NCBI RefSeq assembly: GCF_937871615.1
Contig: NZ_CALMPA010000046.1
Coordinates: 333,314-397,313 of the forward strand
Direction of reading: 5' to 3'
Source of the DNA: an uncultured Sphingomonas sp.
Lineage (GTDB): Bacteria; Pseudomonadota; Alphaproteobacteria; Sphingomonadales; Sphingomonadaceae
DNA: 64,000 nucleotides
Positions 1 through 64,000 of the stretch are shown one piece after another. The notes beneath the pieces are model-generated. The model made no database searches and was not told the origin of the DNA. It saw only the letters and a list, made by a program, of their open reading frames with translations. Each line of letters opens with the position of its first letter. The first letter of the stretch is position 1. Both the position numbers and the translations under genes were made by a program.

Positions 1-719
1 CCCGTCTGGCTGACGATGCCGTCCTTGGGCGCACGCACGACTGTACGCTGGAGGTCATAAGCGGCCTTTTCGCGCTTCGCGAGCGCGACCTGGATCGCCG
101 CCGGTTGCCCGGAGCCACCGCCCGAGCCGAGCTGCTGGCGCGCGCGCGCCGCGGCGGCTTCCGCCGTTGCGAGCTTCGCTTTCGCGGCGGCGACACTTTG
201 CGTTGCGGCATCGAAAGCCGCGCGGGTGGTGAAACCCTGCTTCATCAGCGCGGTCTGCCGGCCATAGGTCGCCTGCGCCAGCGTCAGTTCGGCGCGGGCG
301 TTCTGGATATCGGCGGCGGCGCTACCGGTGTCGGTAGCCATGGTGGAGACCTGCACGCGCGCGGTCGCCAGATCGGCTTCCGTCTGCGCCAATGCGATGC
401 GATAAGGCTCGGGATCAATGCGGAACAGCACATCGCCCGCCTTCACCCGCTGGTTCTCGCGCACGTTGACCGCGACGATACGACCGGACACATCCGGGCT
501 GACCGAGATCATATCCTGCCGGACATAAGCGTTATCGGTGGAGATGTAGCGACCGGAGATGATGTAGAAATAACCCCCGATAGCCGCGATCAGCAGCGGC
601 ACGCCAAGCATCAGCACAAGGCGCGATACGCGCCGGCGTTTGGGTGGAGCGGTGATTTTCTCCGCCAGCGAAACTTCGCTGTCGGCGGCAAAAGCGCGTT
701 TTGGATCGGCGTCAGCCAT
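1..719 (-). CDS. HlyD/EmrA-type membrane fusion protein of an efflux system (partial, 3' end outside window)
   Basis: Periplasmic adaptor (membrane fusion protein) of a multidrug or organic-compound efflux pump; it would link an inner-membrane transporter to an outer-membrane channel. The visible 239 codons start MADADPKRAFA, followed by one membrane anchor (about residues 32-52, LVLMLGVPLLIAAIGGYFYI), a biotinyl-lipoyl-like segment (STDNAYVRQDMISVSPDVSG) and an Ala/Gln-rich helical hairpin, the usual EmrA order. The ATG at 719 overlaps the stop of the upstream MarR gene by 8 bases (ATGGCTGA), so the two are probably translationally coupled and co-regulated. The transporter gene is expected just outside the window. 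The C-terminus is missing because of the window edge, not because of a mutation. Confidence 0.9.
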   Translation of the reverse strand, partial: MADADPKRAFAADSEVSLAEKITAPPKRRRVSRLVLMLGVPLLIAAIGGYFYIISGRYISTDNAYVRQDMISVSPDVSGRIVAVNVRENQRVKAGDVLFRIDPEPYRIALAQTEADLATARVQVSTMATDTGSAAADIQNARAELTLAQATYGRQTALMKQGFTTRAAFDAATQSVAAAKAKLATAEAAAARARQQLGSGGGSGQPAAIQVALAKREKAAYDLQRTVVRAPKDGIVSQT

Positions 720-1161
720 GGGCGGAGTCCTTCTCCGGCTGCGGCAGTTCCGCGAGATTTTCGCGGATGCGATTTAATACGTCGGTCAATTGAATGATCG
801 AATCCTCGGGAATGCCGCGCAATGCCTGAGCGGAAAGCTCAGCGCCGGTATCGTGAAGTTCGGCGAGGATCGGGTGGGCTTTGTCCGTGAGGAACAATTG
901 CCACGCCCGCCGATCGTTCGGATCGCGCCGACGCTCGACCAGCCCGGCCTCCTCGATCCGATCAATCAGGCGGCAGAGCGTGATCGGCTCCACTTCCAGG
1001 ATATCGGCGAGGCTGCCTTGATTGATCCCCTCGCGCCGGCTGATGCTCAACAGCGCCTTCCATTGCGCGCGCGTGGCACCGAGCGAGCGGGCGCGCTCGT
1101 CGAACCGGCGGCGCAGCAACCGCGATGTATCGCTCAGCAGGAACCCGAATGTTTCGGTCAT
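712..1161 (-). CDS. MarR-family transcriptional regulator
   Basis: A 149-residue winged-helix repressor of the MarR family, starting MTETFGFLLSD. The core contains the recognition region LADILEVEPITLCRLIDRIEEAGLVERR and the wing motif DPNDRRAWQLFLT, both typical of the family. The open frame extends 231 bases further upstream, but the ATG at 1161 matches the normal family N-terminus. A perfect palindrome sits 14 bases upstream, and the downstream HlyD gene overlaps its stop. The usual role would be ligand-relieved repression of itself and the efflux operon; this is inference from context. The ligand is unknown. Confidence 0.88.
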   Translation of the reverse strand: MTETFGFLLSDTSRLLRRRFDERARSLGATRAQWKALLSISRREGINQGSLADILEVEPITLCRLIDRIEEAGLVERRRDPNDRRAWQLFLTDKAHPILAELHDTGAELSAQALRGIPEDSIIQLTDVLNRIRENLAELPQPEKDSAHG

Positions 1162-1174
1162 AACCGCGCATATA

Positions 1175-1188
1175 ATAAGCGTGCTTAT
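1175..1188. promoter_or_regulatory. Candidate MarR operator palindrome
   Basis: Inverted repeat ATAAGC-gt-GCTTAT, six perfect base pairs around a 2-base centre, inside an AT-rich stretch between the divergent MarR (start 1161) and GFA-type (start 1266) genes. Position and length suit autoregulation by the adjacent MarR protein; binding itself is inferred. Confidence 0.5.
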
Positions 1189-1265
1189 ATAATGGAAGCG
1201 CCGTTCCTTGCGAAATTTGCAATCATGCCGCCAGTTCGCGAAACTCCATGACCGAAAGGTGCGCG

Positions 1266-1709
1266 ATGACCGAGATGACGGGCGGATGCCAATGCGGGCG
1301 AGTGCGTTATGTGGCGGAGATCGACAGCGACGACGCCTATCTTTGCCACTGCCGCATGTGCCAGCGCGCGACCGGCGGGGTTTCAATCGCATTCAAGAAC
1401 GTGCGCCGGGCGGCGGTGCGCTGGGAGCGCGAGCCGGATCGTTACGCTTCCTCGCCGATCGCGCGGCGCGGGTTTTGCGCGGTATGCGGCACGCCGCTGA
1501 CGTTTGAATATGTCGCAGGGTCCGACAGGCTCGATCTAACGGTGGGGAGCTTCGACGATCCTTCCCGTTTCCGCCCCACCGCGCATTTCGGGATCGAGCA
1601 TCGCCATGACGCGTGGCTCGACACGCGCGACTTGCCGGGCACCCGGTGCGACGAATATCAGGCGCTGATTGAGCGTTGGCGAGCAGCAGGTAGCGATGTC
1701 CCCGAATGA
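1266..1709 (+). CDS. GFA/CENP-V family zinc-binding protein
   Basis: A 147-residue protein of the glutathione-dependent formaldehyde-activating (Gfa) family, a small beta-fold that binds zinc through cysteines. Visible ligands are GGCQCGRVRY (CxC near the N-terminus), CHCRMC (CxCxxC) and CAVCGTPL (CxxC). Members are mostly uncharacterised; a role in glutathione-adduct or formaldehyde chemistry is known only for a few, so no reaction is assigned. The ATG at 1266 is preferred over the one at 1248 because AAAGG lies 6 bases before it. The end overlaps the next gene by 14 bases, which suggests coupling. Confidence 0.85.
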   Translation: MTEMTGGCQCGRVRYVAEIDSDDAYLCHCRMCQRATGGVSIAFKNVRRAAVRWEREPDRYASSPIARRGFCAVCGTPLTFEYVAGSDRLDLTVGSFDDPSRFRPTAHFGIEHRHDAWLDTRDLPGTRCDEYQALIERWRAAGSDVPE

Positions 1710-2451
1710 ACCGCGTTATTTTGACAGCTTCGATGGCACGCGGCTGGCGTGGCACGAGATGGGTGAGGGGCGCGCCGCCGTCCTGATCCACGGCTATTTT
1801 TCTGACGCGCGGACCAACTGGATCCGTTACGGCCATGCCGCCGCGCTCGCCGAACAAGGCTTTCGCGTGATAATGCCCGATCTGCGCGCGCATGGAGACA
1901 GCGCCCGCCCGCACGATCCCGCCGCCTATCCGCCGGACGCGCTGACCAGCGATGGACATGCGCTGATCGCGCACCTTGGGCTGACCGATTATGATCTGGG
2001 CGGCTATTCGCTTGGCGCGCGGACGGCTGCGCGGATGCTCGCGACCGGCGCAACGCCGCGCCGCGTGATCTTCGCCGGGATGGGGCTGGATGGGCTGACT
2101 TCGGCGGATCGCCGCGCCGGCCATTTCCGGCACGTCCTCACCAATCTCGGCAAGCATCCGCGTGGCAGCGCGGAATGGATGGCGGAGGCGTTCCTGAAAA
2201 CCACTGGCGGCGATCCGATCGCGCTGCTCAACGTGATCGACACGTTCGTCAGCACGCCGATCGCCGCGATCGAGGGCTTTTCGTGGCCCGCGCTATGCGT
2301 GAACGGGGTGGACGATGCGGATAACGGATCAGCCGCGGCGCTCGCGGATGCGCTGCCCGACGCCCGCTACGTCGAAATACCGGGCAACCATATGAGCGCG
2401 GTCACCAGGCCCGAACTGGGCAGGGCCATGGCGGACTTCCTCGTCGGCTGA
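1696..2451 (+). CDS. Alpha/beta hydrolase
   Basis: A 251-residue alpha/beta-hydrolase-fold enzyme. The oxyanion motif LIHGYFSD, nucleophile elbow GYSLGAR (Ser), a likely acid in NGVDDADNG and the terminal His in GNHMS form a complete triad. Substrate unknown; single-domain, cytoplasmic, no signal peptide. The ATG at 1696 follows CAGG and lies within the end of the GFA gene; a TTG nine codons upstream is less likely. Together with the GFA gene it makes a two-gene transcription unit. Confidence 0.85.
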   Translation: MSPNEPRYFDSFDGTRLAWHEMGEGRAAVLIHGYFSDARTNWIRYGHAAALAEQGFRVIMPDLRAHGDSARPHDPAAYPPDALTSDGHALIAHLGLTDYDLGGYSLGARTAARMLATGATPRRVIFAGMGLDGLTSADRRAGHFRHVLTNLGKHPRGSAEWMAEAFLKTTGGDPIALLNVIDTFVSTPIAAIEGFSWPALCVNGVDDADNGSAAALADALPDARYVEIPGNHMSAVTRPELGRAMADFLVG

Positions 2452-2459
2452 GCGACCGA

Positions 2460-2954
2460 TCAGCCCTGATCGGGGACGGAGTTTTCATCGGCGATGCCCG
2501 CATCGAATGACGCGGAGGCATCGCGGCCATCCGGGCTGTGTGCACCCTTCTTTTTCGGCTCGGCCCTGGGTGTCGAGCCGCGCAGCGAAAGGAGTGCGGC
2601 GGTCGCGGCGGCACCGACCACCGCCAGCCCCCCGGCAATCGCCGCCGATCCCCATTTGCCGCCGAGTTTCTCACTCGCCCCGGAAATCTTCCCGGCGGCG
2701 GCCGATAATCTCGATCGCGCGGAGGTGGCGGCCGTGGTGGCCGGGACAACCTTGGTATCGCGCTCTTTCTTCGCCGCGGTGCCGCGCGTGCGCGTCTTGG
2801 CGGCGGGCTTGGCGGTGTCCGCGCTTGCCGGTCGCTTGGCCTTCGCGCTTTTCGCCGCCTGCGGCTTGGGGGCGCTGGTCTTGCGTGGCGCGTGCCGGCG
2901 CGTGGTGGAGCGCGGCGGGGTGGATGGCTTGGGCGTCTCGGGCGTGTCGGCCAT
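2460..2954 (-). CDS. Lys/Ala/Pro-rich protein with one membrane segment
   Basis: A 164-residue protein of unknown function. Residues 1 to about 65 are very basic and low-complexity (repeated KPA, AKS, TRR type motifs, resembling histone-H1-like tails), then a Ser/Ala-rich helix, then one hydrophobic stretch (SAAIAGGLAVVGAAATAALLSL), then a charged tail ending in an acidic segment. The start at 2954 has GGGAG upstream; the frame is open 12 codons further. It converges with the hydrolase gene, 8 bases apart. Could be a membrane-tethered nucleic-acid or envelope-associated protein, but that is speculation; codon bias supports it being coding. Confidence 0.6.
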   Translation of the reverse strand: MADTPETPKPSTPPRSTTRRHAPRKTSAPKPQAAKSAKAKRPASADTAKPAAKTRTRGTAAKKERDTKVVPATTAATSARSRLSAAAGKISGASEKLGGKWGSAAIAGGLAVVGAAATAALLSLRGSTPRAEPKKKGAHSPDGRDASASFDAGIADENSVPDQG

Positions 2955-3014
2955 GCGATATTCTCCCTGAATTCGATACCGGCGGATCAACGCACATCCC
3001 CGCCGGTCGTTGCG

Positions 3015-4445
3015 TCAGCGGAAAGGTGGCTCGTTGAACGCACGAAGCTTGCGGCTGTGCAACCGCGCGCCCTCGCGCCGCAACTCCTCGCACGTTTCGA
3101 TGCCGATCCGCATATGCTCGCTGATCGCGCGCTCATAGAAGCGGTTGGCCTGCCCCGGCAGCTTCAATTCGCCATGAAGCGGCTTGTCCGACACGCACAG
3201 CAGCGTGCCATAGGGGACGCGGAAACGATAACCCTGGGCGGCGATGGTCGCCGATTCCATATCAATTCCCACCGCGCGGCTCAGCGAGAAGCGGAGCGCG
3301 GAGCGGCTGTAACGCAATTCCCAGTTGCGGTCGTCGGTGGTGACGATCGTGCCGGTGCGCAGCCGGCGCTTGAGATCCTCGCCCGATTGGCCGGATACCG
3401 TTGCCGCGGCACGGGCGAGCGCCAGTTGCACTTCCGCGATCGCCGGCACCGGGATTTCCGGCGGCAACACGTCGTCCAGCACATGATCGTCGCGCAGATA
3501 GGCGTGGGCGAGCACATAATCGCCGATCCGCTGCGACGGGCGCAGGCCGCCGCAATGGCCGATCATCAGCCATGCGTCAGGGCGCAACACCGCGAGGTGA
3601 TCGGTGATCGTCTTGGCGTTCGACGGGCCGACGCCGATGTTCACCAGCGTGATCCCGCTGCGATCCGGCGCGATCAGATGATAGGCCGGCATCTGGAGCC
3701 GCCGCCACGCGCTGTCGTCCAGCATCGCGGGATCGTCGCCGGGGCGGAACATCACCCCGCCGGGGCCGGACAGGGCGGTGAAGCGGGAATCGCCGTTGAC
3801 CTGGGCCGCCGACCAGCGAACGAACTCGTCGATATAGCGGTGATAGTTGGTGAACAGCACGTAACGCTGCACATGTTCCGGCGGCGTCCCCGTATAATGC
3901 CGCAGCCGCGCAAGGCTGAAATCGGTGCGCAGGCCATCGAACAGCGCGAGCGGGCGAACGTCATCGGGCGCGGACCACAGCCCATCGGCGATTTCGTCGC
4001 CGATGTGCGACAGTTCCGTCGCCGGGAAGAAGCGCGCCAGTTCAGCCGCGGATACTTCGTCGAGCCCGAGCGCGTGGCCCGGATCGAGGACATAGGGGAA
4101 GGGGATTTCCGTCCGCCCGGCAACCGCCTGCACATCAACGTCATAATCTTCGAGCAGCAGCGTGATCTGTTCGGTCAGATAATCGGCGAAGATCGCGGGC
4201 TTGGTCACGCTGATGCGATAGTCGCCCGGTGTCACCAGTCGCCCGAACGAACGCAGCGGCGTCGGGCGGGCATCCTGCCCGCGATAGCGCAGGTGGATTT
4301 CGGGATAGGCGAATGAGCCGTCGCGGCGAGATTCCGGCGCGGGCGGCGTGCCATCGGTGAGATAACGGGTGAGTGCCTGTTGCAACCGGGCGACGGAGGC
4401 GGTGTACAGCCGATCCAGTTCGGCGACGATTTCTGAAGCGATCAT
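3015..4445 (-). CDS. amn: AMP nucleosidase
   Basis: Splits AMP into adenine and ribose 5-phosphate in purine salvage. The 476 residues match the family length (about 480). An N-terminal Amn-specific domain (MIASEIVAELDRLY to about residue 180) is followed by a nucleoside-phosphorylase-type catalytic domain: NIGVGPSNAKTITDHLAVL, MIGHCGGLR and GIDMESATIAAQGYRF, the last with the purine-binding Met-Glu pair. The open frame extends well upstream into the neighbouring gene, but the ATG at 4445 gives the family N-terminus. It lies 94 bases downstream of the large GH18/NodB/GT2 gene, separated by a hairpin, so it is probably transcribed separately. Confidence 0.93.
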   Translation of the reverse strand: MIASEIVAELDRLYTASVARLQQALTRYLTDGTPPAPESRRDGSFAYPEIHLRYRGQDARPTPLRSFGRLVTPGDYRISVTKPAIFADYLTEQITLLLEDYDVDVQAVAGRTEIPFPYVLDPGHALGLDEVSAAELARFFPATELSHIGDEIADGLWSAPDDVRPLALFDGLRTDFSLARLRHYTGTPPEHVQRYVLFTNYHRYIDEFVRWSAAQVNGDSRFTALSGPGGVMFRPGDDPAMLDDSAWRRLQMPAYHLIAPDRSGITLVNIGVGPSNAKTITDHLAVLRPDAWLMIGHCGGLRPSQRIGDYVLAHAYLRDDHVLDDVLPPEIPVPAIAEVQLALARAAATVSGQSGEDLKRRLRTGTIVTTDDRNWELRYSRSALRFSLSRAVGIDMESATIAAQGYRFRVPYGTLLCVSDKPLHGELKLPGQANRFYERAISEHMRIGIETCEELRREGARLHSRKLRAFNEPPFR

Positions 4446-4506
4446 CCCAAGGGGGTAAAGCGCGAACGTTACGCTGGCAAGCGGGAGTGATTCGGGCCGG
4501 CGCCGC

Positions 4507-4528
4507 GAAATGCGCTTCAGCGCATTTC
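4507..4528 (-). terminator. Hairpin between the polysaccharide enzyme gene and amn
   Basis: Perfect 9-base-pair inverted repeat (GAAATGCGC / GCGCATTTC) with a 4-base loop, 12 bases after the stop at 4540 on the minus strand. There is no T-run on the minus strand, so it is either a weak terminator or an RNA-stabilising 3' structure. Confidence 0.45.
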
Positions 4529-4539
4529 CTGACAAACTC

Positions 4540-7500
4540 TCAAGCCGCCTGCACCCGCCCCGAACGCTCCAGTTTGCCCCAGCCGACCACCCAGCCGCCG
4601 ATCGCCGAACTGATCGCGCGCAGCACCACCCAATACATGATCTGGCGATAGACCAGCCGCTGCGCGACCAGCAGGAACGCCGGATAACGCACCTTCCGCC
4701 CATCCAGGCGATAGGCGATCCAGCCGCACAGCACGTCGATCGCGGTGAAGCACAGCCAGTAAATGCCCATCTTCCCGACATCGCCGCTGGTCTGCGCCCA
4801 GCCATGTTGTGAGACGCGCATGATCGTGCCGAGGATCGAGACGATCAGCGCCAGATCAATCAACGGCGAAATCGCGGCGAAAGCGATCTGGAACAGCCAC
4901 GCCTGGGGAAGGCCGACATGCGCCAGCCCCTTGGGCTTGCCGCTGGCGATCACGCCGCGATGCTTCCACAGGCATTGCAGCGTGCCGAACGCCCAGCGAT
5001 AACGCTGCTTGGCGAGCGAGCGGAACGTCTCCGGCGCCTCGGTCCACGCCACAGCGCGCGGATCATAGGAGACGCGCCAGCCCGCGCGCTGGATCGCGAT
5101 GGTGAGATCCTGATCCTCGGCCAGCGTGTTTTCCGGATAGCCGCCGACGGATTCCAGCGCCGCCCGCCGCCACGCACCGACCGCGCCGGGCACCACCGTC
5201 ATCGCATCGAACCCCGCGAGCGCGCGGCGTTCGAGATTCTGCGCCGTGATATATTCGATCGCCTGCCAGCGCGTGACAAGGTTCACGCGATTGCCGACGC
5301 GCGCGTCGCCCGCCACCGCGCCGATCGCCGGATCGGCGAACCAGCGCGTCAGCCGACCGATCGTCTCCGGTTCGAATTGCGTATCGGCATCGAGCGCGAT
5401 CACCACCTCACTGCTCGCCTGCGCCAGCGCGCGGTTGAGCGCGGCGGCCTTCCCGCCGTTCACCAGCGTCATCAGCGTCACGCGCGGATCATCGGCGAAG
5501 GATTCCGCGACCAGCGCGCTGGTGCGATCCTTCGACCCATCGTCGGCGACGATCACCTCGATCCCCGGATAATTGCTGGCGAGCACGCGCCGCACCGATG
5601 CGACGATCACCCGTTCCTCGTTATAGGCGGGGATGATGACCGATACGCTGGGATGGAAATCGGGCGGCACGGCGCGGCGGCGGCGCGTCTGAACCCATGC
5701 CAGCCCGGCCATCAGCACCGCGCGGGCGATGCCCAGCACGATCGCGACGTAGAACAGCCACGAAAGCGCCGCAGACAACAGCGCCAGCGCGATGAAGATG
5801 CCGACATCGGTTCGCACCGCGATCAGATCGCGTCCCGTGACTTCCGGCATGGCGACCGATTGCGGGACGCCGACCAGCCCGGATGCGGTGACGAAGCTGT
5901 AGCCGCGCGCGCGCAGCCCGGCGATGATCGAGGGCAACGCCTCCACCGTCTGCTGCCGATTGCCGCCGCCGTCGTGCAGCAGCACGACGTTCGCCGAGCG
6001 ATCGGGGGTGGCATCATCCGCCTGTTGCAACACCTGCCGGACGATTTCCTGCGTGCCGGGCCGTTGCCAATCGTTCGGATCGACGTGCAGGCCGACGACC
6101 GTATAGCCATGCTGCTGTGCGATGAGCGCAGGCCCGATCTCGTCCGCCGTGGTCGGCTCGGCATCCCCGAAATAGGGCGCGCGGAACAATGTCATCGAGC
6201 GACCGGTGTATGCCTGCACCAGCCGCTGCGTGGTGTTCAGCTCCAGATCCACCGTCCGCTCGCCGCTTAGCGCGAGATTGGGGTGGGTGTAGGTGTGGTT
6301 GCCGATCTCCGACCCACCCGCGACGATGCGGCGCAGGATCTGTGGATGCTGCAACGCATTCTCGCCGATCACGAAGAACGTCGCGGGGACACGTTCGCGT
6401 TCGAGGATGTCGAGGATCTTGGGTGTCCAGTCCGCGTCCGGGCCATCGTCGAAGGTCAGCGCGATCTTTTTGGGCACGGCGCCGGCGCGCTGGACGACAT
6501 AGGGCGTGGGAAGCGAAAGATAATCCTCGCGCCGGATCATCCCGTGCTGGTCATACCATACCTTGCGCTGCCCGTCGGTCGGCGAGGCGGTGATGCGCAG
6601 GATTTCGCCTGAGCCTTCGACATCGACATCAAGATTGGCCTGGAGCTTGTTCAGCACAGGCACCTTGTTGGGCAGGGTGGTGCGGAATGCGGCGAGGGCG
6701 TTCCAGAAGCCGGGGTCTTCGCTGCCGATCCGCCACATCGCGACATTAGCGATGCCGAGCCGCCGCAGCGCGACGAACTGGTTCCAGCTCGTCGCCGCAT
6801 CGAGCATCCAGATCTGATGCTGGGTGCCATCCTGATTATAGGCGAATCCGGCATTGCCGCTCGCCCGATCGAAGGTGACGGAGGCGCCGCTGTTGCGCGC
6901 GGCAAGCCACGCCTCGCCGACCGACGTGGCGTCGGCGGAACCATTATTCCAGTCATAGCCATAGCTGCCGAGCGCGACGATCAGCTTGTCATGCCCCACC
7001 TGGCGCAGCGCATCCTCCACCACCTGGACGAACCATGGCTGGGAAGCGATCGGGCCGGCCTTGCCGCTCTGCCAATGTTCGTCATAGGCCATCAGGATGA
7101 CGTTATCGACGACGCGGGCGAAGCTTCCGAGATGCCATTCCGGTTCGCCCGCCGGCACGGTGACCGCCAGCGTCGCGCTTTTCGGCAGCGCGTCGTTCAG
7201 TTGCCGGAGGAACGAGATATACGCCGGAAGCACCTCGGGCGGCAGGTTTTCATAATCCATCACCAGCCCGGCGGCATGTTGTTCCGCAACGAACGCCACC
7301 AGCCGCTGGATCACCGCTGTGCGCCGTGCCGGGCTGCGCAGCATCGTTGCCGCGCCCTTGCCGTCCCATTGCGTATTTACGATGTTCTGCACCATCGGCA
7401 GCAGCTTCGGCGGATGCTGCGCGGCGGCCATCACCTGCGCCAGGCGCGGCGCGCGGACCTGGATCACATTGCCCGCCGCATCGGTGGAAAGCAGCGCCGG

Positions 7501-7857
7501 CACGACCCAGTCGAGCGCGTTGATGTGACGCTGGAGCGAGGCGATGCTCCCGTCGTTACCGGAAACGTAGAAGCCGATCGTCACCGGCTTGCCCGCGGTC
7601 CCCTTCGTTGTCTTTGCCGTGCGGACAAGGCGCGGCAGCCAGCGTGACGAGGCCTTGGCGGGGGCGGCGTGCGGGTTGAACCGTTCCGCCTGGCGATGCG
7701 CGAATGGCAGGGGCAGATCCGGCCCCGAAGGAACGGCAACGAGCGTGGAGGCGAATGCGATGGCGATCAGCACGATCAGCACGATCAGCACGGCCACCGA
7801 TCGCCGCGCGCGCGTTCCCCGCCGGCCGCTCGGATCGTAGAAGATCGGTGTGCTCAC
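4540..7857 (-). CDS. Trifunctional membrane protein: GH18-like + NodB polysaccharide deacetylase + GT2 glycosyltransferase
   Basis: An 1105-residue fusion likely to synthesise, deacetylate and trim or bind a beta-linked amino-sugar polymer at the inner membrane. Order: signal anchor (about 20-42); GH18-like domain (about 90-400) with VMDYENLP carrying the expected acid near residue 200; NodB domain (about 460-660) with TFDDGPD near 469 and the zinc motif NHTYTH; a membrane segment near 690; a processive GT2 domain (about 735-960) with DDGSKDRT, DAD, EDQD and QRYRW; then C-terminal membrane helices. A GTG at 7857 (GGGAA upstream) is preferred to a TTG at 7896. The parts correspond to functions usually split between PgaB- and PgaC-like proteins. 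The polymer is not identifiable from sequence. Confidence 0.87.
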   Translation of the reverse strand: MSTPIFYDPSGRRGTRARRSVAVLIVLIVLIAIAFASTLVAVPSGPDLPLPFAHRQAERFNPHAAPAKASSRWLPRLVRTAKTTKGTAGKPVTIGFYVSGNDGSIASLQRHINALDWVVPALLSTDAAGNVIQVRAPRLAQVMAAAQHPPKLLPMVQNIVNTQWDGKGAATMLRSPARRTAVIQRLVAFVAEQHAAGLVMDYENLPPEVLPAYISFLRQLNDALPKSATLAVTVPAGEPEWHLGSFARVVDNVILMAYDEHWQSGKAGPIASQPWFVQVVEDALRQVGHDKLIVALGSYGYDWNNGSADATSVGEAWLAARNSGASVTFDRASGNAGFAYNQDGTQHQIWMLDAATSWNQFVALRRLGIANVAMWRIGSEDPGFWNALAAFRTTLPNKVPVLNKLQANLDVDVEGSGEILRITASPTDGQRKVWYDQHGMIRREDYLSLPTPYVVQRAGAVPKKIALTFDDGPDADWTPKILDILERERVPATFFVIGENALQHPQILRRIVAGGSEIGNHTYTHPNLALSGERTVDLELNTTQRLVQAYTGRSMTLFRAPYFGDAEPTTADEIGPALIAQQHGYTVVGLHVDPNDWQRPGTQEIVRQVLQQADDATPDRSANVVLLHDGGGNRQQTVEALPSIIAGLRARGYSFVTASGLVGVPQSVAMPEVTGRDLIAVRTDVGIFIALALLSAALSWLFYVAIVLGIARAVLMAGLAWVQTRRRRAVPPDFHPSVSVIIPAYNEERVIVASVRRVLASNYPGIEVIVADDGSKDRTSALVAESFADDPRVTLMTLVNGGKAAALNRALAQASSEVVIALDADTQFEPETIGRLTRWFADPAIGAVAGDARVGNRVNLVTRWQAIEYITAQNLERRALAGFDAMTVVPGAVGAWRRAALESVGGYPENTLAEDQDLTIAIQRAGWRVSYDPRAVAWTEAPETFRSLAKQRYRWAFGTLQCLWKHRGVIASGKPKGLAHVGLPQAWLFQIAFAAISPLIDLALIVSILGTIMRVSQHGWAQTSGDVGKMGIYWLCFTAIDVLCGWIAYRLDGRKVRYPAFLLVAQRLVYRQIMYWVVLRAISSAIGGWVVGWGKLERSGRVQAA

Positions 7858-7941
7858 GTCGTATTTTTCCCGGACCGTGCCGCGCCCCTGCGGCAACGCG
7901 CCCCTATAGCACGCTCGTTTGCAGATGCAGTGTTTTGCTTA

Positions 7942-9369
7942 TTACGCTTTTGTCACCTCCCGCTCCACCGCGCCGATCCGCCCGGCGGCGATCGCGAGCC
8001 AGCACAAGGTGGGAAGCGCGATCGCCTGCCACAGGATGAAGCCGGCGCCGGGGGACCAGCCGAACCACTCGCTCATGAACGTGCGCAGATGGCCTTTGAT
8101 GAACGGCACCATCACCACCTCGCGCAACTGGAACGAAGCGGTGGGGCTGCCATAGATGTCGGTCGCCGCGAAGCAGGCGTTGATCGCGATCGACAGGACG
8201 ATCACTTCCGCCGGCAGATACCGCCCCGCGCCGTGGCCGCGCTTCATCCACACCGGCGCGATGCCCAGCGCGAGAACCCCGACGATGGGGATCGAATGAC
8301 GCGGCCCGGTCGAATAGCCGCCGTCCCAGTAGAAATAGCCGGCGTTGATGAGGAGCGTAATCACGGTGATGGCCAGCACGATCACGCCGATGTCGCGCGT
8401 GTTCCCGTCCCGGATCATCAGCCAGACGCCCCACAAGGCGAGTAGCAGCACCGGCGCGAACCAGAATAGGCCGCGCTGATGGCCGAACGTGATCCGCCAC
8501 AACACCTCCGGATCGGGCAAGCTGATGCCGAACAGGCCCTGGCTCATCCCGTCGAACCCGATCACGCCTTCATAGCCGAGCTGGAAGGGGCTGCCGAACG
8601 CGAACATGTTATAGGCGAATAGCGGCAACAGCCCGATCAATCCCCCCGCGGTCGCCAGCCCGAGCACCGTCACGCGATCCGGCCTGCGCCATGCGCGCCA
8701 CGCCGTCCACAGCGCGATCGCGCTGCCCGCGATCGCGGCGGGATATTCCACCACCACCGCCCAGCCGAGCGTGATCCCGAGCAGGAAGGCGGGCCATCGA
8801 CGGGTTTTCTCTCCCGTAGTTGCCCGTATCGCCGCCCATAAGGCGATGACGTAGAGCGCGGCGAGCGGAGCGTGGCCGAGCAACGAGGTGGACCACGCCC
8901 ATGCCGGCGTGCCGAGCCCGTAGGCGAGGGCCGTCGCCAGCGCCGCCGACGCGCTGCCGGTGAGAGTGAGCGCAAGATCGAACAGCAGCAGCGCGGCGAT
9001 CGCCGTCAACAGTGCCGGCCCGGTCGCCACCGCAAGCCGCGTGCGCAGCCGGATGAAACGCGCGAAATCGCTGCTTCCCGTCAGAAGCTGGAACTCGTTG
9101 CTCTTTTTTGAAGACAGGGCCTGAAGCGCCGCGACCGCCGGAACGGCCATCAGCGTCATCCCCGGCGCCTTGTCGAGATAGACGTGCTGGCCGAACCGCG
9201 CCTTGTCGGTCGTCGCCGAATCATATTGGTCTATCGTCGCTTCGCCGCGTTCGACGATCGCCAGCGTGGCATAGAGGCGCACAGCATTGTTGGTGTTCAT
9301 CTCCCACGATCCGAACCAACTGCAACTGGCCCAGATGAGCAGGAACAGAACGATCCTGATCGGGCGCAT
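7942..9369 (-). CDS. Polytopic membrane protein, unassigned
   Basis: A 475-residue integral membrane protein with about ten to twelve hydrophobic segments. It begins MRPIRIVLFLLIWASCSWF and has a soluble loop after the first helix (about residues 25-60, including YATLAIVERGEATIDQYD and YLDKAPGMTL) that resembles the first loop of GT-C dolichyl-phosphate-sugar-type glycosyltransferases. That resemblance is weak and no catalytic motif is certain. A GTG at 9393 overlaps the asparaginase stop (GTGA) and is an alternative start; the ATG at 9369 places the first helix at the usual position. It is probably co-transcribed with the asparaginase-like gene. Confidence 0.75.
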   Translation of the reverse strand: MRPIRIVLFLLIWASCSWFGSWEMNTNNAVRLYATLAIVERGEATIDQYDSATTDKARFGQHVYLDKAPGMTLMAVPAVAALQALSSKKSNEFQLLTGSSDFARFIRLRTRLAVATGPALLTAIAALLLFDLALTLTGSASAALATALAYGLGTPAWAWSTSLLGHAPLAALYVIALWAAIRATTGEKTRRWPAFLLGITLGWAVVVEYPAAIAGSAIALWTAWRAWRRPDRVTVLGLATAGGLIGLLPLFAYNMFAFGSPFQLGYEGVIGFDGMSQGLFGISLPDPEVLWRITFGHQRGLFWFAPVLLLALWGVWLMIRDGNTRDIGVIVLAITVITLLINAGYFYWDGGYSTGPRHSIPIVGVLALGIAPVWMKRGHGAGRYLPAEVIVLSIAINACFAATDIYGSPTASFQLREVVMVPFIKGHLRTFMSEWFGWSPGAGFILWQAIALPTLCWLAIAAGRIGAVEREVTKA

Positions 9370-9389
9370 CCGCCCGTCGCGCGGCGTGG

Positions 9390-9875
9390 TCACACGGGCA
9401 CGAAAGCGTTGGCGCCCCGATCCTTGCGGACATGTGCTGCCGGAAAGATGGTGCCATTCATCGCGATCCACACACCGGGTGGCGCCACCTGCGCGGCGGC
9501 AAAGGCCATGCCGAGGTTGAAGCTCGCGTCGCTGTCCGCAAATCGCGCCGGGGCGAGCGCGCCGACCAGCACGATCGTCTTTCCCGCGATCTGCGCCAGC
9601 GCCCTGGCGGTCTCGGTCATCGTATCGGTGCCATGGGTGATGACGATCTGTCGCTCGGGTGCTTCCGCCACCGCCGCGGCGATGGCGGCGCGGTCGGCGT
9701 CGTCGAGATCGAGGCTGTCCTTGCGCATCAGGCCCTGGACACGAAACGGCTTTCTGACCCGCGCGGTGGCGAGTAGGCGATCCACCACGCTGTCACCGAT
9801 CTGATATTCGCTCAGCGCATCGAAATAGAGTTTGTCGATCGTGCCCCCGGTGGTGAGCACCAAGATATCCGCCAT
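9390..9875 (-). CDS. Single-domain asparaginase-like protein
   Basis: A 161-residue protein equivalent to only the N-terminal domain of type I/II L-asparaginases (about 330 residues). Both catalytic Thr motifs are visible: LTTGGTID near the N-terminus and ITHGTDTMTET in the middle. The C-terminal domain that completes the active site between subunits in full-length enzymes is absent, and the reading frame ends cleanly with no downstream remnant, so it appears to be a naturally short form. The start at 9875 has AGAGG eight bases upstream. Hydrolysis of Asn or a related amide is plausible but not shown. Confidence 0.82.
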   Translation of the reverse strand: MADILVLTTGGTIDKLYFDALSEYQIGDSVVDRLLATARVRKPFRVQGLMRKDSLDLDDADRAAIAAAVAEAPERQIVITHGTDTMTETARALAQIAGKTIVLVGALAPARFADSDASFNLGMAFAAAQVAPPGVWIAMNGTIFPAAHVRKDRGANAFVPV

Positions 9876-9959
9876 TACGCAACCTCTTGCTTCCAGCCGC
9901 CTCCTAGCGCCCTCCACGGGAGAGCGCGAGCAGGAAGCGGCCAGATGGGTTGCGTGCGA

Positions 9960-11351
9960 CTATTTGCTGAGATCGGTCAGCAGCGAGCGATAGTAAATGA
10001 CCCCGAGCGGGATGTTGTCGATCGGCGTCCGCTCATTAAGGCCATGCGCGAACTCATCCGATTCCTTGATGAACAACGGGCTGACGCCGTAGCTCGGGAT
10101 GCCGACCGCGCGAAAGTGCATCGAATCGCTCGCGCCCGCCGACATGGATGGAAACACCGGCACGCCGGGCCGAACGATGCCGATCGCCTTCTTCACCGCG
10201 TTTACCAGATCGGGGCGCAGCGGCGACGCGTCCGTAGGGTTGGACCCTTCGGTGACATCGCTGAACTTCACGCCCGGATCGCCGGCGACCTTTTCAAGCT
10301 CAGCCATCACGGCGGCGGGCTTCACGCCGGGGAAGATGCGGCAGTTGATGTTCGCCGTGGCGCGCTGCGGCAGCGCGTTGAGCGCATGTCCGCCCGACAC
10401 CATCGTCGGCACGCAGGTCGTGCCGATCTGGCCGACGAAGGCCGGGTTCGCCGCAAGTGTCTCGATCGCCTGCTCGTCCGCCGGATTGGCCGCGAACGCC
10501 TTCATCGCGGCGCCGATCTCGGGCGTCTGGAGCGGGGCAACACCCTCGAAATAGCCCTTGGTGATTGGCGACAGTTGCGGGGTGAAGCGATAGCCGCCGA
10601 TCTTCACCAGCGCGGCAGACAGCTCCACGATCGCATTCACCTTGCGCGGCGCGGAGGAATGGCCGCCCGGATTGGTCACCTCCAGCCTGAAATCGGCATA
10701 GGTTTTTTCCGCCGCGCTGATCGTGAGATATTCGGCCTTGCCGCTTTCGCTGAGCTGGCCGCCGCCGCCATCGACGTTGAGCACCATTTCCGCGATGCCC
10801 TTCATCTTGCCGGCGAGGATCGCGGAGGTTTTCATCGTCGTCTCCTCGTCGCCCGAGAAGGCCAGCACGATATCCCGCTTCGGCTTGTAGCCCGCGCGCT
10901 TCATGTCGATCACCGTCGCGGTGACGAGCGCCAGATCCATCTTCATGTCGCTCGCGCCGCGCCCGAAGATATAGCCGTTTTCCACGACCGGCTTGAATGG
11001 ATCGCGCTGCCAGTCGGCGGGCTTGGCCTCCACCACATCCATATGGCCGGAAATGACCAGCGCCTTCGCTTTCGGATCGGTGCCGCGCCAGCGCAGCATC
11101 AGATAGGCGGTGTCGTCGACCGGCTCGACGGTGATGTCCGTCGCCGGAAAACCCGCCTCGATAAACAATTGCTTGAGATAGGCGGCGAGTTGCGGGGTCT
11201 GGTTGCCGGGGCCTTGCACGCTGCGGAAGGCGATCGCGCGTTTGGTGATTTCCAGCGCGTTTTCAGCCGCGGAACCCGCCGGGGCAGGGGCCGCATGGGC
11301 CGCGCCGGAAAGGAGGAGGGAAAGGGTTGCCGCGAGTCCGATTCTGTTCAT
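9960..11351 (-). CDS. Secreted M20-family metallopeptidase
   Basis: A 463-residue zinc-dependent exo- or dipeptidase with a Sec signal peptide (MNRIGLAATLSLLLSGAAHA, cleavage after AHA). The M20 metal and catalytic residues are in order: GHMDVV (His, Asp), GRGASDMK (bridging Asp), SGDEET (catalytic Glu and ligand Glu), NVDGG (Asp) and EFAHGLNE (His). The lid/dimerisation domain lies between (about residues 220-340). Periplasmic or extracellular peptide trimming is the likely role. A structured RNA and small ORF lie upstream on the same strand, with a terminator-like hairpin between, so it probably has its own promoter. Confidence 0.9.
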   Translation of the reverse strand: MNRIGLAATLSLLLSGAAHAAPAPAGSAAENALEITKRAIAFRSVQGPGNQTPQLAAYLKQLFIEAGFPATDITVEPVDDTAYLMLRWRGTDPKAKALVISGHMDVVEAKPADWQRDPFKPVVENGYIFGRGASDMKMDLALVTATVIDMKRAGYKPKRDIVLAFSGDEETTMKTSAILAGKMKGIAEMVLNVDGGGGQLSESGKAEYLTISAAEKTYADFRLEVTNPGGHSSAPRKVNAIVELSAALVKIGGYRFTPQLSPITKGYFEGVAPLQTPEIGAAMKAFAANPADEQAIETLAANPAFVGQIGTTCVPTMVSGGHALNALPQRATANINCRIFPGVKPAAVMAELEKVAGDPGVKFSDVTEGSNPTDASPLRPDLVNAVKKAIGIVRPGVPVFPSMSAGASDSMHFRAVGIPSYGVSPLFIKESDEFAHGLNERTPIDNIPLGVIYYRSLLTDLSK

Positions 11352-11429
11352 GCCCCACCTTTTTATGTTGGTTTGGCGGGCAGGCTAACGCGCGACCGGG
11401 AACGATGGAAGCCGTAAGCCTCCTAAAAT

Positions 11430-11690
11430 CGTCAAAAATGAGAAGAGGTTGCCGGACACCCCCGAGGGGAGATGCCCGACAACCCCTAAACATGGTCAGC
11501 GGCCGGAGAGCTCCAGCCCGGGAGACCATGCGAGCCTCCATGCCGGTGGACCTTGCCGTTGTTTGGAGGAGGATACCCCCCGGCGCGGCCCGATGGCGTT
11601 AGAAGCGCGTCCCCCGAACGAACTGAACCGACCCCATTGCTGAACCATGAGACATCGGATCACCTCCTTTCGCTGGTTGAAGACGTATGT
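11430..11690 (-). ncRNA. Candidate small structured transcript (leader ORF plus three hairpins)
   Basis: This otherwise gene-free stretch contains, read on the minus strand, a strong ribosome-binding site, an 18-codon ORF, then three stem-loops: TGGAGG/CCTCCA arms at 11564-11569 and 11535-11540; CATGGTC/GACCATG arms at 11491-11497 and 11524-11530 with an inner GGC-GGA/TCC-GCC stem; and a 12-base, nearly complete stem at 11447-11458 and 11473-11484 followed by pyrimidines and TTTTT at 11438-11434. This looks like a short mRNA or dual-function small RNA ending in a terminator, or an attenuator ahead of the M20 gene. I do not recognise a named RNA family. The 5' end is not defined; sequence up to about 11780 may hold the promoter. 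Confidence 0.45.
11599..11655 (-). CDS. 18-residue leader-type ORF with extended Shine-Dalgarno
   Basis: Encodes MSHGSAMGSVQFVRGTRF. Seven bases before the ATG (counting from GGAGG) lies AAAGGAGGTGATCC (11670-11657), which is complementary to the 14-base 3' end expected for 16S rRNA, far stronger than any other site in the window. The ORF ends just before a series of stem-loops. It could be a regulatory leader peptide or a true microprotein. The peptide has no hydrophobic segment and no run of one amino acid, so classical amino-acid attenuation is not evident. Confidence 0.5.
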   Translation of the reverse strand: MSHGSAMGSVQFVRGTRF

Positions 11691-11803
11691 GGCTTGGGCC
11701 ACGGTTGTTATGTCGGCCCTCTGGTTGGGATAAACAAGTCTTGTATTTCAGGCATCTTTCGACGATCTTTGATGGCTGTCGCCTGAACTTCGTAACGACT
11801 CGA

Positions 11804-12331
11804 TCAGCCCCGGCAATCTTCGATAACGCGCCCGATTTCGGCATAGGTGGGGACGACCAGCACGGGCGCGCCTTCCTGCTGGATCGCCACGCGCCCACGG
11901 CTGAACGCCATCGCATCGAGCAACGGATCATTCACCGCCAGCGCCGCCGCGATATAGGGTTGCGCGCCGCCGGTCGGTTGCGTGGGTAACGAGCGGGTCG
12001 CGCTGCTGGTGCGCACCACCATCGGCGTGGTCGCCGCGCCGGCGCGCAACAGGTACATCCGCCGCTCCCCGCGATCGCAGCGCAGCACGACGCTGACATC
12101 CCCGCCATCGCCAAACATGGCACGGGTGCCCCGGTTGTCCGCCGCGTAGCGCCAGGTGCCCGGCGTAAGCGGCCAGTCATTCCAGTCGCTCGCCAGCGGA
12201 GGCGGGGCGGCGACCGGCGGTGGCGCAGGGGGCGCAGCGATCGGCGCGCGCGTCGGCGGTGGCGCGCTGACGCATGATGCGAGCGCGAGCGTGGCGGCAA
12301 GGGCGGCGGCGAAATGAGGCTGAAGACGCAT
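11804..12331 (-). CDS. Putative lipoprotein of unknown function
   Basis: A 175-residue protein with a lipoprotein signal (MRLQPHFAAALAATLALASC; lipobox LASC), so probably membrane-anchored through a lipidated Cys at about residue 20. It is followed by a Pro/Ala-rich linker (about 22-48) and a compact domain including WPLTPGTWRYAADNRGTRAMFG and VVLRCDRGERRMYLLRAG. The domain recurs in sphingomonads in my recollection, but I cannot name a function. The start at 12331 leaves out 24 upstream codons that do not resemble a signal peptide. Confidence 0.7.
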   Translation of the reverse strand: MRLQPHFAAALAATLALASCVSAPPPTRAPIAAPPAPPPVAAPPPLASDWNDWPLTPGTWRYAADNRGTRAMFGDGGDVSVVLRCDRGERRMYLLRAGAATTPMVVRTSSATRSLPTQPTGGAQPYIAAALAVNDPLLDAMAFSRGRVAIQQEGAPVLVVPTYAEIGRVIEDCRG

Positions 12332-12473
12332 GGCCCGAAATATGACCAAGCCCGCGGGGCTTCTCAACCGGAACCGGCGTGGGGGCGTATCGGTTGAACG
12401 CATATGGAACGAATTTCGCGGATGCAGTTATCGGCGGGGGCGGCGTTCATGATCCACAAGCACACCGGACGGG

Positions 12474-12683
12474 TTGGGAAAAGGCTCTTGCGCCGCGTCG
12501 TTCAGCCTGCCGAAATTCGATCCGGCGCATCATCTCCATATCGTCACCATCGACCGGCGGATGCTGGAAAGCGGCCCAGGCTGGGCCAACAACGCGCCGG
12601 TCTTCGATCGGCTTTATGCCGATCGGGTCGCCGGTTATCATGGCGCGGCGCACGAGGATTTCACGCTGGGCGAAGGAGTGTGA
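12474..12683 (+). CDS. Small hypothetical ORF, possibly 5'-truncated or frameshifted
   Basis: An open frame of 69 residues from a TTG with no clear ribosome-binding site. The C-terminal part (FDPAHHLHIVTIDRRMLESGPGWANNAPVFDRLYADRV) has protein-like composition and its stop lies 4 bases before the next gene's ATG, as in an operon. An in-frame stop at 12450-12452 blocks a longer N-terminus, while a different frame offers an ATG at 12450 (MIHKHTGRVGK). Either the gene is short or a frameshift near 12474 has broken it. Confidence 0.4.
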   Translation: MGKGSCAASFSLPKFDPAHHLHIVTIDRRMLESGPGWANNAPVFDRLYADRVAGYHGAAHEDFTLGEGV

Positions 12684-12687
12684 TGAA

Positions 12688-12828
12688 ATGACCGAACAGA
12701 AAAAGAAGGAGAATGTCGTCGAGGAAACGCTGCACGAAATTTTCGTCGATCCCGATTCGCCCGCCAACCACAAATCCAAGAAGCCGCCCCAGACGATCCA
12801 GGGCGGCCCGCAGGACGACAAGAGCTGA
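12688..12828 (+). CDS. Small charged protein, 46 residues
   Basis: Encodes a hydrophilic, probably disordered protein beginning MTEQKKKENVVEETLHEIF and ending in Lys/Pro/Gln/Asp-rich sequence. GAAGGAG lies about 9 bases before the ATG at 12688. It converges with uvrB, whose stop lies 22 bases further on. No family recognised; the ribosome-binding site and codon bias support expression. Confidence 0.55.
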   Translation: MTEQKKKENVVEETLHEIFVDPDSPANHKSKKPPQTIQGGPQDDKS

Positions 12829-12849
12829 CGAGCGCGAGCGCGCGCGATT

Positions 12850-15039
<2,190 letters not shown>

Positions 15040-15100
15040 GTTCTCTATATGGACCGGACCGCGGCGTAGCGAAAGAGCGTCCGTCGCGGCTCCGGCGCGC

Positions 15101-15919
15101 TCAGAACAGGCCGAGCGCGGCGACTTCCTCCACGGTCAGATCAATCCCGAACATCAGGCTCAGGCGCATTCGATAAACGCGCGGATCGGTGATTTCGCCG
15201 CTGGTGTCGCCATCGCCTGAATGCCGGCGATAATTGCGATCCGTCAGCGTCGCGAAGCCGCGCGGCAGCACGATCGAGGCGATATTGATTTGGGTGAAGC
15301 GGCTTTCCGGCGCGGTCGAGGTCCAGCGATTGCCGATCACGATATCGTTTTCGTACACGGAACGCAGATCGAAACTATATTGCTGCTGCCAACCGGCGCC
15401 CGCCCCGGTGCTGACCGTGGTTGCGGGCACGCCATCGCGCAGCAGCATCCAGCCGAATTCGTCGTCGCGCTCCAGCCGATGGCGCGTGCCGTCCGGCGCC
15501 TCCGTCTCCGCGCCATCGGCAAGCGGCATCACCGGGGCGAAGCTGCCGCCGAAGCCGGCATCGGCGATCCAGTCCTCCCCGTCGATCGTGACAAGCGACA
15601 GCGTATGGGTAAGCGGTTGCGGCTCGGCCATGCCCAGCCACACCCGCGCGAGCAGCCCACGCGCGGTGAACCCCAGCGCCTCAAGCGCATCGAGCAGCAG
15701 GCGATTCTGCTCGAAACAATAGCCGCCGCGCCGCCGGGTGACGAGCTTGTCGAACACCGATGCCGAATCGGTCGCGATGCCGCGCCCCAGCTTCACGTCG
15801 AGATTTTCGAACGGGATCGCGAGGCGGTGGGCGCGTTGGAGCATCGCGAGTCCATCGCGATCGGCGGCAGGCGCTTGGGGGAGATCGAGGCGGGCGAGAT
15901 AGGCGGGGAGATCGAACAT
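15101..15919 (-). CDS. Arylamine N-acetyltransferase
   Basis: Transfers acetyl from acetyl-CoA to arylamines or hydrazines. 272 residues, normal for NAT. The Cys-His-Asp triad is visible: RGGYCFEQN (Cys), LTHTLSLV (His) and WIADAGFGG (Asp). The ATG at 15919 ([13 protein letters not shown]) gives the family-typical N-terminus; a GTG at 15952 would overlap the preceding gene's stop (GTGA). It follows the phosphotransferase gene closely and is probably co-transcribed. Confidence 0.92.
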
Positions 15920-15948
15920 CGCGCGGATATAGCGCAGCTTCGCGGCAA

Positions 15949-17016
15949 TCACACGATGGGCGTGTCTATCCTGCGCAGCGCGCGGCGGAACAGCGCGATC
16001 GCATGGGTGTGGAGCTGGTCGCCGATCGGCTTCGGGGTCAGGCCGGCGCAGGCGCGCGCATGGCTCCCCTCAAGGATCGCGCCGAGCTTGAAGCAGGCGA
16101 GCACGGCATACCAGCGCGCATCCGCCGCGCTGCGCCCGGTGGCGGAGAGATAGCGTTCGACGATCTCCGCGAGCGATGGAAAGCCGTCCCATGGGGTCAC
16201 CGCGACGCGCTGATCGCCCTCCGCCGGATCGCGCCACGTAGCGGTCAGCCAGCCGAGATCGAGCAGCGGATCGCCGAGCGTTGCGAGTTCCCAATCGACG
16301 ATCGCGGCGAGTTCGGGCGCGTCGGGACGAAACATCACGTTGGCGAGGTGAAAGTCGCCATGAATCAACCCGTTGCGCATCGTCGCCGGCCGGTTCGCCG
16401 CAAGCCAGTCACAGATCGCATCGACATCGGGGAGGGCGGCATAGCCCGTCCAGCCATCCAATTTCGCATAGCCATCGAGCTGCGCGCGCCAGCGCGGCAC
16501 CTGTCGCTCGACCCAGCCGTCCGCCTTGCCGAAGCCGCCAAGCCCCACGCGATCGGGATCAATCCGCGAAAGCGCGACCGCCGCATCGACCATCGCCTCG
16601 CCCATCCGTCGCCGCATCGCGGGATCGCCTGCATGAAGCGCCGGGAGAGCGACCGTCGGGTTGAAGCCTTCGACCGGGTCCATGAGGTAGAATGCGGTGC
16701 CGAGAATGGCGGGATCGCCTTCGCCGGCGATAAAGCCGGGATGTGGGACATCGGAACCGGCGAGCGCGCCGAGCACCTTCATTTCGCGCCGCATCACTTC
16801 ATCACTTTCGGGGCGCGGGCGCCGCGGTGGACGGCGCAGGACATAGCCGCGCCCCGCGCGATCGAAGCGCAGCAGGATGTTCTGCGTGCCGCCGCCAAGC
16901 GTATCCGCGCGCTCGATCGGCGCGCCGTTGCCCAGGCCCGCCCGATCCATCCAGCGGGCCAGCGCATCAAGGTCGATCAGTTCGCGCCATGCCTCGCGAT
17001 CATGCGCCAGCGCCAC
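15949..17016 (-). CDS. Phosphotransferase family protein (APH/choline-kinase fold)
   Basis: 355 residues with the aminoglycoside-phosphotransferase-like kinase fold. The catalytic loop LIHGDFHLANVMF and metal-binding segment IVDWELATLGDPLLDLGWL are intact. Proteins of this subfamily commonly accompany acyl-CoA dehydrogenases (ACAD10/11-like), where the kinase is thought to phosphorylate a hydroxyacyl-CoA; no acyl-CoA dehydrogenase is adjacent here, so the substrate is open. GTG start with TGGGAGAG just upstream. Divergent from a TetR regulator gene 109 bases away that may control it. Confidence 0.85.
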   Translation of the reverse strand: MALAHDREAWRELIDLDALARWMDRAGLGNGAPIERADTLGGGTQNILLRFDRAGRGYVLRRPPRRPRPESDEVMRREMKVLGALAGSDVPHPGFIAGEGDPAILGTAFYLMDPVEGFNPTVALPALHAGDPAMRRRMGEAMVDAAVALSRIDPDRVGLGGFGKADGWVERQVPRWRAQLDGYAKLDGWTGYAALPDVDAICDWLAANRPATMRNGLIHGDFHLANVMFRPDAPELAAIVDWELATLGDPLLDLGWLTATWRDPAEGDQRVAVTPWDGFPSLAEIVERYLSATGRSAADARWYAVLACFKLGAILEGSHARACAGLTPKPIGDQLHTHAIALFRRALRRIDTPIV

Positions 17017-17125
17017 GCGGCTCTCCCAGTTGTAAGTCGATTGAATTAGTAATTGCCGGCCCGGCGCGGGTCAATCATGCGGTGCCGCTTGCCGAACCGG
17101 GTGTCATCATCAATGGTGCCGCACG

Positions 17126-17785
17126 ATGAACGCCACCCGATCCCTTTCCGCCGGCCGAGGCGGCGCCACACGCAACGAGCTGAAACGCGCGGCGCGGCGT
17201 CTGTTCGCCGAACGCGGCATCGCGGCGACAGGAATGCGCGAGATCGTCGAGGCGGCGGGGCAGCGCAACGCGGCGGCGGTTCATTATTATTTCGGCGGCA
17301 AGGACGATCTGCTGCGCGAATTGCTGATCGACGGGGCGGATCTGATTGATGTCGCGCGCCAGGCGCTGATCGACGAGGCGGAAGCGAATGGCGTGCCCGA
17401 TCTGCGCGCGATCGTCCGCGCGATGGTGATATCGAACGTCGATATCGTGGGCGAGGGGGGCGAGAACGAAACCTATTTCCGCTTCATGATTAACGTGCAG
17501 AACGAGCGGCGGCAGCTTTTCACCGAAACGATGCCCGAGCATTCGGAAGGATATGCACGCTATATCGCCCATGTCCGGCGCCTGCTCGCCGATGTGCCGG
17601 AAGCGCTGATGCGACAGCGCATCCTTTATGCCGGGCTGGCGCTAGGCTCGTTGATGACCGCGCGCGAGGCCGCGCTCGATGCGAGCGACAGTGGATATCA
17701 TCCCTATTGGAGCGGCCAGCCGGCGATCGAGGGAATGATCGACGCGGTGGAGGCGATCCTCACCGGCCCCGCCACGCGAGCCTGA
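17126..17785 (+). CDS. TetR-family regulator
   Basis: 219-residue TetR-type repressor. The N-terminal HTH (LKRAARRLFAERGIAATGMREIVEAAGQRNAAAVHYYFGGKDDLLRELL) is typical; the C-terminal ligand domain is family-variable. It is divergent from the phosphotransferase-NAT pair, the likely target. Its last 26 bases overlap the end of the convergent GNAT gene. Confidence 0.88.
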   Translation: MNATRSLSAGRGGATRNELKRAARRLFAERGIAATGMREIVEAAGQRNAAAVHYYFGGKDDLLRELLIDGADLIDVARQALIDEAEANGVPDLRAIVRAMVISNVDIVGEGGENETYFRFMINVQNERRQLFTETMPEHSEGYARYIAHVRRLLADVPEALMRQRILYAGLALGSLMTAREAALDASDSGYHPYWSGQPAIEGMIDAVEAILTGPATRA

Positions 17786-18848
17786 GCAACGGCGCCAGAC
17801 GCGCCGGCAGCCCCGGACGCAGCAACAGCCAGTCGCGGATCATCGGCCCCGGCGTCGCGCCGATCACGCTCTTGTAGCCACTGTCGCCCGCGCCCCAATC
17901 CACGTGCGTGGTGCCGCGAGCCAGCGCATCGACGAGGTTACGGTAGTAGAGCAATTTCCCCGGCGAATGCTTGGCATAAGCGGGATCATAACTGTTGGCG
18001 ATCGCATAGCGCAGCCCGCCGACATCCAGATCGAACGAAAAGGCCGCCGGCTTGCCCGCTACCGTCAGCAGCGCACCGCGCATCATCTCCGCGAGCGTCG
18101 CGTCCTCCGCGAGTGAGCGCCAGAATGCGCCGTGCCCGATATCGGTGAACTTGGCGTCGCTGCCGTCGGTACGGTCGTTGATCCAGCTTGCCCGCTCGAT
18201 GCTGGCGAGGGCGTCGAATGCCTCGGGCCAGTCGCCTCCCGAAAGAAAGCGCCAGTCCAGTTCGCCGTGCGCGCCGAGATGTTTTTCGTGAAAGCGGTTC
18301 TTGCGCAGCGTTGAATTGCGCGGCCATGTCCCTTCCGCGCGCGCCGCCGCCATATCCAGCAGGAAGCTTTGCGCGATGGTGCGCTCCACGATCGCCCAGC
18401 CGCGCGCGCGCGCCGCCTCCACCAGCGGCGCGGCGGCGGGATCGCCCTGATAGACCGGGCCGATCCGTAGCGCGTTGACCTGCCGGGCCAATGCCGCGAG
18501 CGCCGCTTCCAGCACCTCCAGGCCGGCATTTTCCGCGATGGGGAAGCTCCTGAACGGCCAATAGCTTCCGGGCACCATCGCCAGCCTCAGCCACGCCGGC
18601 CCCGTCGCGATCATCGGCAGCGCGAGCGCGGGCACCTCCTCCGCGCTCACCAGCAGCGTGCGCGCCGCGCCGCCATAAGCCTTCAGCGCGGCGGCATACC
18701 ATTGGTGGCGCAGGAAACGGTGCGTCGCGGGCGCCGCTTCCGCCACGATATCGAGCGCGGAGGCGAGGCCGTCGACGGTCTCGGTGCGCAGGATACGGGG
18801 CAGGCGGACGAACTGGTCGAGCGGCATCGGCTTGGTCATCTCATCCAT
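17760..18848 (-). CDS. GNAT-like acetyltransferase (CelD/BcsL type)
   Basis: 362 residues matching the double-GNAT 'acetyltransferase 6' family, seen in FemAB-like and CelD proteins. The C-terminal half carries the characteristic LLYYRNLVDALARGTTHVDWGAGDSGYKSVIGA segment. These proteins are linked to exopolysaccharide or cell-surface amino-sugar modification in alphaproteobacteria, which is family knowledge; the substrate here is unknown. Convergent 26-base overlap with the TetR gene at the 3' end. Confidence 0.78.
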   Translation of the reverse strand: MDEMTKPMPLDQFVRLPRILRTETVDGLASALDIVAEAAPATHRFLRHQWYAAALKAYGGAARTLLVSAEEVPALALPMIATGPAWLRLAMVPGSYWPFRSFPIAENAGLEVLEAALAALARQVNALRIGPVYQGDPAAAPLVEAARARGWAIVERTIAQSFLLDMAAARAEGTWPRNSTLRKNRFHEKHLGAHGELDWRFLSGGDWPEAFDALASIERASWINDRTDGSDAKFTDIGHGAFWRSLAEDATLAEMMRGALLTVAGKPAAFSFDLDVGGLRYAIANSYDPAYAKHSPGKLLYYRNLVDALARGTTHVDWGAGDSGYKSVIGATPGPMIRDWLLLRPGLPARLAPLLRLAWRGR

Positions 18849-18920
18849 GGGCTTAGGGTGCCAGGGTTACCAGCCCGTTGCCGCTTGCCTCCATTTGTCG
18901 CAGCGGGCATCCTGATCGCG

Positions 18921-19373
18921 GTGCTGCAATATTCCCCCGCCGTCTCGACGATCGCGCAGACGATCCAGCTTTCGCTCAGCCCGGTGTTCATGCTCGCGGG
19001 CATCGGCGCGCTGCTCAACGTGCTGACCGGCAGGCTCGCGCGGGTGATTGATCGCGCGCGCGTGCTCGAAGGGCTGCACCCGCGCTCGCAGGGGCCGGAA
19101 CATGATCGCCACGTATGGGAATTGCGGCTGCTCGGCCGGCGCATCCAGATCATCAACCGGGCGCTGTTCCTCGCGGTTTCGTCCGCGGTGATGACCTGTG
19201 CGGTGGTCGCGTTGCTGTTCATCGCCGAACTCGCCACGCTGCATATCGGACAATTCGTCGCGATCGCCTTCGTCATGTCGATGCTGCTCCTGATCGCGGC
19301 GCTGATCTATTTCCTCGTCGAGGTGCGGATGTCGCTGAGCGCGGTGGAGGTGCGCGAGGAATTGCTGCAATAA
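18921..19373 (+). CDS. DUF2721-family membrane protein
   Basis: About 150 residues with three membrane segments. The N-terminal motif TIAQTIQLSLSPVFMLAGIGALLNVLTGRLARVIDRAR is the signature of DUF2721. A short polar loop follows (DRHVWELRLLGRRIQIINRA), then two helices (about 85-110 and 115-140). The start is uncertain: GTG at 18921 fits the family, TTG at 18885 is possible, and no strong ribosome-binding site marks either. Function unknown. The next gene lies 57 bases downstream. Confidence 0.78.
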   Translation: MLQYSPAVSTIAQTIQLSLSPVFMLAGIGALLNVLTGRLARVIDRARVLEGLHPRSQGPEHDRHVWELRLLGRRIQIINRALFLAVSSAVMTCAVVALLFIAELATLHIGQFVAIAFVMSMLLLIAALIYFLVEVRMSLSAVEVREELLQ

Positions 19374-19430
19374 CTGGCATCTGGCCGATTGCCGCCCTAT
19401 CTGCGTTCGACTTTTTCGAGGAGCTGGCGC

Positions 19431-20603
19431 TTGCCGATTTTCCTTAAGCTTGCCGGCACGGCGATGCTGTTCCTGTTCGTCACGGCCTGCCTCGCGATCA
19501 CGATCATGCCGCGCTTCCTCGATCGCGTTTATTATGAAGGGCCGCGCAGCGACCATTTCGATGGCGCGCGTTTCTTCAATCCCGGCGCCGACGATGATAC
19601 GTTCCGTATGCCGACGCAGGGCAGCCGCACCGGCTTCTTCTGGCGGTATTTCACCGGCAGCGATGGCCGCCCGGCGTGGCCGGCCAGCGTGCCCGTGACG
19701 CATGGAAAGCCCGAGCCGCGAGTCGAGGGCGAGCGGATGGTGGCGACATGGATCGGCCATGCGACGATGCTAATCCAGACGCAGGGGCTGAACATCCTGA
19801 CCGATCCGATCTGGTCCGAACGGACCGGGCCGTTCGGCAGGGGGCCGAAGCGCGTCACCGCGCCGGGGGTGCGGATCGAGGATTTGCCGAAGATCGACCT
19901 GATCCTCGTCAGCCACAATCACTATGACCATCTCGACAAGCCGACGCTCAGGCAATTGTGGGAGCGCGATCGGCCGATGATCGTCACCTCGCTCGGCAAC
20001 GACAAGGTGATCGAATCGGTAGGGGCAAAGGCCCGCGCACTCGATTGGGGGCAGCGGCTGGCGATCCGGCCCGGCATCGAGGTGATCGTCGCGCGAAACC
20101 ATCATTGGGGGAGCCGCTGGTTCACCGATCGCAACCGTGCCTTGTGGTCCGCCTTTGTCGTCAAGCTTCCGGCGGGGGGGAATATCTTCTTCGCCGGCGA
20201 TACCGGGCTGGGGGACGGCAAATGGCCGGCCGAGGCGGCGGCGCTCGGCCCGGTGCGGCTCGCGATGATCCCGATCGGGGCGTTTCGCTTCGTCCCCGGC
20301 CAGATGGACACCGGGAGCCATATCGGCCCCGCCAACGCGATCCGCGTGTTCGATCGGCTTGGCGCCGCGCACGCCGTTCCGATCCACTGGGGCACGTTTC
20401 GCCTGAGCTACGAAGCGCGCGAGACGCCGCCGGCGATGCTCACCGCGCTGATGCGGTGCACCGGCGGCGATGCGAGCAGGTTCGCCCCCGCAACTGTCGG
20501 CTCGCCGACCGACATCCCGCCTTATTCAGCCCCCGCGACGCGCCCGGATGAATCGCTGATCGACCCCTGCCTGAAGCGCTCGGAAATCGCCGTGCTCAAC
20601 TGA
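19431..20603 (+). CDS. Metallo-beta-lactamase-fold hydrolase (NAPE-PLD/RomA-like)
   Basis: 390 residues with an N-terminal membrane anchor (LKLAGTAMLFLFVTACLAITIMP) and the zinc-binding motifs of the MBL fold: SHNHYDHLD (HxHxDH), ARNHHWGSR, FAGDTGLGD and PIHWGTF. The layout matches N-acyl-phosphatidylethanolamine phospholipase D-like and outer-membrane-modifying RomA proteins, so a phospholipid-type substrate is likely, though not provable. TTG start at 19431 with GAGGAG seven bases upstream, preferred over a TTG at 19389. Confidence 0.86.
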   Translation: MPIFLKLAGTAMLFLFVTACLAITIMPRFLDRVYYEGPRSDHFDGARFFNPGADDDTFRMPTQGSRTGFFWRYFTGSDGRPAWPASVPVTHGKPEPRVEGERMVATWIGHATMLIQTQGLNILTDPIWSERTGPFGRGPKRVTAPGVRIEDLPKIDLILVSHNHYDHLDKPTLRQLWERDRPMIVTSLGNDKVIESVGAKARALDWGQRLAIRPGIEVIVARNHHWGSRWFTDRNRALWSAFVVKLPAGGNIFFAGDTGLGDGKWPAEAAALGPVRLAMIPIGAFRFVPGQMDTGSHIGPANAIRVFDRLGAAHAVPIHWGTFRLSYEARETPPAMLTALMRCTGGDASRFAPATVGSPTDIPPYSAPATRPDESLIDPCLKRSEIAVLN

Positions 20604-20726
20604 GGCGGCGATAGGTGAGACCGCGTTTGTCGGCCCGCCGATCAGTAGCCGATCAGTAAGGGCCGGTGCGCGATCCGGCCACCGGCGGCTGTTTCGCCGT
20701 CGGCGGCCAGAACCGGCCCTGCGCCT

Positions 20727-22901
20727 TCAGAACTCCTTGCGGAGGCCGAAGGTGATGGTCCGCGGGTCGTTAAGCCCGCCAACCTGACCCAGGCCAAGCG
20801 GACTGCCGAAGCTGAAGGTCCGATAGACCTCCTTGGTAAGATTGGCCCCGTTTATGAAGAGGCTGACGCGCGCAGGCTCATAGGTGAGTTGCAGGCGCGC
20901 GCTCATCAGATTGGAAGGAAGGCTCCAGTTGTCGCCGGGCGCGGAGGCCGGCTGGTGCAGCATCGATTCCGAGTGCACCCATTGGCCGAAGCCGGAGAAG
21001 GTAAAGTCGTCCGACAGCGGCACGCTGAAACGCGTCCCCAGGGTGGAGGTGAAGCGCGGCGCACGCTGCATCCGCTCACCGTTTGCCAGCTTGGCCTCCG
21101 GGTTCCAGGAGAAGTTGCCATAAGCGGTCAGCGCGGAACTGAGCTTGAACTGGCCCTCCGCTTCGACCCCGGTGCTTTTCGCGTTAAGCGAGCGGACCTG
21201 GAATGCGCGCGCAGCCGAATTGTAGAAGCTGTCCTGAAAATCCTTGATGTCCATGTGGTACACGGCCATCGACAGATAGGCGCGCCCATCGAGGAAGCGG
21301 CCCTTGAACCCCGCCTCATAGGTCGTCACGCGCTCCACCGGCACAACGAATGTCGTCGGCCACCGATCGGCGAGTGCCGCCTGATTGACGAAGCCCGAAC
21401 CCTTGTTGCCTTGCCCGACCGATACATAAAGCGTCGAGGCGGCGGTGGGATTGTAGCTGAGCGTGCCGGAGAAATCGAAGGTGGTGTCGCGTACCTTGGC
21501 CTGATGGAAAGGCCCGTTGCCGAGCAATGCGACAAGCCCGGTCGGGTGACCGAGATCGTCGATCAGGAACTTCTGGTAATCGGCATCCTTCTTGTCGCTC
21601 GTCAGACGACCGCCAAGGTTCAGTTGCAGGTTGCTGGCCATATGCCATGTGGCCTGCCCGAACCCGGCGAAGGTGTTCTCATATTGATTGAAACGCTGTG
21701 ACACGGTGCCGAACAGCCCGCCGAGGACCGGGAAATTATTGTAATAGCTCAGATAATTATAGTGCGTTATTGAATGCAGATAGAATCCGCCCAGGATGAA
21801 CTCCACCGCTTTTCCGGTTGGCGAAGTCAGGCGGATTTCTTGCGTAACCTGCCGGAAATTCTCGTTGAAACGCGAAAAGAGGAGCGGCGCGGGGGTTGAA
21901 TCCGAATCGAACCCGTTCGTGAAATCGTATCTGGAATAACCCGATGTCGCGGTGAGCGAATAATCGTTGCCCAGATCGAGCTTCACCTCGAGCGAATGAT
22001 CCTGACTTTTCTGATAGTCGTTCGGATCACCCGCGGCACCGGCGCTCTCGTATTTCATGTAATTATGAAGGCCGCCGTCGGCCACGCCAAGCGCCTGAAG
22101 TGCCGCGACGTTCTGGTTGGCGATGAACTCGAAATTGTTGCCGATCATGTTGAGCCGGCTGAACTGGCTCTTGGCCCGCACAGATACGCCGGCAACGGGA
22201 TTCCATTCCGCGATGCCCCGGATCACATAGCGATCGCCCGAAGGCTCGTCGCGGTTCTTGGTGACGTTATGGACGAAGCCTTCCTGATTGTCGTACATCC
22301 CCGCGATACGCACCTTGAAGGTGTCGCTGGGAACAACGTCGAGCGCCCCTTCGAGGCCATAACTGCCGTAATTCGCCTCGACCTGGCCCTGAACATAGCC
22401 GCCGGTCCGATCGCCGGGGCCGCGCGAAATAATGCTGACCGCGCCGACGCTCGTGTTCTTGCCGAACAGCACGCCCTGGCTACCCTTGACAACCTCGACG
22501 CGCGCGACATCGAAAAGCGCGTCGCGATACTGGCGCGCGCGGGGATGGTACACGCCATCGACGAACAGGCCGACCGACTGCTCGAACACCTGGCTGCCTG
22601 CCGAGGTGCCGATGCCACGGACGGTGACGCCGCTGAAGCCGCCGGGGGATTCGTCCATGCTGAGCCCTGGCACGCTAGCGGCGAGATTCTTGATTTCGAT
22701 CGCGCCCATCGAGGCGATCTGATCGCCGCTGACCACGTTGATGGTCATCGGCGTCTTCTCAAGCTTGGTTTCGCGCTTCTGGGCGGTGACGACGATTTCG
22801 CCGAGCGCGTTGGAATCTTTGGTATCCGAGCCGGCTTGTGCCAGCGCTGGCGTCGCGCTGATCGCAACACCCGAGCACAGAATCGCGAATAGCTTCCTCA
22901 A
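20727..22901 (-). CDS. TonB-dependent receptor
   Basis: 724-residue outer-membrane beta-barrel importer energised by TonB. TTG start with GGAGGGA upstream; signal peptide MRKLFAILCSGVAISATPALA; TonB box EIVVTAQKRE; plug domain (about 40-165) with LAASVPGLS and VEVVKGSQGVLFGKNTSVGAVSI; barrel to the C-terminus ending in Phe (ITFGLRKEF). No FecI/FecR pair or siderophore genes are nearby. Its place at the edge of the catabolic island suggests uptake of the island's substrate, a common sphingomonad arrangement; this is inference. Confidence 0.93.
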   Translation of the reverse strand: MRKLFAILCSGVAISATPALAQAGSDTKDSNALGEIVVTAQKRETKLEKTPMTINVVSGDQIASMGAIEIKNLAASVPGLSMDESPGGFSGVTVRGIGTSAGSQVFEQSVGLFVDGVYHPRARQYRDALFDVARVEVVKGSQGVLFGKNTSVGAVSIISRGPGDRTGGYVQGQVEANYGSYGLEGALDVVPSDTFKVRIAGMYDNQEGFVHNVTKNRDEPSGDRYVIRGIAEWNPVAGVSVRAKSQFSRLNMIGNNFEFIANQNVAALQALGVADGGLHNYMKYESAGAAGDPNDYQKSQDHSLEVKLDLGNDYSLTATSGYSRYDFTNGFDSDSTPAPLLFSRFNENFRQVTQEIRLTSPTGKAVEFILGGFYLHSITHYNYLSYYNNFPVLGGLFGTVSQRFNQYENTFAGFGQATWHMASNLQLNLGGRLTSDKKDADYQKFLIDDLGHPTGLVALLGNGPFHQAKVRDTTFDFSGTLSYNPTAASTLYVSVGQGNKGSGFVNQAALADRWPTTFVVPVERVTTYEAGFKGRFLDGRAYLSMAVYHMDIKDFQDSFYNSAARAFQVRSLNAKSTGVEAEGQFKLSSALTAYGNFSWNPEAKLANGERMQRAPRFTSTLGTRFSVPLSDDFTFSGFGQWVHSESMLHQPASAPGDNWSLPSNLMSARLQLTYEPARVSLFINGANLTKEVYRTFSFGSPLGLGQVGGLNDPRTITFGLRKEF

Positions 22902-23163
22902 GGCTTCCCTCCCCTAAATTGTTCCGCCAGATGCCGGCATTCCGCTGATCGGAATTTGCCGCCCCTGGGGGTTCCGCACGCCATTTTGTTTTAGCCGCAA
23001 CGGGCGCGGTAAGGTGCCATTAGCCGTTCGACGGGGTAAGAGAAGCCAGACGGCCTTGCCGTCTTGAGAAGGTAGGTTTCTTTACAATCGGCGGCGCGAT
23101 CCCGCTACTGCAAGCAACGTGCTTTTGCGATGATTTCAGCGCGCTCGAATGCGCTTGTGAACA
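22902..23163. other. Gene-free spacer between the TonB receptor start and a terminator hairpin
   Basis: About 260 bases upstream of the TonB-dependent receptor; presumably holds its promoter. I see no RNA gene, no convincing ORF and no clear iron-type operator. Confidence 0.5.
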
Positions 23164-23191
23164 GGATGGGTGCCGATAGTCGCACCCATCC
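23164..23191 (-). terminator. Hairpin terminator after the alpha/beta hydrolase
   Basis: Perfect 10-base-pair inverted repeat, GGATGGGTGC and GCACCCATCC, with an 8-base loop, 10 bases past the stop at 23202 on the minus strand. The T-tract is short (TGTTC), so termination may be partial. Confidence 0.6.
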
Positions 23192-23201
23192 CGTTCGGCC
23201 G

Positions 23202-24353
23202 TTACGCGAGCAGGTCGTTTTCGGTCAGCCAGGTCCGGATCGTCTGGGCAGCCTGCTGCGCCAGTTCGGGTTGGTCCTGATAATAATGGGTCGCGCCCTT
23301 GATATGGACGAGCTTCTTTCGATCGTGCGCAACCGCGTCGAACAGACGCTGAGAATGGCTGGGTGTGCAGGCGTCATCGGCGGTGTTGTTCATGACGAGG
23401 ACGGGCTTCGAAACCGTGGCGAGGCTGCGCAGGCCATCGGCATTGGCGTCGCTATGGCTCCATTGCGACAGCCAGCTACGCAGGGTGGAAAAGCGGGCGA
23501 GGCCGACCGGGCTCATGTTCACGATGCGGGGATCGCCCATGTAGCACCAGTTCGCCTTGCGGTCGTTCGGGTCGATGGCGGGATCGAGCCAGCGCGGATC
23601 GGCCATCGTGCCGTGCGTGGCGAAGGCGAATTCCTCATTCTCCCGACCGGTCGCCCGCAGATGGGCGAGCTTTTCTTTCACCCAGGCGGTGATCCGGTGA
23701 TTCCGCGCGAGTTGCGCCGCGCGGTAACGCTCGATGAACTCGGGCGTGTAGGGCGGTTTCACGAGATCGCCGTACAGATCGAGTTCGGGATCGCGGATAT
23801 CCGGGTTCGCCTCGTCGAGGATCGACGCGTCGATCCACTCGGTAAGTGTGCCGTGCCGCGAAACGTGCGCCGCGATCTCGATCACGCCGTCTCCGGGGAT
23901 CAGCCCCGCCTTGGTCAGATCGGGGCCGCCGCCGCCCGGACTGTCTGTAACCGTGGGGTTTTCGGCCTGGGCCTGATAGAAGGCCGAGAGCGATCCACCA
24001 CCGCTCCAGCCAAGCATGATGACCTTTTTGTAGCCGAGCTTTTCGCGCGCGTAACGAACCGCCGCGCCCAGATCGAGCGCGACCTTTTCCATGATGAGCG
24101 CATAATCGACACCGCGATACCGGCTATCCATCGCCAGCACATGCAGGCCGGCTTCGGCGAGCCGCGGCATGACCGGAACGCCCTGCGTTCCACCGATCGG
24201 ATGCATCGTCAGCAGCACCGTGTCGGACGGATTGCCGTCGGTGAAATGCATACCGCCGATCGCGACAACGCCAACGTCGCCGCCGTACGTGTCCTTGAAG
24301 ATCGCTTCTTCCCGCCAGATGATCCGTACGGGCGTGCGTGTGATGCGGGCCAT
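23202..24353 (-). CDS. Alpha/beta hydrolase, long form
   Basis: 383-residue hydrolase. The N-terminal half shows the fold start (VLLTMHPIGGTQ), the nucleophile elbow MLGWSGGGSLSAF (Ser) and the C-terminal acid/base pair NNTADDACTP (Asp) and IKGATHYY (His). A helical insertion (about residues 165-290) carries the substrate lid. Substrate unknown; at the start of the catabolic island it could hydrolyse an ester or lactone or a C-C bond of the imported compound. Transcribed toward the TonB receptor gene, with a hairpin between. Confidence 0.85.
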   Translation of the reverse strand: MARITRTPVRIIWREEAIFKDTYGGDVGVVAIGGMHFTDGNPSDTVLLTMHPIGGTQGVPVMPRLAEAGLHVLAMDSRYRGVDYALIMEKVALDLGAAVRYAREKLGYKKVIMLGWSGGGSLSAFYQAQAENPTVTDSPGGGGPDLTKAGLIPGDGVIEIAAHVSRHGTLTEWIDASILDEANPDIRDPELDLYGDLVKPPYTPEFIERYRAAQLARNHRITAWVKEKLAHLRATGRENEEFAFATHGTMADPRWLDPAIDPNDRKANWCYMGDPRIVNMSPVGLARFSTLRSWLSQWSHSDANADGLRSLATVSKPVLVMNNTADDACTPSHSQRLFDAVAHDRKKLVHIKGATHYYQDQPELAQQAAQTIRTWLTENDLLA

Positions 24354-24749
24354 AATCAGATGTCCTTAGTTCAGATGCGCCGCCCGGAATGACGGTGCGG
24401 CGGAAAGTTGTCGATTTCGGAATGAACGGTATCGCGGTGCGGGGCGCTTGCGGCGAAGGCGCATGGGTCGATCGGCCTCCTGGCATGAAGCGCGGTCATC
24501 CTCTCGCATCAGGCGACTATCGAAATCGGGTGAGGGCATGTCCATTCTTGCCTCGACAATGCTGCGTTGCCGTTCCTGGCTCCCTGCGGAGGAAGTCCAC
24601 CCACTTAGCCACCGTCACCGATTAATGTAAAGTAACTTGACTAAATTGGCGAGGCGAGGCTAGCCACCCGAAAGGCGCCGGCCTGTTGCGATCGCACCGT
24701 CCATGACGGCGCGAGGCGCGGGATGGGGGCGTATGTCAGGAGAGCGCTC
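24354..24749. promoter_or_regulatory. Divergent intergenic region, hydrolase / P450
   Basis: About 395 bases with no supported gene. A TTGACT at 24637-24642, followed 18 bases later by TAGCCA, is a weak candidate promoter for the P450 gene, set in an AT-rich patch at 24625-24650. Short ORFs here have no ribosome-binding site or recognisable product. Confidence 0.3.
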
Positions 24750-25973
24750 ATGCAGATCGAACCGCGATTCAATCTGATCGACCCATCTACATTCAGCCGC
24801 GGCCATCCCCATGAGGCCTATGACTGGTTACGCGAGCATTCGCCGGTCTGGCGCCATCCCGGCTCCGCGCGTCAGCCCGAGTTCTGGGCGCTCACCCGCT
24901 TTGAGGATATTCGCGCGGTCTCGCTCGACGGGGCGAATTTCACCTCAACGCGCGGGTTCCGCATCCCCACCGACATATTCGCCGGGCTGAACCCTGAAAT
25001 CGGGCGCATCATCTCTCGGTTCATGCTCGCGATGGACAACCCCGAGCATCAGGAGTTTCGCGCCATCGTAAGTTCCGCCTTCATGCCGGCGGCGATCGCG
25101 CGGGCGGAGCCACGGATCAAGGCATCGGTGGACGCTCTTATCAGCGGCCTGCGCGGGCAAGACCTTGTCGATGTCGTCCCCGATGTCGCCGCGCTCGTCC
25201 CGATCAAGACGATCTGTGCGATCATGGGGGTGCCGGAGGAGGATGAATGGCGCGTCTTCCAGTTCACCAACGCGGTATTTGGTGCCGACGACCCCGATTT
25301 CACGCCGAACACCGACCTCGCCAACGAACGCTACCTGGAGATATTCGATTACGCCTGGCATCTGTTCGAGGCGCGCCGGCGGGAGCCGCGCGACGATTTG
25401 CTGACCCGTATTGCGCACGCGACCGTCGCCGGTCGATCGCTGACCCCGGACGAGCAGAAAAGTTTCTTCTCGAACCTGATCGCGGCCGGCAATGAGACGA
25501 CGCGCAGTTCGCTTGCCGGCGCGATCTGGGCGCTCGCGCTTCACCCCGATCAGCGCCGCGTGTTGCTCGATCAGCCGGAGCTTCTACAATCGTCCTTGCC
25601 GGAATTGCTGCGCTGGTTCGGCCCGGTGATACAGATGTCGCGCACCGCCATACGCGATGTCGAGGTGGGGGGCGTGCGGATCGAGACCGGCGAGCGGGTG
25701 GCGATGCTCTATGCCGCGGGAAATCGCGATCCGGCGGTCTTTGCCGATCCCCACCGGCTCGATCTGCGCCGGGAAGGAGCCGCCGGCCACCTGACGTTCG
25801 GCTATGGCGTTCATCATTGCCTCGGCTCGCGGCTCGCGCTGCTGCAGCTGCGCTTGATTTTGTCGGCGTTCCTCGCGGAGTTTCCGGGCTATGAACTGGC
25901 AGGCGAGCCAACCTATTTGCGCTCGAACCTCGTCCGCGCCATGAAAACCCTGCCGATCCGCCTCGCGGCCTGA
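24750..25973 (+). CDS. Cytochrome P450
   Basis: 407-residue bacterial class I P450, a soluble monooxygenase needing a ferredoxin and reductase (none in this window). Motifs: I-helix AAGNETTR with the acid-alcohol pair, ExxR as ELLR in LPELLRWFGP, and heme loop FGYGVHHCLGSRLA with the axial Cys. Start MQIEPRFN at 24750 behind AGGAGAG. It likely hydroxylates the island's substrate or an early intermediate. Family number not assignable by reading. Confidence 0.94.
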   Translation: MQIEPRFNLIDPSTFSRGHPHEAYDWLREHSPVWRHPGSARQPEFWALTRFEDIRAVSLDGANFTSTRGFRIPTDIFAGLNPEIGRIISRFMLAMDNPEHQEFRAIVSSAFMPAAIARAEPRIKASVDALISGLRGQDLVDVVPDVAALVPIKTICAIMGVPEEDEWRVFQFTNAVFGADDPDFTPNTDLANERYLEIFDYAWHLFEARRREPRDDLLTRIAHATVAGRSLTPDEQKSFFSNLIAAGNETTRSSLAGAIWALALHPDQRRVLLDQPELLQSSLPELLRWFGPVIQMSRTAIRDVEVGGVRIETGERVAMLYAAGNRDPAVFADPHRLDLRREGAAGHLTFGYGVHHCLGSRLALLQLRLILSAFLAEFPGYELAGEPTYLRSNLVRAMKTLPIRLAA

Positions 25974-25991
25974 ACGGGCGGCAGGCTGGGG

Positions 25992-26474
25992 TCAGCGCTT
26001 TCCAATCCGGATAGCCGCGCCGGTGCGCTCGACGGTCGGGATTTCGCCCCAGTCCGACGCGAGCGAGCGCTTCAGGCTGTCGAGCAGCCGTTGGCCGAGG
26101 CGTTTGCCAAGATCCTGTTCAACCAGATCGAGGATCCTGAGCGCGTCGCTGCGGATCGCCTCGGAATCAGCGCTGAACTCCACGATCTGCGCGCGCCGAT
26201 CGTTCGGATCGGGGCGAAATTCGATCAGCCCCTTCACCTTCATCTCCTTCAGGAACTGGCTCATCGCCGCGCGTGACACGCCCATGTTCCGGGCGATGTC
26301 GGAGGCCTTGTGGACGCCGTTGGCGACATGGACGAGGATAAGGCATTGCGAGCGGGAAACGGCGGGCCAGCCCAGCCCCACCAGGTTGCGATTCAGCGCG
26401 TCATCCAGCCAGTAATAATGCCGCAGCATATCCATCAGCAGGAAACTCGGCTGAGGCGCCTTTTGGTCGGGCAT
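25992..26474 (-). CDS. MarR-family regulator
   Basis: 160-residue winged-helix regulator. HTH KASDIARNMGVSRAAMSQFLKEMKVKGLIEFR and wing DPNDRRAQIVEFS are clear. Start MPDQKAPQPSFL at 26474; GGAG lies about 12 bases upstream. Divergent from the flavin-monooxygenase-like gene 26694, whose promoter contains a palindrome suited to this protein. Convergent with the P450 gene, 18 bases apart. Confidence 0.88.
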   Translation of the reverse strand: MPDQKAPQPSFLLMDMLRHYYWLDDALNRNLVGLGWPAVSRSQCLILVHVANGVHKASDIARNMGVSRAAMSQFLKEMKVKGLIEFRPDPNDRRAQIVEFSADSEAIRSDALRILDLVEQDLGKRLGQRLLDSLKRSLASDWGEIPTVERTGAAIRIGKR

Positions 26475-26666
26475 TCTGATACGCTTCTCCGTGAAGGCCG
26501 GGCAGGCCGGATGCGACGCGCCGACCCTAGAGGATAGTCGCCTCTCGAAAAAGTGCCGCCGACTCGCGTTGCGACCGCGCGCCAATTCGACTGCAACAAA
26601 ATATCTATCATTATGGATTTCAATACAAAAGTTTGCGTTGCGAGTGAGGGTTTGAGCGATTAATAT

Positions 26667-26681
26667 GTTAATATACTTAAC
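26667..26681. promoter_or_regulatory. Candidate MarR operator
   Basis: GTTAA-tatac-TTAAC, a perfect 5-base inverted repeat around a 5-base centre in a very AT-rich segment 12 bases before the ATG at 26694. Binding here would block transcription or initiation of the downstream oxygenase gene. Confidence 0.45.
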
Positions 26682-26693
26682 AATGGAGAGCAT

Positions 26694-27944
26694 ATGTCGG
26701 TGGCGAATGTCGCGGTGAAGTGGGCAGACCGCAGGATTCCGCAGGGCGGAGGCTATCTGGGCGATGGGGAATTGGCCGCGCTGACCCCGGCCGCGCTGTG
26801 CGAGCGGGTGCGGGCGCTTCAGCCGCTCATCGCCGAACACGCCGCCGAGGCGGAACGGTTGCGGCGTCCGCATGACGCGGTGTGGGCGGCGCTGCGCGAG
26901 TGCGGCTTCTTCTACCAGTTCGTGCCGAAGGAGTTCGGCGGGATGGAGAGCGATTTCGACACGTTCATTGATGTCGGCATGGCGATCGCGGAGGTTGACG
27001 CCTCAACCGCCTGGACGGCGACCTTCTGTGCCGAGCACAACTGGATTTTCACGCACTTCCCCGTCGAGACGCAGCGCGAACTATGGGCGGGCGAATTTCC
27101 CTATATCATCGCCCCGGTGGTTTCGGTGCCCCCCGGCAAGGCTGTGGAGGTGGAGGGCGGATACCGCGTTTCCGCCCACTGGAAATGGGGAACCGGGGTG
27201 ATGCACGCCGATTGGGTGATGGGCAATGCGCTGCTGATGCGCGAGGGGCACCCACCTGAAATGATGATCGTTGCCATTCCGGCCGATCAGGTCGAAGTGC
27301 TCGATACGTGGAACGCCTGCGGCATGGCGGGAACCGGCAGCAACGATATCGTGGTGAAGGATGTGTTCGTGCCGCGCCGTTTCGCCGCGCTGGGCGTCGC
27401 GCGTGGCGGCTCGGCGCCCGCGCAACGACATCACGCAAATCCGATTTACGGCGTTCCGATGCTGCCGTTTCTCGCCATGTCGGCGGCGATCCCGGCGGCT
27501 GGCGCGGCGCGCGGCATGGTGAACCTCTTTCGCGAACGGATGGCCGCGTTCGCGCGTCCGGGCGCAGAGAGCGCGATGGCGGAGAAGGCGCCGCCGCAAA
27601 TCCGGCTGGCGCGCGCGGATATGCTGGCACGCAGCGCGGAAATCCTCATCCGCGAGGCCGGGCGCCGGTTGCTGGATGTGCCCGCGCTGGCGGAGCCGCA
27701 GCGCACCAACGAGCGGCTCGCGTTGCGTGCCCAGATCGCGCAGGCGGTTATTCTTTGTCGCGACGCCGCGATGACGTTGGTGGAGGGCGCCGGCACCAGC
27801 ATCCTGCTTCTTGATCAGCCCTTCCAGCGGGCGATGCGCGATATCCTCGTCGTATCCTCTCACATCGTGTTCGATATCGACATCGCGATGGAGCAGCATG
27901 GACGCGGGCTGCTCGGCCTGGCGCCCAACACGCCGCTTAACTGA
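26694..27944 (+). CDS. Acyl-CoA-dehydrogenase-fold flavin monooxygenase-like protein
   Basis: 416 residues with the acyl-CoA dehydrogenase fold in the variant used by group D flavin monooxygenases (HsaA/HpaB-like oxygenase components). Markers: FFYQFVPKEFGGMESDFDTF, VSAHWKWGTGVMHADW, MAGTGSNDIVVKDVFVP, and a C-terminal four-helix domain ending GRGLLGLAPNTPLN. The catalytic Glu of true dehydrogenases is not evident. If an oxygenase, it uses reduced flavin from a separate reductase, not seen next to it. GGAGAG precedes the ATG. Confidence 0.82.
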   Translation: MSVANVAVKWADRRIPQGGGYLGDGELAALTPAALCERVRALQPLIAEHAAEAERLRRPHDAVWAALRECGFFYQFVPKEFGGMESDFDTFIDVGMAIAEVDASTAWTATFCAEHNWIFTHFPVETQRELWAGEFPYIIAPVVSVPPGKAVEVEGGYRVSAHWKWGTGVMHADWVMGNALLMREGHPPEMMIVAIPADQVEVLDTWNACGMAGTGSNDIVVKDVFVPRRFAALGVARGGSAPAQRHHANPIYGVPMLPFLAMSAAIPAAGAARGMVNLFRERMAAFARPGAESAMAEKAPPQIRLARADMLARSAEILIREAGRRLLDVPALAEPQRTNERLALRAQIAQAVILCRDAAMTLVEGAGTSILLLDQPFQRAMRDILVVSSHIVFDIDIAMEQHGRGLLGLAPNTPLN

Positions 27945-28141
27945 CGGCTGGAGGCTCCTTGGCGATTTTCGGGTGGCGGGCATCCGAAACGGGGAACCCT
28001 GCGTTCCCCAATCGGCAAGGAGGCATCTCTTTTCCTGCCGGTCCAGGCGGCTATCAGCCTGAACCCACAATCACGGGGGCAGGATGATGGCCGCGCCTGA
28101 ACCGGCGTGAGGCGTGACCCGCCGCTCGCCTGAAGGAGAGG

Positions 28142-29437
28142 ATGATGAATTTTGATCTCCCGCTGGAAATCGAAACCTATCTCGGCGAACTCGATGATTT
28201 CATCGAGCGGGAGATAAAGCCGCTTGAGCAAGCGGACGACAACATCCGCTTCTTCGATCATCGCCGTGAATGGGCGCGCACAGATTTCGAAAACGGCGGC
28301 CTTCCACGGCATGAATGGGAAGATTTGCTGCGCGAGGCGCAGCGCCGGGCGGACGCGGCCGGCCACTGGCGCTTTTCCGCGCCCGCTCGCTACGGCGGGA
28401 AGGACGGCTCCAATCTGGCGATGGCGGTCATCCGCGAGCATTTCGCGGCCAGGGGGCTGGGGCTGCACAACGATCTGCAGAATGAGCATTCGATCGTCGG
28501 CAACTTCCCGTTCGTCAACATGTTCGAGCATTTCGGGACCGCGGATCAGCAGCGCGAATTCATCCTGGGCGGATTCGAGCGCACCCGCTGCATCGCCTTT
28601 GGCCTCACCGAACCGGATCACGGCTCCGACGCGACCCATATGTCGACCCGCGCCGTGCCCGAAGTGCGTGATGGCGTTGCCGGCTGGCGCATCGACGGCG
28701 AGAAGATGTGGACCACCGGGATGCACGAGGCGACGCACTGCGCCACCTTCGCGCGAACCGGCGGCGATGATGGCGAGGCCGCCGGGATCACCTGTTTCCT
28801 GGTGCCGAACCCCGCCGACGGCATGGTGATCGAGGAATATCTGTGGACCTTCAACATGCCCACGGATCACCCGCGCGTGTCGTTCACGAATGTCTGGGTT
28901 CCCGACGCGGCGGTGCTGGGGAAGATCGGCGGCGGCCTGTCGATCGCACAAAGCTTCGTGCACCAGAACCGCATCCGCCAGGCGGCGTCATCGCTCGGCG
29001 CGGCGGCTTTCTGCATCGAGGAGTCTGTGCGTTATGCGCGCGCGCGGAAGCCCTTCGGTCAGGATCTGGCGCGTAATCAGGCGATCCAGTTTCCCGTGGT
29101 CGAACTGGCGACGCAATGCGCGATGCTGCGCCAGCTGATCCGCAAGACCGCGTGGGAAATGGACCGGATGGAGCACAAGGAGATCGAACTCAGGCTCTCT
29201 CACGAAATCTCGATGTGCAATTATTGGGCGAACCGGCTTGTCTGCGAGGCGGCGGATCGCGCGATGCAGATACATGGCGGCATCGGCTATTCGCGGCACA
29301 AGCCGTTCGAGCATATCTATCGCCACCACCGCCGCTATCGCATCACCGAGGGCGCGGAGGAAATCCAGATGCGCAAGGTGGCGGGCTATCTGTTCGGCTA
29401 TATGGGGCCACGAAAGAGCGAGTTCGCGCGCGGATGA
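28142..29437 (+). CDS. Acyl-CoA dehydrogenase
   Basis: 431-residue FAD-dependent acyl-CoA dehydrogenase. N-terminal helical domain, middle beta domain (FGLTEPDHGSDATHMSTRA, WRIDGEKMWTTG) and C-terminal helices with QIHGGIGYSRHKPFEHIYRHHRRYRITEGAEEIQMRKVAGYLFG, the FAD/dimer region of the family. AAGGAGAGG precedes tandem ATGs at 28142/28145. Its stop overlaps the CoA-transferase start (ATGA at 29434). Introduces a double bond into an acyl-CoA side chain; chain type unknown. Confidence 0.9.
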   Translation: MMNFDLPLEIETYLGELDDFIEREIKPLEQADDNIRFFDHRREWARTDFENGGLPRHEWEDLLREAQRRADAAGHWRFSAPARYGGKDGSNLAMAVIREHFAARGLGLHNDLQNEHSIVGNFPFVNMFEHFGTADQQREFILGGFERTRCIAFGLTEPDHGSDATHMSTRAVPEVRDGVAGWRIDGEKMWTTGMHEATHCATFARTGGDDGEAAGITCFLVPNPADGMVIEEYLWTFNMPTDHPRVSFTNVWVPDAAVLGKIGGGLSIAQSFVHQNRIRQAASSLGAAAFCIEESVRYARARKPFGQDLARNQAIQFPVVELATQCAMLRQLIRKTAWEMDRMEHKEIELRLSHEISMCNYWANRLVCEAADRAMQIHGGIGYSRHKPFEHIYRHHRRYRITEGAEEIQMRKVAGYLFGYMGPRKSEFARG

Positions 29438-30660
29438 CCATTCGACAAGGCGCAAGCCCCATGGTGACGGGCGAGAATAACGGCGCGCTCACGGGCCTCA
29501 AGGTCATCGAGATGGGGCAGTTGATCGCGGGGCCGTTCTGCGGCCAGTTGCTGGGCGATATGGGCGCCGACGTGGTCAAGATCGAGCCGCCGGGCGCGGG
29601 CGATCCGATGCGCAACTGGGGGAATGGCGAGCACAAGGTCTGGTGGGAGGTGATCGGGCGCAACAAGCGTTCCGTTACCGCCAATCTGCGGGTGCCCGAA
29701 GGCCAGGAACTCGCGCGTCGCCTGCTCGCGGACGCCGATATCATGATCGAAAATTTCAAGCCGGGCACGATGGAGAAATGGGGGCTGGCGCCGGATCGGC
29801 TCCATGCGCTCAACCCGCGTCTCATCATCGTGCGGATGTCCGGTTACGGCCAGACGGGGCCTTATTCCTCGCGTGCGGGCTTCGGCGGGATCGGCGAGGC
29901 GATGGGGGGCTGGCGTGCGATCGTCGGCGATCCGGATCGCCCGCCGAGCCGGATGGGCGTATCCATCGGCGATACGCTGGCTGCGACCTATGGCGCGATG
30001 GGCGCGCTCGCCGCGCTGCGCGCGCGCGATGCGACCGGGCGGGGGCAGGTGGTCGATTCCGCGCTTTACGAGGCGGTGCTTCAGGTGATGGAGAGCCTGA
30101 TCCCCGAATATGACGTGATGGGAATCACGCGGCAGCGGTCCGGCTCGATCCTGCCCGGCATCGCGCCGTCGAACGTATATCGCTGCCGCGATGGCGAATA
30201 TCTGATCGGTGGCAACGGAGACGCGATCTTCGCCCGGCTGTCACAGGCGATGGGGCGGCCCGAGCTTGCACAAGACGAGCGTTATGCAACGCATGTCGCA
30301 CGCGGCAACCATCAGGCCGAGCTTGACGCGCTCATCAATGAATGGACGCAGACACTGACCATCGCTCAACTCGAAGCGCTGATGATCGAATATTCGGTTC
30401 CGGCCGGGCGGATCTATCGCGGCGCGGAAATGCTCGCCGATCCGCATTTCGCCGCGCGCGAAGCGATCGTGGCGGTCGATCATCCTATCCATGGAAAAGT
30501 GCGTATGCAGGCGCCGATGCCGAAACTCTCCGATACGCCGTCAGCAGTAAGGCGTCCCGCGCCGCGCGTGCCGGGAGAGCATAACATCGAGGTCTATCAT
30601 GAACGCCTCGGACTGGATGAGGCCGCGCTGACGGACCTTGCGGCGAGGGGCGTGATCTGA
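29434..30660 (+). CDS. CaiB/BaiF family CoA transferase (class III)
   Basis: 408 residues of the class III CoA-transferase fold: VIEMGQLIAGPFCGQLLGDMGADVVKIEPPGAGDPMR at the N-terminus, SGYGQTGPYSSRAGFGGIGEAMGG, and VVDSALYEAVLQ with the likely catalytic Asp that forms the aspartyl-CoA intermediate. ATGA overlap with the acyl-CoA dehydrogenase gene indicates coupling; an ATG at 29461 is an alternative start. It probably moves CoA from an acyl-CoA to the pathway acid, or between intermediates. Confidence 0.88.
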   Translation: MTIRQGASPMVTGENNGALTGLKVIEMGQLIAGPFCGQLLGDMGADVVKIEPPGAGDPMRNWGNGEHKVWWEVIGRNKRSVTANLRVPEGQELARRLLADADIMIENFKPGTMEKWGLAPDRLHALNPRLIIVRMSGYGQTGPYSSRAGFGGIGEAMGGWRAIVGDPDRPPSRMGVSIGDTLAATYGAMGALAALRARDATGRGQVVDSALYEAVLQVMESLIPEYDVMGITRQRSGSILPGIAPSNVYRCRDGEYLIGGNGDAIFARLSQAMGRPELAQDERYATHVARGNHQAELDALINEWTQTLTIAQLEALMIEYSVPAGRIYRGAEMLADPHFAAREAIVAVDHPIHGKVRMQAPMPKLSDTPSAVRRPAPRVPGEHNIEVYHERLGLDEAALTDLAARGVI

Positions 30661-30688
30661 ACGGCATGTTTGGAATGGAGTGCAATCT

Positions 30689-32215
30689 ATGCAGTTGACC
30701 CAGGGCATTCATCGTTCGGCCCGCATCAACCCGCTCGGCATCGCCACGATCGACGGCGAGCGGCAGCGGACCTGGCGCGAGGTGGCGAACGATGTCGCGC
30801 GCTTCGCCGCCCTGTTGCGCTCGCTCGGCGTGGAGCGGGATGACCGGGTGGCGGTGCTCGCGGCGAACGGCGATCATTATTTCGACGCCTATTTCGCGAT
30901 ATTCTGGGCCGGCGCGGTGATCGTTCCGCTCAATACCCGGTTGTCGGTCGCCGAGCTTTCATTCCAGCTTGAGGATGTTGGCGCGAAGGTGCTGCTGGTC
31001 GGGGACGGGTTCGAAGCGCAGGCCGAGGCGATCGGCGCGGCATTCCCGAACCTGGCGATCGAGCGTTTCGACGAGGCGGGCGGCGAATTGCGTCGCCGCA
31101 TCGCGGATCTCGCGCCGATCGACGACGCCGAACGGGCGGACACCGATCTTGCCGGCGTGTTCTACACCGGCGGCACCACGGGGCTGCCCAAGGGCGTGAT
31201 GCTGACCCACCGCAATCTGGTGTCGGTGGCATCCAATCTCGTCATGATTATCCATTTCGCACCGGATTGCATCAATCTGCATTGCGCGCCCATGTTTCAT
31301 CTGGCGGACATCGGCACCTTCACGGTGACGATGGTGGGGGGCACCCACGTCTTCTCGCAGCGGCTTGATCCACCGACGATCATGGCGCTGACCGAGCGTC
31401 ATCGCGTCACCCACATCTTCACGGTCCCTTCGGTGATCGACGCGCTGAGCCGCGCCGATCTTTCCGCGCACGATCTCTCGTCGCTGCGGATGCTCGGCTA
31501 TGGCGGTTCGCCGATGCCCGCCGCGACAATCGCGCGCGCGCAGGATCGGATGCCGGGGATCGAATTCATTCAGGGCTTCGGGATGACCGAAATGCCATCC
31601 GTCACTTTTCTATCGCCGGCAAACCACCGCGCCGAATCCGGGCTGGGCAAGCTGCGCACGGCGGGCGTGCCGGCCTACGGGTTTGAGGTGATGGTTGTCG
31701 ATCCGAGCGGACGAGAGCTGCCGCGCGGTGAGGTCGGCGAGATCGTCGGGCGGGGGCCGTGCGTGATGGCGGGATACTGGAACCGCCCGGATGAAACGCG
31801 AGCCGCGCTACGCGGCGGGTGGATGCACTCGCAGGATGCGGGCTTCATGGATGCGGACGGCTTCATCACGATCACCGATCGGATGAAGGACATGATCGTT
31901 TCCGGCGCGGAGAATATCTATTCGATCGAGGTGGAAAACGCGCTCGGCCTCCATCCGCACGTGCTCGAATGCGCCGTAATCGGTGTGCCCGATGCGCGCT
32001 GGGGGGAGCGGGTTCATGCGATCGTCGTTCCAGTGGCGGGGGCCGATCCTGTCGCGGAGGCGCTGCTTGCTCACCTGCATGAGCGCCTGGCCAGATACAA
32101 ATGCCCCAAGAGCTGGGAAATGCGATCGCAGCCTTTGCCGCGCAGCCCGGCGGGGAAGGTGCTCAAGGCGGAATTGCGTAAACCCCATTGGGAGGGGCGA
32201 CAGGCCGCCGTCTGA
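30689..32215 (+). CDS. AMP-binding acyl-CoA synthetase
   Basis: 508-residue adenylate-forming enzyme that activates a carboxylic acid to its CoA thioester using ATP. P-loop FYTGGTTGLPKGVMLTHRN, A5 motif FIQGFGMTEMPS, A8 hinge DRMKDMIVSGAENIYSIEVEN and the C-terminal catalytic Lys in PRSPAGKVLKAELRK are all present. ATG at 30689 with GGAG eight bases upstream; a GTG at 30680 lies inside that site. Only 28 bases after the CoA transferase, so in the same operon. Confidence 0.93.
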   Translation: MQLTQGIHRSARINPLGIATIDGERQRTWREVANDVARFAALLRSLGVERDDRVAVLAANGDHYFDAYFAIFWAGAVIVPLNTRLSVAELSFQLEDVGAKVLLVGDGFEAQAEAIGAAFPNLAIERFDEAGGELRRRIADLAPIDDAERADTDLAGVFYTGGTTGLPKGVMLTHRNLVSVASNLVMIIHFAPDCINLHCAPMFHLADIGTFTVTMVGGTHVFSQRLDPPTIMALTERHRVTHIFTVPSVIDALSRADLSAHDLSSLRMLGYGGSPMPAATIARAQDRMPGIEFIQGFGMTEMPSVTFLSPANHRAESGLGKLRTAGVPAYGFEVMVVDPSGRELPRGEVGEIVGRGPCVMAGYWNRPDETRAALRGGWMHSQDAGFMDADGFITITDRMKDMIVSGAENIYSIEVENALGLHPHVLECAVIGVPDARWGERVHAIVVPVAGADPVAEALLAHLHERLARYKCPKSWEMRSQPLPRSPAGKVLKAELRKPHWEGRQAAV

Positions 32216-32226
32216 GGGCGCGAGGC

Positions 32227-32853
32227 CTATCCCGCCGCCCGCTCAGTGCCCGGCGTCAGACCGAAAAAATCGGCGGCCAGACGGTCAACAGCGTCGATTT
32301 CCTCGGGCAGGAAGGGATCAATCCCCGCGACATCCCTGACCTCTCGTGAGAATACGAACGTCGTCGTCACCAGCCCGATGAACCCGTAGTGCAGCCGTGC
32401 CGGATCGCCCGATCGCGCCGAACCCGCCTGTTGCGCGGCGCGGATGAGCCGGATCGAGGATTCGAACTGCGGCTTCACATAGGTTTCGATCAGCCAGCGT
32501 GAGCGCGGGCTATCGGATTGCGCTTCGAGAGACCAGATTCGGTGAAATTGCGGACAATGCGCGGTGAACTGAACAAACGAGCGAACCCCCAGGCGAAGCG
32601 CCGCGCCGGGCGGAAGGTGCTTCAAATCGCCGCTGCGCGTCCGATAATCCCGCAACTGGGCGAGCAGGAATTCCATGACCGCGCGCCACAGCCCATCCTT
32701 GGTCTTGAAATGATAGACCACAAGCTGATGCATGACGTTCGCGTTGCTGGCGATCTCGCGCAGGCTGACCCCTTCGAAGCCTTTCGTCGAAAACGCCTCC
32801 TGCGCCGCCATAAGGACGCGCGTGCGGTTGTCGTCGGTATTGCGTGAGTTCAT
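32227..32853 (-). CDS. TetR-family regulator
   Basis: 208-residue repressor with HTH VLMAAQEAFSTKGFEGVSLREIASNANVMHQLVVYHFKTKDGLWRAVM. Start at 32853 has AGGA about 8 bases upstream; a longer frame is open. Divergent from the VOC gene at 33013, with repeated palindromes between them, so it probably represses that gene and perhaps the catabolic genes. Its 3' end faces the acyl-CoA synthetase gene. Confidence 0.88.
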   Translation of the reverse strand: MNSRNTDDNRTRVLMAAQEAFSTKGFEGVSLREIASNANVMHQLVVYHFKTKDGLWRAVMEFLLAQLRDYRTRSGDLKHLPPGAALRLGVRSFVQFTAHCPQFHRIWSLEAQSDSPRSRWLIETYVKPQFESSIRLIRAAQQAGSARSGDPARLHYGFIGLVTTTFVFSREVRDVAGIDPFLPEEIDAVDRLAADFFGLTPGTERAAG

Positions 32854-32897
32854 CGGCGTGTCCTGCCACAACCACCGCGGAGGGGCCATAATCGCAT

Positions 32898-32941
32898 TTG
32901 ACTTACCGGGCGGAAAGCGCCTAACTTTCCGAATGGAAAGT
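32898..32941 (+). promoter_or_regulatory. Promoter with interlocked palindromic operator upstream of the VOC gene
   Basis: TTGACT (32898-32903) and, about 17-18 bases on, CTAACTT form a plausible promoter. Across the -10 lie three alternating half-sites: GGAAAG, CTTTCC, GGAAAG. They make two overlapping perfect 7-base palindromes, at 32911-32931 (CGGAAAG/CTTTCCG) and 32924-32941 (ACTTTCC/GGAAAGT). Two TetR dimers could bind side by side. Confidence 0.5.
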
Positions 32942-33012
32942 GTGCCATGATTGCCGAGCGCATCGACGTTCACCACGCCGAAGCCAGGCCGCCTATTCCG
33001 AAGGAACCTCAG

Positions 33013-33711
33013 ATGACCCAACCTGCCGGACTGCACCACGTCGCGATCTCCACCAGCAACATGAAGGCGCAGATCGAGTTTTTTTCCGATGTTCTGGGGA
33101 TGGAACTGGTCGCCCTCTACTGGATGCACGGCGCAAAGGGATGCTGGCACGGCTTCATGCGAATGATCGACGACAGTTGCGTCGCTTTCGTGTTCGCGCC
33201 GGGCAACGAGAATCTTGCGCCGCAGATCGGGGTCACCCACGCCGGCCATGGTGCCGGGGCCTCCGCGCCGGGCACCATGCAGCATCTCGCGCTGAACGTG
33301 GCGACCATGGCGGACCTGCTCAACATGCGTGACCGGATTCGTTCGCGTGGGGTGAATGTGATCGGCCCGCTCGATCACGGGATTTGCCAATCCATGTATT
33401 TCGCCGGCCCGGAAAATCTGACGCTGGAGATCGCCACGTCGGACGGCGCATCGGCGCCGCTCGATCTCGACCGGACGTGGATCGACCCAGAGGTCGTCGC
33501 GCTTGCCGGCATCAGCGCGGAGGAACTCGCGCGCTATACCAGGCCGGAAAAATATGCCGGGGAAAACGGATCGCTTCCGCAGCCGCCTTACGATCCGGCC
33601 AAGCCGCATACGAGCGGCCCGGTGGATCGTTACAAGGCGACGCTTGCGATCCCCGACGATGTATTCAAGGCGCGCTTCAGCGAGACGACGCCGCCGCATC
33701 CCCACGCCTGA
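33013..33711 (+). CDS. VOC-superfamily protein, probably metal-dependent (dioxygenase-like)
   Basis: 232 residues with two paired beta-alpha-beta-beta-beta modules. Likely metal ligands form a His-His-Glu triad: LHHVAIS near residue 8, GTMQHLALNV in the middle and ENLTLEIATS near residue 140, as in extradiol dioxygenases and glyoxalase-type enzymes. A C-terminal extension (from about 160) with no similar motif follows. An activity on a ring intermediate is plausible given the neighbours, but isomerase or lyase roles cannot be excluded. AAGGA precedes the ATG at 33013. Confidence 0.82.
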   Translation: MTQPAGLHHVAISTSNMKAQIEFFSDVLGMELVALYWMHGAKGCWHGFMRMIDDSCVAFVFAPGNENLAPQIGVTHAGHGAGASAPGTMQHLALNVATMADLLNMRDRIRSRGVNVIGPLDHGICQSMYFAGPENLTLEIATSDGASAPLDLDRTWIDPEVVALAGISAEELARYTRPEKYAGENGSLPQPPYDPAKPHTSGPVDRYKATLAIPDDVFKARFSETTPPHPHA

Positions 33712-33723
33712 TCGGGCCGGCCG

Positions 33724-33754
33724 GAGCCGAATTCGGCCACGCCGGATTCGGCTC
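33724..33754. terminator. Bidirectional hairpin terminator
   Basis: Perfect 9-base-pair inverted repeat GAGCCGAAT / ATTCGGCTC with a 13-base loop between the convergent VOC (ends 33711) and LysR (ends 33754) genes; its right arm touches the LysR stop codon. It can serve both directions. Confidence 0.6.
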
Positions 33755-34683
33755 TATTCCGTCAGGTGCTTGATAAGCAGGCGCGCCGCCGCTGATATCT
33801 GGCCCTTTGACCGGAAGCACAATTGCAGCGGTCGTTTCGCCCAACTGTCGGTCAGCGGGCGAACCACAAGGTTTTGCTGTTCGGCGAAGGGCAGCACCGC
33901 GGTCGCCGGCAATATCGACACGCCCAGGCCCGCCGCGACACAGGCACGGACGCTTTCGAAGCTCGTGGCGTGGACGCGCTCCAGCATCATGCGATTCAGC
34001 GCGATCGCATGAGAGCGATAGAGCGTCAGCAAGGCGCTGTCGTGCTGCATCCCGACAAATGGCTCATCCAGCATCTCCGCCAGCGATAGCTCTGCGCGCG
34101 CGGCAAGGGGCGAGCCCGGCGGCAGGATCGCGACCAGTTCGTCCCCGGCAAGGGGCAAGGATTCCAGGCTGCGCACATCCATGGTGCCCGAAATCAGGCC
34201 GACATCGCACAGGCCAGCCTGGATATCGTGGATGATCTCGATGCTCTTGCCTTCTTCGAGGATGATGTCGATCGAAGGGTTGGCGCGCAGAAAATCGGCC
34301 AGCTTCGCGGGAAGCCCCGCCATCATCGAAGATATGTGCGCCTGAATCCGGATCACGCCGGCCACGCCATCGCGCCGGTCGATCAGTTCACCGGCAACCT
34401 GTTCCAACTGGCCGATGATCCCCATCAGCCGATCGAGAAATTGCGTTCCGTCAGGGGTTGCGGAAACACCGCGATCGTGCCGGTTGAAAACCGCAAATCC
34501 GTAACGCTGCTCAAAGTCCGCGATCCTGCGGCTGACCGCGGAAATGGCGATGTTCTCACGCTCGGCGACGCGCGCCAGATTTCCTTCTTCGCGCGCTGCC
34601 AGCAGGATGCGCAAGGTCAGGAGATCAATCCCGTTCAGGAGATTGGTGGGCCTGCGCAAACCTGCATTCCGTGGCGAACTCAT
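33754..34683 (-). CDS. LysR-family regulator
   Basis: 309-residue LysR-type regulator. N-terminal winged helix (LAAREEGNLARVAERENIAISAVSRRIADFEQRYGFAVFNRHDRGVSATPDG) then a periplasmic-binding-protein-like effector domain (from about residue 110, GVIRIQAHISSMMAGLPAKLADFLRANPSIDIIL). Divergent from the crotonase gene 34965, its likely target. Start at 34683 gives the family N-terminus though the ribosome-binding site is weak. Confidence 0.88.
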   Translation of the reverse strand: MSSPRNAGLRRPTNLLNGIDLLTLRILLAAREEGNLARVAERENIAISAVSRRIADFEQRYGFAVFNRHDRGVSATPDGTQFLDRLMGIIGQLEQVAGELIDRRDGVAGVIRIQAHISSMMAGLPAKLADFLRANPSIDIILEEGKSIEIIHDIQAGLCDVGLISGTMDVRSLESLPLAGDELVAILPPGSPLAARAELSLAEMLDEPFVGMQHDSALLTLYRSHAIALNRMMLERVHATSFESVRACVAAGLGVSILPATAVLPFAEQQNLVVRPLTDSWAKRPLQLCFRSKGQISAAARLLIKHLTE

Positions 34684-34964
34684 AAGGCGTCTTACCGATC
34701 CTGAAGGAACCGGGAACGAGATCCCTACCCCGCGACGCGGATAACCAGACTTTCCACTTGGCACAATGCGGTCTAGAGGCACGGAAAGGCGGGCCGGCAA
34801 ACCTGAATTCGCGGAAAGCGAATGGATGTGCCGGGCGGCGGCTCCTACCCTTGGTCACCCATGGAGCGGGGAGGGCGGGTCATCCCCGCACGCGCCCTGT
34901 CGACGGGATGCCGTCCATCCGCCGCCCGATCCTCACCCCTGTTCCCAATGAGAGGGATTGCGCG

Positions 34965-35762
34965 ATGGCCGAAGTGTTGACGATCGAAAGCCGTGGGCCG
35001 GTCGACTGGATCACGCTCAACCGGCCCGATCGGCTGAATGCGCTGGACGATCAACTCACCACCGAACTGCGCGAATATTTCGAACGCCAATATCGCAATT
35101 CCGATTGCAGGGTGATCGTTCTGCGCGGTGAAGGGCGCGGCTTCTGTGCCGGGCTCGACCTCGACAGCGAACAGTGCCGCAGCTTTGCCGAGGACGGCAT
35201 TCCGGCGGCTCTCGATGTGCAGCGCAACATTCGGGATATCATGATCGCCATGCGGCGCTGCCCGCAGCCGATCGTGGCGATGATGCACGGCGCTTCGGTG
35301 GGGGGCGGCTTCGTCCTCGCTTTGGCGTCCGACATCCGCATCGCGGCGATCGGCACCCGCATGAACGCGGCGTTCATCAAGATCGGGCTGGGGGGCTGCG
35401 ACGTTGGCGCGAGCTATCTTCTGCCGCGCCTGATCGGCGCGTCGGCGGCGGCCGAAATCCTGTTCACCGGGCTCGATCTGCCTGCCGATCGCGCCTTCGC
35501 GCTGGGGCTGATCTCGCGCCTCGTTCCGCCCGAACAGCTTGAGGAAAGCGCGCAGGAACTGGTCGAGGCGATGCTGGCCACCGCGCCGATGGGGCTGCGG
35601 CTGACCAAGCAATGCTTCAACGCAAACCTCGATGCGCCGAGCCTGGAGGCCGCGGTGGCGCTTGAGGATCGGAACCAGGTGCTGCTCGGCCAGACCCGCG
35701 ATTTCCGGGAGGGCGTCGCCGCGTTCAAGGAGCGGCGCGCCTCGTCATTCGTCGGGCGATGA
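34965..35762 (+). CDS. Crotonase-family protein (enoyl-CoA hydratase/isomerase), atypical active site
   Basis: 265-residue crotonase fold. CoA-binding and oxyanion-hole segments are present (RGEGRGFCAGLDLDSEQ and HGASVGGGFVLALASDIR). Both Glu of classical hydratases appear absent: GGGFV has Val near residue 117, and the second site reads AAFIKIG. An Asp near 146 (GLGGCDVGAS) aligns with the Asp of dienoyl-CoA isomerases. It is therefore more likely an isomerase or another crotonase activity than a hydratase. AGAGGG precedes the ATG. Heads the plus-strand run with SDR and wrbA. Confidence 0.85.
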   Translation: MAEVLTIESRGPVDWITLNRPDRLNALDDQLTTELREYFERQYRNSDCRVIVLRGEGRGFCAGLDLDSEQCRSFAEDGIPAALDVQRNIRDIMIAMRRCPQPIVAMMHGASVGGGFVLALASDIRIAAIGTRMNAAFIKIGLGGCDVGASYLLPRLIGASAAAEILFTGLDLPADRAFALGLISRLVPPEQLEESAQELVEAMLATAPMGLRLTKQCFNANLDAPSLEAAVALEDRNQVLLGQTRDFREGVAAFKERRASSFVGR

Positions 35763-35878
35763 TCGACCCGACACGCGGAGCGAAGGCTCGGTTCCACTTT
35801 CAACAATGGACAGCTCAGCGGCGCCCGAGGGAGACGCAGCGGCTCACAAGCGCATCAACGCAATGCACGGGTAACAGC

Positions 35879-36652
35879 ATGAACGGTAATGAAAAAGAAC
35901 TGGCGGGGCGCGTCATATTGATAACCGGCGCGTCGTCCGGCGTCGGCAAGCATCTTGCGCTGATGCTGGCGCAGCGCGGTGCGGCGGTGGCGTGCTGCGC
36001 CCGCCGGGTCGACAAGCTCCATGATCTTGTCACGCAGATCATGGCTCAAGGCGGGAGCGCGTGCGCGGTGCCGTGCGACGTTACCGATCATCAATCCATC
36101 GTCGGCGCCTTTGCGGTCGCCGAGGAGCGGCTCGGTCCGATCGACAGCGTGATCTGCAACGCGGGGATCAACCATGCGGGGCCGGCGATCAAGCTTTCGG
36201 CGGAGAGCCTCGACGCGATCCTGTCCGTCAACCTGCGGGGAGCTTTTCTGACCGCGCAGGAAGGCGCGCGCCGAATCATCGCAAACGATATCGCCGCAAC
36301 CAGGCGACGCGTAATATTCGTCGCGTCGATCCTCGGCACCAAGCCGCTGGCCGGTGCGGCTGTTTATGGCGCGACGAAGGCGGGCGTCATCCTCATGGCC
36401 AAAACCCTGGCGCTGGAATGGGCCAGGCGCGGCATCACCGTGAACACGATCTGCCCAGGCTTCATGCCCACCGAGATCATCGACGATTGGTTCGAAACGC
36501 CCGGCGGCAAGGCCGATATGGCGCGCTGGCCGAACAAGGATTTCATGCCGGTCGAGAAGCTCGACCCGGCAATTCTGTTCCTGCTTTCCGAGGCGAGCGC
36601 GTCGATCACCGGAAATGCGATCATCGTGGATGAAGGCCAGTCGCTGGCTTGA
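35879..36652 (+). CDS. Short-chain dehydrogenase/reductase
   Basis: 257-residue NAD(P)-dependent SDR. Cofactor motif TGASSGVGKH, CNAGINHAG, catalytic Ser in VASILGT, and the YxxxK pair in VYGATKAGV. Ends with GNAIIVDEGQSLA, the normal SDR C-terminal loop. Likely oxidises a hydroxyacyl-CoA or an alcohol in the pathway. The frame is open back to an ATGA overlap at 35759, but MNGNEKELAGRVILITG at 35879 is family-like; the ribosome-binding site there is weak. Confidence 0.9.
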   Translation: MNGNEKELAGRVILITGASSGVGKHLALMLAQRGAAVACCARRVDKLHDLVTQIMAQGGSACAVPCDVTDHQSIVGAFAVAEERLGPIDSVICNAGINHAGPAIKLSAESLDAILSVNLRGAFLTAQEGARRIIANDIAATRRRVIFVASILGTKPLAGAAVYGATKAGVILMAKTLALEWARRGITVNTICPGFMPTEIIDDWFETPGGKADMARWPNKDFMPVEKLDPAILFLLSEASASITGNAIIVDEGQSLA

Positions 36653-36679
36653 ACGACGCAATCCAACTGGGGAGGGGAA

Positions 36680-37279
36680 ATGACCAAGGTTCTGGTGCTA
36701 TATTATTCGAGTTACGGCCACATCCAACAGATGGCGCAGGCGGTGGCGAAGGGCGCGCGCGAGGCGGGGGCCGAAGTGGATATCAAACGCGCGCCCGAAA
36801 CCGTTGCGGAGGAAGTGGCGCGGGCGAGCTTCTACAAGCTCGATCAGGCGGCCGAAATCGCGCGGATTGATGATCTGGTTGCCTATGACGCCATCATCAT
36901 TGGGACGGGAACGCGATTTGGCCGGATATCCTCACAGATGGCCGCCTTCCTCGATCAAGCCGGACGGCTCTGGGCAACGGGCGCGTTGATCGGCAAGGTC
37001 GGCGCGGCATTCACGTCCGCCGGGAGTCAGCACGGCGGGCAGGAAACCACTTTGTTCTCGCTCATCACCAACATGCTGCACTTCGGCATGACGATCGTCG
37101 GGCTGGATTACGGTTTCGCCGGGCAGATGGGCGACGATACGATCCGGGGCGGCGCGCCTTATGGGGCGACGACGCTGGCCGGATCGACCGGCGCGCGCCA
37201 GCCCGACGAGAACGATCTCGCCGGGGCGGCTTATCTCGGCGCGCGGGTGGCGCGGACGGCGGCAAAGCTCCGCGCCTGA
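36680..37279 (+). CDS. wrbA: NAD(P)H:quinone oxidoreductase, WrbA type
   Basis: 199-residue flavodoxin-fold, FMN-binding quinone reductase. Family motifs: [16 protein letters not shown] (FMN phosphate loop), [13 protein letters not shown] and [33 protein letters not shown] near the C-terminus. Two-electron reduction of quinones avoids semiquinone stress; in this island it may handle quinones formed from aromatic intermediates. GGGGAGGGGAAATG-type ribosome-binding site, 27 bases after the SDR. Confidence 0.92.
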
Positions 37280-37294
37280 GCCGATCATGATGGG

Positions 37295-37335
37295 GGAGAA
37301 ACTGTCGCAAGCGATCGGCCGGCAATAGTTTCTCC
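37295..37335. terminator. Bidirectional hairpin between wrbA and flavin monooxygenase gene
   Basis: Perfect 9-base-pair arms GGAGAAACT and AGTTTCTCC with a 23-base loop, centred between genes that converge (stops at 37279 and 37358). Confidence 0.5.
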
Positions 37336-37357
37336 GATATTCAGGGCGCGCCCTTCG

Positions 37358-38512
37358 TCAGACGAGCGGATGATTGGGCTGGAGGCCAAGCCGGTGCCGC
37401 CCGACCAGTTCGCGCGTCGCGTCCCAATCCCAGAAGGCGTGGGAGCAGACCGTGTTCAGATCGCGCCAGAAGCGTTGCAGCGGCTGATCGAGGTGGAAGG
37501 ATGAGGCGCCAGCACTCGCCATCACCGCGTTCACCGTATCGCGGCAATGGCGCGACAGGAAAGCCAGTTTCGCCTTGAGCGCCAGCCGGTCGTCAAGCGT
37601 GAATGGCCGGGTGCCGATGATCTTTGTGGTGGTGTCGATCACCTGGGCGGCAAGGCTGTGCGCGATGTCAGCGGCGATGCGAAATTCACCGAGCATGACG
37701 TGCGCATGTTGCTGATCCTTCACTACGGCCCCGGTATAGTTGCGCACGCGGCGTGCGACGATCGCTTCATATGCATCGACCGCGCCGAGCAGGCCGCCAG
37801 ACAGCACGCCGACGACGGTGCAATAGGCCAGCGGCAGGACCGGCACTGAGTAAAGCGGGTTCTCATGCTGCGCGGAGCCCTCGGTGCGCCCGCCGCCGAA
37901 CGCGATCCCGTTGATCGCGCGATATTCGGGGACGAACACCTTATCCACGACAATGTCGTTGCTGCCTGTCCCCGCCATGCCGGCGAAATGCCATACGTCG
38001 CCCACCGAAACGTCGCTGGCCGGGAGCATGAAGGAATATGGCCCTTCCTCCGTCCGCCCGCTCACGAAGGCCCAGTCGGCATTCATGATCCCCGATCCCC
38101 ACGAAGCGCGGCCAGAGAGTTCCCAGCCGCCATCGACCCGGTGCGCGCTCATCGTCGGCGCATTGGCGCCTGGCATCAGGCAGAAGCCGCGCGGGCCGTA
38201 CACTTCCTGCTGCAACCGGATATCCAGCTTTGCTGGATAGACGTTGTGATTGATGTAGAAGGAACTGATCCACCCTGTTGAAATGCAGGCGGAACTGATC
38301 TGTTCGACGACCGCGAACATGGTGGGAAGATCGGATTCCAGCCCGCCCCATCGGCGCGGCGCGAGCATCGCCATGATCTCCGCCTCGATCAGATCCTCGA
38401 TCGTTTCATCGAGCGGGCGGCGGGCGGATTCGGTCGCCGGCGCGCGTTCCGCGATGATCGGTTTCAGCGCCCTGGCGCGTTCGATGAGTTGTTCGTTGGT
38501 CGCCGCCACCAT
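37358..38512 (-). CDS. Second acyl-CoA-dehydrogenase-fold flavin monooxygenase-like protein
   Basis: 384 residues, same family as the gene at 26694 but clearly diverged: MLAPRRWGGLESDLPTMFAVVEQIS, ASWGSGIMNADWAFVSG, MAGTGSNDIVVDKVFVPEYRAING, and C-terminal GRHRLGLQPNHPLV. Probably an oxygenase component using reduced flavin; no reductase is adjacent. Divergent from the TetR gene 38606, its likely regulator. Confidence 0.82.
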   Translation of the reverse strand: MVAATNEQLIERARALKPIIAERAPATESARRPLDETIEDLIEAEIMAMLAPRRWGGLESDLPTMFAVVEQISSACISTGWISSFYINHNVYPAKLDIRLQQEVYGPRGFCLMPGANAPTMSAHRVDGGWELSGRASWGSGIMNADWAFVSGRTEEGPYSFMLPASDVSVGDVWHFAGMAGTGSNDIVVDKVFVPEYRAINGIAFGGGRTEGSAQHENPLYSVPVLPLAYCTVVGVLSGGLLGAVDAYEAIVARRVRNYTGAVVKDQQHAHVMLGEFRIAADIAHSLAAQVIDTTTKIIGTRPFTLDDRLALKAKLAFLSRHCRDTVNAVMASAGASSFHLDQPLQRFWRDLNTVCSHAFWDWDATRELVGRHRLGLQPNHPLV

Positions 38513-38546
38513 TCTCTCCTGCGTTTATGGTGAGCGGGCTAAGCAT

Positions 38547-38569
38547 TTAATAGTCACATGTCTAATTAA
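38547..38569. promoter_or_regulatory. Imperfect palindrome in the flavin monooxygenase / TetR intergenic region
   Basis: TTAATAG at 38547 and CTAATTAA at 38562 form an inverted repeat with one inserted base, in an AT-rich 93-base divergent spacer. Candidate TetR operator; symmetry is incomplete. Confidence 0.35.
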
Positions 38570-38605
38570 TTTTTGCCTGTTCGGTCGCGGATGGTAAGGG
38601 GGGAT

Positions 38606-39268
38606 ATGCAGGAACCAGCACGCGCCACGAAAAGAAGCCGGGGACGGCCATCGTTGGATGCGGACAGGGCAGTCGACGAGGCCGAATGCCTGCGCGCTGC
38701 GCTGGATGCATTCGCCGAGCATGGCTTCGAGGGCACGTCGGTACGCGAAGTCGCGCGGACGCTGAACGTGAGCCACGGGCTGCTCAACGCGAAGTTCGGA
38801 TCGAAGCGCGCCTTATGGGAGGCGGCGGTCGATTTCGGCATGGAAACGCTCCACGCGAGCATGTCGCGCCTTCCGTCTCCTGAACACGAAAATCCCGATA
38901 TCGTGCAGCGCCTGCGTGATGCCTGCTGCAACTTCCTCGAAGGTTTAATGGAGGTGCCCGCGCTCGTTCGCCTCATGAACGTCGAGGGCACGGCCCGAAG
39001 CGACCGGCTGGAGCATATCGCGGCGAAATTCTTCCATCGCCGCATCTGGCCTCTGCAAACCCTGCTGCGCGAGGGGCAGGAAGCGGGGATATTCAGGGAG
39101 GTTCATGCGGCGGTGCCCTTCACCCTCCTCGCCCATGGCGCCGGCGCGCTGATCGCGCTGGGTCCATTGATGAATGCGGCGGATGTCTCGCTGAATGACA
39201 CCCCGCGCAGCGCAATCGGCAATGCGAAAGAGGCGGCGGAAATCATCGTTCGCGGCCTGCTCCGATAA
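38606..39268 (+). CDS. TetR-family regulator
   Basis: 220-residue TetR-type repressor with HTH CLRAALDAFAEHGFEGTSVREVARTLNVSHGLLNAKFGSKRALWEAAV. An N-terminal basic segment (ATKRSRGRPSLDAD) precedes the HTH, as in many family members. ATG at 38606 follows AAGGGGGG; TTG and ATG codons further up lack such a site. Probable controller of the divergent flavin monooxygenase gene. Confidence 0.88.
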   Translation: MQEPARATKRSRGRPSLDADRAVDEAECLRAALDAFAEHGFEGTSVREVARTLNVSHGLLNAKFGSKRALWEAAVDFGMETLHASMSRLPSPEHENPDIVQRLRDACCNFLEGLMEVPALVRLMNVEGTARSDRLEHIAAKFFHRRIWPLQTLLREGQEAGIFREVHAAVPFTLLAHGAGALIALGPLMNAADVSLNDTPRSAIGNAKEAAEIIVRGLLR

Positions 39269-39450
39269 CGTGGCGTTGCCGATCGCGGTGCGACCACCTG
39301 CAATAGGGAACTTCCGTCAACTCGACGATCCGGGGGCAAGTGCTTGCCCATGCCTCGCTGAATGCGTTGGGCGAACAACTCGACCGAAACGCCTCGCGGA
39401 TGCCGCTTCGCTCGAACAGCAGACGAAATCCCCGGTGGCGCACTATACGC

Positions 39451-40131
39451 TTAAATACGTCTGTAGGTGAAATACCATACTTCATGCCCCTGCCGGCGCG
39501 CCTTGCGCTCGTAGCGCGTCTCCGGCCAGTCGGCGGGGCGGGTGAGGAAATCCTGCGGCGTTCGCGCGGTCCATTCGAAATCGTGGCGCTGCCCCATAAT
39601 CATCATCGCCCAGCGGCAATATGTCGGATCATCGGTGCCGAGGCGGAATTCGCAGCCGGGCTTGAGCTTCGCCGCGATCAGATCGAGCGGGCCGTGGTTG
39701 ACCATCCGGCGCTTGGCATGGCGCGCCTTGGGCCACGGATCGGGGTGGAGCAGATAAACCCGCGTCAGGCTCGCGTCGGGCAGCCGTTCCACCACCTCCA
39801 GCGCGTCGCCCATGTGGAGGCGCACATTGCTCAGCGACTTATCGCGGATATGGCCGAGCGCGCCGACCACGCCGTTCAGAAACGGCTCGCAGCCGATGAA
39901 CCCGGTGTCCGGGGCGGCACTTGCCTGCCCGGCGAGATGCTCGCCCGCGCCAAAGCCGATTTCGACCTGCAGCGGGCGATCGTCGCCGAACAGCGTTTCA
40001 GCCGTGAGCGCCCCGGTTTCGGGCACCGAAACGTGCGGCAGCAGGTCTTCGACAAGCGCCGCTTGTCCCGCGCGGAGCGCATGGCCCTGGCGCCGGCCAT
40101 AGAGGCGGCGAATGGTCGTGGGATCGTTCAT
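39451..40131 (-). CDS. trmB: tRNA (guanine-N7-)-methyltransferase
   Basis: 226-residue SAM-dependent enzyme making m7G46 in tRNA variable loops. SAM site VEIGFGAGEHLAGQA, catalytic region LLHPDPWPKARHAKRRMVN and C-terminal TRYERKARRQGHEVWYFTYRRI are diagnostic. It belongs to the lnt-metK-trmB block, here separated from metK by a divergently oriented secreted-protein gene. Confidence 0.96.
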   Translation of the reverse strand: MNDPTTIRRLYGRRQGHALRAGQAALVEDLLPHVSVPETGALTAETLFGDDRPLQVEIGFGAGEHLAGQASAAPDTGFIGCEPFLNGVVGALGHIRDKSLSNVRLHMGDALEVVERLPDASLTRVYLLHPDPWPKARHAKRRMVNHGPLDLIAAKLKPGCEFRLGTDDPTYCRWAMMIMGQRHDFEWTARTPQDFLTRPADWPETRYERKARRQGHEVWYFTYRRI

Positions 40132-40228
40132 GATCGGGCGCGACTAATCGCGTGTCGCCAGAAGGGCAATGCCGCGTTCATTTAGGCGCGCATACACCGC
40201 ACGCTGGCGAAGGATTGAGGAGAAGACG

Positions 40229-40993
40229 ATGCGTTGGGCTTGGGCGTTGGCGCTTCCGCTGGTGGTGGCCCCGGTCGCGGGCGATGCGCAACTGGATTCG
40301 GCGAAGTCGATCTCCTTCCTGAAGCGCGACGGCCATTGGGCCAACGTGCCGCTCATCTGCGATGCGACCAACCGTGATCGCGTGCTGGTGCTCGGCGCGC
40401 CGGGGCGTGAGCACCTGATGGACCTGTTCAGTTTCGCCAAGCCGGGGTTGAGCGCGCATCGCGTCGCGGTGCGGCTGGGGGCGGGCGATCCGGGGGCGGG
40501 GCAGATTCACTATCCGCTGTTCAACCTCGCCGGGCGCGAGGTTGGCAATGTCCACGCGATCAACCCCGGCATGGTGGAGGCCGGGGCGACCACCCCCGCC
40601 GTCGTCTCGATCACTTATGGGGGTGAGATAACCAATTGCCGGTTCGCGGCGCAGACGCGGGTGCTGGGTGTGACCGGGCGCCGCTCGATCCAGATCGTAC
40701 GGACCGATCGCAACGGCTATCGTTATACCAGCTACAATTTCGATTCGGAATTGCCCGAGGTGGCCCAGCCATGGGGCGGGCAGGATAATCGCCCGTCGCT
40801 GGCGATCGACGGCGGGCGGCTGGTCGATCAGAGCAATGGCCGGCGCGTCTATGAATTCGCCAATCGCGGCTTCGTCTATCGCGTGATGGTGTCGGTGGAG
40901 CCGGGGCATCCCGGCGGCGGCATCGAGGTGACGCAAGGCACGCGCACCGTGCTGCGCGAAGCCTTCGGCGCCTATACCGCCGCGCTGCTCTGA
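40229..40993 (+). CDS. Secreted protein of unknown function
   Basis: 254 residues with a signal peptide (MRWAWALALPLVVAPVAGDAQ; cleavage about residue 19-21) and a beta-rich mature part with two Cys (LICDATN and ITNCRFAAQ) that could form a disulphide. No family recognised. GAGGAG seven bases before the ATG at 40229. The only plus-strand gene between trmB and metK. Confidence 0.7.
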   Translation: MRWAWALALPLVVAPVAGDAQLDSAKSISFLKRDGHWANVPLICDATNRDRVLVLGAPGREHLMDLFSFAKPGLSAHRVAVRLGAGDPGAGQIHYPLFNLAGREVGNVHAINPGMVEAGATTPAVVSITYGGEITNCRFAAQTRVLGVTGRRSIQIVRTDRNGYRYTSYNFDSELPEVAQPWGGQDNRPSLAIDGGRLVDQSNGRRVYEFANRGFVYRVMVSVEPGHPGGGIEVTQGTRTVLREAFGAYTAALL

Positions 40994-41045
40994 AAATCGG
41001 TGGGCGCCGTGCCCCGCGAACGGGAAGGGCGCCCACGATCACGCA

Positions 41046-42251
41046 TCACGCGGCGACGGCGGCCTTCAGCTTGTCGACCAGATCGGTGGCTTCCCAGGTG
41101 AAGTGCGTGCCGTCGCTGTCACGCCCGAAATGGCCGTAAGCGGCGGTCTTCGAATAGATCGGCGCGTTGAGCTTCAGGTGTTCGCGGATGCCCTTGGGCG
41201 TCAGGCGGACGAGCTTGGGCAGCACCTCCTCCAGCTTCGCTTCCGATACGGTGCCGGTGCCGTGCGTATCGACATAGACCGACAGCGGCTCGGCTATCCC
41301 GATCGCATAGGAAAGCTGGATCGTCACGCGCCGCGCAAGCCCCGCCGCGACGACGTTCTTCGCCAGATAGCGCGCGACATAGGCCGCCGAACGATCGACC
41401 TTGGTGGGATCCTTGCCGCTGAACGCACCGCCGCCGTGCGGCGCCGCGCCGCCATAGGTGTCGACGATGATCTTGCGCCCGGTGACGCCCGCGTCTCCGT
41501 CCGGGCCGCCGATCTCGAACAGGCCGGTGGGGTTGACGTAGATCTTGTCCTCCGCCGGCAACCAGCCCTTGGGCAGCACATCGGCGAACACGCCCTTTAC
41601 GTAATCGCGCAGCCGTGCCTGGCCGGCGTCGTTCGACAGATCGGCGGAATGCTGCGTGGAAACGACCAGCGCGGTGGCGCGCACCGGCAGTTCGTTTTCA
41701 TACTGGAGCGTCACCTGGCTCTTGGCATCCGGTTCAAGGAAAGGCGCCTTGCCGGAATGGCGGTCCTCCGCCATCCGTTCGAGGATCTTGTGGCTGTAAT
41801 AAAGCGTGGCGGGCATCAGGCCCGGCGTCTCGTCGGTGGCATAGCCGAACATGATGCCCTGATCGCCGGCGCCCTCGTCCTTGTTGCCGCTTTCGTCCAC
41901 ACCCATGGCGATATGCGCCGATTGCGGGTGCAGGTTGTTCGAGAAATCGAAGGTTTTCCAGTGGAAGCCGGATTGTTCGTAGCCGATGCGCTTCACCGTC
42001 TCGCGCGCCGCCTGCTCGATCTCCGCCTCGATGCCGGGCGCCCAATTGCCCGCGGTGTCCATGATCCCGCGCCCGCGGATTTCACCGGCGAGCACCACCT
42101 TGTTCGTGGTGGTCAGCGTTTCGCAGGCGACGCGCGCCTCCGGGTCTTTCGACAGAAACAGATCGACGATCGAATCCGAAATCTGGTCGGCAACCTTGTC
42201 CGGATGCCCTTCGCTGACTGATTCACTGGTGAAGATGAACGACTTACGCAT
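41046..42251 (-). CDS. metK: S-adenosylmethionine synthase
   Basis: 401 residues; makes SAM from methionine and ATP. Signature motifs: [16 protein letters not shown] at the N-terminus (ATP site), [16 protein letters not shown], and [27 protein letters not shown] (P-loop-like). GGAGCG precedes the ATG. A strong palindrome sits 21-44 bases upstream and is discussed separately. Essential. Confidence 0.98.
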
Positions 42252-42271
42252 GATCGCTCCGAATGGTTTAA

Positions 42272-42295
42272 CGATATAAAGATAGCTTTATATCG
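42272..42295 (-). promoter_or_regulatory. Palindromic operator candidate upstream of metK
   Basis: Perfect 10-base arms CGATATAAAG and CTTTATATCG around ATAG, between the lnt stop (42298) and the metK start (42251). Two AT-rich halves with ATAAAG/CTTTAT cores resemble, from memory, ArsR-type SahR sites reported ahead of methionine-cycle genes in Proteobacteria. As a hairpin it could alternatively be a terminator of lnt, but no T-tract follows. Confidence 0.5.
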
Positions 42296-42297
42296 CC

Positions 42298-43848
42298 CTA
42301 GCGCCGCAGCCGCCGGAACGCAACCGCGCCGCTCGCCAGCAACAGCGCGATCGCCAGCGCCGCCCAGTTGCCGATCCGCGAAAACGGCGTCGGCGCGGCG
42401 GGGGGCGGGATCGGTACGTCGATCGCCCCCGCCTTTTCGTGCGGCACCGTGGCGACGAGCCGGCCATCGGCGGCGATCACCGCCGATATGCCGTTGGGGG
42501 TCGCGCGGATCACCGGCAGTCCTTCCTCGATCGCGCGCATCCGCGCCTGTGCCAGATGCTGCGGCGGCCCCCATTTGCCGAACCATGCGTCGTTCGAAGG
42601 ATTGAACAACAGCCGCGGACGGTGCGCGCGGTCGATCACCTCGCCGGAGAAGATGATCTCATAACAAATCTGCACCCCGATCGCGCCAAAGCCGGGGAGG
42701 GTGAGGTCACGCGGTCCCGGCCCGTCGGCGAAATCCATGTCGCCCGGCACCAGCCGCGCGAGGCCGAGCGGCTTCAGCAGCCAGGGCATCGGCAGATATT
42801 CGCCATAAGGCACCAGATGCGCCTTGTCGTATCGCCCGGTGATCCGCGCGGACGGATCGATCGCGAAGACCGAATTGGTCGCGGTGACGACATTGCCGTT
42901 GCTGTCGAACTGGAGCGCGGTGCCCCCGGTCAGCAACATGTCGTTCGGCCCGAGCAGTGCTGCCATCCGGTGGCGGAGGTAATAGGGGCTTGGCTGGAAG
43001 CCATAGGCATAGGCCGGATAGCCATCCTCGATGAAATCGCGCACCACCCCTTCCGGCCACAGCACGAGGCGTGGCGCCGCGCCGGGGCCGCCCGAAAGCG
43101 CGGACAGCTTGCGCAGCATCAGTTCGCCGTCGCTGTCGCCGCGCTGATCCTGCGACACATTGGGCTGGACGACCACGACGCGCGGCGCATCGGCGGCGGC
43201 GATCGAACCGGCGCGCGGGAAATAGCTGAACGCCTGCGCAGCCAGCAGCAGCGCCAGCATCGCAGCCGCGCCGATCAGCGGCAGCGGGCGCCGCGGCAGC
43301 AGCAATAGTGCTCCGGCCAGCACGATCGTCAGCCCCGATAGCGCATAGGTGCCGACATAAGCGGCAAGCGCGGCCACGGGCTGCACCGGCACCCAGATCA
43401 CCCCGATCGGATCCCAGGCATAGCCGGTGAACATCACGCTCCTCAGCCATTCGCTCAAAATCCATGCCGCCCCGAAACCAAGAACATAGGTGGCATCGGG
43501 CTTCTCCCGGCGGCGTAGCAGCCATGCGGCCCCGCCCGCGATTGCCGGATAGACGGCGAGATACTGCGCCAGCGCGATCGGGGCTGCATAGCCCAGCACC
43601 GGCGGCATCTTGTCCTGAAAATCAAAGGCGTGCTGGAACCAGTTATTGTTGATCGTGAAGTGGTCAACCCCGAAGGCCCAGCCCAGCCACAACGCCCGCT
43701 TCAGCGTCGGCGCGCGGTGAACCAGCCACATCCATCCGGCGAAAGAGCCAAACGTCAGCGGCCACCATTGCAGCGGCGCGAAGCCACATGCCGCCAGCGC
43801 GCCGAGGAACAAGGCAATGAGGGCAGGGCGCCGGGCGAGGGAGATCAT
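42298..43848 (-). CDS. lnt: Apolipoprotein N-acyltransferase
   Basis: 516-residue inner-membrane enzyme that N-acylates the lipidated Cys of lipoproteins. N-terminal membrane helices (about 1-205) precede a nitrilase-like periplasmic domain with the Glu-Lys-Cys triad: VLWPEGVVRDF, GRYDKAHLVPYGEYLP and VQICYEIIFSG. A C-terminal helix (GNWAALAIALLLASGAVAF) closes it. Tandem ATGs at 43848/43851 follow AAGGA; the open frame runs back 46 codons that look non-coding. Ends 46 bases before metK. Confidence 0.96.
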   Translation of the reverse strand: MISLARRPALIALFLGALAACGFAPLQWWPLTFGSFAGWMWLVHRAPTLKRALWLGWAFGVDHFTINNNWFQHAFDFQDKMPPVLGYAAPIALAQYLAVYPAIAGGAAWLLRRREKPDATYVLGFGAAWILSEWLRSVMFTGYAWDPIGVIWVPVQPVAALAAYVGTYALSGLTIVLAGALLLLPRRPLPLIGAAAMLALLLAAQAFSYFPRAGSIAAADAPRVVVVQPNVSQDQRGDSDGELMLRKLSALSGGPGAAPRLVLWPEGVVRDFIEDGYPAYAYGFQPSPYYLRHRMAALLGPNDMLLTGGTALQFDSNGNVVTATNSVFAIDPSARITGRYDKAHLVPYGEYLPMPWLLKPLGLARLVPGDMDFADGPGPRDLTLPGFGAIGVQICYEIIFSGEVIDRAHRPRLLFNPSNDAWFGKWGPPQHLAQARMRAIEEGLPVIRATPNGISAVIAADGRLVATVPHEKAGAIDVPIPPPAAPTPFSRIGNWAALAIALLLASGAVAFRRLRR

Positions 43849-43984
43849 CATTCGTCCTTCGTCGTGCCGGGCCTGCCCCGGCGACACATATGCGCAATTC
43901 CCGCGCGCCCGGTTCATGCGGGAGGCACCGCGCCGCTTCAAGCCCTGGGGTGGCGAATAATCGCGGCGGGTATATGGTCGGGCC

Positions 43985-44425
43985 ATGACACTGCGACCAT
44001 TCCATCTCGCCTTTCCCGTTCACGATCTCGCCGCCGCGCGGGCGTTCTACGGCGATATTCTCGGTTGCCGCGAAGGCCGGTCGAGCGATCGCTGGGTCGA
44101 TTTCGATTTCGGCGGGCATCAGATCGTCGCGCATCTCGACGATGCGATGCGCCCGCCGGAGCTTGCCAATGCGGTGGATGGGCATGACGTGCCGGTGCCG
44201 CATTTCGGCATCGTGCTGACGATGGAGGCGTGGCGCGCGCTCGCCGCACGCGTGGAGAAGGCCGGCGTCGCCTTCGACATCGCGCCGCACGTCCGCTTCG
44301 CCGGCCAGCCGGGCGAACAGGCGACGATGTTTTTCCGCGACCCTTCCGGCAACGCGCTGGAGTTCAAGGCGTTTGCCGATGACGCGATGCTGTTCGCGAC
44401 CGGAGACACGGAGGGCACAGCATGA
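43985..44425 (+). CDS. VOC-family protein (glyoxalase fold)
   Basis: 146 residues of the VOC superfamily: [46 protein letters not shown] and [16 protein letters not shown] carry candidate His/Glu metal ligands. Activity unknown. Divergent from lnt and overlaps the next gene by ATGA. Confidence 0.8.
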
Positions 44426-44724
44426 CCGCGCCGATCGAGGTGGATGTGCCGCACCGGCTGGGTACGGCGCCCGCGAAGCAGCGGATCGGCGACGGTTTCG
44501 GCAAGCTCGCCGATTTCGTGCCGGGCGGGGCGATCACCGATCATCGCTGGGATGGCGATACGCTGTATTTCACGGTGGAGGGGCTGGGCCAGCGCGTTTC
44601 CGCGCAAATGGACGTGAGCGATGCCAACGTCCATTGCACCTTCACCCTGCCGGCATTCCTGGCGATGTTCTCCGATCGCATCCGTGCCAAGCTTGAGCGG
44701 GAGGCGCCGAAGCTGCTCGAATAG
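44422..44724 (+). CDS. Polyhydroxyalkanoic-acid-system family protein
   Basis: 100-residue protein starting [32 protein letters not shown], matching the small family associated with PHA metabolism (TIGR02610-like); the fold is SRPBCC-like in my view. Function uncertain, and no PHA synthase or depolymerase is in the window. ATGA overlap with the VOC gene makes a two-gene operon inserted between lnt and corC in this block. Confidence 0.72.
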
Positions 44725-44763
44725 CGGGCGCGCGGGTTTCTCGCCCGCCCGCCCGCCGGTCGT

Positions 44764-46098
44764 TCATTTCGCTTGCGGCGCGCTCACCCGCCATACGCGG
44801 TTGCCGACATCATCCGCCACCAGCAGCGCGCCGGTCTTGTCGGTGATTACGCCGACCGGGCGGCCCTGCGCCTGGTCGTCCTTGTTGAGAAAGCCCGTCA
44901 GCACGTCGATCGGCTTGGCGCCCTTCACCGGCCAGCCGGTATCGCCGAACGGCACGAACACCACCTTGTAGCCCGACAACGGCTTGCGGTTCCACGAGCC
45001 ATGTTCGCCGATGAACGCGCCATTGGCAAATTTCGCGCCCAGCTTCGCATCATTCTCGAAGGTCAGCCCCAGCGCCGCGACATGCGGGCCGAGCGCGTAA
45101 TCGGGGCGCTTCGAATATTGCTGGAGCGGGGCGTTGCCCGGCTCGACGCGGCGGTCGGGATAGCCGCCCCAATAATACCACGGCCAGCCGAAGTGATCGC
45201 CCATCTCCACCGCGGTGAGATAATCCGGCGCGAGGTCCGATCCGATCAGGTCGCGCTCGTTCACCACGGTCCATAGCTGGTGGGTATGCGGCTCCAGCGC
45301 CATGCCGTTGGGATTACGCAAGCCCGCGGCATAGATGCGATACGTTTTCTCCTTGGGCCATACCTGCAGGATGTTCGCGCGATAACGCTCTGCGGCCATG
45401 CCATTGTCGGCGATGTTCGATGACGAACCGACCGAGACATAGAGCGTCCTGCCGTCCTCCGCCGGGATCACGTTGCGCGCCCAGTGATTCCCGCCGCCTT
45501 GCAGCTTGATGACCAGTTCGGGCTTCGCCGTCACCTTGGTCATGCCCTCGGTATAGGGTACGCGGACGAGCGCATCGGTGTTGGCGATGTAAAGCTGGCC
45601 GTCGAACAGCACCATGCCGAAGGGCGAGTTCAGCCCGGTCATGAACACCGTCTTCACCTCCGGCACGCCATCGCCGTCCGCATCGCGCAGCAGGGTGATG
45701 CGATTGGCGGATGGCACGCCGGCGCCGGCGCGGCCCATCAGATAGCCCATCACCTTGTTGGTGATCCCACCAGTCTCGCGCGGTGGGGAATTGCTTTCCG
45801 CCACAAGGATATCGCCGTTGGGCAGGCGATAGAGCCAGCGCGGATGATCGAGCCCGGTGGCATAAGCGGCAACGCTCAGCCCCGGCGCGGCGACCGGCGT
45901 GGCGCCATTGGGCCAGCCCACCGCCTTCGCCACTTCCATCGTGGGAATCCACTGTTCGCGCGGCGGGGTGATATCGGGATGCCGGCCCTCGACGCTGGCG
46001 ATATCCAGGCGTGCGGTGTCTGGCCAGGCGATCCAGGTGATGATCGCGATCGCGGCCAAGACGGAGAGGCCGAAAACGATGAGAATATGTTTGCGCAT
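44764..46098 (-). CDS. PQQ-dependent sugar (sorbosone) dehydrogenase-like protein
   Basis: 444 residues with an N-terminal membrane segment (MRKHILIVFGLSVLAAIAIITWIAWP) and a six-bladed propeller typical of soluble PQQ glucose/L-sorbosone dehydrogenases: HPRWLYRLPNGDILVAES, NRITLLRDADGDGVPEV, LYVSVGSSSNI, AGLRNPNGMALEPHTHQLWTVVNERD and GAFIGEHGSWNRKPLSGYKVVFV. Periplasmic-facing sugar or aldehyde oxidation would be expected. The minus-strand gene sits between corC and the VOC/PHA pair, interrupting the conserved order. Confidence 0.85.
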   Translation of the reverse strand: MRKHILIVFGLSVLAAIAIITWIAWPDTARLDIASVEGRHPDITPPREQWIPTMEVAKAVGWPNGATPVAAPGLSVAAYATGLDHPRWLYRLPNGDILVAESNSPPRETGGITNKVMGYLMGRAGAGVPSANRITLLRDADGDGVPEVKTVFMTGLNSPFGMVLFDGQLYIANTDALVRVPYTEGMTKVTAKPELVIKLQGGGNHWARNVIPAEDGRTLYVSVGSSSNIADNGMAAERYRANILQVWPKEKTYRIYAAGLRNPNGMALEPHTHQLWTVVNERDLIGSDLAPDYLTAVEMGDHFGWPWYYWGGYPDRRVEPGNAPLQQYSKRPDYALGPHVAALGLTFENDAKLGAKFANGAFIGEHGSWNRKPLSGYKVVFVPFGDTGWPVKGAKPIDVLTGFLNKDDQAQGRPVGVITDKTGALLVADDVGNRVWRVSAPQAK

Positions 46099-46198
46099 GG
46101 CGTAACGATAGGCGCGCTCACCGGCGGACGGAAGGGGCCTCCTGCGCGGGGCACCCGCCACCCGCCTTTTACGCGGCAAATGGCGGGCGCATCGCGAG

Positions 46199-47110
46199 TT
46201 AGTGTTCCGCGCCCTCCGGCGTCGCGCGTGGCGGGTGGAGGCGCACGCGGTTCACCCGACGCTCGTCCGCGTCGATCACCTCGATCCGCCAGCCGCTCGG
46301 GTGGGAAATGCAGGCGCCGGGCTCGGGCACATGGCCGGCCAGAACCGCGGTGAGGCCGCCAATCGTGTCAACGTCGCTCTCCGCCTGGCCCAGCCGGGGA
46401 TCGACAGCCGCGCCGATATCCTCAAGCTCGACCCGCGCGTCAGCCTCCCACGCGCCGCCATCAAGCGGCACGAGCTGCGCCTGGGGCGCCTCGTCATGCT
46501 CGTCCTCGATCTCGCCGACGATTTCCTCGATCAGATCCTCGATCGTCACCAGGCCCTCGGTGCCCGAATATTCATCGAGCACGATCGCGAGATGCATCCG
46601 CGTCTGCCGCATGTCCGCGAGCAGATCGAGCGCGCCGCGCGATGTGGGGACGAACAGCGGCTGGCGGATCAATTCGGCGATAGCGGGCGGGCGCGGCCCC
46701 TCGGCGGCAAGGATCGCGAACACATCCTTGATATGGATCATGCCGATGATCGTATCGAGTTTTTCGCGATAGACCGGCAGGCGGGTCACCCCGGCTTCGG
46801 CGAACAGGCGAACGAGATCGTCGAACGGGGTCTGTTCCTCCACCGCGATCATGTCCGCGCGCGGCACGCCGACATCGCCCGCGTCGCGTTCGCCGAAATG
46901 GAGCAGATTGCGGACCATCTGCCGCTCCAGCAGCGTCAGATCGCCCTTGGCATCGGGGGCGGGATCGTCCTCGTGTCGGTCGATCGCTTCTTCGAGCTGG
47001 TCGCGCAGCGTATCTTCCTGCGGATCGCCGAAGATCAGGTTGCGCAAGCCGCGCCAGATGCCGCTTTCATGGGGGTCGCCGTTTCCGGCGCTACTTCGGT
47101 CTTCGGGCAA
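46199..47110 (-). CDS. corC: CorC/hemolysin family protein (CBS-domain)
   Basis: 303-residue cytosolic form with no membrane domain. An N-terminal helix region (GLRNLIFGDPQEDTLRDQLEEAI) is followed by a tandem CBS pair (VGVPRADMIAVEEQ...; GMIHIKDVFAI; RMHLAIVLDEYSGTEGLVTIEDLIEEIVGEIEDEHD) and a CorC_HlyC domain (about 215-300). Family members influence Mg/Co efflux or membrane stress. TTG start at 47110, with AGGA six bases before; only one base from the ybeY stop. Confidence 0.9.
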   Translation of the reverse strand: MPEDRSSAGNGDPHESGIWRGLRNLIFGDPQEDTLRDQLEEAIDRHEDDPAPDAKGDLTLLERQMVRNLLHFGERDAGDVGVPRADMIAVEEQTPFDDLVRLFAEAGVTRLPVYREKLDTIIGMIHIKDVFAILAAEGPRPPAIAELIRQPLFVPTSRGALDLLADMRQTRMHLAIVLDEYSGTEGLVTIEDLIEEIVGEIEDEHDEAPQAQLVPLDGGAWEADARVELEDIGAAVDPRLGQAESDVDTIGGLTAVLAGHVPEPGACISHPSGWRIEVIDADERRVNRVRLHPPRATPEGAEH

Positions 47111-47111
47111 G

Positions 47112-47621
47112 TCAGTCCTCGTTGATGGAATAGGGGTCCGCGATGCCGAGATCGGCGAGCGCATCGCGCTCGATCGCCTCCATCGCGTCACCCTCGTCGT
47201 CGGTCAGGTGGTCATAACCTAGCAGATGCAATGTGCCATGCACGATCAAATGCGTGGCATGGGCATCGAAGGTAACGCCGCGCTCCACCGCTTCGCGCGC
47301 GCAGACGCCATGCGCCAGCACGATATCGCCGAGCAGCAATTCGCCGTCATCGGTATTCTGGCTCACTGTTTCGATCAGATCGGGTTGCACCATCGGAAAG
47401 GACAGCACGTTGGTGGGCTTGTCCTTGCCGCGATACTGGCGGTTGAGCGTGCGCACCTCCTCATCCGGGGCAAGCCGCACGCTCACCTCGACCAGCGCCG
47501 CGGTGGTGAGCAATTCGCCAAACGGCGTCCGCCGCACCGCCGCGCGCACCGCCATTTCGGCAAGCACCGTCCAATCCCGTTCGGGCCACGGCGCCGCGCG
47601 GCTGAGTTCGATCTCGATCAT
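47112..47621 (-). CDS. ybeY: Endoribonuclease YbeY (rRNA maturation factor)
   Basis: 169-residue metallo-RNase for 16S rRNA 3' processing and ribosome quality control. The zinc motif HLIVHGTLHLLGYDH (H-xxx-H-xxxxx-H) is intact, preceded by YRGKDKPTNVLSFP and LLGDIVL. The ATG overlaps the phoH stop (ATGA), and corC follows one base after. Confidence 0.97.
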   Translation of the reverse strand: MIEIELSRAAPWPERDWTVLAEMAVRAAVRRTPFGELLTTAALVEVSVRLAPDEEVRTLNRQYRGKDKPTNVLSFPMVQPDLIETVSQNTDDGELLLGDIVLAHGVCAREAVERGVTFDAHATHLIVHGTLHLLGYDHLTDDEGDAMEAIERDALADLGIADPYSINED

Positions 47622-48634
47622 CGCTGCGCCATAGGCGCGGAATCCTCGCCCTCATAGGCCGCGACGATCCGGCCGACGATCGGATGGCGCACCACATCGG
47701 CGGCGGTGAAGCGGCAAAGCGAAATGCCCTCGATCCCTTCCAGCCGGGAAGTCGCATCCGCAAGCCCCGATGCCGTCACCCCACCGGGAAGATCGGTCTG
47801 CTTCGGATCGCCGCAGATCACCATCCGGCTGTTCTGGCCGAAACGGGTGAGGAACATCTTCATCTGCGCCGGCGTGGTGTTCTGCGCTTCGTCCAGGATC
47901 ACGAAGGCATCGGAAAGCGTCCGCCCGCGCATGAACGCGATCGGCGCGATCTCGATCTCGCCCGAGGCGATGCGCCGCTCCACCTGCTCGGCGGGCAGGC
48001 AATCGTAGAGCGCATCGTAAAGCGGGCGAAGATAGGGATCGACCTTCTCCTTCATGTCGCCGGGCAGGAAGCCGAGCCGTTCGCCCGCCTCCACCGCCGG
48101 GCGCGACAGGATCAGCCGCTGCACCGATCCGGTGATGAGCTGCGCCACCGCCTGCGCCACCGCGATATAGGTCTTGCCGGTGCCCGCCGGCCCAAGTGCG
48201 AAGATCATGTCGTTGGTGGTCAGTTCGCGCATGTAATGGGCCTGCGCGGCGGTGCGCGGCACGATCGTTTTCTTGCGCGTGCGGATCATGATCGGCGGCG
48301 ATTCGGTCCGCTCTGCCGAGATGATGCCGTCAAGCGTCGGTTCGGCGGCCATCGCGATCGCGGCATCGACCAGCCCGGTATCCACTTCCTCGCCACGCTG
48401 GATGCGGGCGTAAAGCTCGTTCAGCACATCGCGCGCGACGGCCACCTGCTCGGCGGTTCCTTCCAGTCCGATGCGATTGCCCCGTGCCGTGATATAGACC
48501 CCAAGCCGGTTTTCCAGCGCGACCAGATTCTGGTCATATTGGCCGAACAATCGGGCAAGCAACTGGGGCTTGTCGAACAGCACGTCCACCCGGCTGCGTT
48601 CGCCGGAATGGGCGGGAACGGGCTTGCGGCTCAT
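47618..48634 (-). CDS. phoH: PhoH-family ATPase
   Basis: 338-residue PhoH-like ATPase with an N-terminal KH-like segment (VYITARGNRIGLEGTAEQVAVARDVL) and Walker A LGPAGTGKTYIAVA and Walker B FVILDEAQNTTPAQMKMFLTR. Works with YbeY on RNA in many bacteria. ATG at 48634 follows AAGGAG; translational coupling to ybeY. Confidence 0.95.
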   Translation of the reverse strand: MSRKPVPAHSGERSRVDVLFDKPQLLARLFGQYDQNLVALENRLGVYITARGNRIGLEGTAEQVAVARDVLNELYARIQRGEEVDTGLVDAAIAMAAEPTLDGIISAERTESPPIMIRTRKKTIVPRTAAQAHYMRELTTNDMIFALGPAGTGKTYIAVAQAVAQLITGSVQRLILSRPAVEAGERLGFLPGDMKEKVDPYLRPLYDALYDCLPAEQVERRIASGEIEIAPIAFMRGRTLSDAFVILDEAQNTTPAQMKMFLTRFGQNSRMVICGDPKQTDLPGGVTASGLADATSRLEGIEGISLCRFTAADVVRHPIVGRIVAAYEGEDSAPMAQR

Positions 48635-48741
48635 GCGTCTCCTTCGATTCTCGCCGTGATGGCCTTGCGCCAAGGTGCGGCCCGCGCCGCCCCGTCGCAA
48701 GCGTTAATGACAAAGGATTTCATCACTGTGTCGCTATTGCA

Positions 48742-50070
48742 TCACGCTGCGGCGACGGCGGGCGATGCGGGCGAAATTTCGCGCGCGATGATCGAATTGG
48801 GGCCGGCGTGGATCAATTCCACCTCCACCAGCGCACCGATCGGCGCGGATGTATCGAGCAGCACCGATTGCAGCCACGGCGATTTGCCGAGCATCTGCCC
48901 CGGCAGCTTCCCCGGCCGCTCGATCAGCACCGCGCAGCGCCGCCCGACCGATGCCTGATTGAAGGCAAGCTGATCGCGATTGAGCGCGGCTTGCAGGCGC
49001 TGGAGCCGCTCGTCCATCACTTCCGGCGCGATCTGGCCGTCCATCGTCGCGGCGGGCGTGCCGGGGCGGGGGCTGTATTTGAAGCTGAACGCGAACGCAT
49101 GGCCCACCGCGTCGACCAGGCTCAGCGTTTCGGCGAACTCGGCTTCCGTCTCGCCGGGGAAGCCGACGATGAAATCGCCGGACAGCGCGATATCGGGTCG
49201 CGCGGCGCGGACGCGATCGAGGATGCGCAAATAGCTGTCCCGCGTGTGGCTGCGGTTCATCGCCTTCAGCACGCGATCGCTGCCCGATTGCACCGGCAGA
49301 TGCAGGAACGGCATGAGCTTTTCGACATCGCGATGCGCGTCGATCAGCCCCTGCGCCATGTCATTGGGGTGGCTGGTGGTATAGCGGATGCGGGCAAGGC
49401 CCTCGATCCGGTCGAGCGCGCGGATCAGATCATGTAGCCCGCGCCCGTCATCATCGCGCCACGCGTTTACGTTCTGGCCGAGCAGGGTGATCTCGCGCGC
49501 GCCGGCATCGACCAGCGCCTTCGCCTCATCGACGATCTCGCCATGGCGCCGGCTGGTCTCCGCGCCGCGCGTATAGGGAACGACGCAATAGGTGCAGAAT
49601 TTGTCGCAGCCTTCCTGCACGGTCAGAAACGCCGTCGGGCCAACCTTGCGGCGGGCGGGCAGCGCGCCGAATTTGGAGAGGACCGGCATATCGGTATCGA
49701 GCGCGGCCTCGCCCTTCGCGGCATCGGCGACCAGCCGGGGTAGGTTGTGATAGGCTTGCGGGCCGACCACCACGTCCACCTTGGCGCGGCGCACGATTTC
49801 CTCGCCCTCGGCCTGCGCGACGCAACCCGCGATCGCGATCATCTTCGCCGGATCGGTTTTGCGCAGGCGCCCGATATCGGAATAGACCTTCTCGGTCGCC
49901 TTCTCGCGGATGTGGCAGGTGTTGAGCACCACCAGATCGGCGCTCGCCGCATCGTCGGTCGCGGTCAGCCCGTCGGCGGCCATCAGTTCGGCCATCCGCT
50001 CGCCGTCATAGACGTTCATCTGGCAGCCGAACGACTTGACGTGGAAAGTCTTGGGCGGGGTCTTCGTCAT
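48742..50070 (-). CDS. miaB: tRNA-2-methylthio-N6-dimethylallyladenosine synthase
   Basis: 442-residue radical-SAM methylthiotransferase acting on i6A37 of tRNA. Three domains: UPF0004 with cluster Cys ([33 protein letters not shown]), the radical-SAM core ([17 protein letters not shown], CxxxCxxC) and a C-terminal TRAM (about 380-440). The true start is [11 protein letters not shown] at 50070; the open frame runs far upstream into plsC. Eight bases after plsC. Confidence 0.97.
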
Positions 50071-50078
50071 GGCGGCGC

Positions 50079-50765
50079 CTATACTGAAGCGCGTACCGGA
50101 TCGCCACCCGCTGCCGCTATCCGTGCGCGCGCCTCCGCCGCGATCGCCTTGCGACCGGGAAAATCGTGCGGATCGAACGGATCGCAAAAATGCAGCGTGG
50201 CGGTGAAATGGCCGGCGCGGCGCAGCACGCGCTTGGCGTGATCCGCCCCAGGCTCGTCGCCGACCCACGCCAGTTCGTGCGTCGCCGCGCCGTAATCCAC
50301 CCGTACCGGCTGGACGAGTACGCCCGGCGGCGGCGGATCGAGCACGGCCAGCAGCGCGGCCTTGAACGGCAGCAATTCGCTGCCGTCGCCGGTCGTCCCC
50401 TCGGGGAAGATGGTGATAGACCATGTTTCGGCCAGCGCATCGCGAAGCTGGTTGATCTGCGCGGCGATGCCCATCCGGTCGTCACGGCGGACGAACAGCG
50501 TGCGGTTGAGCGTGCAGAGCCAGCCGACCACCGGCACGTCGCGCAATTCGGCCTTGGCGACGAAGGCGCTGCCGTTCGCCCCGGCGAGGATCGGGATGTC
50601 CATCCAGCTCAGATGATTGGCGAGGAACACCACGTCACGGCGTAGTGGCGTGCCGATCACGCGTCGCCGCGCGCCGATGATCCGCCCCATCGCGCCCAGG
50701 AACAGCCGCGGCCAGGGGGAGGGCAGGCGGAGCAGCCGCCACAACAGGTGAAGCGGCACCGCCAT
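50079..50765 (-). CDS. plsC: 1-acyl-sn-glycerol-3-phosphate acyltransferase
   Basis: Second acylation step of phosphatidic acid synthesis. 228 residues from the ATG with ANHLSWMD (HxxxxD catalytic motif), [15 protein letters not shown] and the FPEGTTGDG block. Hydrophobic codons continue upstream ([16 protein letters not shown]), so the true start may be slightly earlier, at a non-ATG codon. It lies between fur and miaB in the conserved order. Confidence 0.92.
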
Positions 50766-50814
50766 GGCGAGCGCCGCGATCAGCGCGCAAAGTCTCGGAT
50801 AAAGGCGAACCGCC

Positions 50815-51237
50815 TCAATCCTTGCGATTGAGGCTGACGCCGTACAATTCCATCCGGTGATCGACCAGCCGGAAGCCGAGCTTCTCCGCGATCTGCTTCT
50901 GGAGCTGCTCCAGCTCGGGATCGACGAATTCGATCACCTTGCCCGTCTCCACGTCGATCAGATGATCGTGATGCGCCTCGGGCGATGGTTCGTAACGCGC
51001 GCGTCCGTCGCCGAAATCATGGCGATCGAGAATGCCCGCCTCCTCGAACAATCGCACGGTACGATACACCGTCGCAATCGAGATGCCGGGATCAATCGCG
51101 GAGGCGCGGGCATAAACCTTTTCGACGTCGGGATGGTCCTCCGCCTCGGACAGCACGCGCGCGATGACGCGGCGCTGCTCGGTGATGCGTAGGCCCTTTT
51201 CATGGCACAGGGCTTCAAGATCAATCTTACGGGACAT
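50815..51237 (-). CDS. fur: Fur-family metal-responsive regulator
   Basis: 140-residue Fur protein. N-terminal winged helix (CHEKGLRITEQRRVIARVLSEAEDHPDVEKVYARASAID) and dimerisation domain with the metal site EAHHDHLIDVETGKVIEFVDPELEQL. The typical C-terminal Cys pair is not seen, which is normal for many alphaproteobacterial Fur proteins. Represses iron- or manganese-regulated genes with metal bound. A palindrome in its leader may be a self-operator or a terminator. Start codon context is weak. Confidence 0.94.
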   Translation of the reverse strand: MSRKIDLEALCHEKGLRITEQRRVIARVLSEAEDHPDVEKVYARASAIDPGISIATVYRTVRLFEEAGILDRHDFGDGRARYEPSPEAHHDHLIDVETGKVIEFVDPELEQLQKQIAEKLGFRLVDHRMELYGVSLNRKD

Positions 51238-51259
51238 GGCGGCATTGTACTGCGCAAAG

Positions 51260-51293
51260 CTTGTTGCGAGAAGCGATACCGACTCGCAACAAG
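51260..51293. promoter_or_regulatory. Long inverted repeat between sppA and fur
   Basis: Perfect 11-base arms CTTGTTGCGAG and CTCGCAACAAG with a 12-base centre. Starts 14 bases after the sppA stop and 23 bases before the fur ATG. Acts either as a terminator for sppA or an operator overlapping the fur promoter; there is no T-tract. TTGCGA/TCGCAA half-sites occur in some Fur/Mur-type boxes from memory, but that match is unproven. Confidence 0.5.
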
Positions 51294-51306
51294 ACGAAGC
51301 GAGCGG

Positions 51307-53181
51307 TTACAGGCCGATCCGGGCCAGAAGCACGTCGAGCAGCCGCGCATCGGACGGGGCGGGCGCGGTCGGGCCGAAGCCGCCGCATTCGAGGCACGCG
51401 GCCTGCACGCCGCCGCCCATCGCCAGCCGCTTCACATCGCCGATCGCGCGAGACATCAGCGCGCGCTGTTCCCACGCGATCCGCGCCAGCGCATCCGCCG
51501 GCGCGGCGCTGTCGTCGTCATTGTCGCGATTGATCCGCCGCGCGAGTTCAGCGCCCCAGCCGGGCTTCTTTTCGAGATAGGTGACTTGCGCCGTGGCCGG
51601 ATCGAGCTTCGCGCGCTTCGCGGCCTCCGCCACGGCATCATTGAGCGTGCCGAACCGATCAACCAGCCCAAGCTGCCGCGCGGTGCCGCCGATCCACACC
51701 CGGCCCTGCGCGATCTCGTCCACCTTCGCCACCGGCATCTTGCGCGATTGCGAGACGCGGGCGAGGAATTCGGCATATCCGTGCTCGATCGCGGACTGGA
51801 ACACCGCGTCGGTCGCCGGATTGGTGCCCGCGAATATATCGGGCTGGCCCGATAGTGGCGTGGTCCTCACCCCGTCGGTCGTCACGCCGATCTTGGCGAG
51901 CGTGTTCTCGAATGTCGGGACGATGCCGAAGATGCCGATCGACCCGGTGATCGTCGAAGGCTCGGCGAAGATCACGTCGCCCGGCGTCGATACCCAGAAG
52001 CCGCCCGACGCCGCGACGCCGCCCATCGAAACGACCACGGGCAGGCCCTGCCGCTTGGCTTCCAGCAGCGCGAGGCGGATGTGTTCGGATGCGTTGACCG
52101 ATCCGCCCGGCGAATCGACGCGCAGGACAAGCGCCTTCAGCGTCTTCTTGGCCAGCCCGTCGTAGATGAACTTCGCGATCGTATCGCCGCCGGCGGTGCC
52201 CGGCCCGGCCTTGCCGTCCACGATATCGCCCGCCACGGTCACCACGCCGATCGCGCCGCTCTTGGGCAGCGGATGCGCATCGTTCCAGGCGTCATAATCA
52301 ATCGACTTGAACCAGCCCGCCGGCTTGGTCTCGTCGCCGCCCGCGATCTGGGCGACACGGCGCCCGAACGACACCCGGTCGCCCAGCTTGTCGACGATGC
52401 CGGAGGCAAGATTGGCTTTCGCGATATCGCCCTGCGCGGCGAGCACCACCTTGTCGGGGCTGGTCAGCCAGTCGGCGATATGCGCTTTGGGGCGGGTACG
52501 GGCGATCGCCTCCTTCCACTGATCGAACAGGCCGTTTTGGAGGACGGTGGCCGCTTCCCTCGCCTCGGGGCTTTGGTCCGTGCGGGTAAATGGCTCGACG
52601 AAGGATTTGTACTTCCCGACGCGATAGACATGGGCGTTGACGCCCAGCTTGTCGATCAGCCCCTTGTAATAGAGCTGGCTGCCGCCCGGCCCCGCGAAGA
52701 CAGTGCCGCCCATCGGGTCCATCCACACTTCGCTCGCCGCGGCGGCGAGGCGGTAGCCGCCATCGGTATAGCTGGTCGCGAAGGCGAGCACCGGCTTGCC
52801 CGCGTTGCGCGCGCGCAGCAGCGCATCCGCCACCTCGCCGAGCGTTGCCGGATAGGCGCCGCCGAACCGATCGAGATCGAGCACGATCGCCTTGACCCGG
52901 CTGTCATCCCTCGCCGCGTCGATCGCGCGAACCACATCGCGCAGGCGATATTGCCGCACGGTTTTCTGCCCGCTCAGCATCGCGAATGCCGGGATTTCCG
53001 CCGGCTGCTCGACGATCGGCCCCTTCAGATCGAGGACGAGCGCACCATCCTTCACCGCCGCCGGGGTCGGGCGGCTGTTGAGCACGGCAAACAGCACGCC
53101 GAAGAACAGCAGCATCGCGACGAGCACGAGCGCGTCCTTGATGCCCACCAGCAATTTCCAAGCACCGCGCACCAGGTTCAT
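51307..53181 (-). CDS. sppA: Signal peptide peptidase SppA (67K type)
   Basis: 624-residue membrane protease that degrades cleaved signal peptides. N-terminal anchor (LLVGIKDALVLVAMLLFFGVLFAVL), then tandem peptidase-S49 domains. The catalytic Lys is in VYRVGKYKSFVEPF (first domain) and the Ser in VVVSMGGVAASGGFW (second), as in long SppA enzymes. GGAGG lies 11 bases before the ATG at 53181. Precedes fur on the minus strand. Confidence 0.93.
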   Translation of the reverse strand: MNLVRGAWKLLVGIKDALVLVAMLLFFGVLFAVLNSRPTPAAVKDGALVLDLKGPIVEQPAEIPAFAMLSGQKTVRQYRLRDVVRAIDAARDDSRVKAIVLDLDRFGGAYPATLGEVADALLRARNAGKPVLAFATSYTDGGYRLAAAASEVWMDPMGGTVFAGPGGSQLYYKGLIDKLGVNAHVYRVGKYKSFVEPFTRTDQSPEAREAATVLQNGLFDQWKEAIARTRPKAHIADWLTSPDKVVLAAQGDIAKANLASGIVDKLGDRVSFGRRVAQIAGGDETKPAGWFKSIDYDAWNDAHPLPKSGAIGVVTVAGDIVDGKAGPGTAGGDTIAKFIYDGLAKKTLKALVLRVDSPGGSVNASEHIRLALLEAKRQGLPVVVSMGGVAASGGFWVSTPGDVIFAEPSTITGSIGIFGIVPTFENTLAKIGVTTDGVRTTPLSGQPDIFAGTNPATDAVFQSAIEHGYAEFLARVSQSRKMPVAKVDEIAQGRVWIGGTARQLGLVDRFGTLNDAVAEAAKRAKLDPATAQVTYLEKKPGWGAELARRINRDNDDDSAAPADALARIAWEQRALMSRAIGDVKRLAMGGGVQAACLECGGFGPTAPAPSDARLLDVLLARIGL

Positions 53182-53294
53182 CGCGATCGTGCCTCCCTGA
53201 ATTCGGATCAGGCTGTAGCGCGAAGTGTATGGCTCGGGCAATACGCTTGCTGGGGGCGCGAAGCCTCGGTTTGGGACGAGGGCGCCGATGCGTG

Positions 53295-53846
53295 TCAGCG
53301 ATCGCCCGATTGTCGCGGATCGAACGCGGGAACCACCCGCGCCGCATCGCGCGGATCAATGCCCGTGCGCGCGCCCGCCGGCAGCGTCTCATCGCCGTGC
53401 ATCGCCCGCGCCGCGCGCTGGATCGCCTCGATCAGCCGGGGATAGATTCCGCAGCGGCAGATATTGGTGATCGCCGCGGCGATCGCCTCGTCGCTGGGCG
53501 CGCGATCGCGCTTGATGAGGATCGCCGCCGCCATCACCACGCCGGGGATGCAATAGCCGCATTGCGGCACGTTGGCGTCGATCAGCGCGAGCTGGATCGG
53601 ATGGGTGCGCTCACGCGACAGCCCCTCGATCGTGGTGACGAAGGCGCCTTCGGCCTCGTCGATCGTCATGCGGCAGGATTTCACCGCCTTGCCATCGACA
53701 TCGACGATGCACGCGCCGCAACTGCCGGTGCCGCATCCGTATTTCGTGCCGGTGAGATTCGATGCGTCGCGCAGCGCCCACAACAGCGGCGTCTGCGGGT
53801 CCATGCGATATTCGATCGCTTCGTTGTTGACCGTGAGGCGAGCCAT
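53295..53846 (-). CDS. Orphan 2Fe-2S subunit of a xanthine-oxidase-type molybdoenzyme
   Basis: 183 residues. N-terminal plant-ferredoxin domain (GCGTGSCGACIVDVDG, with a fourth ligand in VKSCRM) and a C-terminal [2Fe-2S] domain (VPQCGYCIPGVVM and NICRCGIYPRL), as in the small subunit of isoquinoline 1-oxidoreductase or aldehyde dehydrogenase (IorA-like). The molybdopterin large subunit is missing on both sides: sppA is downstream and an MFS gene is divergent. Either a subunit pairing with a distant partner or a relic; the frame is intact. Confidence 0.85.
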   Translation of the reverse strand: MARLTVNNEAIEYRMDPQTPLLWALRDASNLTGTKYGCGTGSCGACIVDVDGKAVKSCRMTIDEAEGAFVTTIEGLSRERTHPIQLALIDANVPQCGYCIPGVVMAAAILIKRDRAPSDEAIAAAITNICRCGIYPRLIEAIQRAARAMHGDETLPAGARTGIDPRDAARVVPAFDPRQSGDR

Positions 53847-54014
53847 GCTTCCCGATTAGGCGAAACGCGCGCGCCGCGCCAAGCGCGGATCGCGCATGAT
53901 AATTCGCCGGGCCGACGGATTTACCGGCACTGCTGCTTGCAAATATCGCGGCGATGGTCTTTCTGCCCTCGTCCGAACGGGGCGGGGCCGATCGGCCACA
54001 GGGGGGGAGTTCAC

Positions 54015-55307
54015 ATGCACGCCGATACCAGCTCAAGCGCCGCCAGCGGCGACGCCGCCCATGGCTATGATGCGCCCGATCTGCGCGCGTTCGTATTCGC
54101 GCTGTTCTTCATTTTCGGCGGGATCACCAGCCTCAACGACGTGATTATCCCGAAGCTGAAGGAACTGTTCACGCTCAATTATGCGGAGGCCCTTTTGGTG
54201 CAATCCGCCTTTTTCGCGGCTTATGCGATCATGTCGATCCCGGCGGCGGCGATCGTCCGGCGCGCCGGCTATATGCGCACCGCCTCGATCGGCCTCGTCA
54301 CGATGATGGCGGGTTGCCTGTTGTTCGTTCCGGCTTCCTCCTCGGCGAAGTTCGGGCTGTTCCTGTTCGCGCTGTTCGTCCTCGCCAGCGGCATCACGAT
54401 CGTGCAGGTGGTCGCCAATCCGCTGATCTCGCTGCTCGGCGCGCCGCGCACCGCGCATAGCCGGCTGACCTTCGCCCAGGCATTCAATTCGCTCGGCACC
54501 ACGATCTTTCCGTTCGTCGGCTCGATCGTGATCCTCGGCAGTCTCGCCAAGGTGGACGTGAATACGCTCTCGGGCGCCGCGCTCGATGCCTATCGCGCGC
54601 AGGAAACCCATGTCGTGGTGGTCACCTATCTGTGCCTCGCCGCCGCGCTGGCGGTGGTCGCGGCGGTCGTCTGGTCGCGCCGCAACCGGCTGAACGAGGA
54701 ACAGTCGCACGGCAATATCCTGAAGGCGTTCGATCTGCTCGCCCGCCCGCGTTTCGGCATGGGGGCGCTGTGCATCTTCCTTTATGTCGGGGCGGAGGTA
54801 GCGATCGGTTCGCTGATCGTCAGCTATCTGATGGAACCGAGCGTGCTTGGCCTTGCCGATCAGGCGGCGGGCAAGCACGTGCCATTCTATTGGGGCGGCG
54901 CGCTGATCGGCCGGTTCATCGGCGCCTATGTCCTCTCGCGCGTGTCGCCCGGCAAGGTGCTGGCCTGCGTGGCGACGGGCTCGATCGCGCTCATCCTGAT
55001 CTCGGCCAACACAATGGGCATGGTTTCCGGCTGGTCGCTGTTGGCGATCGGGCTGATGAATTCGATCATGTTCCCGACGATCTTCAGCCTGGCGAGCGAG
55101 GGGCTGGGCAAGCGCGCGGCGGAAGGCTCCGGCGTGATCGCCACCGCGATCGTCGGCGGCGCGGTGATCCCGCCGCTCACCGGCTATCTGGCGGACGTGA
55201 GCGGCAGCCTGCATTTCGCGCTGCTGCTGCCCGCGCTCTGCTATGCGGTGATCCTCGGATACGGCATCTACGCCCGCCGCCCCGCCCCGGAACTGATTAC
55301 AGCGTGA
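54015..55307 (+). CDS. Sugar MFS transporter (FucP-like)
   Basis: 430-residue major-facilitator with 12 predicted helices. Family motifs in the FHS (fucose/galactose/glucose:H+) group are SLNDVIIPKLKELFTLNYAEALLVQSAFFAAYAIMSIPAAAIVRRAGY and GRFIGAYVLSRVSPGKVLA. A soluble N-terminus of about 25 residues precedes the first helix. Proton-coupled sugar uptake is likely, sugar unknown. GGGGAG precedes the ATG; the open frame upstream is non-coding. Confidence 0.87.
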   Translation: MHADTSSSAASGDAAHGYDAPDLRAFVFALFFIFGGITSLNDVIIPKLKELFTLNYAEALLVQSAFFAAYAIMSIPAAAIVRRAGYMRTASIGLVTMMAGCLLFVPASSSAKFGLFLFALFVLASGITIVQVVANPLISLLGAPRTAHSRLTFAQAFNSLGTTIFPFVGSIVILGSLAKVDVNTLSGAALDAYRAQETHVVVVTYLCLAAALAVVAAVVWSRRNRLNEEQSHGNILKAFDLLARPRFGMGALCIFLYVGAEVAIGSLIVSYLMEPSVLGLADQAAGKHVPFYWGGALIGRFIGAYVLSRVSPGKVLACVATGSIALILISANTMGMVSGWSLLAIGLMNSIMFPTIFSLASEGLGKRAAEGSGVIATAIVGGAVIPPLTGYLADVSGSLHFALLLPALCYAVILGYGIYARRPAPELITA

Positions 55308-55323
55308 GGGGAGGGCGCCCGGC

Positions 55324-56445
55324 TTACAGGCCGAGCGCCGCGATCTCCGCTTCATCGAAACCAAGCTCGCGCAGCACAGCGGCGTCGTCGCGCTCCCCCG
55401 CCATCACCGGGGCGACGGTGCTGCTGGCCGAATAGCGCGGCGCCGGGGCGGGTTGGCGCACGCCGCCTGCCTCTACGAAGGTGCCGCGCGCGCGATTGTG
55501 CGGATCGTCCCACGCCTCGTCAAAGCCGAGCACCGGCGCGAAGCACACGTCATGTCCCTTGAACGCGGAAACCCACTCGTCGCGGGTTCTCGCCTTGAAC
55601 AATCCGGTCAGTTCCGCCTTCAGCGCGGGCCATTGGCGCGCATCCATCTGCGCTGCCCATTTGTCGTCGGAAAGCCCCATCACCGCGCGGAACTCGGCAT
55701 AGAATTGCGGCTCGATCGCGCCGAGCGAGATGAACCTGCCGTCCTTCGTCTCATAGGTGTCATAGAAATGCGCGGCGGTATCGAGCAGGTTGGTGCCGCG
55801 TGCGTCGCTCCACCGCCCCATCGCGCGGAACGACCACATCATCGTCATCAGCAGCGCGGAGCCGTCGGTCATCGCCGCATCCACCACTTGGCCCTCGCCG
55901 GTGCGTTGCGCATGGAGCAAAGCGGCGAGCATCCCGAAGGCGAGGAACATGCCACCGCCACCGAAATCGCCGGCGAGGTTGATCGGGGGGGTAGGTTTCT
56001 CGCCTTCGCGGCCAAGCGCGTGGAGCACGCCCGAAATCGCGATATAATTGATGTCATGGCCCGGTTCCGGCGCCATCGGCCCGGTCTGCCCCCAGCCGGT
56101 CATGCGGCCATAGACGAGCTTCGGATTGTCCGCGAGCAGCACATCGGGGCCAAGCCCCAGCCGCTCCATGACGCCGGGGCGGAAACCCTCGATGATCGCA
56201 TCCGCCGATTTGACGATCCGGCGCACCGCCTCGATCGACTTCGGGTTCTTGAGATCGAGCCCGATCGACTTGCGGTTGCGCAGCAGCGCATCCTTGGCGT
56301 CGATGGAAAGGCCGCCGCCGCGTGTGGGGCGATCAATGCGGATCACCTCGGCGCCATGATCCGCCAGCATCATGCCAGTGAACGGGCCGGGGCCGATCCC
56401 GGCGAATTCGACGACGCGGATGCCGGCAAGGGGCGGGGTGCTCAC
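55324..56445 (-). CDS. CaiB/BaiF-type CoA transferase, alpha-methylacyl-CoA racemase-like
   Basis: 373 residues of the class III CoA-transferase/racemase fold: VSTPPLAGIRVVEFAGIGPGPFTGMMLADHGAEVIRIDRP, MTGWGQTGPMAPEPGHDINYIAISG and GEGQVVDAAMTDGSALL (catalytic Asp). The GIGPGPF and GHDINYIAISG segments are characteristic of AMACR-type racemases, which epimerise 2-methylacyl-CoAs for beta-oxidation. GTG start with GGAGAG. Convergent with the MFS gene. Confidence 0.88.
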   Translation of the reverse strand: MSTPPLAGIRVVEFAGIGPGPFTGMMLADHGAEVIRIDRPTRGGGLSIDAKDALLRNRKSIGLDLKNPKSIEAVRRIVKSADAIIEGFRPGVMERLGLGPDVLLADNPKLVYGRMTGWGQTGPMAPEPGHDINYIAISGVLHALGREGEKPTPPINLAGDFGGGGMFLAFGMLAALLHAQRTGEGQVVDAAMTDGSALLMTMMWSFRAMGRWSDARGTNLLDTAAHFYDTYETKDGRFISLGAIEPQFYAEFRAVMGLSDDKWAAQMDARQWPALKAELTGLFKARTRDEWVSAFKGHDVCFAPVLGFDEAWDDPHNRARGTFVEAGGVRQPAPAPRYSASSTVAPVMAGERDDAAVLRELGFDEAEIAALGL

Positions 56446-56606
56446 GGTATGTCTCTCCTGCGATATTCGTCGCACTCGGTATCGCGCGCGATCGCGGCGG
56501 ACAAGCGGAACATGACAAAAGTTATGGAGCGTAGTCCGTTCACGCCCTTGTCTTTGCAAATCGCGCGCGCCATCACTTCGCGCAATATTTGAACAAGAGG
56601 GGAATC

Positions 56607-58046
56607 ATGGGAATCACGGCTCGGATAGGGGGGCTGCGCCTGATGGGCGGGGCGGCGATGGCCTTGTCGCTCGTCGCCTGTGGGGCGGACGGGGAACGGC
56701 CCAAAACGGCTTCAAGCACGCCGGCAAAGGCGCACACCCCCGGAAAACCCTATTCGCGCGATCCCTATCCTTCCACCTATCACGCTTATCCCGGTGTGCC
56801 GACGCTGGTGCGCAACGTCACGGTATTCGATGGCGAGGGCGGCCGGATCGACAACGGCTCGGTCGTGTTCGCGGATGGCAAGATCGTCGCGCTCGGGCAG
56901 ACGCTGGATGCGCCGGCGAACGCGCGGGTGATCGACGGGCGGGGCAAGTGGGTGACGCCGGGCGTGATCGACATCCACAGCCACCTCGGCGATTATCCCA
57001 GCCCCGCGGTGCGCGCATTGTCCGACGGCAACGAGGCGACCTCGCCGGTCACCGCCGATGTCTGGGCGGAGCACAGCGTCTGGCCGCAGGATCCCGGCTT
57101 CAGCCGCGCGCTTGCCAATGGCGGGGTGACGACGCTGCAGATCCTTCCTGGCTCGGCCAATCTGTTCGGCGGGCGTTCGGTGGTGCTGAAGAACGTCTAT
57201 TCCCGCACGGTGCAGGGAATGAAGTTCCCCGGCGCGGGCTATGGGCTGAAGATGGCGTGCGGCGAAAATCCCAAGCGCGTTTATGGCGCGAAGGGCCGCG
57301 AGCCTTCGACGCGCATGGGCAATATCGCGGTAGATCGCGCCACCTGGGCCAAGGCGCAGACCTACAAGCGCAAATGGGACAAATATGAGCGCGACGGCGG
57401 CGATCCGCCCGAACGCGATATCGCGATGGATACGCTGCGCGGCGTCCTCGCCGGCGAAATCCGCGTGCAGAACCATTGCTATCGCGCCGACGAAATGGCC
57501 ATCGTCCTCGATATGGCGAAGGAGTTCGGCTATAAGGTAACCGCCTTCCACCATGCGGTTGAGGCGTACAAGATCGCCGATCTGCTGAAGGCGAGCGGCA
57601 CCTGCGCGGCGGTGTGGGCCGATTGGTATGGCTTCAAGATGGAAAGCTATGACGGGATCGGCGCCAATCTGGCGCTGCTCGAAAAGGCCGGCGCCTGCGC
57701 GATGATCCATTCGGACGATCAGAACGGCATTCAGCGGCTCAATCAGGAAGTCGCGAAGGCGCTCTCCTCCGGGCGTCGCGCCGGGGTCGATATCCCCGAT
57801 GCGGTGGCGTGGAAGTGGCTGTCGCTCAATCCGGCGAAGGCGCTCGGCATCGACGACAAGACGGGTAGCCTGAAAGCGGGCAAGATGGCGGATGTGGTGT
57901 TGTGGAACGGCAATCCGTTCAGCGTCTATACCCGGCCCGAGAAGGTGTGGGTCGATGGCGCGCTGCTCTATGATGCCGATGATCCGAAACGGCGCCCGGT
58001 CAGCGATTTCGAGCTTGGCCAGCCCGGCGCGGGAGATGTGAAATGA
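56607..58046 (+). CDS. Lipoprotein-type amidohydrolase
   Basis: 479 residues. A lipoprotein signal (lipobox LVAC, Cys at about residue 27) predicts a membrane-anchored periplasmic enzyme. The amidohydrolase metal set is visible: GVIDIHSHLGDYPSP (HxH), VQNHCYRADE (His), FHHAVEAYK (His) and IHSDDQNG (Asp). An imidazolonepropionase/dipeptidase-like cyclic-amide hydrolase is probable, substrate unknown. AGGGGA five bases before the ATG. Overlaps the next gene (ATGA). Confidence 0.86.
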   Translation: MGITARIGGLRLMGGAAMALSLVACGADGERPKTASSTPAKAHTPGKPYSRDPYPSTYHAYPGVPTLVRNVTVFDGEGGRIDNGSVVFADGKIVALGQTLDAPANARVIDGRGKWVTPGVIDIHSHLGDYPSPAVRALSDGNEATSPVTADVWAEHSVWPQDPGFSRALANGGVTTLQILPGSANLFGGRSVVLKNVYSRTVQGMKFPGAGYGLKMACGENPKRVYGAKGREPSTRMGNIAVDRATWAKAQTYKRKWDKYERDGGDPPERDIAMDTLRGVLAGEIRVQNHCYRADEMAIVLDMAKEFGYKVTAFHHAVEAYKIADLLKASGTCAAVWADWYGFKMESYDGIGANLALLEKAGACAMIHSDDQNGIQRLNQEVAKALSSGRRAGVDIPDAVAWKWLSLNPAKALGIDDKTGSLKAGKMADVVLWNGNPFSVYTRPEKVWVDGALLYDADDPKRRPVSDFELGQPGAGDVK

Positions 58047-59341
58047 TCCGCGCGCTGCTTCTTTCCGCCGCCGCGCTGGTCGCGTCTCCCTCGCTCGCGC
58101 AGACTGTCGCCGTCACCGGCGGCACGGTGGCGCTTGGCGACGGCAGCGCGCCGATCCCGAACGGCACCGTCCTGTTCCGCGATGGGCGGATCGTCGCCGC
58201 CGGCGGCAATGTCGCGGTGCCCGCCGGTGCCGAGGTGATCGACGCGCGCGGCAAATGGGTCGCGCCCGGCCTGATCGCGGGCTTCACCGATCTTGGCCTG
58301 CAGGATGCGGGCGGGGTCGACGAAAGCAACGACACCGCCGCGCGCGGCAGCCCGTTCACCGCTGCGATCGACGTGTCGACCGCGATCAACCCGGCGGGCG
58401 TGAAGATCGCCAACGAGCGGCTCGGCGGCGTCACCCGCGCGCTGATCGCGCCGTCCACCGCCGGATCGATCTTCGCCGGGCAGGGCGCGGTGATCGACCT
58501 GGGCGACGATGCGGACGCCGTCACCCGCCCGCGCGCGTTCCAATATGTCGAACTGGGCGAGCATGGCGCGCGCGAGGCCGGTGGCAGCCGCCCCGCCGCT
58601 TATGCGATGTTCCGCGACGCATTGGCGCAGGCGCAGGATTTCCGCCGCAACCCCACAGCGTTCGGCGGTCGCGAAAAGGCGTCGCTGCTCAAGCGCGGCG
58701 ATGCCGAGGCGCTGCTCAGGGTGATCGACGGCCAGACGCCGCTCGTCGTCCATGTCGAGCGCGCCAGCGATATCAGGAGCGTGCTCGGGCTGGTGCGCGA
58801 TTATCCCAAGCTGCGGCTAGTGCTGACGGGCGCGAGCGAGGGCTGGATGGTCGCGCACGAGATCGCGGCGGCGCGCGTGCCGGTCGTCGCCGCCGCGCTG
58901 GCGGACCTGCCGGAAAGTTTCGAGGCGCTCGCGGCGACCGAATCGAACGTCGGGCGGATGCGCGCGGCGGGGGTGCAGGTCGCGCTGTCCGCTGCCGGCG
59001 CGTCGGGCGGCGAACACAATATCCGCCAATATGCCGGAAACCTTGTCGCGATCACCCGTGTGCCCGGCGCGACCGGGCTGGATTGGGGGCAGGCGCTGGC
59101 GTCGATCACCTCCGGCCCGGCGGCGGCGCTCGGGATGGAAGGCGAACTCGGCTCATTGAAGCCGGGGCGCCGGGCGGACGTGGTCTTGTGGGATGGCGAT
59201 CCGCTGGAGATCGAATCCCAGCCGGTCGCGATCTGGATCGACGGTCGCCCGCAGCCGATGCGATCGCGCCAGACCGAATTGCGCGATCGCTATCTCACCC
59301 CGGCGGAGGGCGCTTTGCCCAAGGCCTATGATCGGCGCTAA
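58043..59341 (+). CDS. Amidohydrolase-fold partner, apparently lacking the HxH metal motif
   Basis: 432 residues with a Sec signal (MIRALLLSAAALVASPSLAQ) and the amidohydrolase composite domain (VTGGTVALGDGS... at the N-terminus; GRRADVVLWDGDPLE near the end). The HxH strand reads APGLIAGFTDLGL (about residues 75-86), with no His, and the later His/Asp sites read VLTGASEGW and ALSAAGASGGEH. One His is kept (VVHVERA). A catalytically altered or structural partner of the upstream amidohydrolase is likely; coupling by ATGA fits a heteromer. Confidence 0.82.
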   Translation: MIRALLLSAAALVASPSLAQTVAVTGGTVALGDGSAPIPNGTVLFRDGRIVAAGGNVAVPAGAEVIDARGKWVAPGLIAGFTDLGLQDAGGVDESNDTAARGSPFTAAIDVSTAINPAGVKIANERLGGVTRALIAPSTAGSIFAGQGAVIDLGDDADAVTRPRAFQYVELGEHGAREAGGSRPAAYAMFRDALAQAQDFRRNPTAFGGREKASLLKRGDAEALLRVIDGQTPLVVHVERASDIRSVLGLVRDYPKLRLVLTGASEGWMVAHEIAAARVPVVAAALADLPESFEALAATESNVGRMRAAGVQVALSAAGASGGEHNIRQYAGNLVAITRVPGATGLDWGQALASITSGPAAALGMEGELGSLKPGRRADVVLWDGDPLEIESQPVAIWIDGRPQPMRSRQTELRDRYLTPAEGALPKAYDRR

Positions 59342-59380
59342 TATGTATCGTTGCTCGCCCGTTGATGCCGGAGTTTTCGC

Positions 59381-60559
59381 ATGTTCCTGAATTTCCTCGA
59401 TGAACTGCGCAGCGCGGGCATTCCGGCGAGCATGAAGGAGCATTTGCTGCTGCTTGAGGCGCTCGAAAAGGACGTGATCGAGCGCACGCCCGAGGATTTC
59501 TATTACCTCAGCCGCGCGGTTTACGTGAAGGACGAGGGCCTGCTCGATCGCTTCGATCAGGTTTTCGCCAAGGTGTTCAAGGGGATCGAGACCAGCTTCG
59601 CGCAGGTCGGCGCGGAGATGCCCGCCGATTGGCTGAAGGCGGTGGCGGAGAAATTCCTCACGCCCGAGGAGATGGAGGCGATCAAGTCGCTCGGCTCCTG
59701 GGACGAGATCATGGAAACGCTCAAGAAGCGTCTGGAAGAACAGCAGAAACGCCACGAAGGCGGTAACAAGTGGATCGGCACCGGCGGCACCTCGCCCTAT
59801 GGCAATTCGGGCTATAATCCCGAAGGTGTGCGGATCGGCGGTGAGAGCAAGCAGAAGCGCGCGCTCAAGGTGTGGGATCAGCGCGAATTCAAGAATCTGG
59901 ACAGCACGCGCGAACTGGGCACGCGCAACATCAAGATCGCGCTGCGCCGGTTGCGCAAATTCGCGCGTGAGGGCGCGGCGGACGAACTCGATATCGACGC
60001 GACGATCGACGGCACCGCGCGGCAGGGCTGGCTTGACGTTCACATGCGTGCGGAGCGGCGCAACGCGGTGAAATTGCTGCTGTTCCTCGATGTCGGCGGG
60101 TCGATGGACCCGTTCATCAAGCTGTGCGAGGAGCTGTTTTCCGCCGCCACCACCGAATTCAAGAATCTCGAATTCTTCTATTTCCACAATTGCCCCTATG
60201 AAGGCGTGTGGAAGGACAATCGCCGCCGCTTCTCCGAACGCACGCCCACCTGGGATGTGCTCCACAAATTCCCGCATGATTACAAACTGATCTTCGTCGG
60301 CGACGCGGCGATGAGCCCGTATGAGATCACCCATCCCGGCGGCTCGGTGGAGCATTTCAACGAGGAATCGGGCGCGGTGTGGATGCACCGGCTGGCGACG
60401 ACCTATCCGGCCGCCGTGTGGCTCAATCCCGTCGCGCAGGCGCAATGGGGCTATTCGCAATCGACCAAGATCATCCGCGAACTGATGAACGATCGCATGT
60501 TCCCCCTGACACTCGGCGGCCTGGACGATGCGATGCGAGAACTGTCACGCAAAAGGTGA
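59381..60559 (+). CDS. vWA-domain protein (CoxE-like)
   Basis: 392 residues of the CoxE/VWA-like family, usually partnered with a MoxR AAA+ ATPase for maturation or metal-insertion tasks; the partner is not in the window. An N-terminal helical region (about 1-200) leads to the vWA fold with MIDAS-like DVGGSMDPF (DxxGS; the usual first Ser is a Gly) near residue 237. GGAG eight bases before the ATG. Its stop codon is directly next to the tRNA-Ser fragment, so the insertion did not disrupt it. Confidence 0.85.
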   Translation: MFLNFLDELRSAGIPASMKEHLLLLEALEKDVIERTPEDFYYLSRAVYVKDEGLLDRFDQVFAKVFKGIETSFAQVGAEMPADWLKAVAEKFLTPEEMEAIKSLGSWDEIMETLKKRLEEQQKRHEGGNKWIGTGGTSPYGNSGYNPEGVRIGGESKQKRALKVWDQREFKNLDSTRELGTRNIKIALRRLRKFAREGAADELDIDATIDGTARQGWLDVHMRAERRNAVKLLLFLDVGGSMDPFIKLCEELFSAATTEFKNLEFFYFHNCPYEGVWKDNRRRFSERTPTWDVLHKFPHDYKLIFVGDAAMSPYEITHPGGSVEHFNEESGAVWMHRLATTYPAAVWLNPVAQAQWGYSQSTKIIRELMNDRMFPLTLGGLDDAMRELSRKR

Positions 60560-60617
<58 letters not shown>

Positions 60618-60767
60618 TTTGGGACACCCGACCCTGTAGCAACCTGTCACTGCACGCAGACACCGTTAAACGCCTTTTGAATCAATAACATAACGTCCTT
60701 GCAGGCTCGCGAGCGCACGTCGTAGCACGGTATTACCTGTTACAAATGTGTTCGACGGAGCGTGGAT

Positions 60768-62027
60768 ATGGCGAAGCCAAAGCAAGAGCCGGTGAAGATC
60801 ACGAAGGCGTTCATTGAGCGTGTCGCGATACCGACCGAGGGTTACGAGATTAGATGGGACGCGACGGTGAAGGGCTACGGCCTCCGTGTGTCGTCGGAGG
60901 GGAAGAAGACCTTCGTTGCGCTTGGTCGCGTGAAGGGGAAGCTGGTGCAGTTCACAATCGGCGCGTTTGGCACCTACACCGAGGAGAACGCGCGGAAGCG
61001 GGCGCAGAAGGTGTTGCAGGACATGCGCGAGGGCATCGACCCACGCGATGCGAAGCGGCACGACGAGGCGCTCAAGGTGACGCTGACTACAGTGGTTGAG
61101 GCGTATGTTGCCCGCCCCGGCAAGCTGAAGGCGAGCAGCAAGGCGACCATTGAACGGCATTTGCGAACGACCTTCGCCAGTCTCGCGCAGAAGCCTATCG
61201 CCTCGATCACCGAGGACCAGTGCAAGAAGCTGTATCGGAAGATGCTGACGGGCGGCCTGCATGGCAAGAAGGGCGCGCCGGGGCAGGCCAATCAGGCGTT
61301 CTCGGTCCTCGGTGCTCTCATCAACTATGCCAGTCGCCAATATAAGCTGGCGGTCGCGCTCAATCCGGTGGCTGTCCTCAAGGACGACCGGGTGAGGCTG
61401 AAAGCGCGGACCACACGCATCCCCGACAGCAAGGTCGGCGTAGTGTGGAATATGCTCAATCAGTTGCGCGAGGATTCGCATAACCCGCAAACGGTCACCA
61501 GCGTCGATCTGGTGACATGGCTTCTGCTGACCGGCTGCCGTCTTTCCGAGGGCAACTCCCTCCGCTGGGATCAGATCAATCTGGACGAGGGCCATTGGCA
61601 TCTGCCCGACCCGAAAAACTCCCATGAGGTGTTTCTACCCCTATCGACGCAAGCCGTGGCGCTGCTCAATCGCCGCCGCGCTTTGACGAACGGCGACTTT
61701 GTATTCCCTTCGTGGGGCAAGACCGGCCATATTGCTGACCCGCGCGACGTGATGAAAAAAGTGAGCGTCGCGGCGGGCGTTCGCCTCACGAACCACGACC
61801 TGCGCCGCACGATGACGAACATCTCGCTTCGGTGCTGCCGCATCGAGAAGTTCCGCACCGACCTGCTCACAAACCACCTGACCCGCGACGTGACCGCCGA
61901 GCACTACTTCGACACGACGAACCTCCAATGGCTCCAGCCCGAAGTGCAGAAGATCGCAGACTGGATCGAGGTTGAGGCAGCGAAGGCGAGCGGGGCGAAT
62001 GTGGTGCCGCTGCACGCCGCGGGGTGA
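60768..62027 (+). CDS. Tyrosine-type integrase
   Basis: 419-residue site-specific recombinase. An N-terminal DUF4102-like arm-binding domain (KGYGLRVSSEGKKTFVALGRVKGKLVQFTIGAFGTYTEENARKRA) and a core-binding domain precede the catalytic domain, with Arg in LTGCRLSEG, Lys in PDPKNSHEVFLPL, HxxR in NHDLRRTM and Tyr in TAEHYFD. The ATG at 60768 sits seven bases after GGAG; a GTG at 60762 is too close to it. Located next to the att site, it presumably recombined into tRNA-Ser. Confidence 0.93.
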   Translation: MAKPKQEPVKITKAFIERVAIPTEGYEIRWDATVKGYGLRVSSEGKKTFVALGRVKGKLVQFTIGAFGTYTEENARKRAQKVLQDMREGIDPRDAKRHDEALKVTLTTVVEAYVARPGKLKASSKATIERHLRTTFASLAQKPIASITEDQCKKLYRKMLTGGLHGKKGAPGQANQAFSVLGALINYASRQYKLAVALNPVAVLKDDRVRLKARTTRIPDSKVGVVWNMLNQLREDSHNPQTVTSVDLVTWLLLTGCRLSEGNSLRWDQINLDEGHWHLPDPKNSHEVFLPLSTQAVALLNRRRALTNGDFVFPSWGKTGHIADPRDVMKKVSVAAGVRLTNHDLRRTMTNISLRCCRIEKFRTDLLTNHLTRDVTAEHYFDTTNLQWLQPEVQKIADWIEVEAAKASGANVVPLHAAG

Positions 62028-62508
62028 TGCACGGCAGGGAGCGGCAGCGCCGGGGCTACAGCCGCGATCGCGCAGCGCCGCCGGTGCAGGGGCGGCAGCA
62101 CCCCGATCGCGCCCCACGCCGGCCTGTAGCCGAGAGGCCATCTCGGTCAGGTCAAAATCGCGCAACCGAGGGAAATCGGTCGAGGCCGGGGATAGGCCAA
62201 TCGCCCCCTGATCGGTTTGGAAAGAAAAATCTGCCAGCCTGATCTGCGCCGATGTTGGCAATGGCTGTTAACTCGCTTGCACGACCCATTGCGAGCAGCA
62301 TAAGGTAACTACCGTCACTCACAGGTGACTGCGGCCGGACCCGCATCCTCGAGAGAAGTTCCCGGAACCGAAGCCGATGCAGCAAGGGTGAGATTCCCCC
62401 AGGACTCGGCCATTCTGCCAGAAGGTGTTCTTCTGGTGCTGATGACCACAGCTTAATTCACCCTGATCGACGGTCGAGAACCGCGCGGGGAAGCTGTGGA
62501 GTTCCGGC
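62028..62508. other. Gene-free spacer in the mobile element
   Basis: About 480 bases without a supported gene. Short frames occur on both strands but are without ribosome-binding sites or recognisable motifs. It may contain the promoter for the small HTH gene and sites for integrase or Xis; no clear direct repeats were found by eye. Confidence 0.4.
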
Positions 62509-62772
62509 ATGACCGCCGAAATCGATATGTCTTTCGACCAGCTTTGCGAGCTGTTCAACTATACGCCCAAGGGCCGTCCGCTCGATCCGAAAGAATGCGC
62601 CGAGTTGATCGGCATCTCCCCTGATACCCTTGAGGGCTATCGAGGACGTGGCATCCCGTTGCGCCACTTCGCACCGCCCGGAACGCGAATCGTCCGATAT
62701 TCGGAACGCGACGTGCTGGCGTGGCTCGCATCGGGCGCGCGCTACAGCACCAGCGAACAGGTCGCCGCCTGA
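62509..62772 (+). CDS. AlpA/excisionase-like small DNA-binding protein
   Basis: 87 residues with a winged-HTH of the MerR/AlpA/Xis type: LDPKECAELIGISPDTLEGYRGRGIPLRHFAPPGTRIVRYSERDVLAWLASG. The DVLAWLASGA end of the domain is characteristic. GGAG eight bases before the ATG. Position between integrase and replication-type genes suggests regulation of integrase or excision. Confidence 0.82.
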   Translation: MTAEIDMSFDQLCELFNYTPKGRPLDPKECAELIGISPDTLEGYRGRGIPLRHFAPPGTRIVRYSERDVLAWLASGARYSTSEQVAA

Positions 62773-62974
62773 CCATCCCCGTCATGAATACCGGCAGGGT
62801 GGTGGCCCTGCCGGTGGAGTATCATCGTGAACCGCACCAATTTACAGGGCCTCGCCGTGGGTCCGCAATCCCCGAGTGTTTTCCCGCAAAACTCACCGCC
62901 GCGTAAAAATTCGCCGGGTGCAGATGGCGACGGGCGCAGATTGACTACCGCCCCGACCGGCGGGAGGTCTCGTC

Positions 62975-64000
62975 ATGATTGACCCGGAACTCGCCAAGCA
63001 GGGGTTCTTCTGGAACGACGTGCCATCTGACAACGCGGACCACACCGAGCGCACGCAGCATGGATCTATCGTCAGGGTCGCCGCTGCCTTCTTTGACGAG
63101 ATGGACCGCCGCGCGGAGAAGGTGAACCTGCTACTCAAGCTGGACGGCCCTATATCGCGTGATGAATGGAACAGCGCGCGTGGCAAGCAGCCGTGCATCG
63201 TGGATCGGTGGTTCTACGAAGACGTTGGCGTATTCATCGCACCGGGTGGCACCGGCAAGACGACCCTCTTGCTGTTTCAGCTTATCCATATCGTCCTGGG
63301 TCTCGACCTTTTCGGATATGAGGTTCGGGCACCCGGTCCGGTCGTCCTGCTGACAGCGGAGGACAGCCGCGAGACGCTGATCGCCCGGCTGCGCTATATG
63401 TGCCATGAGCTTGGACTTACCGACGAGCAGGTTCAGGAGGTGCGCGACAGCATCATCATCACTGACGTGTCGGGGAAAGGGATCAAGCTGACCACGGTGG
63501 AGAAGGACGTGGTGATGCCCAGCAAGCAGCTTGACCGCCTTATTGTTGAGGTTGGACTACTCTGCCCCTCGCTCGTTGTCATCGACCCAATGGTGTCATT
63601 TGGAGTGGGCGAGAGCCGCATCAACGACGCCGAGCAAGGGATGATCGACGCCGCGCGGCGCATCAGGAATACCGTGCGCTGCGCCGTGCTCTATGTTCAC
63701 CACACCGGCAAGGCGAACGCCCGCGAGGAAACGCTGGATCAGTATAGCGGTCGTGGCGGCAGCGCGCTCGCTGACGGTGCGCGCATGGTGCATGTCCTAC
63801 AGCGCCTCACCCCCGAAAAATGGACGGAGCGGACGGGCGACACGCTTGGGGAGAAAGAGGGCGGCTTCGTTCTCGCGCGGCCCAAGATGACATGGTGCGA
63901 ACCACAGCCAGACGTCTATCTCAAGCGGCGCGGTTATTTGTTCGAAGTAAGCGTGGTGAGAGGGCCGCGGTTTAAGCGGCTTGCGCGAGCGGCTGATCTG
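62975..64000 (+). CDS. RepA-like AAA ATPase (hexameric helicase type), partial
   Basis: 342 codons visible, 3' end outside the window. After an N-terminal region of about 85 residues comes FIAPGGTGKTTLLLFQL (Walker A), VVLLTAEDSRETLIARL and LVVIDPMVSFGVGESRINDA (Walker B), then VLYVHHTGKANAR and SALADGARMVHVLQRL, as in RSF1010 RepA-type/AAA_25 ATPases. Such proteins drive replication or are helicases of mobile elements. Starts MIDPELAKQGF behind GGGAGG. Confidence 0.85.
   Translation, partial: MIDPELAKQGFFWNDVPSDNADHTERTQHGSIVRVAAAFFDEMDRRAEKVNLLLKLDGPISRDEWNSARGKQPCIVDRWFYEDVGVFIAPGGTGKTTLLLFQLIHIVLGLDLFGYEVRAPGPVVLLTAEDSRETLIARLRYMCHELGLTDEQVQEVRDSIIITDVSGKGIKLTTVEKDVVMPSKQLDRLIVEVGLLCPSLVVIDPMVSFGVGESRINDAEQGMIDAARRIRNTVRCAVLYVHHTGKANAREETLDQYSGRGGSALADGARMVHVLQRLTPEKWTERTGDTLGEKEGGFVLARPKMTWCEPQPDVYLKRRGYLFEVSVVRGPRFKRLARAADL

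Follow-up and report, generated by a model that had tools for sequence, protein, structure and literature searches.

The locus and its parts

Why should a short, apparently free-standing RNA carry both a 14-base Shine-Dalgarno (SD) sequence and an open reading frame (ORF) of 18 codons? The question is raised by positions 11430-11780, minus strand, of a 64,000-nucleotide stretch of DNA from an uncultured Sphingomonas sp. (the window, by which we mean that whole stretch). A preliminary description of this DNA had claimed both the anti-16S SD and the minus-strand ORF; both lie where it had placed them, and the complementarity to the 16S rRNA tail is exact. The parts of the locus are given below in the 5' to 3' order of the minus strand. 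Type 1 denotes the window's kind of ORF, which begins MSHG; A1 is an alignment of 21 of the 34 copies from the window's genus, and A2 one of 35 compact type-1 copies, picked by eye from 60 of 81 references.

11804-12403, minus: upstream neighbour, an ORF of 199 aa with no Pfam match, followed by tblastn
11734-11744, minus: palindrome ACAAGACTTGT; ACAAGnCTTG is conserved upstream
11689-11702, minus: 5' hairpin GTGGCCCAAGCCAC, close to where the RNA probably begins; in A1 columns 15-36 several pairs are kept through changes on both sides
11657-11670, minus: extended SD AAAGGAGGTGATCC, fully complementary to the 3' end of 16S rRNA, followed by G and the ORF start
11599-11655, minus: ATG..TAA ORF, 18 codons, encoding the 18-aa peptide MSHGSAMGSVQFVRGTRF
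11639-11649, minus: 5' strand of helix P1, CATGGTTCAGC, codons 3-6 of the ORF; partner 11491-11500, with covariation between types
11628-11633, minus: GGTCGG, a possible extension of P1, its partner being CCGGCC immediately 5' to the 3' strand of P1
11555-11584, minus: hairpin GCCGGGGGGTATCCTCCTCC...GGC, 3' of the ORF; covarying pairs in A1 columns 144-172
11491-11530, minus: P2, a 40-nt hairpin CATGGTC...GACCATG, nearly invariant in genus copies and rivalling P1 for the 3' strand
11491-11500, minus: 3' strand of P1, GCTGACCATG, 3 nt ahead of the terminator stem
11434-11487, minus: intrinsic terminator, a 20-pair stem with a 4-nt loop (11444-11487) and TTTTT (11434-11438); the stem covaries in A1

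With its extended SD, 18-codon ORF, hairpins and terminator, the locus has the appearance of an RNA gene that stands on its own. The predicted fold of 11430-11670 on the minus strand had an energy of -120.6 kcal/mol, against -96.3 for shuffled sequences (sd 5.0; z -4.9), and none of 200 shuffles was as good. The TTTTT ending that the preliminary description gave to the last stem-loop was confirmed; the stem, which it described as 12 bases long, has 20 pairs and a 4-nt loop. In other genus copies the terminator tail is variable, often CTCTTYTCATTT. The preliminary description had overlooked the pairing of the second hairpin's 3' arm with the ORF, as well as the upstream hairpin and the palindrome, both of which are conserved. 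No Rfam family scored above its own cut-off within the window. A fragment of 16S rRNA was considered and rejected, as no rRNA or tRNA was called in the window and the match to the 16S tail sits in a separate conserved unit.

Conservation and distribution

Conservation outside the strain, which the preliminary description had suggested looking for, was found. Of 298 genomes of the family, representing 96 genera, 243 genomes and 84 genera had a 26-nt core, AAAGGAGGTGATCCG-ATGTCTCATGG, with at most three mismatches, nearly always in a single copy. At this threshold it was absent from 55 of the 298, and the reversed pattern, used as a control, gave zero matches in the same genomes. A blastn search with 371 nt of the locus matched 36 of 61 genomes (the window's own and 60 relatives). 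Thirty-five of these are of the window's genus, namely its own genome and 34 of the 36 other members (in G019, a fragment at a contig end only); the one match in another genus was at chance level (E 0.0066), and the remaining 23 genomes gave none.

Across the class, the window's 26-mer was found in 24 of 289 genomes, and a wider pattern in 79 of 385 genomes (60 of 276 genera), both with at most three mismatches. One other family of the class, which we infer to be the Rhizobiaceae, carried a variant in 69 of 121 genomes and 66 of 109 genera. In a phylum-wide sample 35 of 249 genomes matched (rows counted by hand), 34 of 67 within the class and one of 182 outside it (G814, three mismatches); the reversed control gave one match in that sample, in G911. 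The observation is real, and the conservation extends far beyond what the sequence of the locus alone could tell. A contig named Candidatus Kuenenia (L124) had a printed sequence identical to that of an alphaproteobacterial genome (L215) and may be mis-binned.

The signature of SD and start was present at 298 distinct places in the loci fetched, each at least 260 nt from the end of its locus, and all 298 had an ORF of at most 59 codons. Besides type 1 these include type 2, the widespread kind, which begins MSHC, and others that begin MSS, MSN, MSR and so on. A type-2 copy stands beside type 1 in seven genomes of the genus (L043-L049, read directly) and in G023 (by score). In five loci (L108, L129, L135, L199 and L235), three of them named Azospirillum, the ORF behind the common SD-start block has 56-59 codons and resembles a signal peptide with a low-complexity tail. 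A phage or plasmid origin is disfavoured: the exact two-type pattern was found in 0 IMG/VR contigs, a 271-nt stretch had no match among plasmid records, and the neighbouring gene is conserved.

The extended Shine-Dalgarno sequence

An exact match to AAAGGAGGTGATCC occurs once in the window; with up to two mismatches, 0.21 would be expected by chance and two were found. In L232, from a genome of the window's genus, the 16S gene was recognised by eye, and its 3' end is exactly complementary to the 14-mer. A 13-nt core, AAAGGAGGTGATC, is present once in the searched sequence of the window's genome, at this locus, and no 16S gene gave a match there. Across 13 genomes, in only one of which a 16S gene was visible (most rRNA being seemingly absent from the sequences searched), the core gave ten matches in eight genomes. 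Eight of the ten were copies of the RNA locus; the other two were a place in L223 that resembles coding sequence and, in L232, the antisense of the 16S gene.

The 14-mer is identical throughout A1 (21 sequences) and A2 (35 sequences), with variants elsewhere; GGTCC, GATCT and GATCG forms of the SD occur class-wide. In fold predictions the SD bases were unpaired with a probability of 0.48, against 0.28 for the remainder, and the SD had the higher value in 199 of 213 MSH loci.

Selection on the mini-ORF

Among 143 distinct type-1 starts, the first in-frame stop fell at codon 19 in 121, codon 20 in 13, codon 21 in five, codon 16 in two and codon 17 in two, and stops in the other two frames were scattered, with no fixed position. 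For the 121 distinct ORFs with a stop at position 19, TAA was counted 57 times, TGA 31 and TAG 12. The first four codons are invariant. Codons 1-6 are nearly invariant and therefore cannot decide whether the peptide is under selection.

Substitutions in codons 7-17 were counted, crudely, on minimum spanning trees of distinct ungapped sequences. Single changes were synonymous in 50 cases and non-synonymous in 150 (66 multi-change codons set aside), and the shifted frames gave 50:124 and 74:100; frame 0 had no silent excess. Codon positions 1, 2 and 3 had taken 118, 133 and 88 substitutions, the third changing least, and structure inside the ORF can itself damp change at that position. In the loci that also hold the upstream neighbour gene, the mini-ORF gave 40:111 and 91/104/76, and the neighbour gave 1112:542 and 1064/677/1804, the pattern of a protein gene. 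The counts for type 2 (62:169 and 248/247/203) carry little weight, as these ORFs are of unequal length and were compared ungapped. Protein-level conservation was rejected as the reason for the ORF, based on 50:150 in codons 7-17 against 1112:542 in the neighbour gene.

By eye, the peptides of different types have little in common beyond MS. Within the other types there are recurring motifs ([EKG]Q[PS] in 43 of 69 MSS/MSN peptides; W after T, S, N or V in 14 of 54 MSHC peptides), which could be due to constraint on the RNA or on the peptide. From these comparisons, the ORF seems to be kept for translation and not for its peptide.

These results bear differently on the several parts of the preliminary description. 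Its short RNA with a maintained ORF gains support from the family-wide conservation and the covarying stems, and its assertion that the ORF is highly translated is plausible in view of the SD and the fixed stop. The suggestion of a dual function, with a functional peptide besides the RNA, found no support, codons 7-17 showing no sign of protein-level selection. The synonymous-site conservation that it proposed to examine was seen in codons 1-6, where pairing of the RNA accounts for it as well as coding does, and not in codons 7-17.

A translated counterpart may exist elsewhere in the class. The available part of PMC10117765 describes SEP1 of S. meliloti as an acidic protein of 23 aa, conserved in Rhizobiaceae and with the top translation efficiency of the novel set. 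That the 22-23-aa MSSD peptides of class relatives are SEP1 is a lead. In another family, loci L342-L378 encode MSS peptides of 20-29 aa, many of 22-23 aa and some acidic, which recall SEP1.

Fold-back of the 3' end onto the mini-ORF

Codons 3-6, CATGGT(T)CAGC, are complementary to GCTGACCATG right before the terminator. Inside type 1 the two strands of this helix, P1, are invariant or nearly so (in A2, 7 of 7 P1 pairs never vary), and its covariation therefore comes from between types. There the strands change together: CATTGTC with GACAATG, CATTGCC with GGCAATG (L212), ATGAGATT with AATCTCAT (L206), CATGAAT with ATTCATG (L221) and CGAGATC with GATCTCG (L203).

For a permutation test, one representative was taken for each distinct +7..+14 string, 53 in all, out of the 256 loci (of 257) in which a terminator was found. 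Own partners gave -10.67 kcal/mol and permuted partners -7.02 (z -10.8), with none of 20,000 permutations as good; the same 0 of 20,000 was obtained for the 39 representatives that are neither MSHG nor MSHC. Shifting the 3' window by 15 nt, which leaves it overlapping, gave z -2.6, shifting it by 30 nt z +1.7, and shifting the 5' window by 21 nt z +0.1. Single cases were often indecisive, the own partner being in the best tenth for only 29 of the 53. In an earlier test, in which each of 174 distinct pairs had one row, own partners gave -15.3 and other partners -9.8, and the own partner beat all sampled cross-type partners in 38%. Judged by these comparisons of sequence, the predicted P1 fold-back is one that covaries across the Alphaproteobacteria.

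Covarying stems, another check put forward in the preliminary description, were thus present between types and also in A1 and A2. In A2, a structure of five helices had 96.4% of its cells paired, and both sides had changed in 17 of its 35 pairs; its score was 0.282 against 0.132 (0 of 500 shuffles as high). In many A2 copies the last codons lie inside one covarying helix, with the stop codon at its loop. The inner extension of P1, GGTCGG/CCGGCC, was paired in 95.7% of A2 cells and had no covariation. RNAalifold returned structures without P1: on A2, CCGAU over the start codon paired with GUCGG instead, and on A1 the SD and start region folded locally. In A2 columns 13-17 and 39-43, the CCGAU of the start codon can pair with the GUCGG of codons 8-10, a possible third state of the invariant block.

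In the window and in most genus copies, the 3' strand of P1 also closes the 40-nt hairpin P2. The predicted probability of P1 was 0.52 in the window copy and averaged 0.49 over 125 distinct type-1 copies, being above 0.5 in 52% of them and at or below 0.5 in 48%; 18 other type-1 copies, in which the 3' motif was not found, were left out. When the SD and ORF were masked, as they would be by a ribosome, the 3' strand was predicted to fold locally into P2, with a mean paired probability of 0.68. The terminator stem overlaps neither P1 nor P2.

Relation to RF01867 (CC2171)

The preliminary description knew of no named family with this sequence. There is one that matches weakly: RF01867, the model of the Caulobacter small RNA CC2171, which reportedly originates with Landt 2008. 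It scored 30.2 bits on the window copy (E = 1e-4 in the short stretch searched), short of the gathering score of 75, and its alignment misplaces the 3' strand of the closing helix. Type-1 copies of the genus scored 24-40 bits and other places in the relatives up to 32.3. The window's 30.2 bits is near background at whole-genome scale, and the relation to CC2171 therefore rests on the compact type-1 relatives. One of these, L324, aligned end to end at 51.2 bits (E = 5e-9), in register at the SD, start block, closing helix, pre-terminal hairpin and terminator. Type-1 copies from other genera reached 35-51 bits, with other places there reaching 34.3.

The type-2 loci L204, L209, L212 and L286 passed the RF01867 cut-off at 79.7-91.1 bits (20 sources given). 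At E <= 0.01, RF01867 matched 35 of 61 relatives (one above cut-off) and 34 of 39 family genomes (two above), some of these matches being background places. A control search found Caulobacter vibrioides and, unexpectedly, Deinobacterium chartae, one match being above cut-off. The second copies of type 2 (L043-L049 and L287) are closer to RF01867 than the window copy is.

CC2171 and type 1 have the same order of parts: CGAAAGGAGGUGAUCC, an NUG-UCU-CAU start, a long-range closing helix, a hairpin before its 3' strand, and a terminator. The extended SD and NUGUCUCAU start block of RF01867 are present in type 1. Its closing helix, formed by the start block and bases before the terminator, is present across types and in the type-1 relative, and its hairpin 5' of the closing helix 3' strand, followed by the terminator, in the compact type-1 relatives. 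The hairpin that adjoins P1 in the window (11491-11530) has its 3' arm in common with P1. The closing helix is CAUuGuC with GaCaAUG in the RF01867 model, whereas type 1 has CAUGGUUCAGC with GCUGACCAUG; the ORF has 18 codons in type 1, whereas MSHC ORFs mostly have 22-25. In the Rfam line for RF01867, as far as available, the label is sRNA and there is no word of an ORF. Type 1 does not reach the defining score, and we therefore keep it outside RF01867, as a relative of like architecture; our verdict is that it would form a divergent branch next to that family, one that combines a kept translation unit with a fold-back found class-wide.

In the literature searched, which included work on sphingomonad sRNAs, we found no description of a function of CC2171 or of the mini-ORF. 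The portions of papers available list RF01867 among families with improved structure (PMC11701678) and one Mesorhizobium copy of it (PMC5596092), and report that two earlier-predicted Caulobacter ncRNAs are translated, in a passage that does not give their names (PMC4117421). Portions of PMC12559287, PMC5988900 and PMC5082802 held no link to the RNA.

Genome context

A tblastn search located the gene at 11804-12403 in 136 of 149 type-1 loci, on the RNA's strand in all 136, with a median of 159 nt between its stop codon and the SD; the loci lacking it may partly have short flanks. Its product had no Pfam match at E 0.1. By eye, an internal start of this ORF reads as a lipoprotein signal.

On the downstream side, an M20 peptidase gene was near four of 149 type-1 copies. 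A crude codon-usage score on 126 copies made the next gene co-directional with the RNA in 80 and convergent in 46; a further 14 copies gave no gene and eight were too short. An attenuator before the M20 peptidase, which the preliminary description had offered as one option, is accordingly rejected as a general role; there is no fixed co-directional downstream gene. By eye, the start of the downstream gene is YaiI/YqxD-like in L207, L209 and L286 and ilvE-like in L051, L053 and L075. SRP RNA lies just downstream of the RNA in L213 (RF00169 match) and L214 (by eye).

Of 34 genus copies, 33 had ACAAGnCTTG within 150 nt upstream, as did 90 of the 149 type-1 copies overall. The window's palindrome, ACAAGACTTGT, might serve the RNA's own promoter as its -35 region or as a site for a regulator; an E. 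coli-type promoter was sought at the locus and none was found. In the 34 genus copies (L001, L009-L041), GANTC occurred 15 times each at the fixed offsets -25 and +25 from CAAGnCTTG, at a background of 0.0015 per base; by eye, the window copy has no GANTC at these offsets. The fixed offsets suggest a CcrM/GcrA-type promoter linked to the cell cycle.

Proposed mechanism and alternatives

We lean towards the reading that the locus encodes a translation-gated fold-back RNA of CC2171-type architecture, in which the passage of a ribosome, and not the peptide, is the active step, and we hold it to be somewhat probable. Once transcribed, such an RNA would rest in a fold with codons 3-6 of the mini-ORF paired with the ten bases before the terminator (P1), the extended SD being predicted to stay comparatively open. 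A 30S subunit would land on the SD, with up to 14 pairs to the 16S tail, open P1, and the roughly 18 codons would be translated to the fixed stop. The 3' strand may then be caught by its own local hairpin, P2, so that P1 cannot re-form at once, and the fold would have been set by ribosome passage and not by the peptide. The consequence could be altered stability of the RNA, a 3' strand freed for pairing in trans, or 30S subunits held. Conservation, P1 pairing, the fixed stop and the lack of visible peptide-level selection in codons 7-17 are the comparison-based parts of this model; SD accessibility and the exchange of P1 and P2 come from fold prediction. Such gating fits the pattern of selection on the mini-ORF.

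A small mRNA with a functional 18-aa peptide, either a dual-function RNA or a plain micropeptide gene, would also keep start, frame and stop, and would account for four invariant first codons and for motifs recurring among the peptides of other types; SEP1, at 23 aa, is a precedent for efficient translation in the part of PMC10117765 available, and class relatives encode 22-23 aa, although its identity with them is only a lead. We consider this unlikely. Because codons 3-6 pair in P1, their conservation is explicable by the RNA; codons 7-17, with 150 non-synonymous to 50 synonymous changes, change least at third positions, the neighbour gene in the same loci does behave as a protein gene, and different types' peptides share little by eye beyond MS. 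That the RNA mainly holds or titrates 30S subunits through the 16S tail, with translation incidental, is in keeping with the single occurrence, in the searched sequence of the window's genome, of a 13-nt match to the complement of the 16S tail, with an SD predicted to be more open than the remainder and with a peptide that is not conserved. Such a decoy would need neither the kept stop position nor the open frame, and the SD varies class-wide (GGTCC, GATCT, GATCG); we think it quite unlikely. An ordinary trans-acting sRNA of the CC2171 kind, its SD and ORF being by-products of pairing regions, would agree with the sRNA label of RF01867 and with its scores on type 1 (51.2 bits end to end in one relative, 35-51 in other genera). 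Against it stand the joint occurrence of SD, start and short ORF at 298 of 298 signature places and the fixed type-1 stop, and it appears improbable to us.

In the window itself, a mini-ORF, alternative hairpins and a terminator do stand ahead of a co-directional gene, as expected of a leader-peptide attenuator of that gene (here M20). As the crude score makes the downstream gene convergent in 46 of 126 copies, as M20 is near four of 149 and as the terminator stem is separate from P1 and P2, this explanation is disfavoured and very improbable. Known systems of that kind, the rnTrpL-type leader-peptide attenuators and sRNAs (PMC10117765, in part), likewise have a mini-ORF on a short terminated RNA whose folds can be selected by translation; the RNA here differs in having no fixed downstream gene, no run of codons for a single amino acid by eye, and a fixed stop without a fixed peptide. 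The hok-type mRNAs, too, have a 3' end that is folded back onto the region of the start, and this resemblance is what a type I toxin-like mRNA with fold-back inhibition has in its favour. We regard it as the least credible of the alternatives, exceedingly so: the peptide is short, variable and by eye polar, not toxin-like, about one copy per genome is found across the family, and the SD is comparatively open in predictions. Extended SD helices in Staphylococcus aureus resemble the present one in that SD pairing reaches towards the start codon; according to the part of PMC13009471 available they are widespread in that species, whereas here the 14-nt match is at one RNA gene.

Implications

The translation-gated reading can be carried further, to a class-wide alphaproteobacterial family of RNA switches read by the ribosome, each matching the 16S tail over its full length, with RF01867 as one branch. 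The fold would record whether a 30S subunit had started before the 3' end was made, and the peptide would be a by-product. We offer this tentatively, as a possibility that is rather doubtful at present.

For the family, the analysis adds a conserved, mostly single-copy RNA for which no described function was found in the literature searched, with an SD whose 13-base core is single in the searched sequence of the window's genome. An architecture that is listed as non-coding carries a kept translation unit. Ribosome profiling exists for relevant species (Caulobacter, Sinorhizobium). If it is translation and not the peptide that is selected, the RNA would be a natural test bed for 30S recruitment, for co-transcriptional folding and for how translation of a short ORF bears on the fate of an RNA; and if the class-wide switch reading is true, these bacteria would possess a built-in gauge of free ribosomes.
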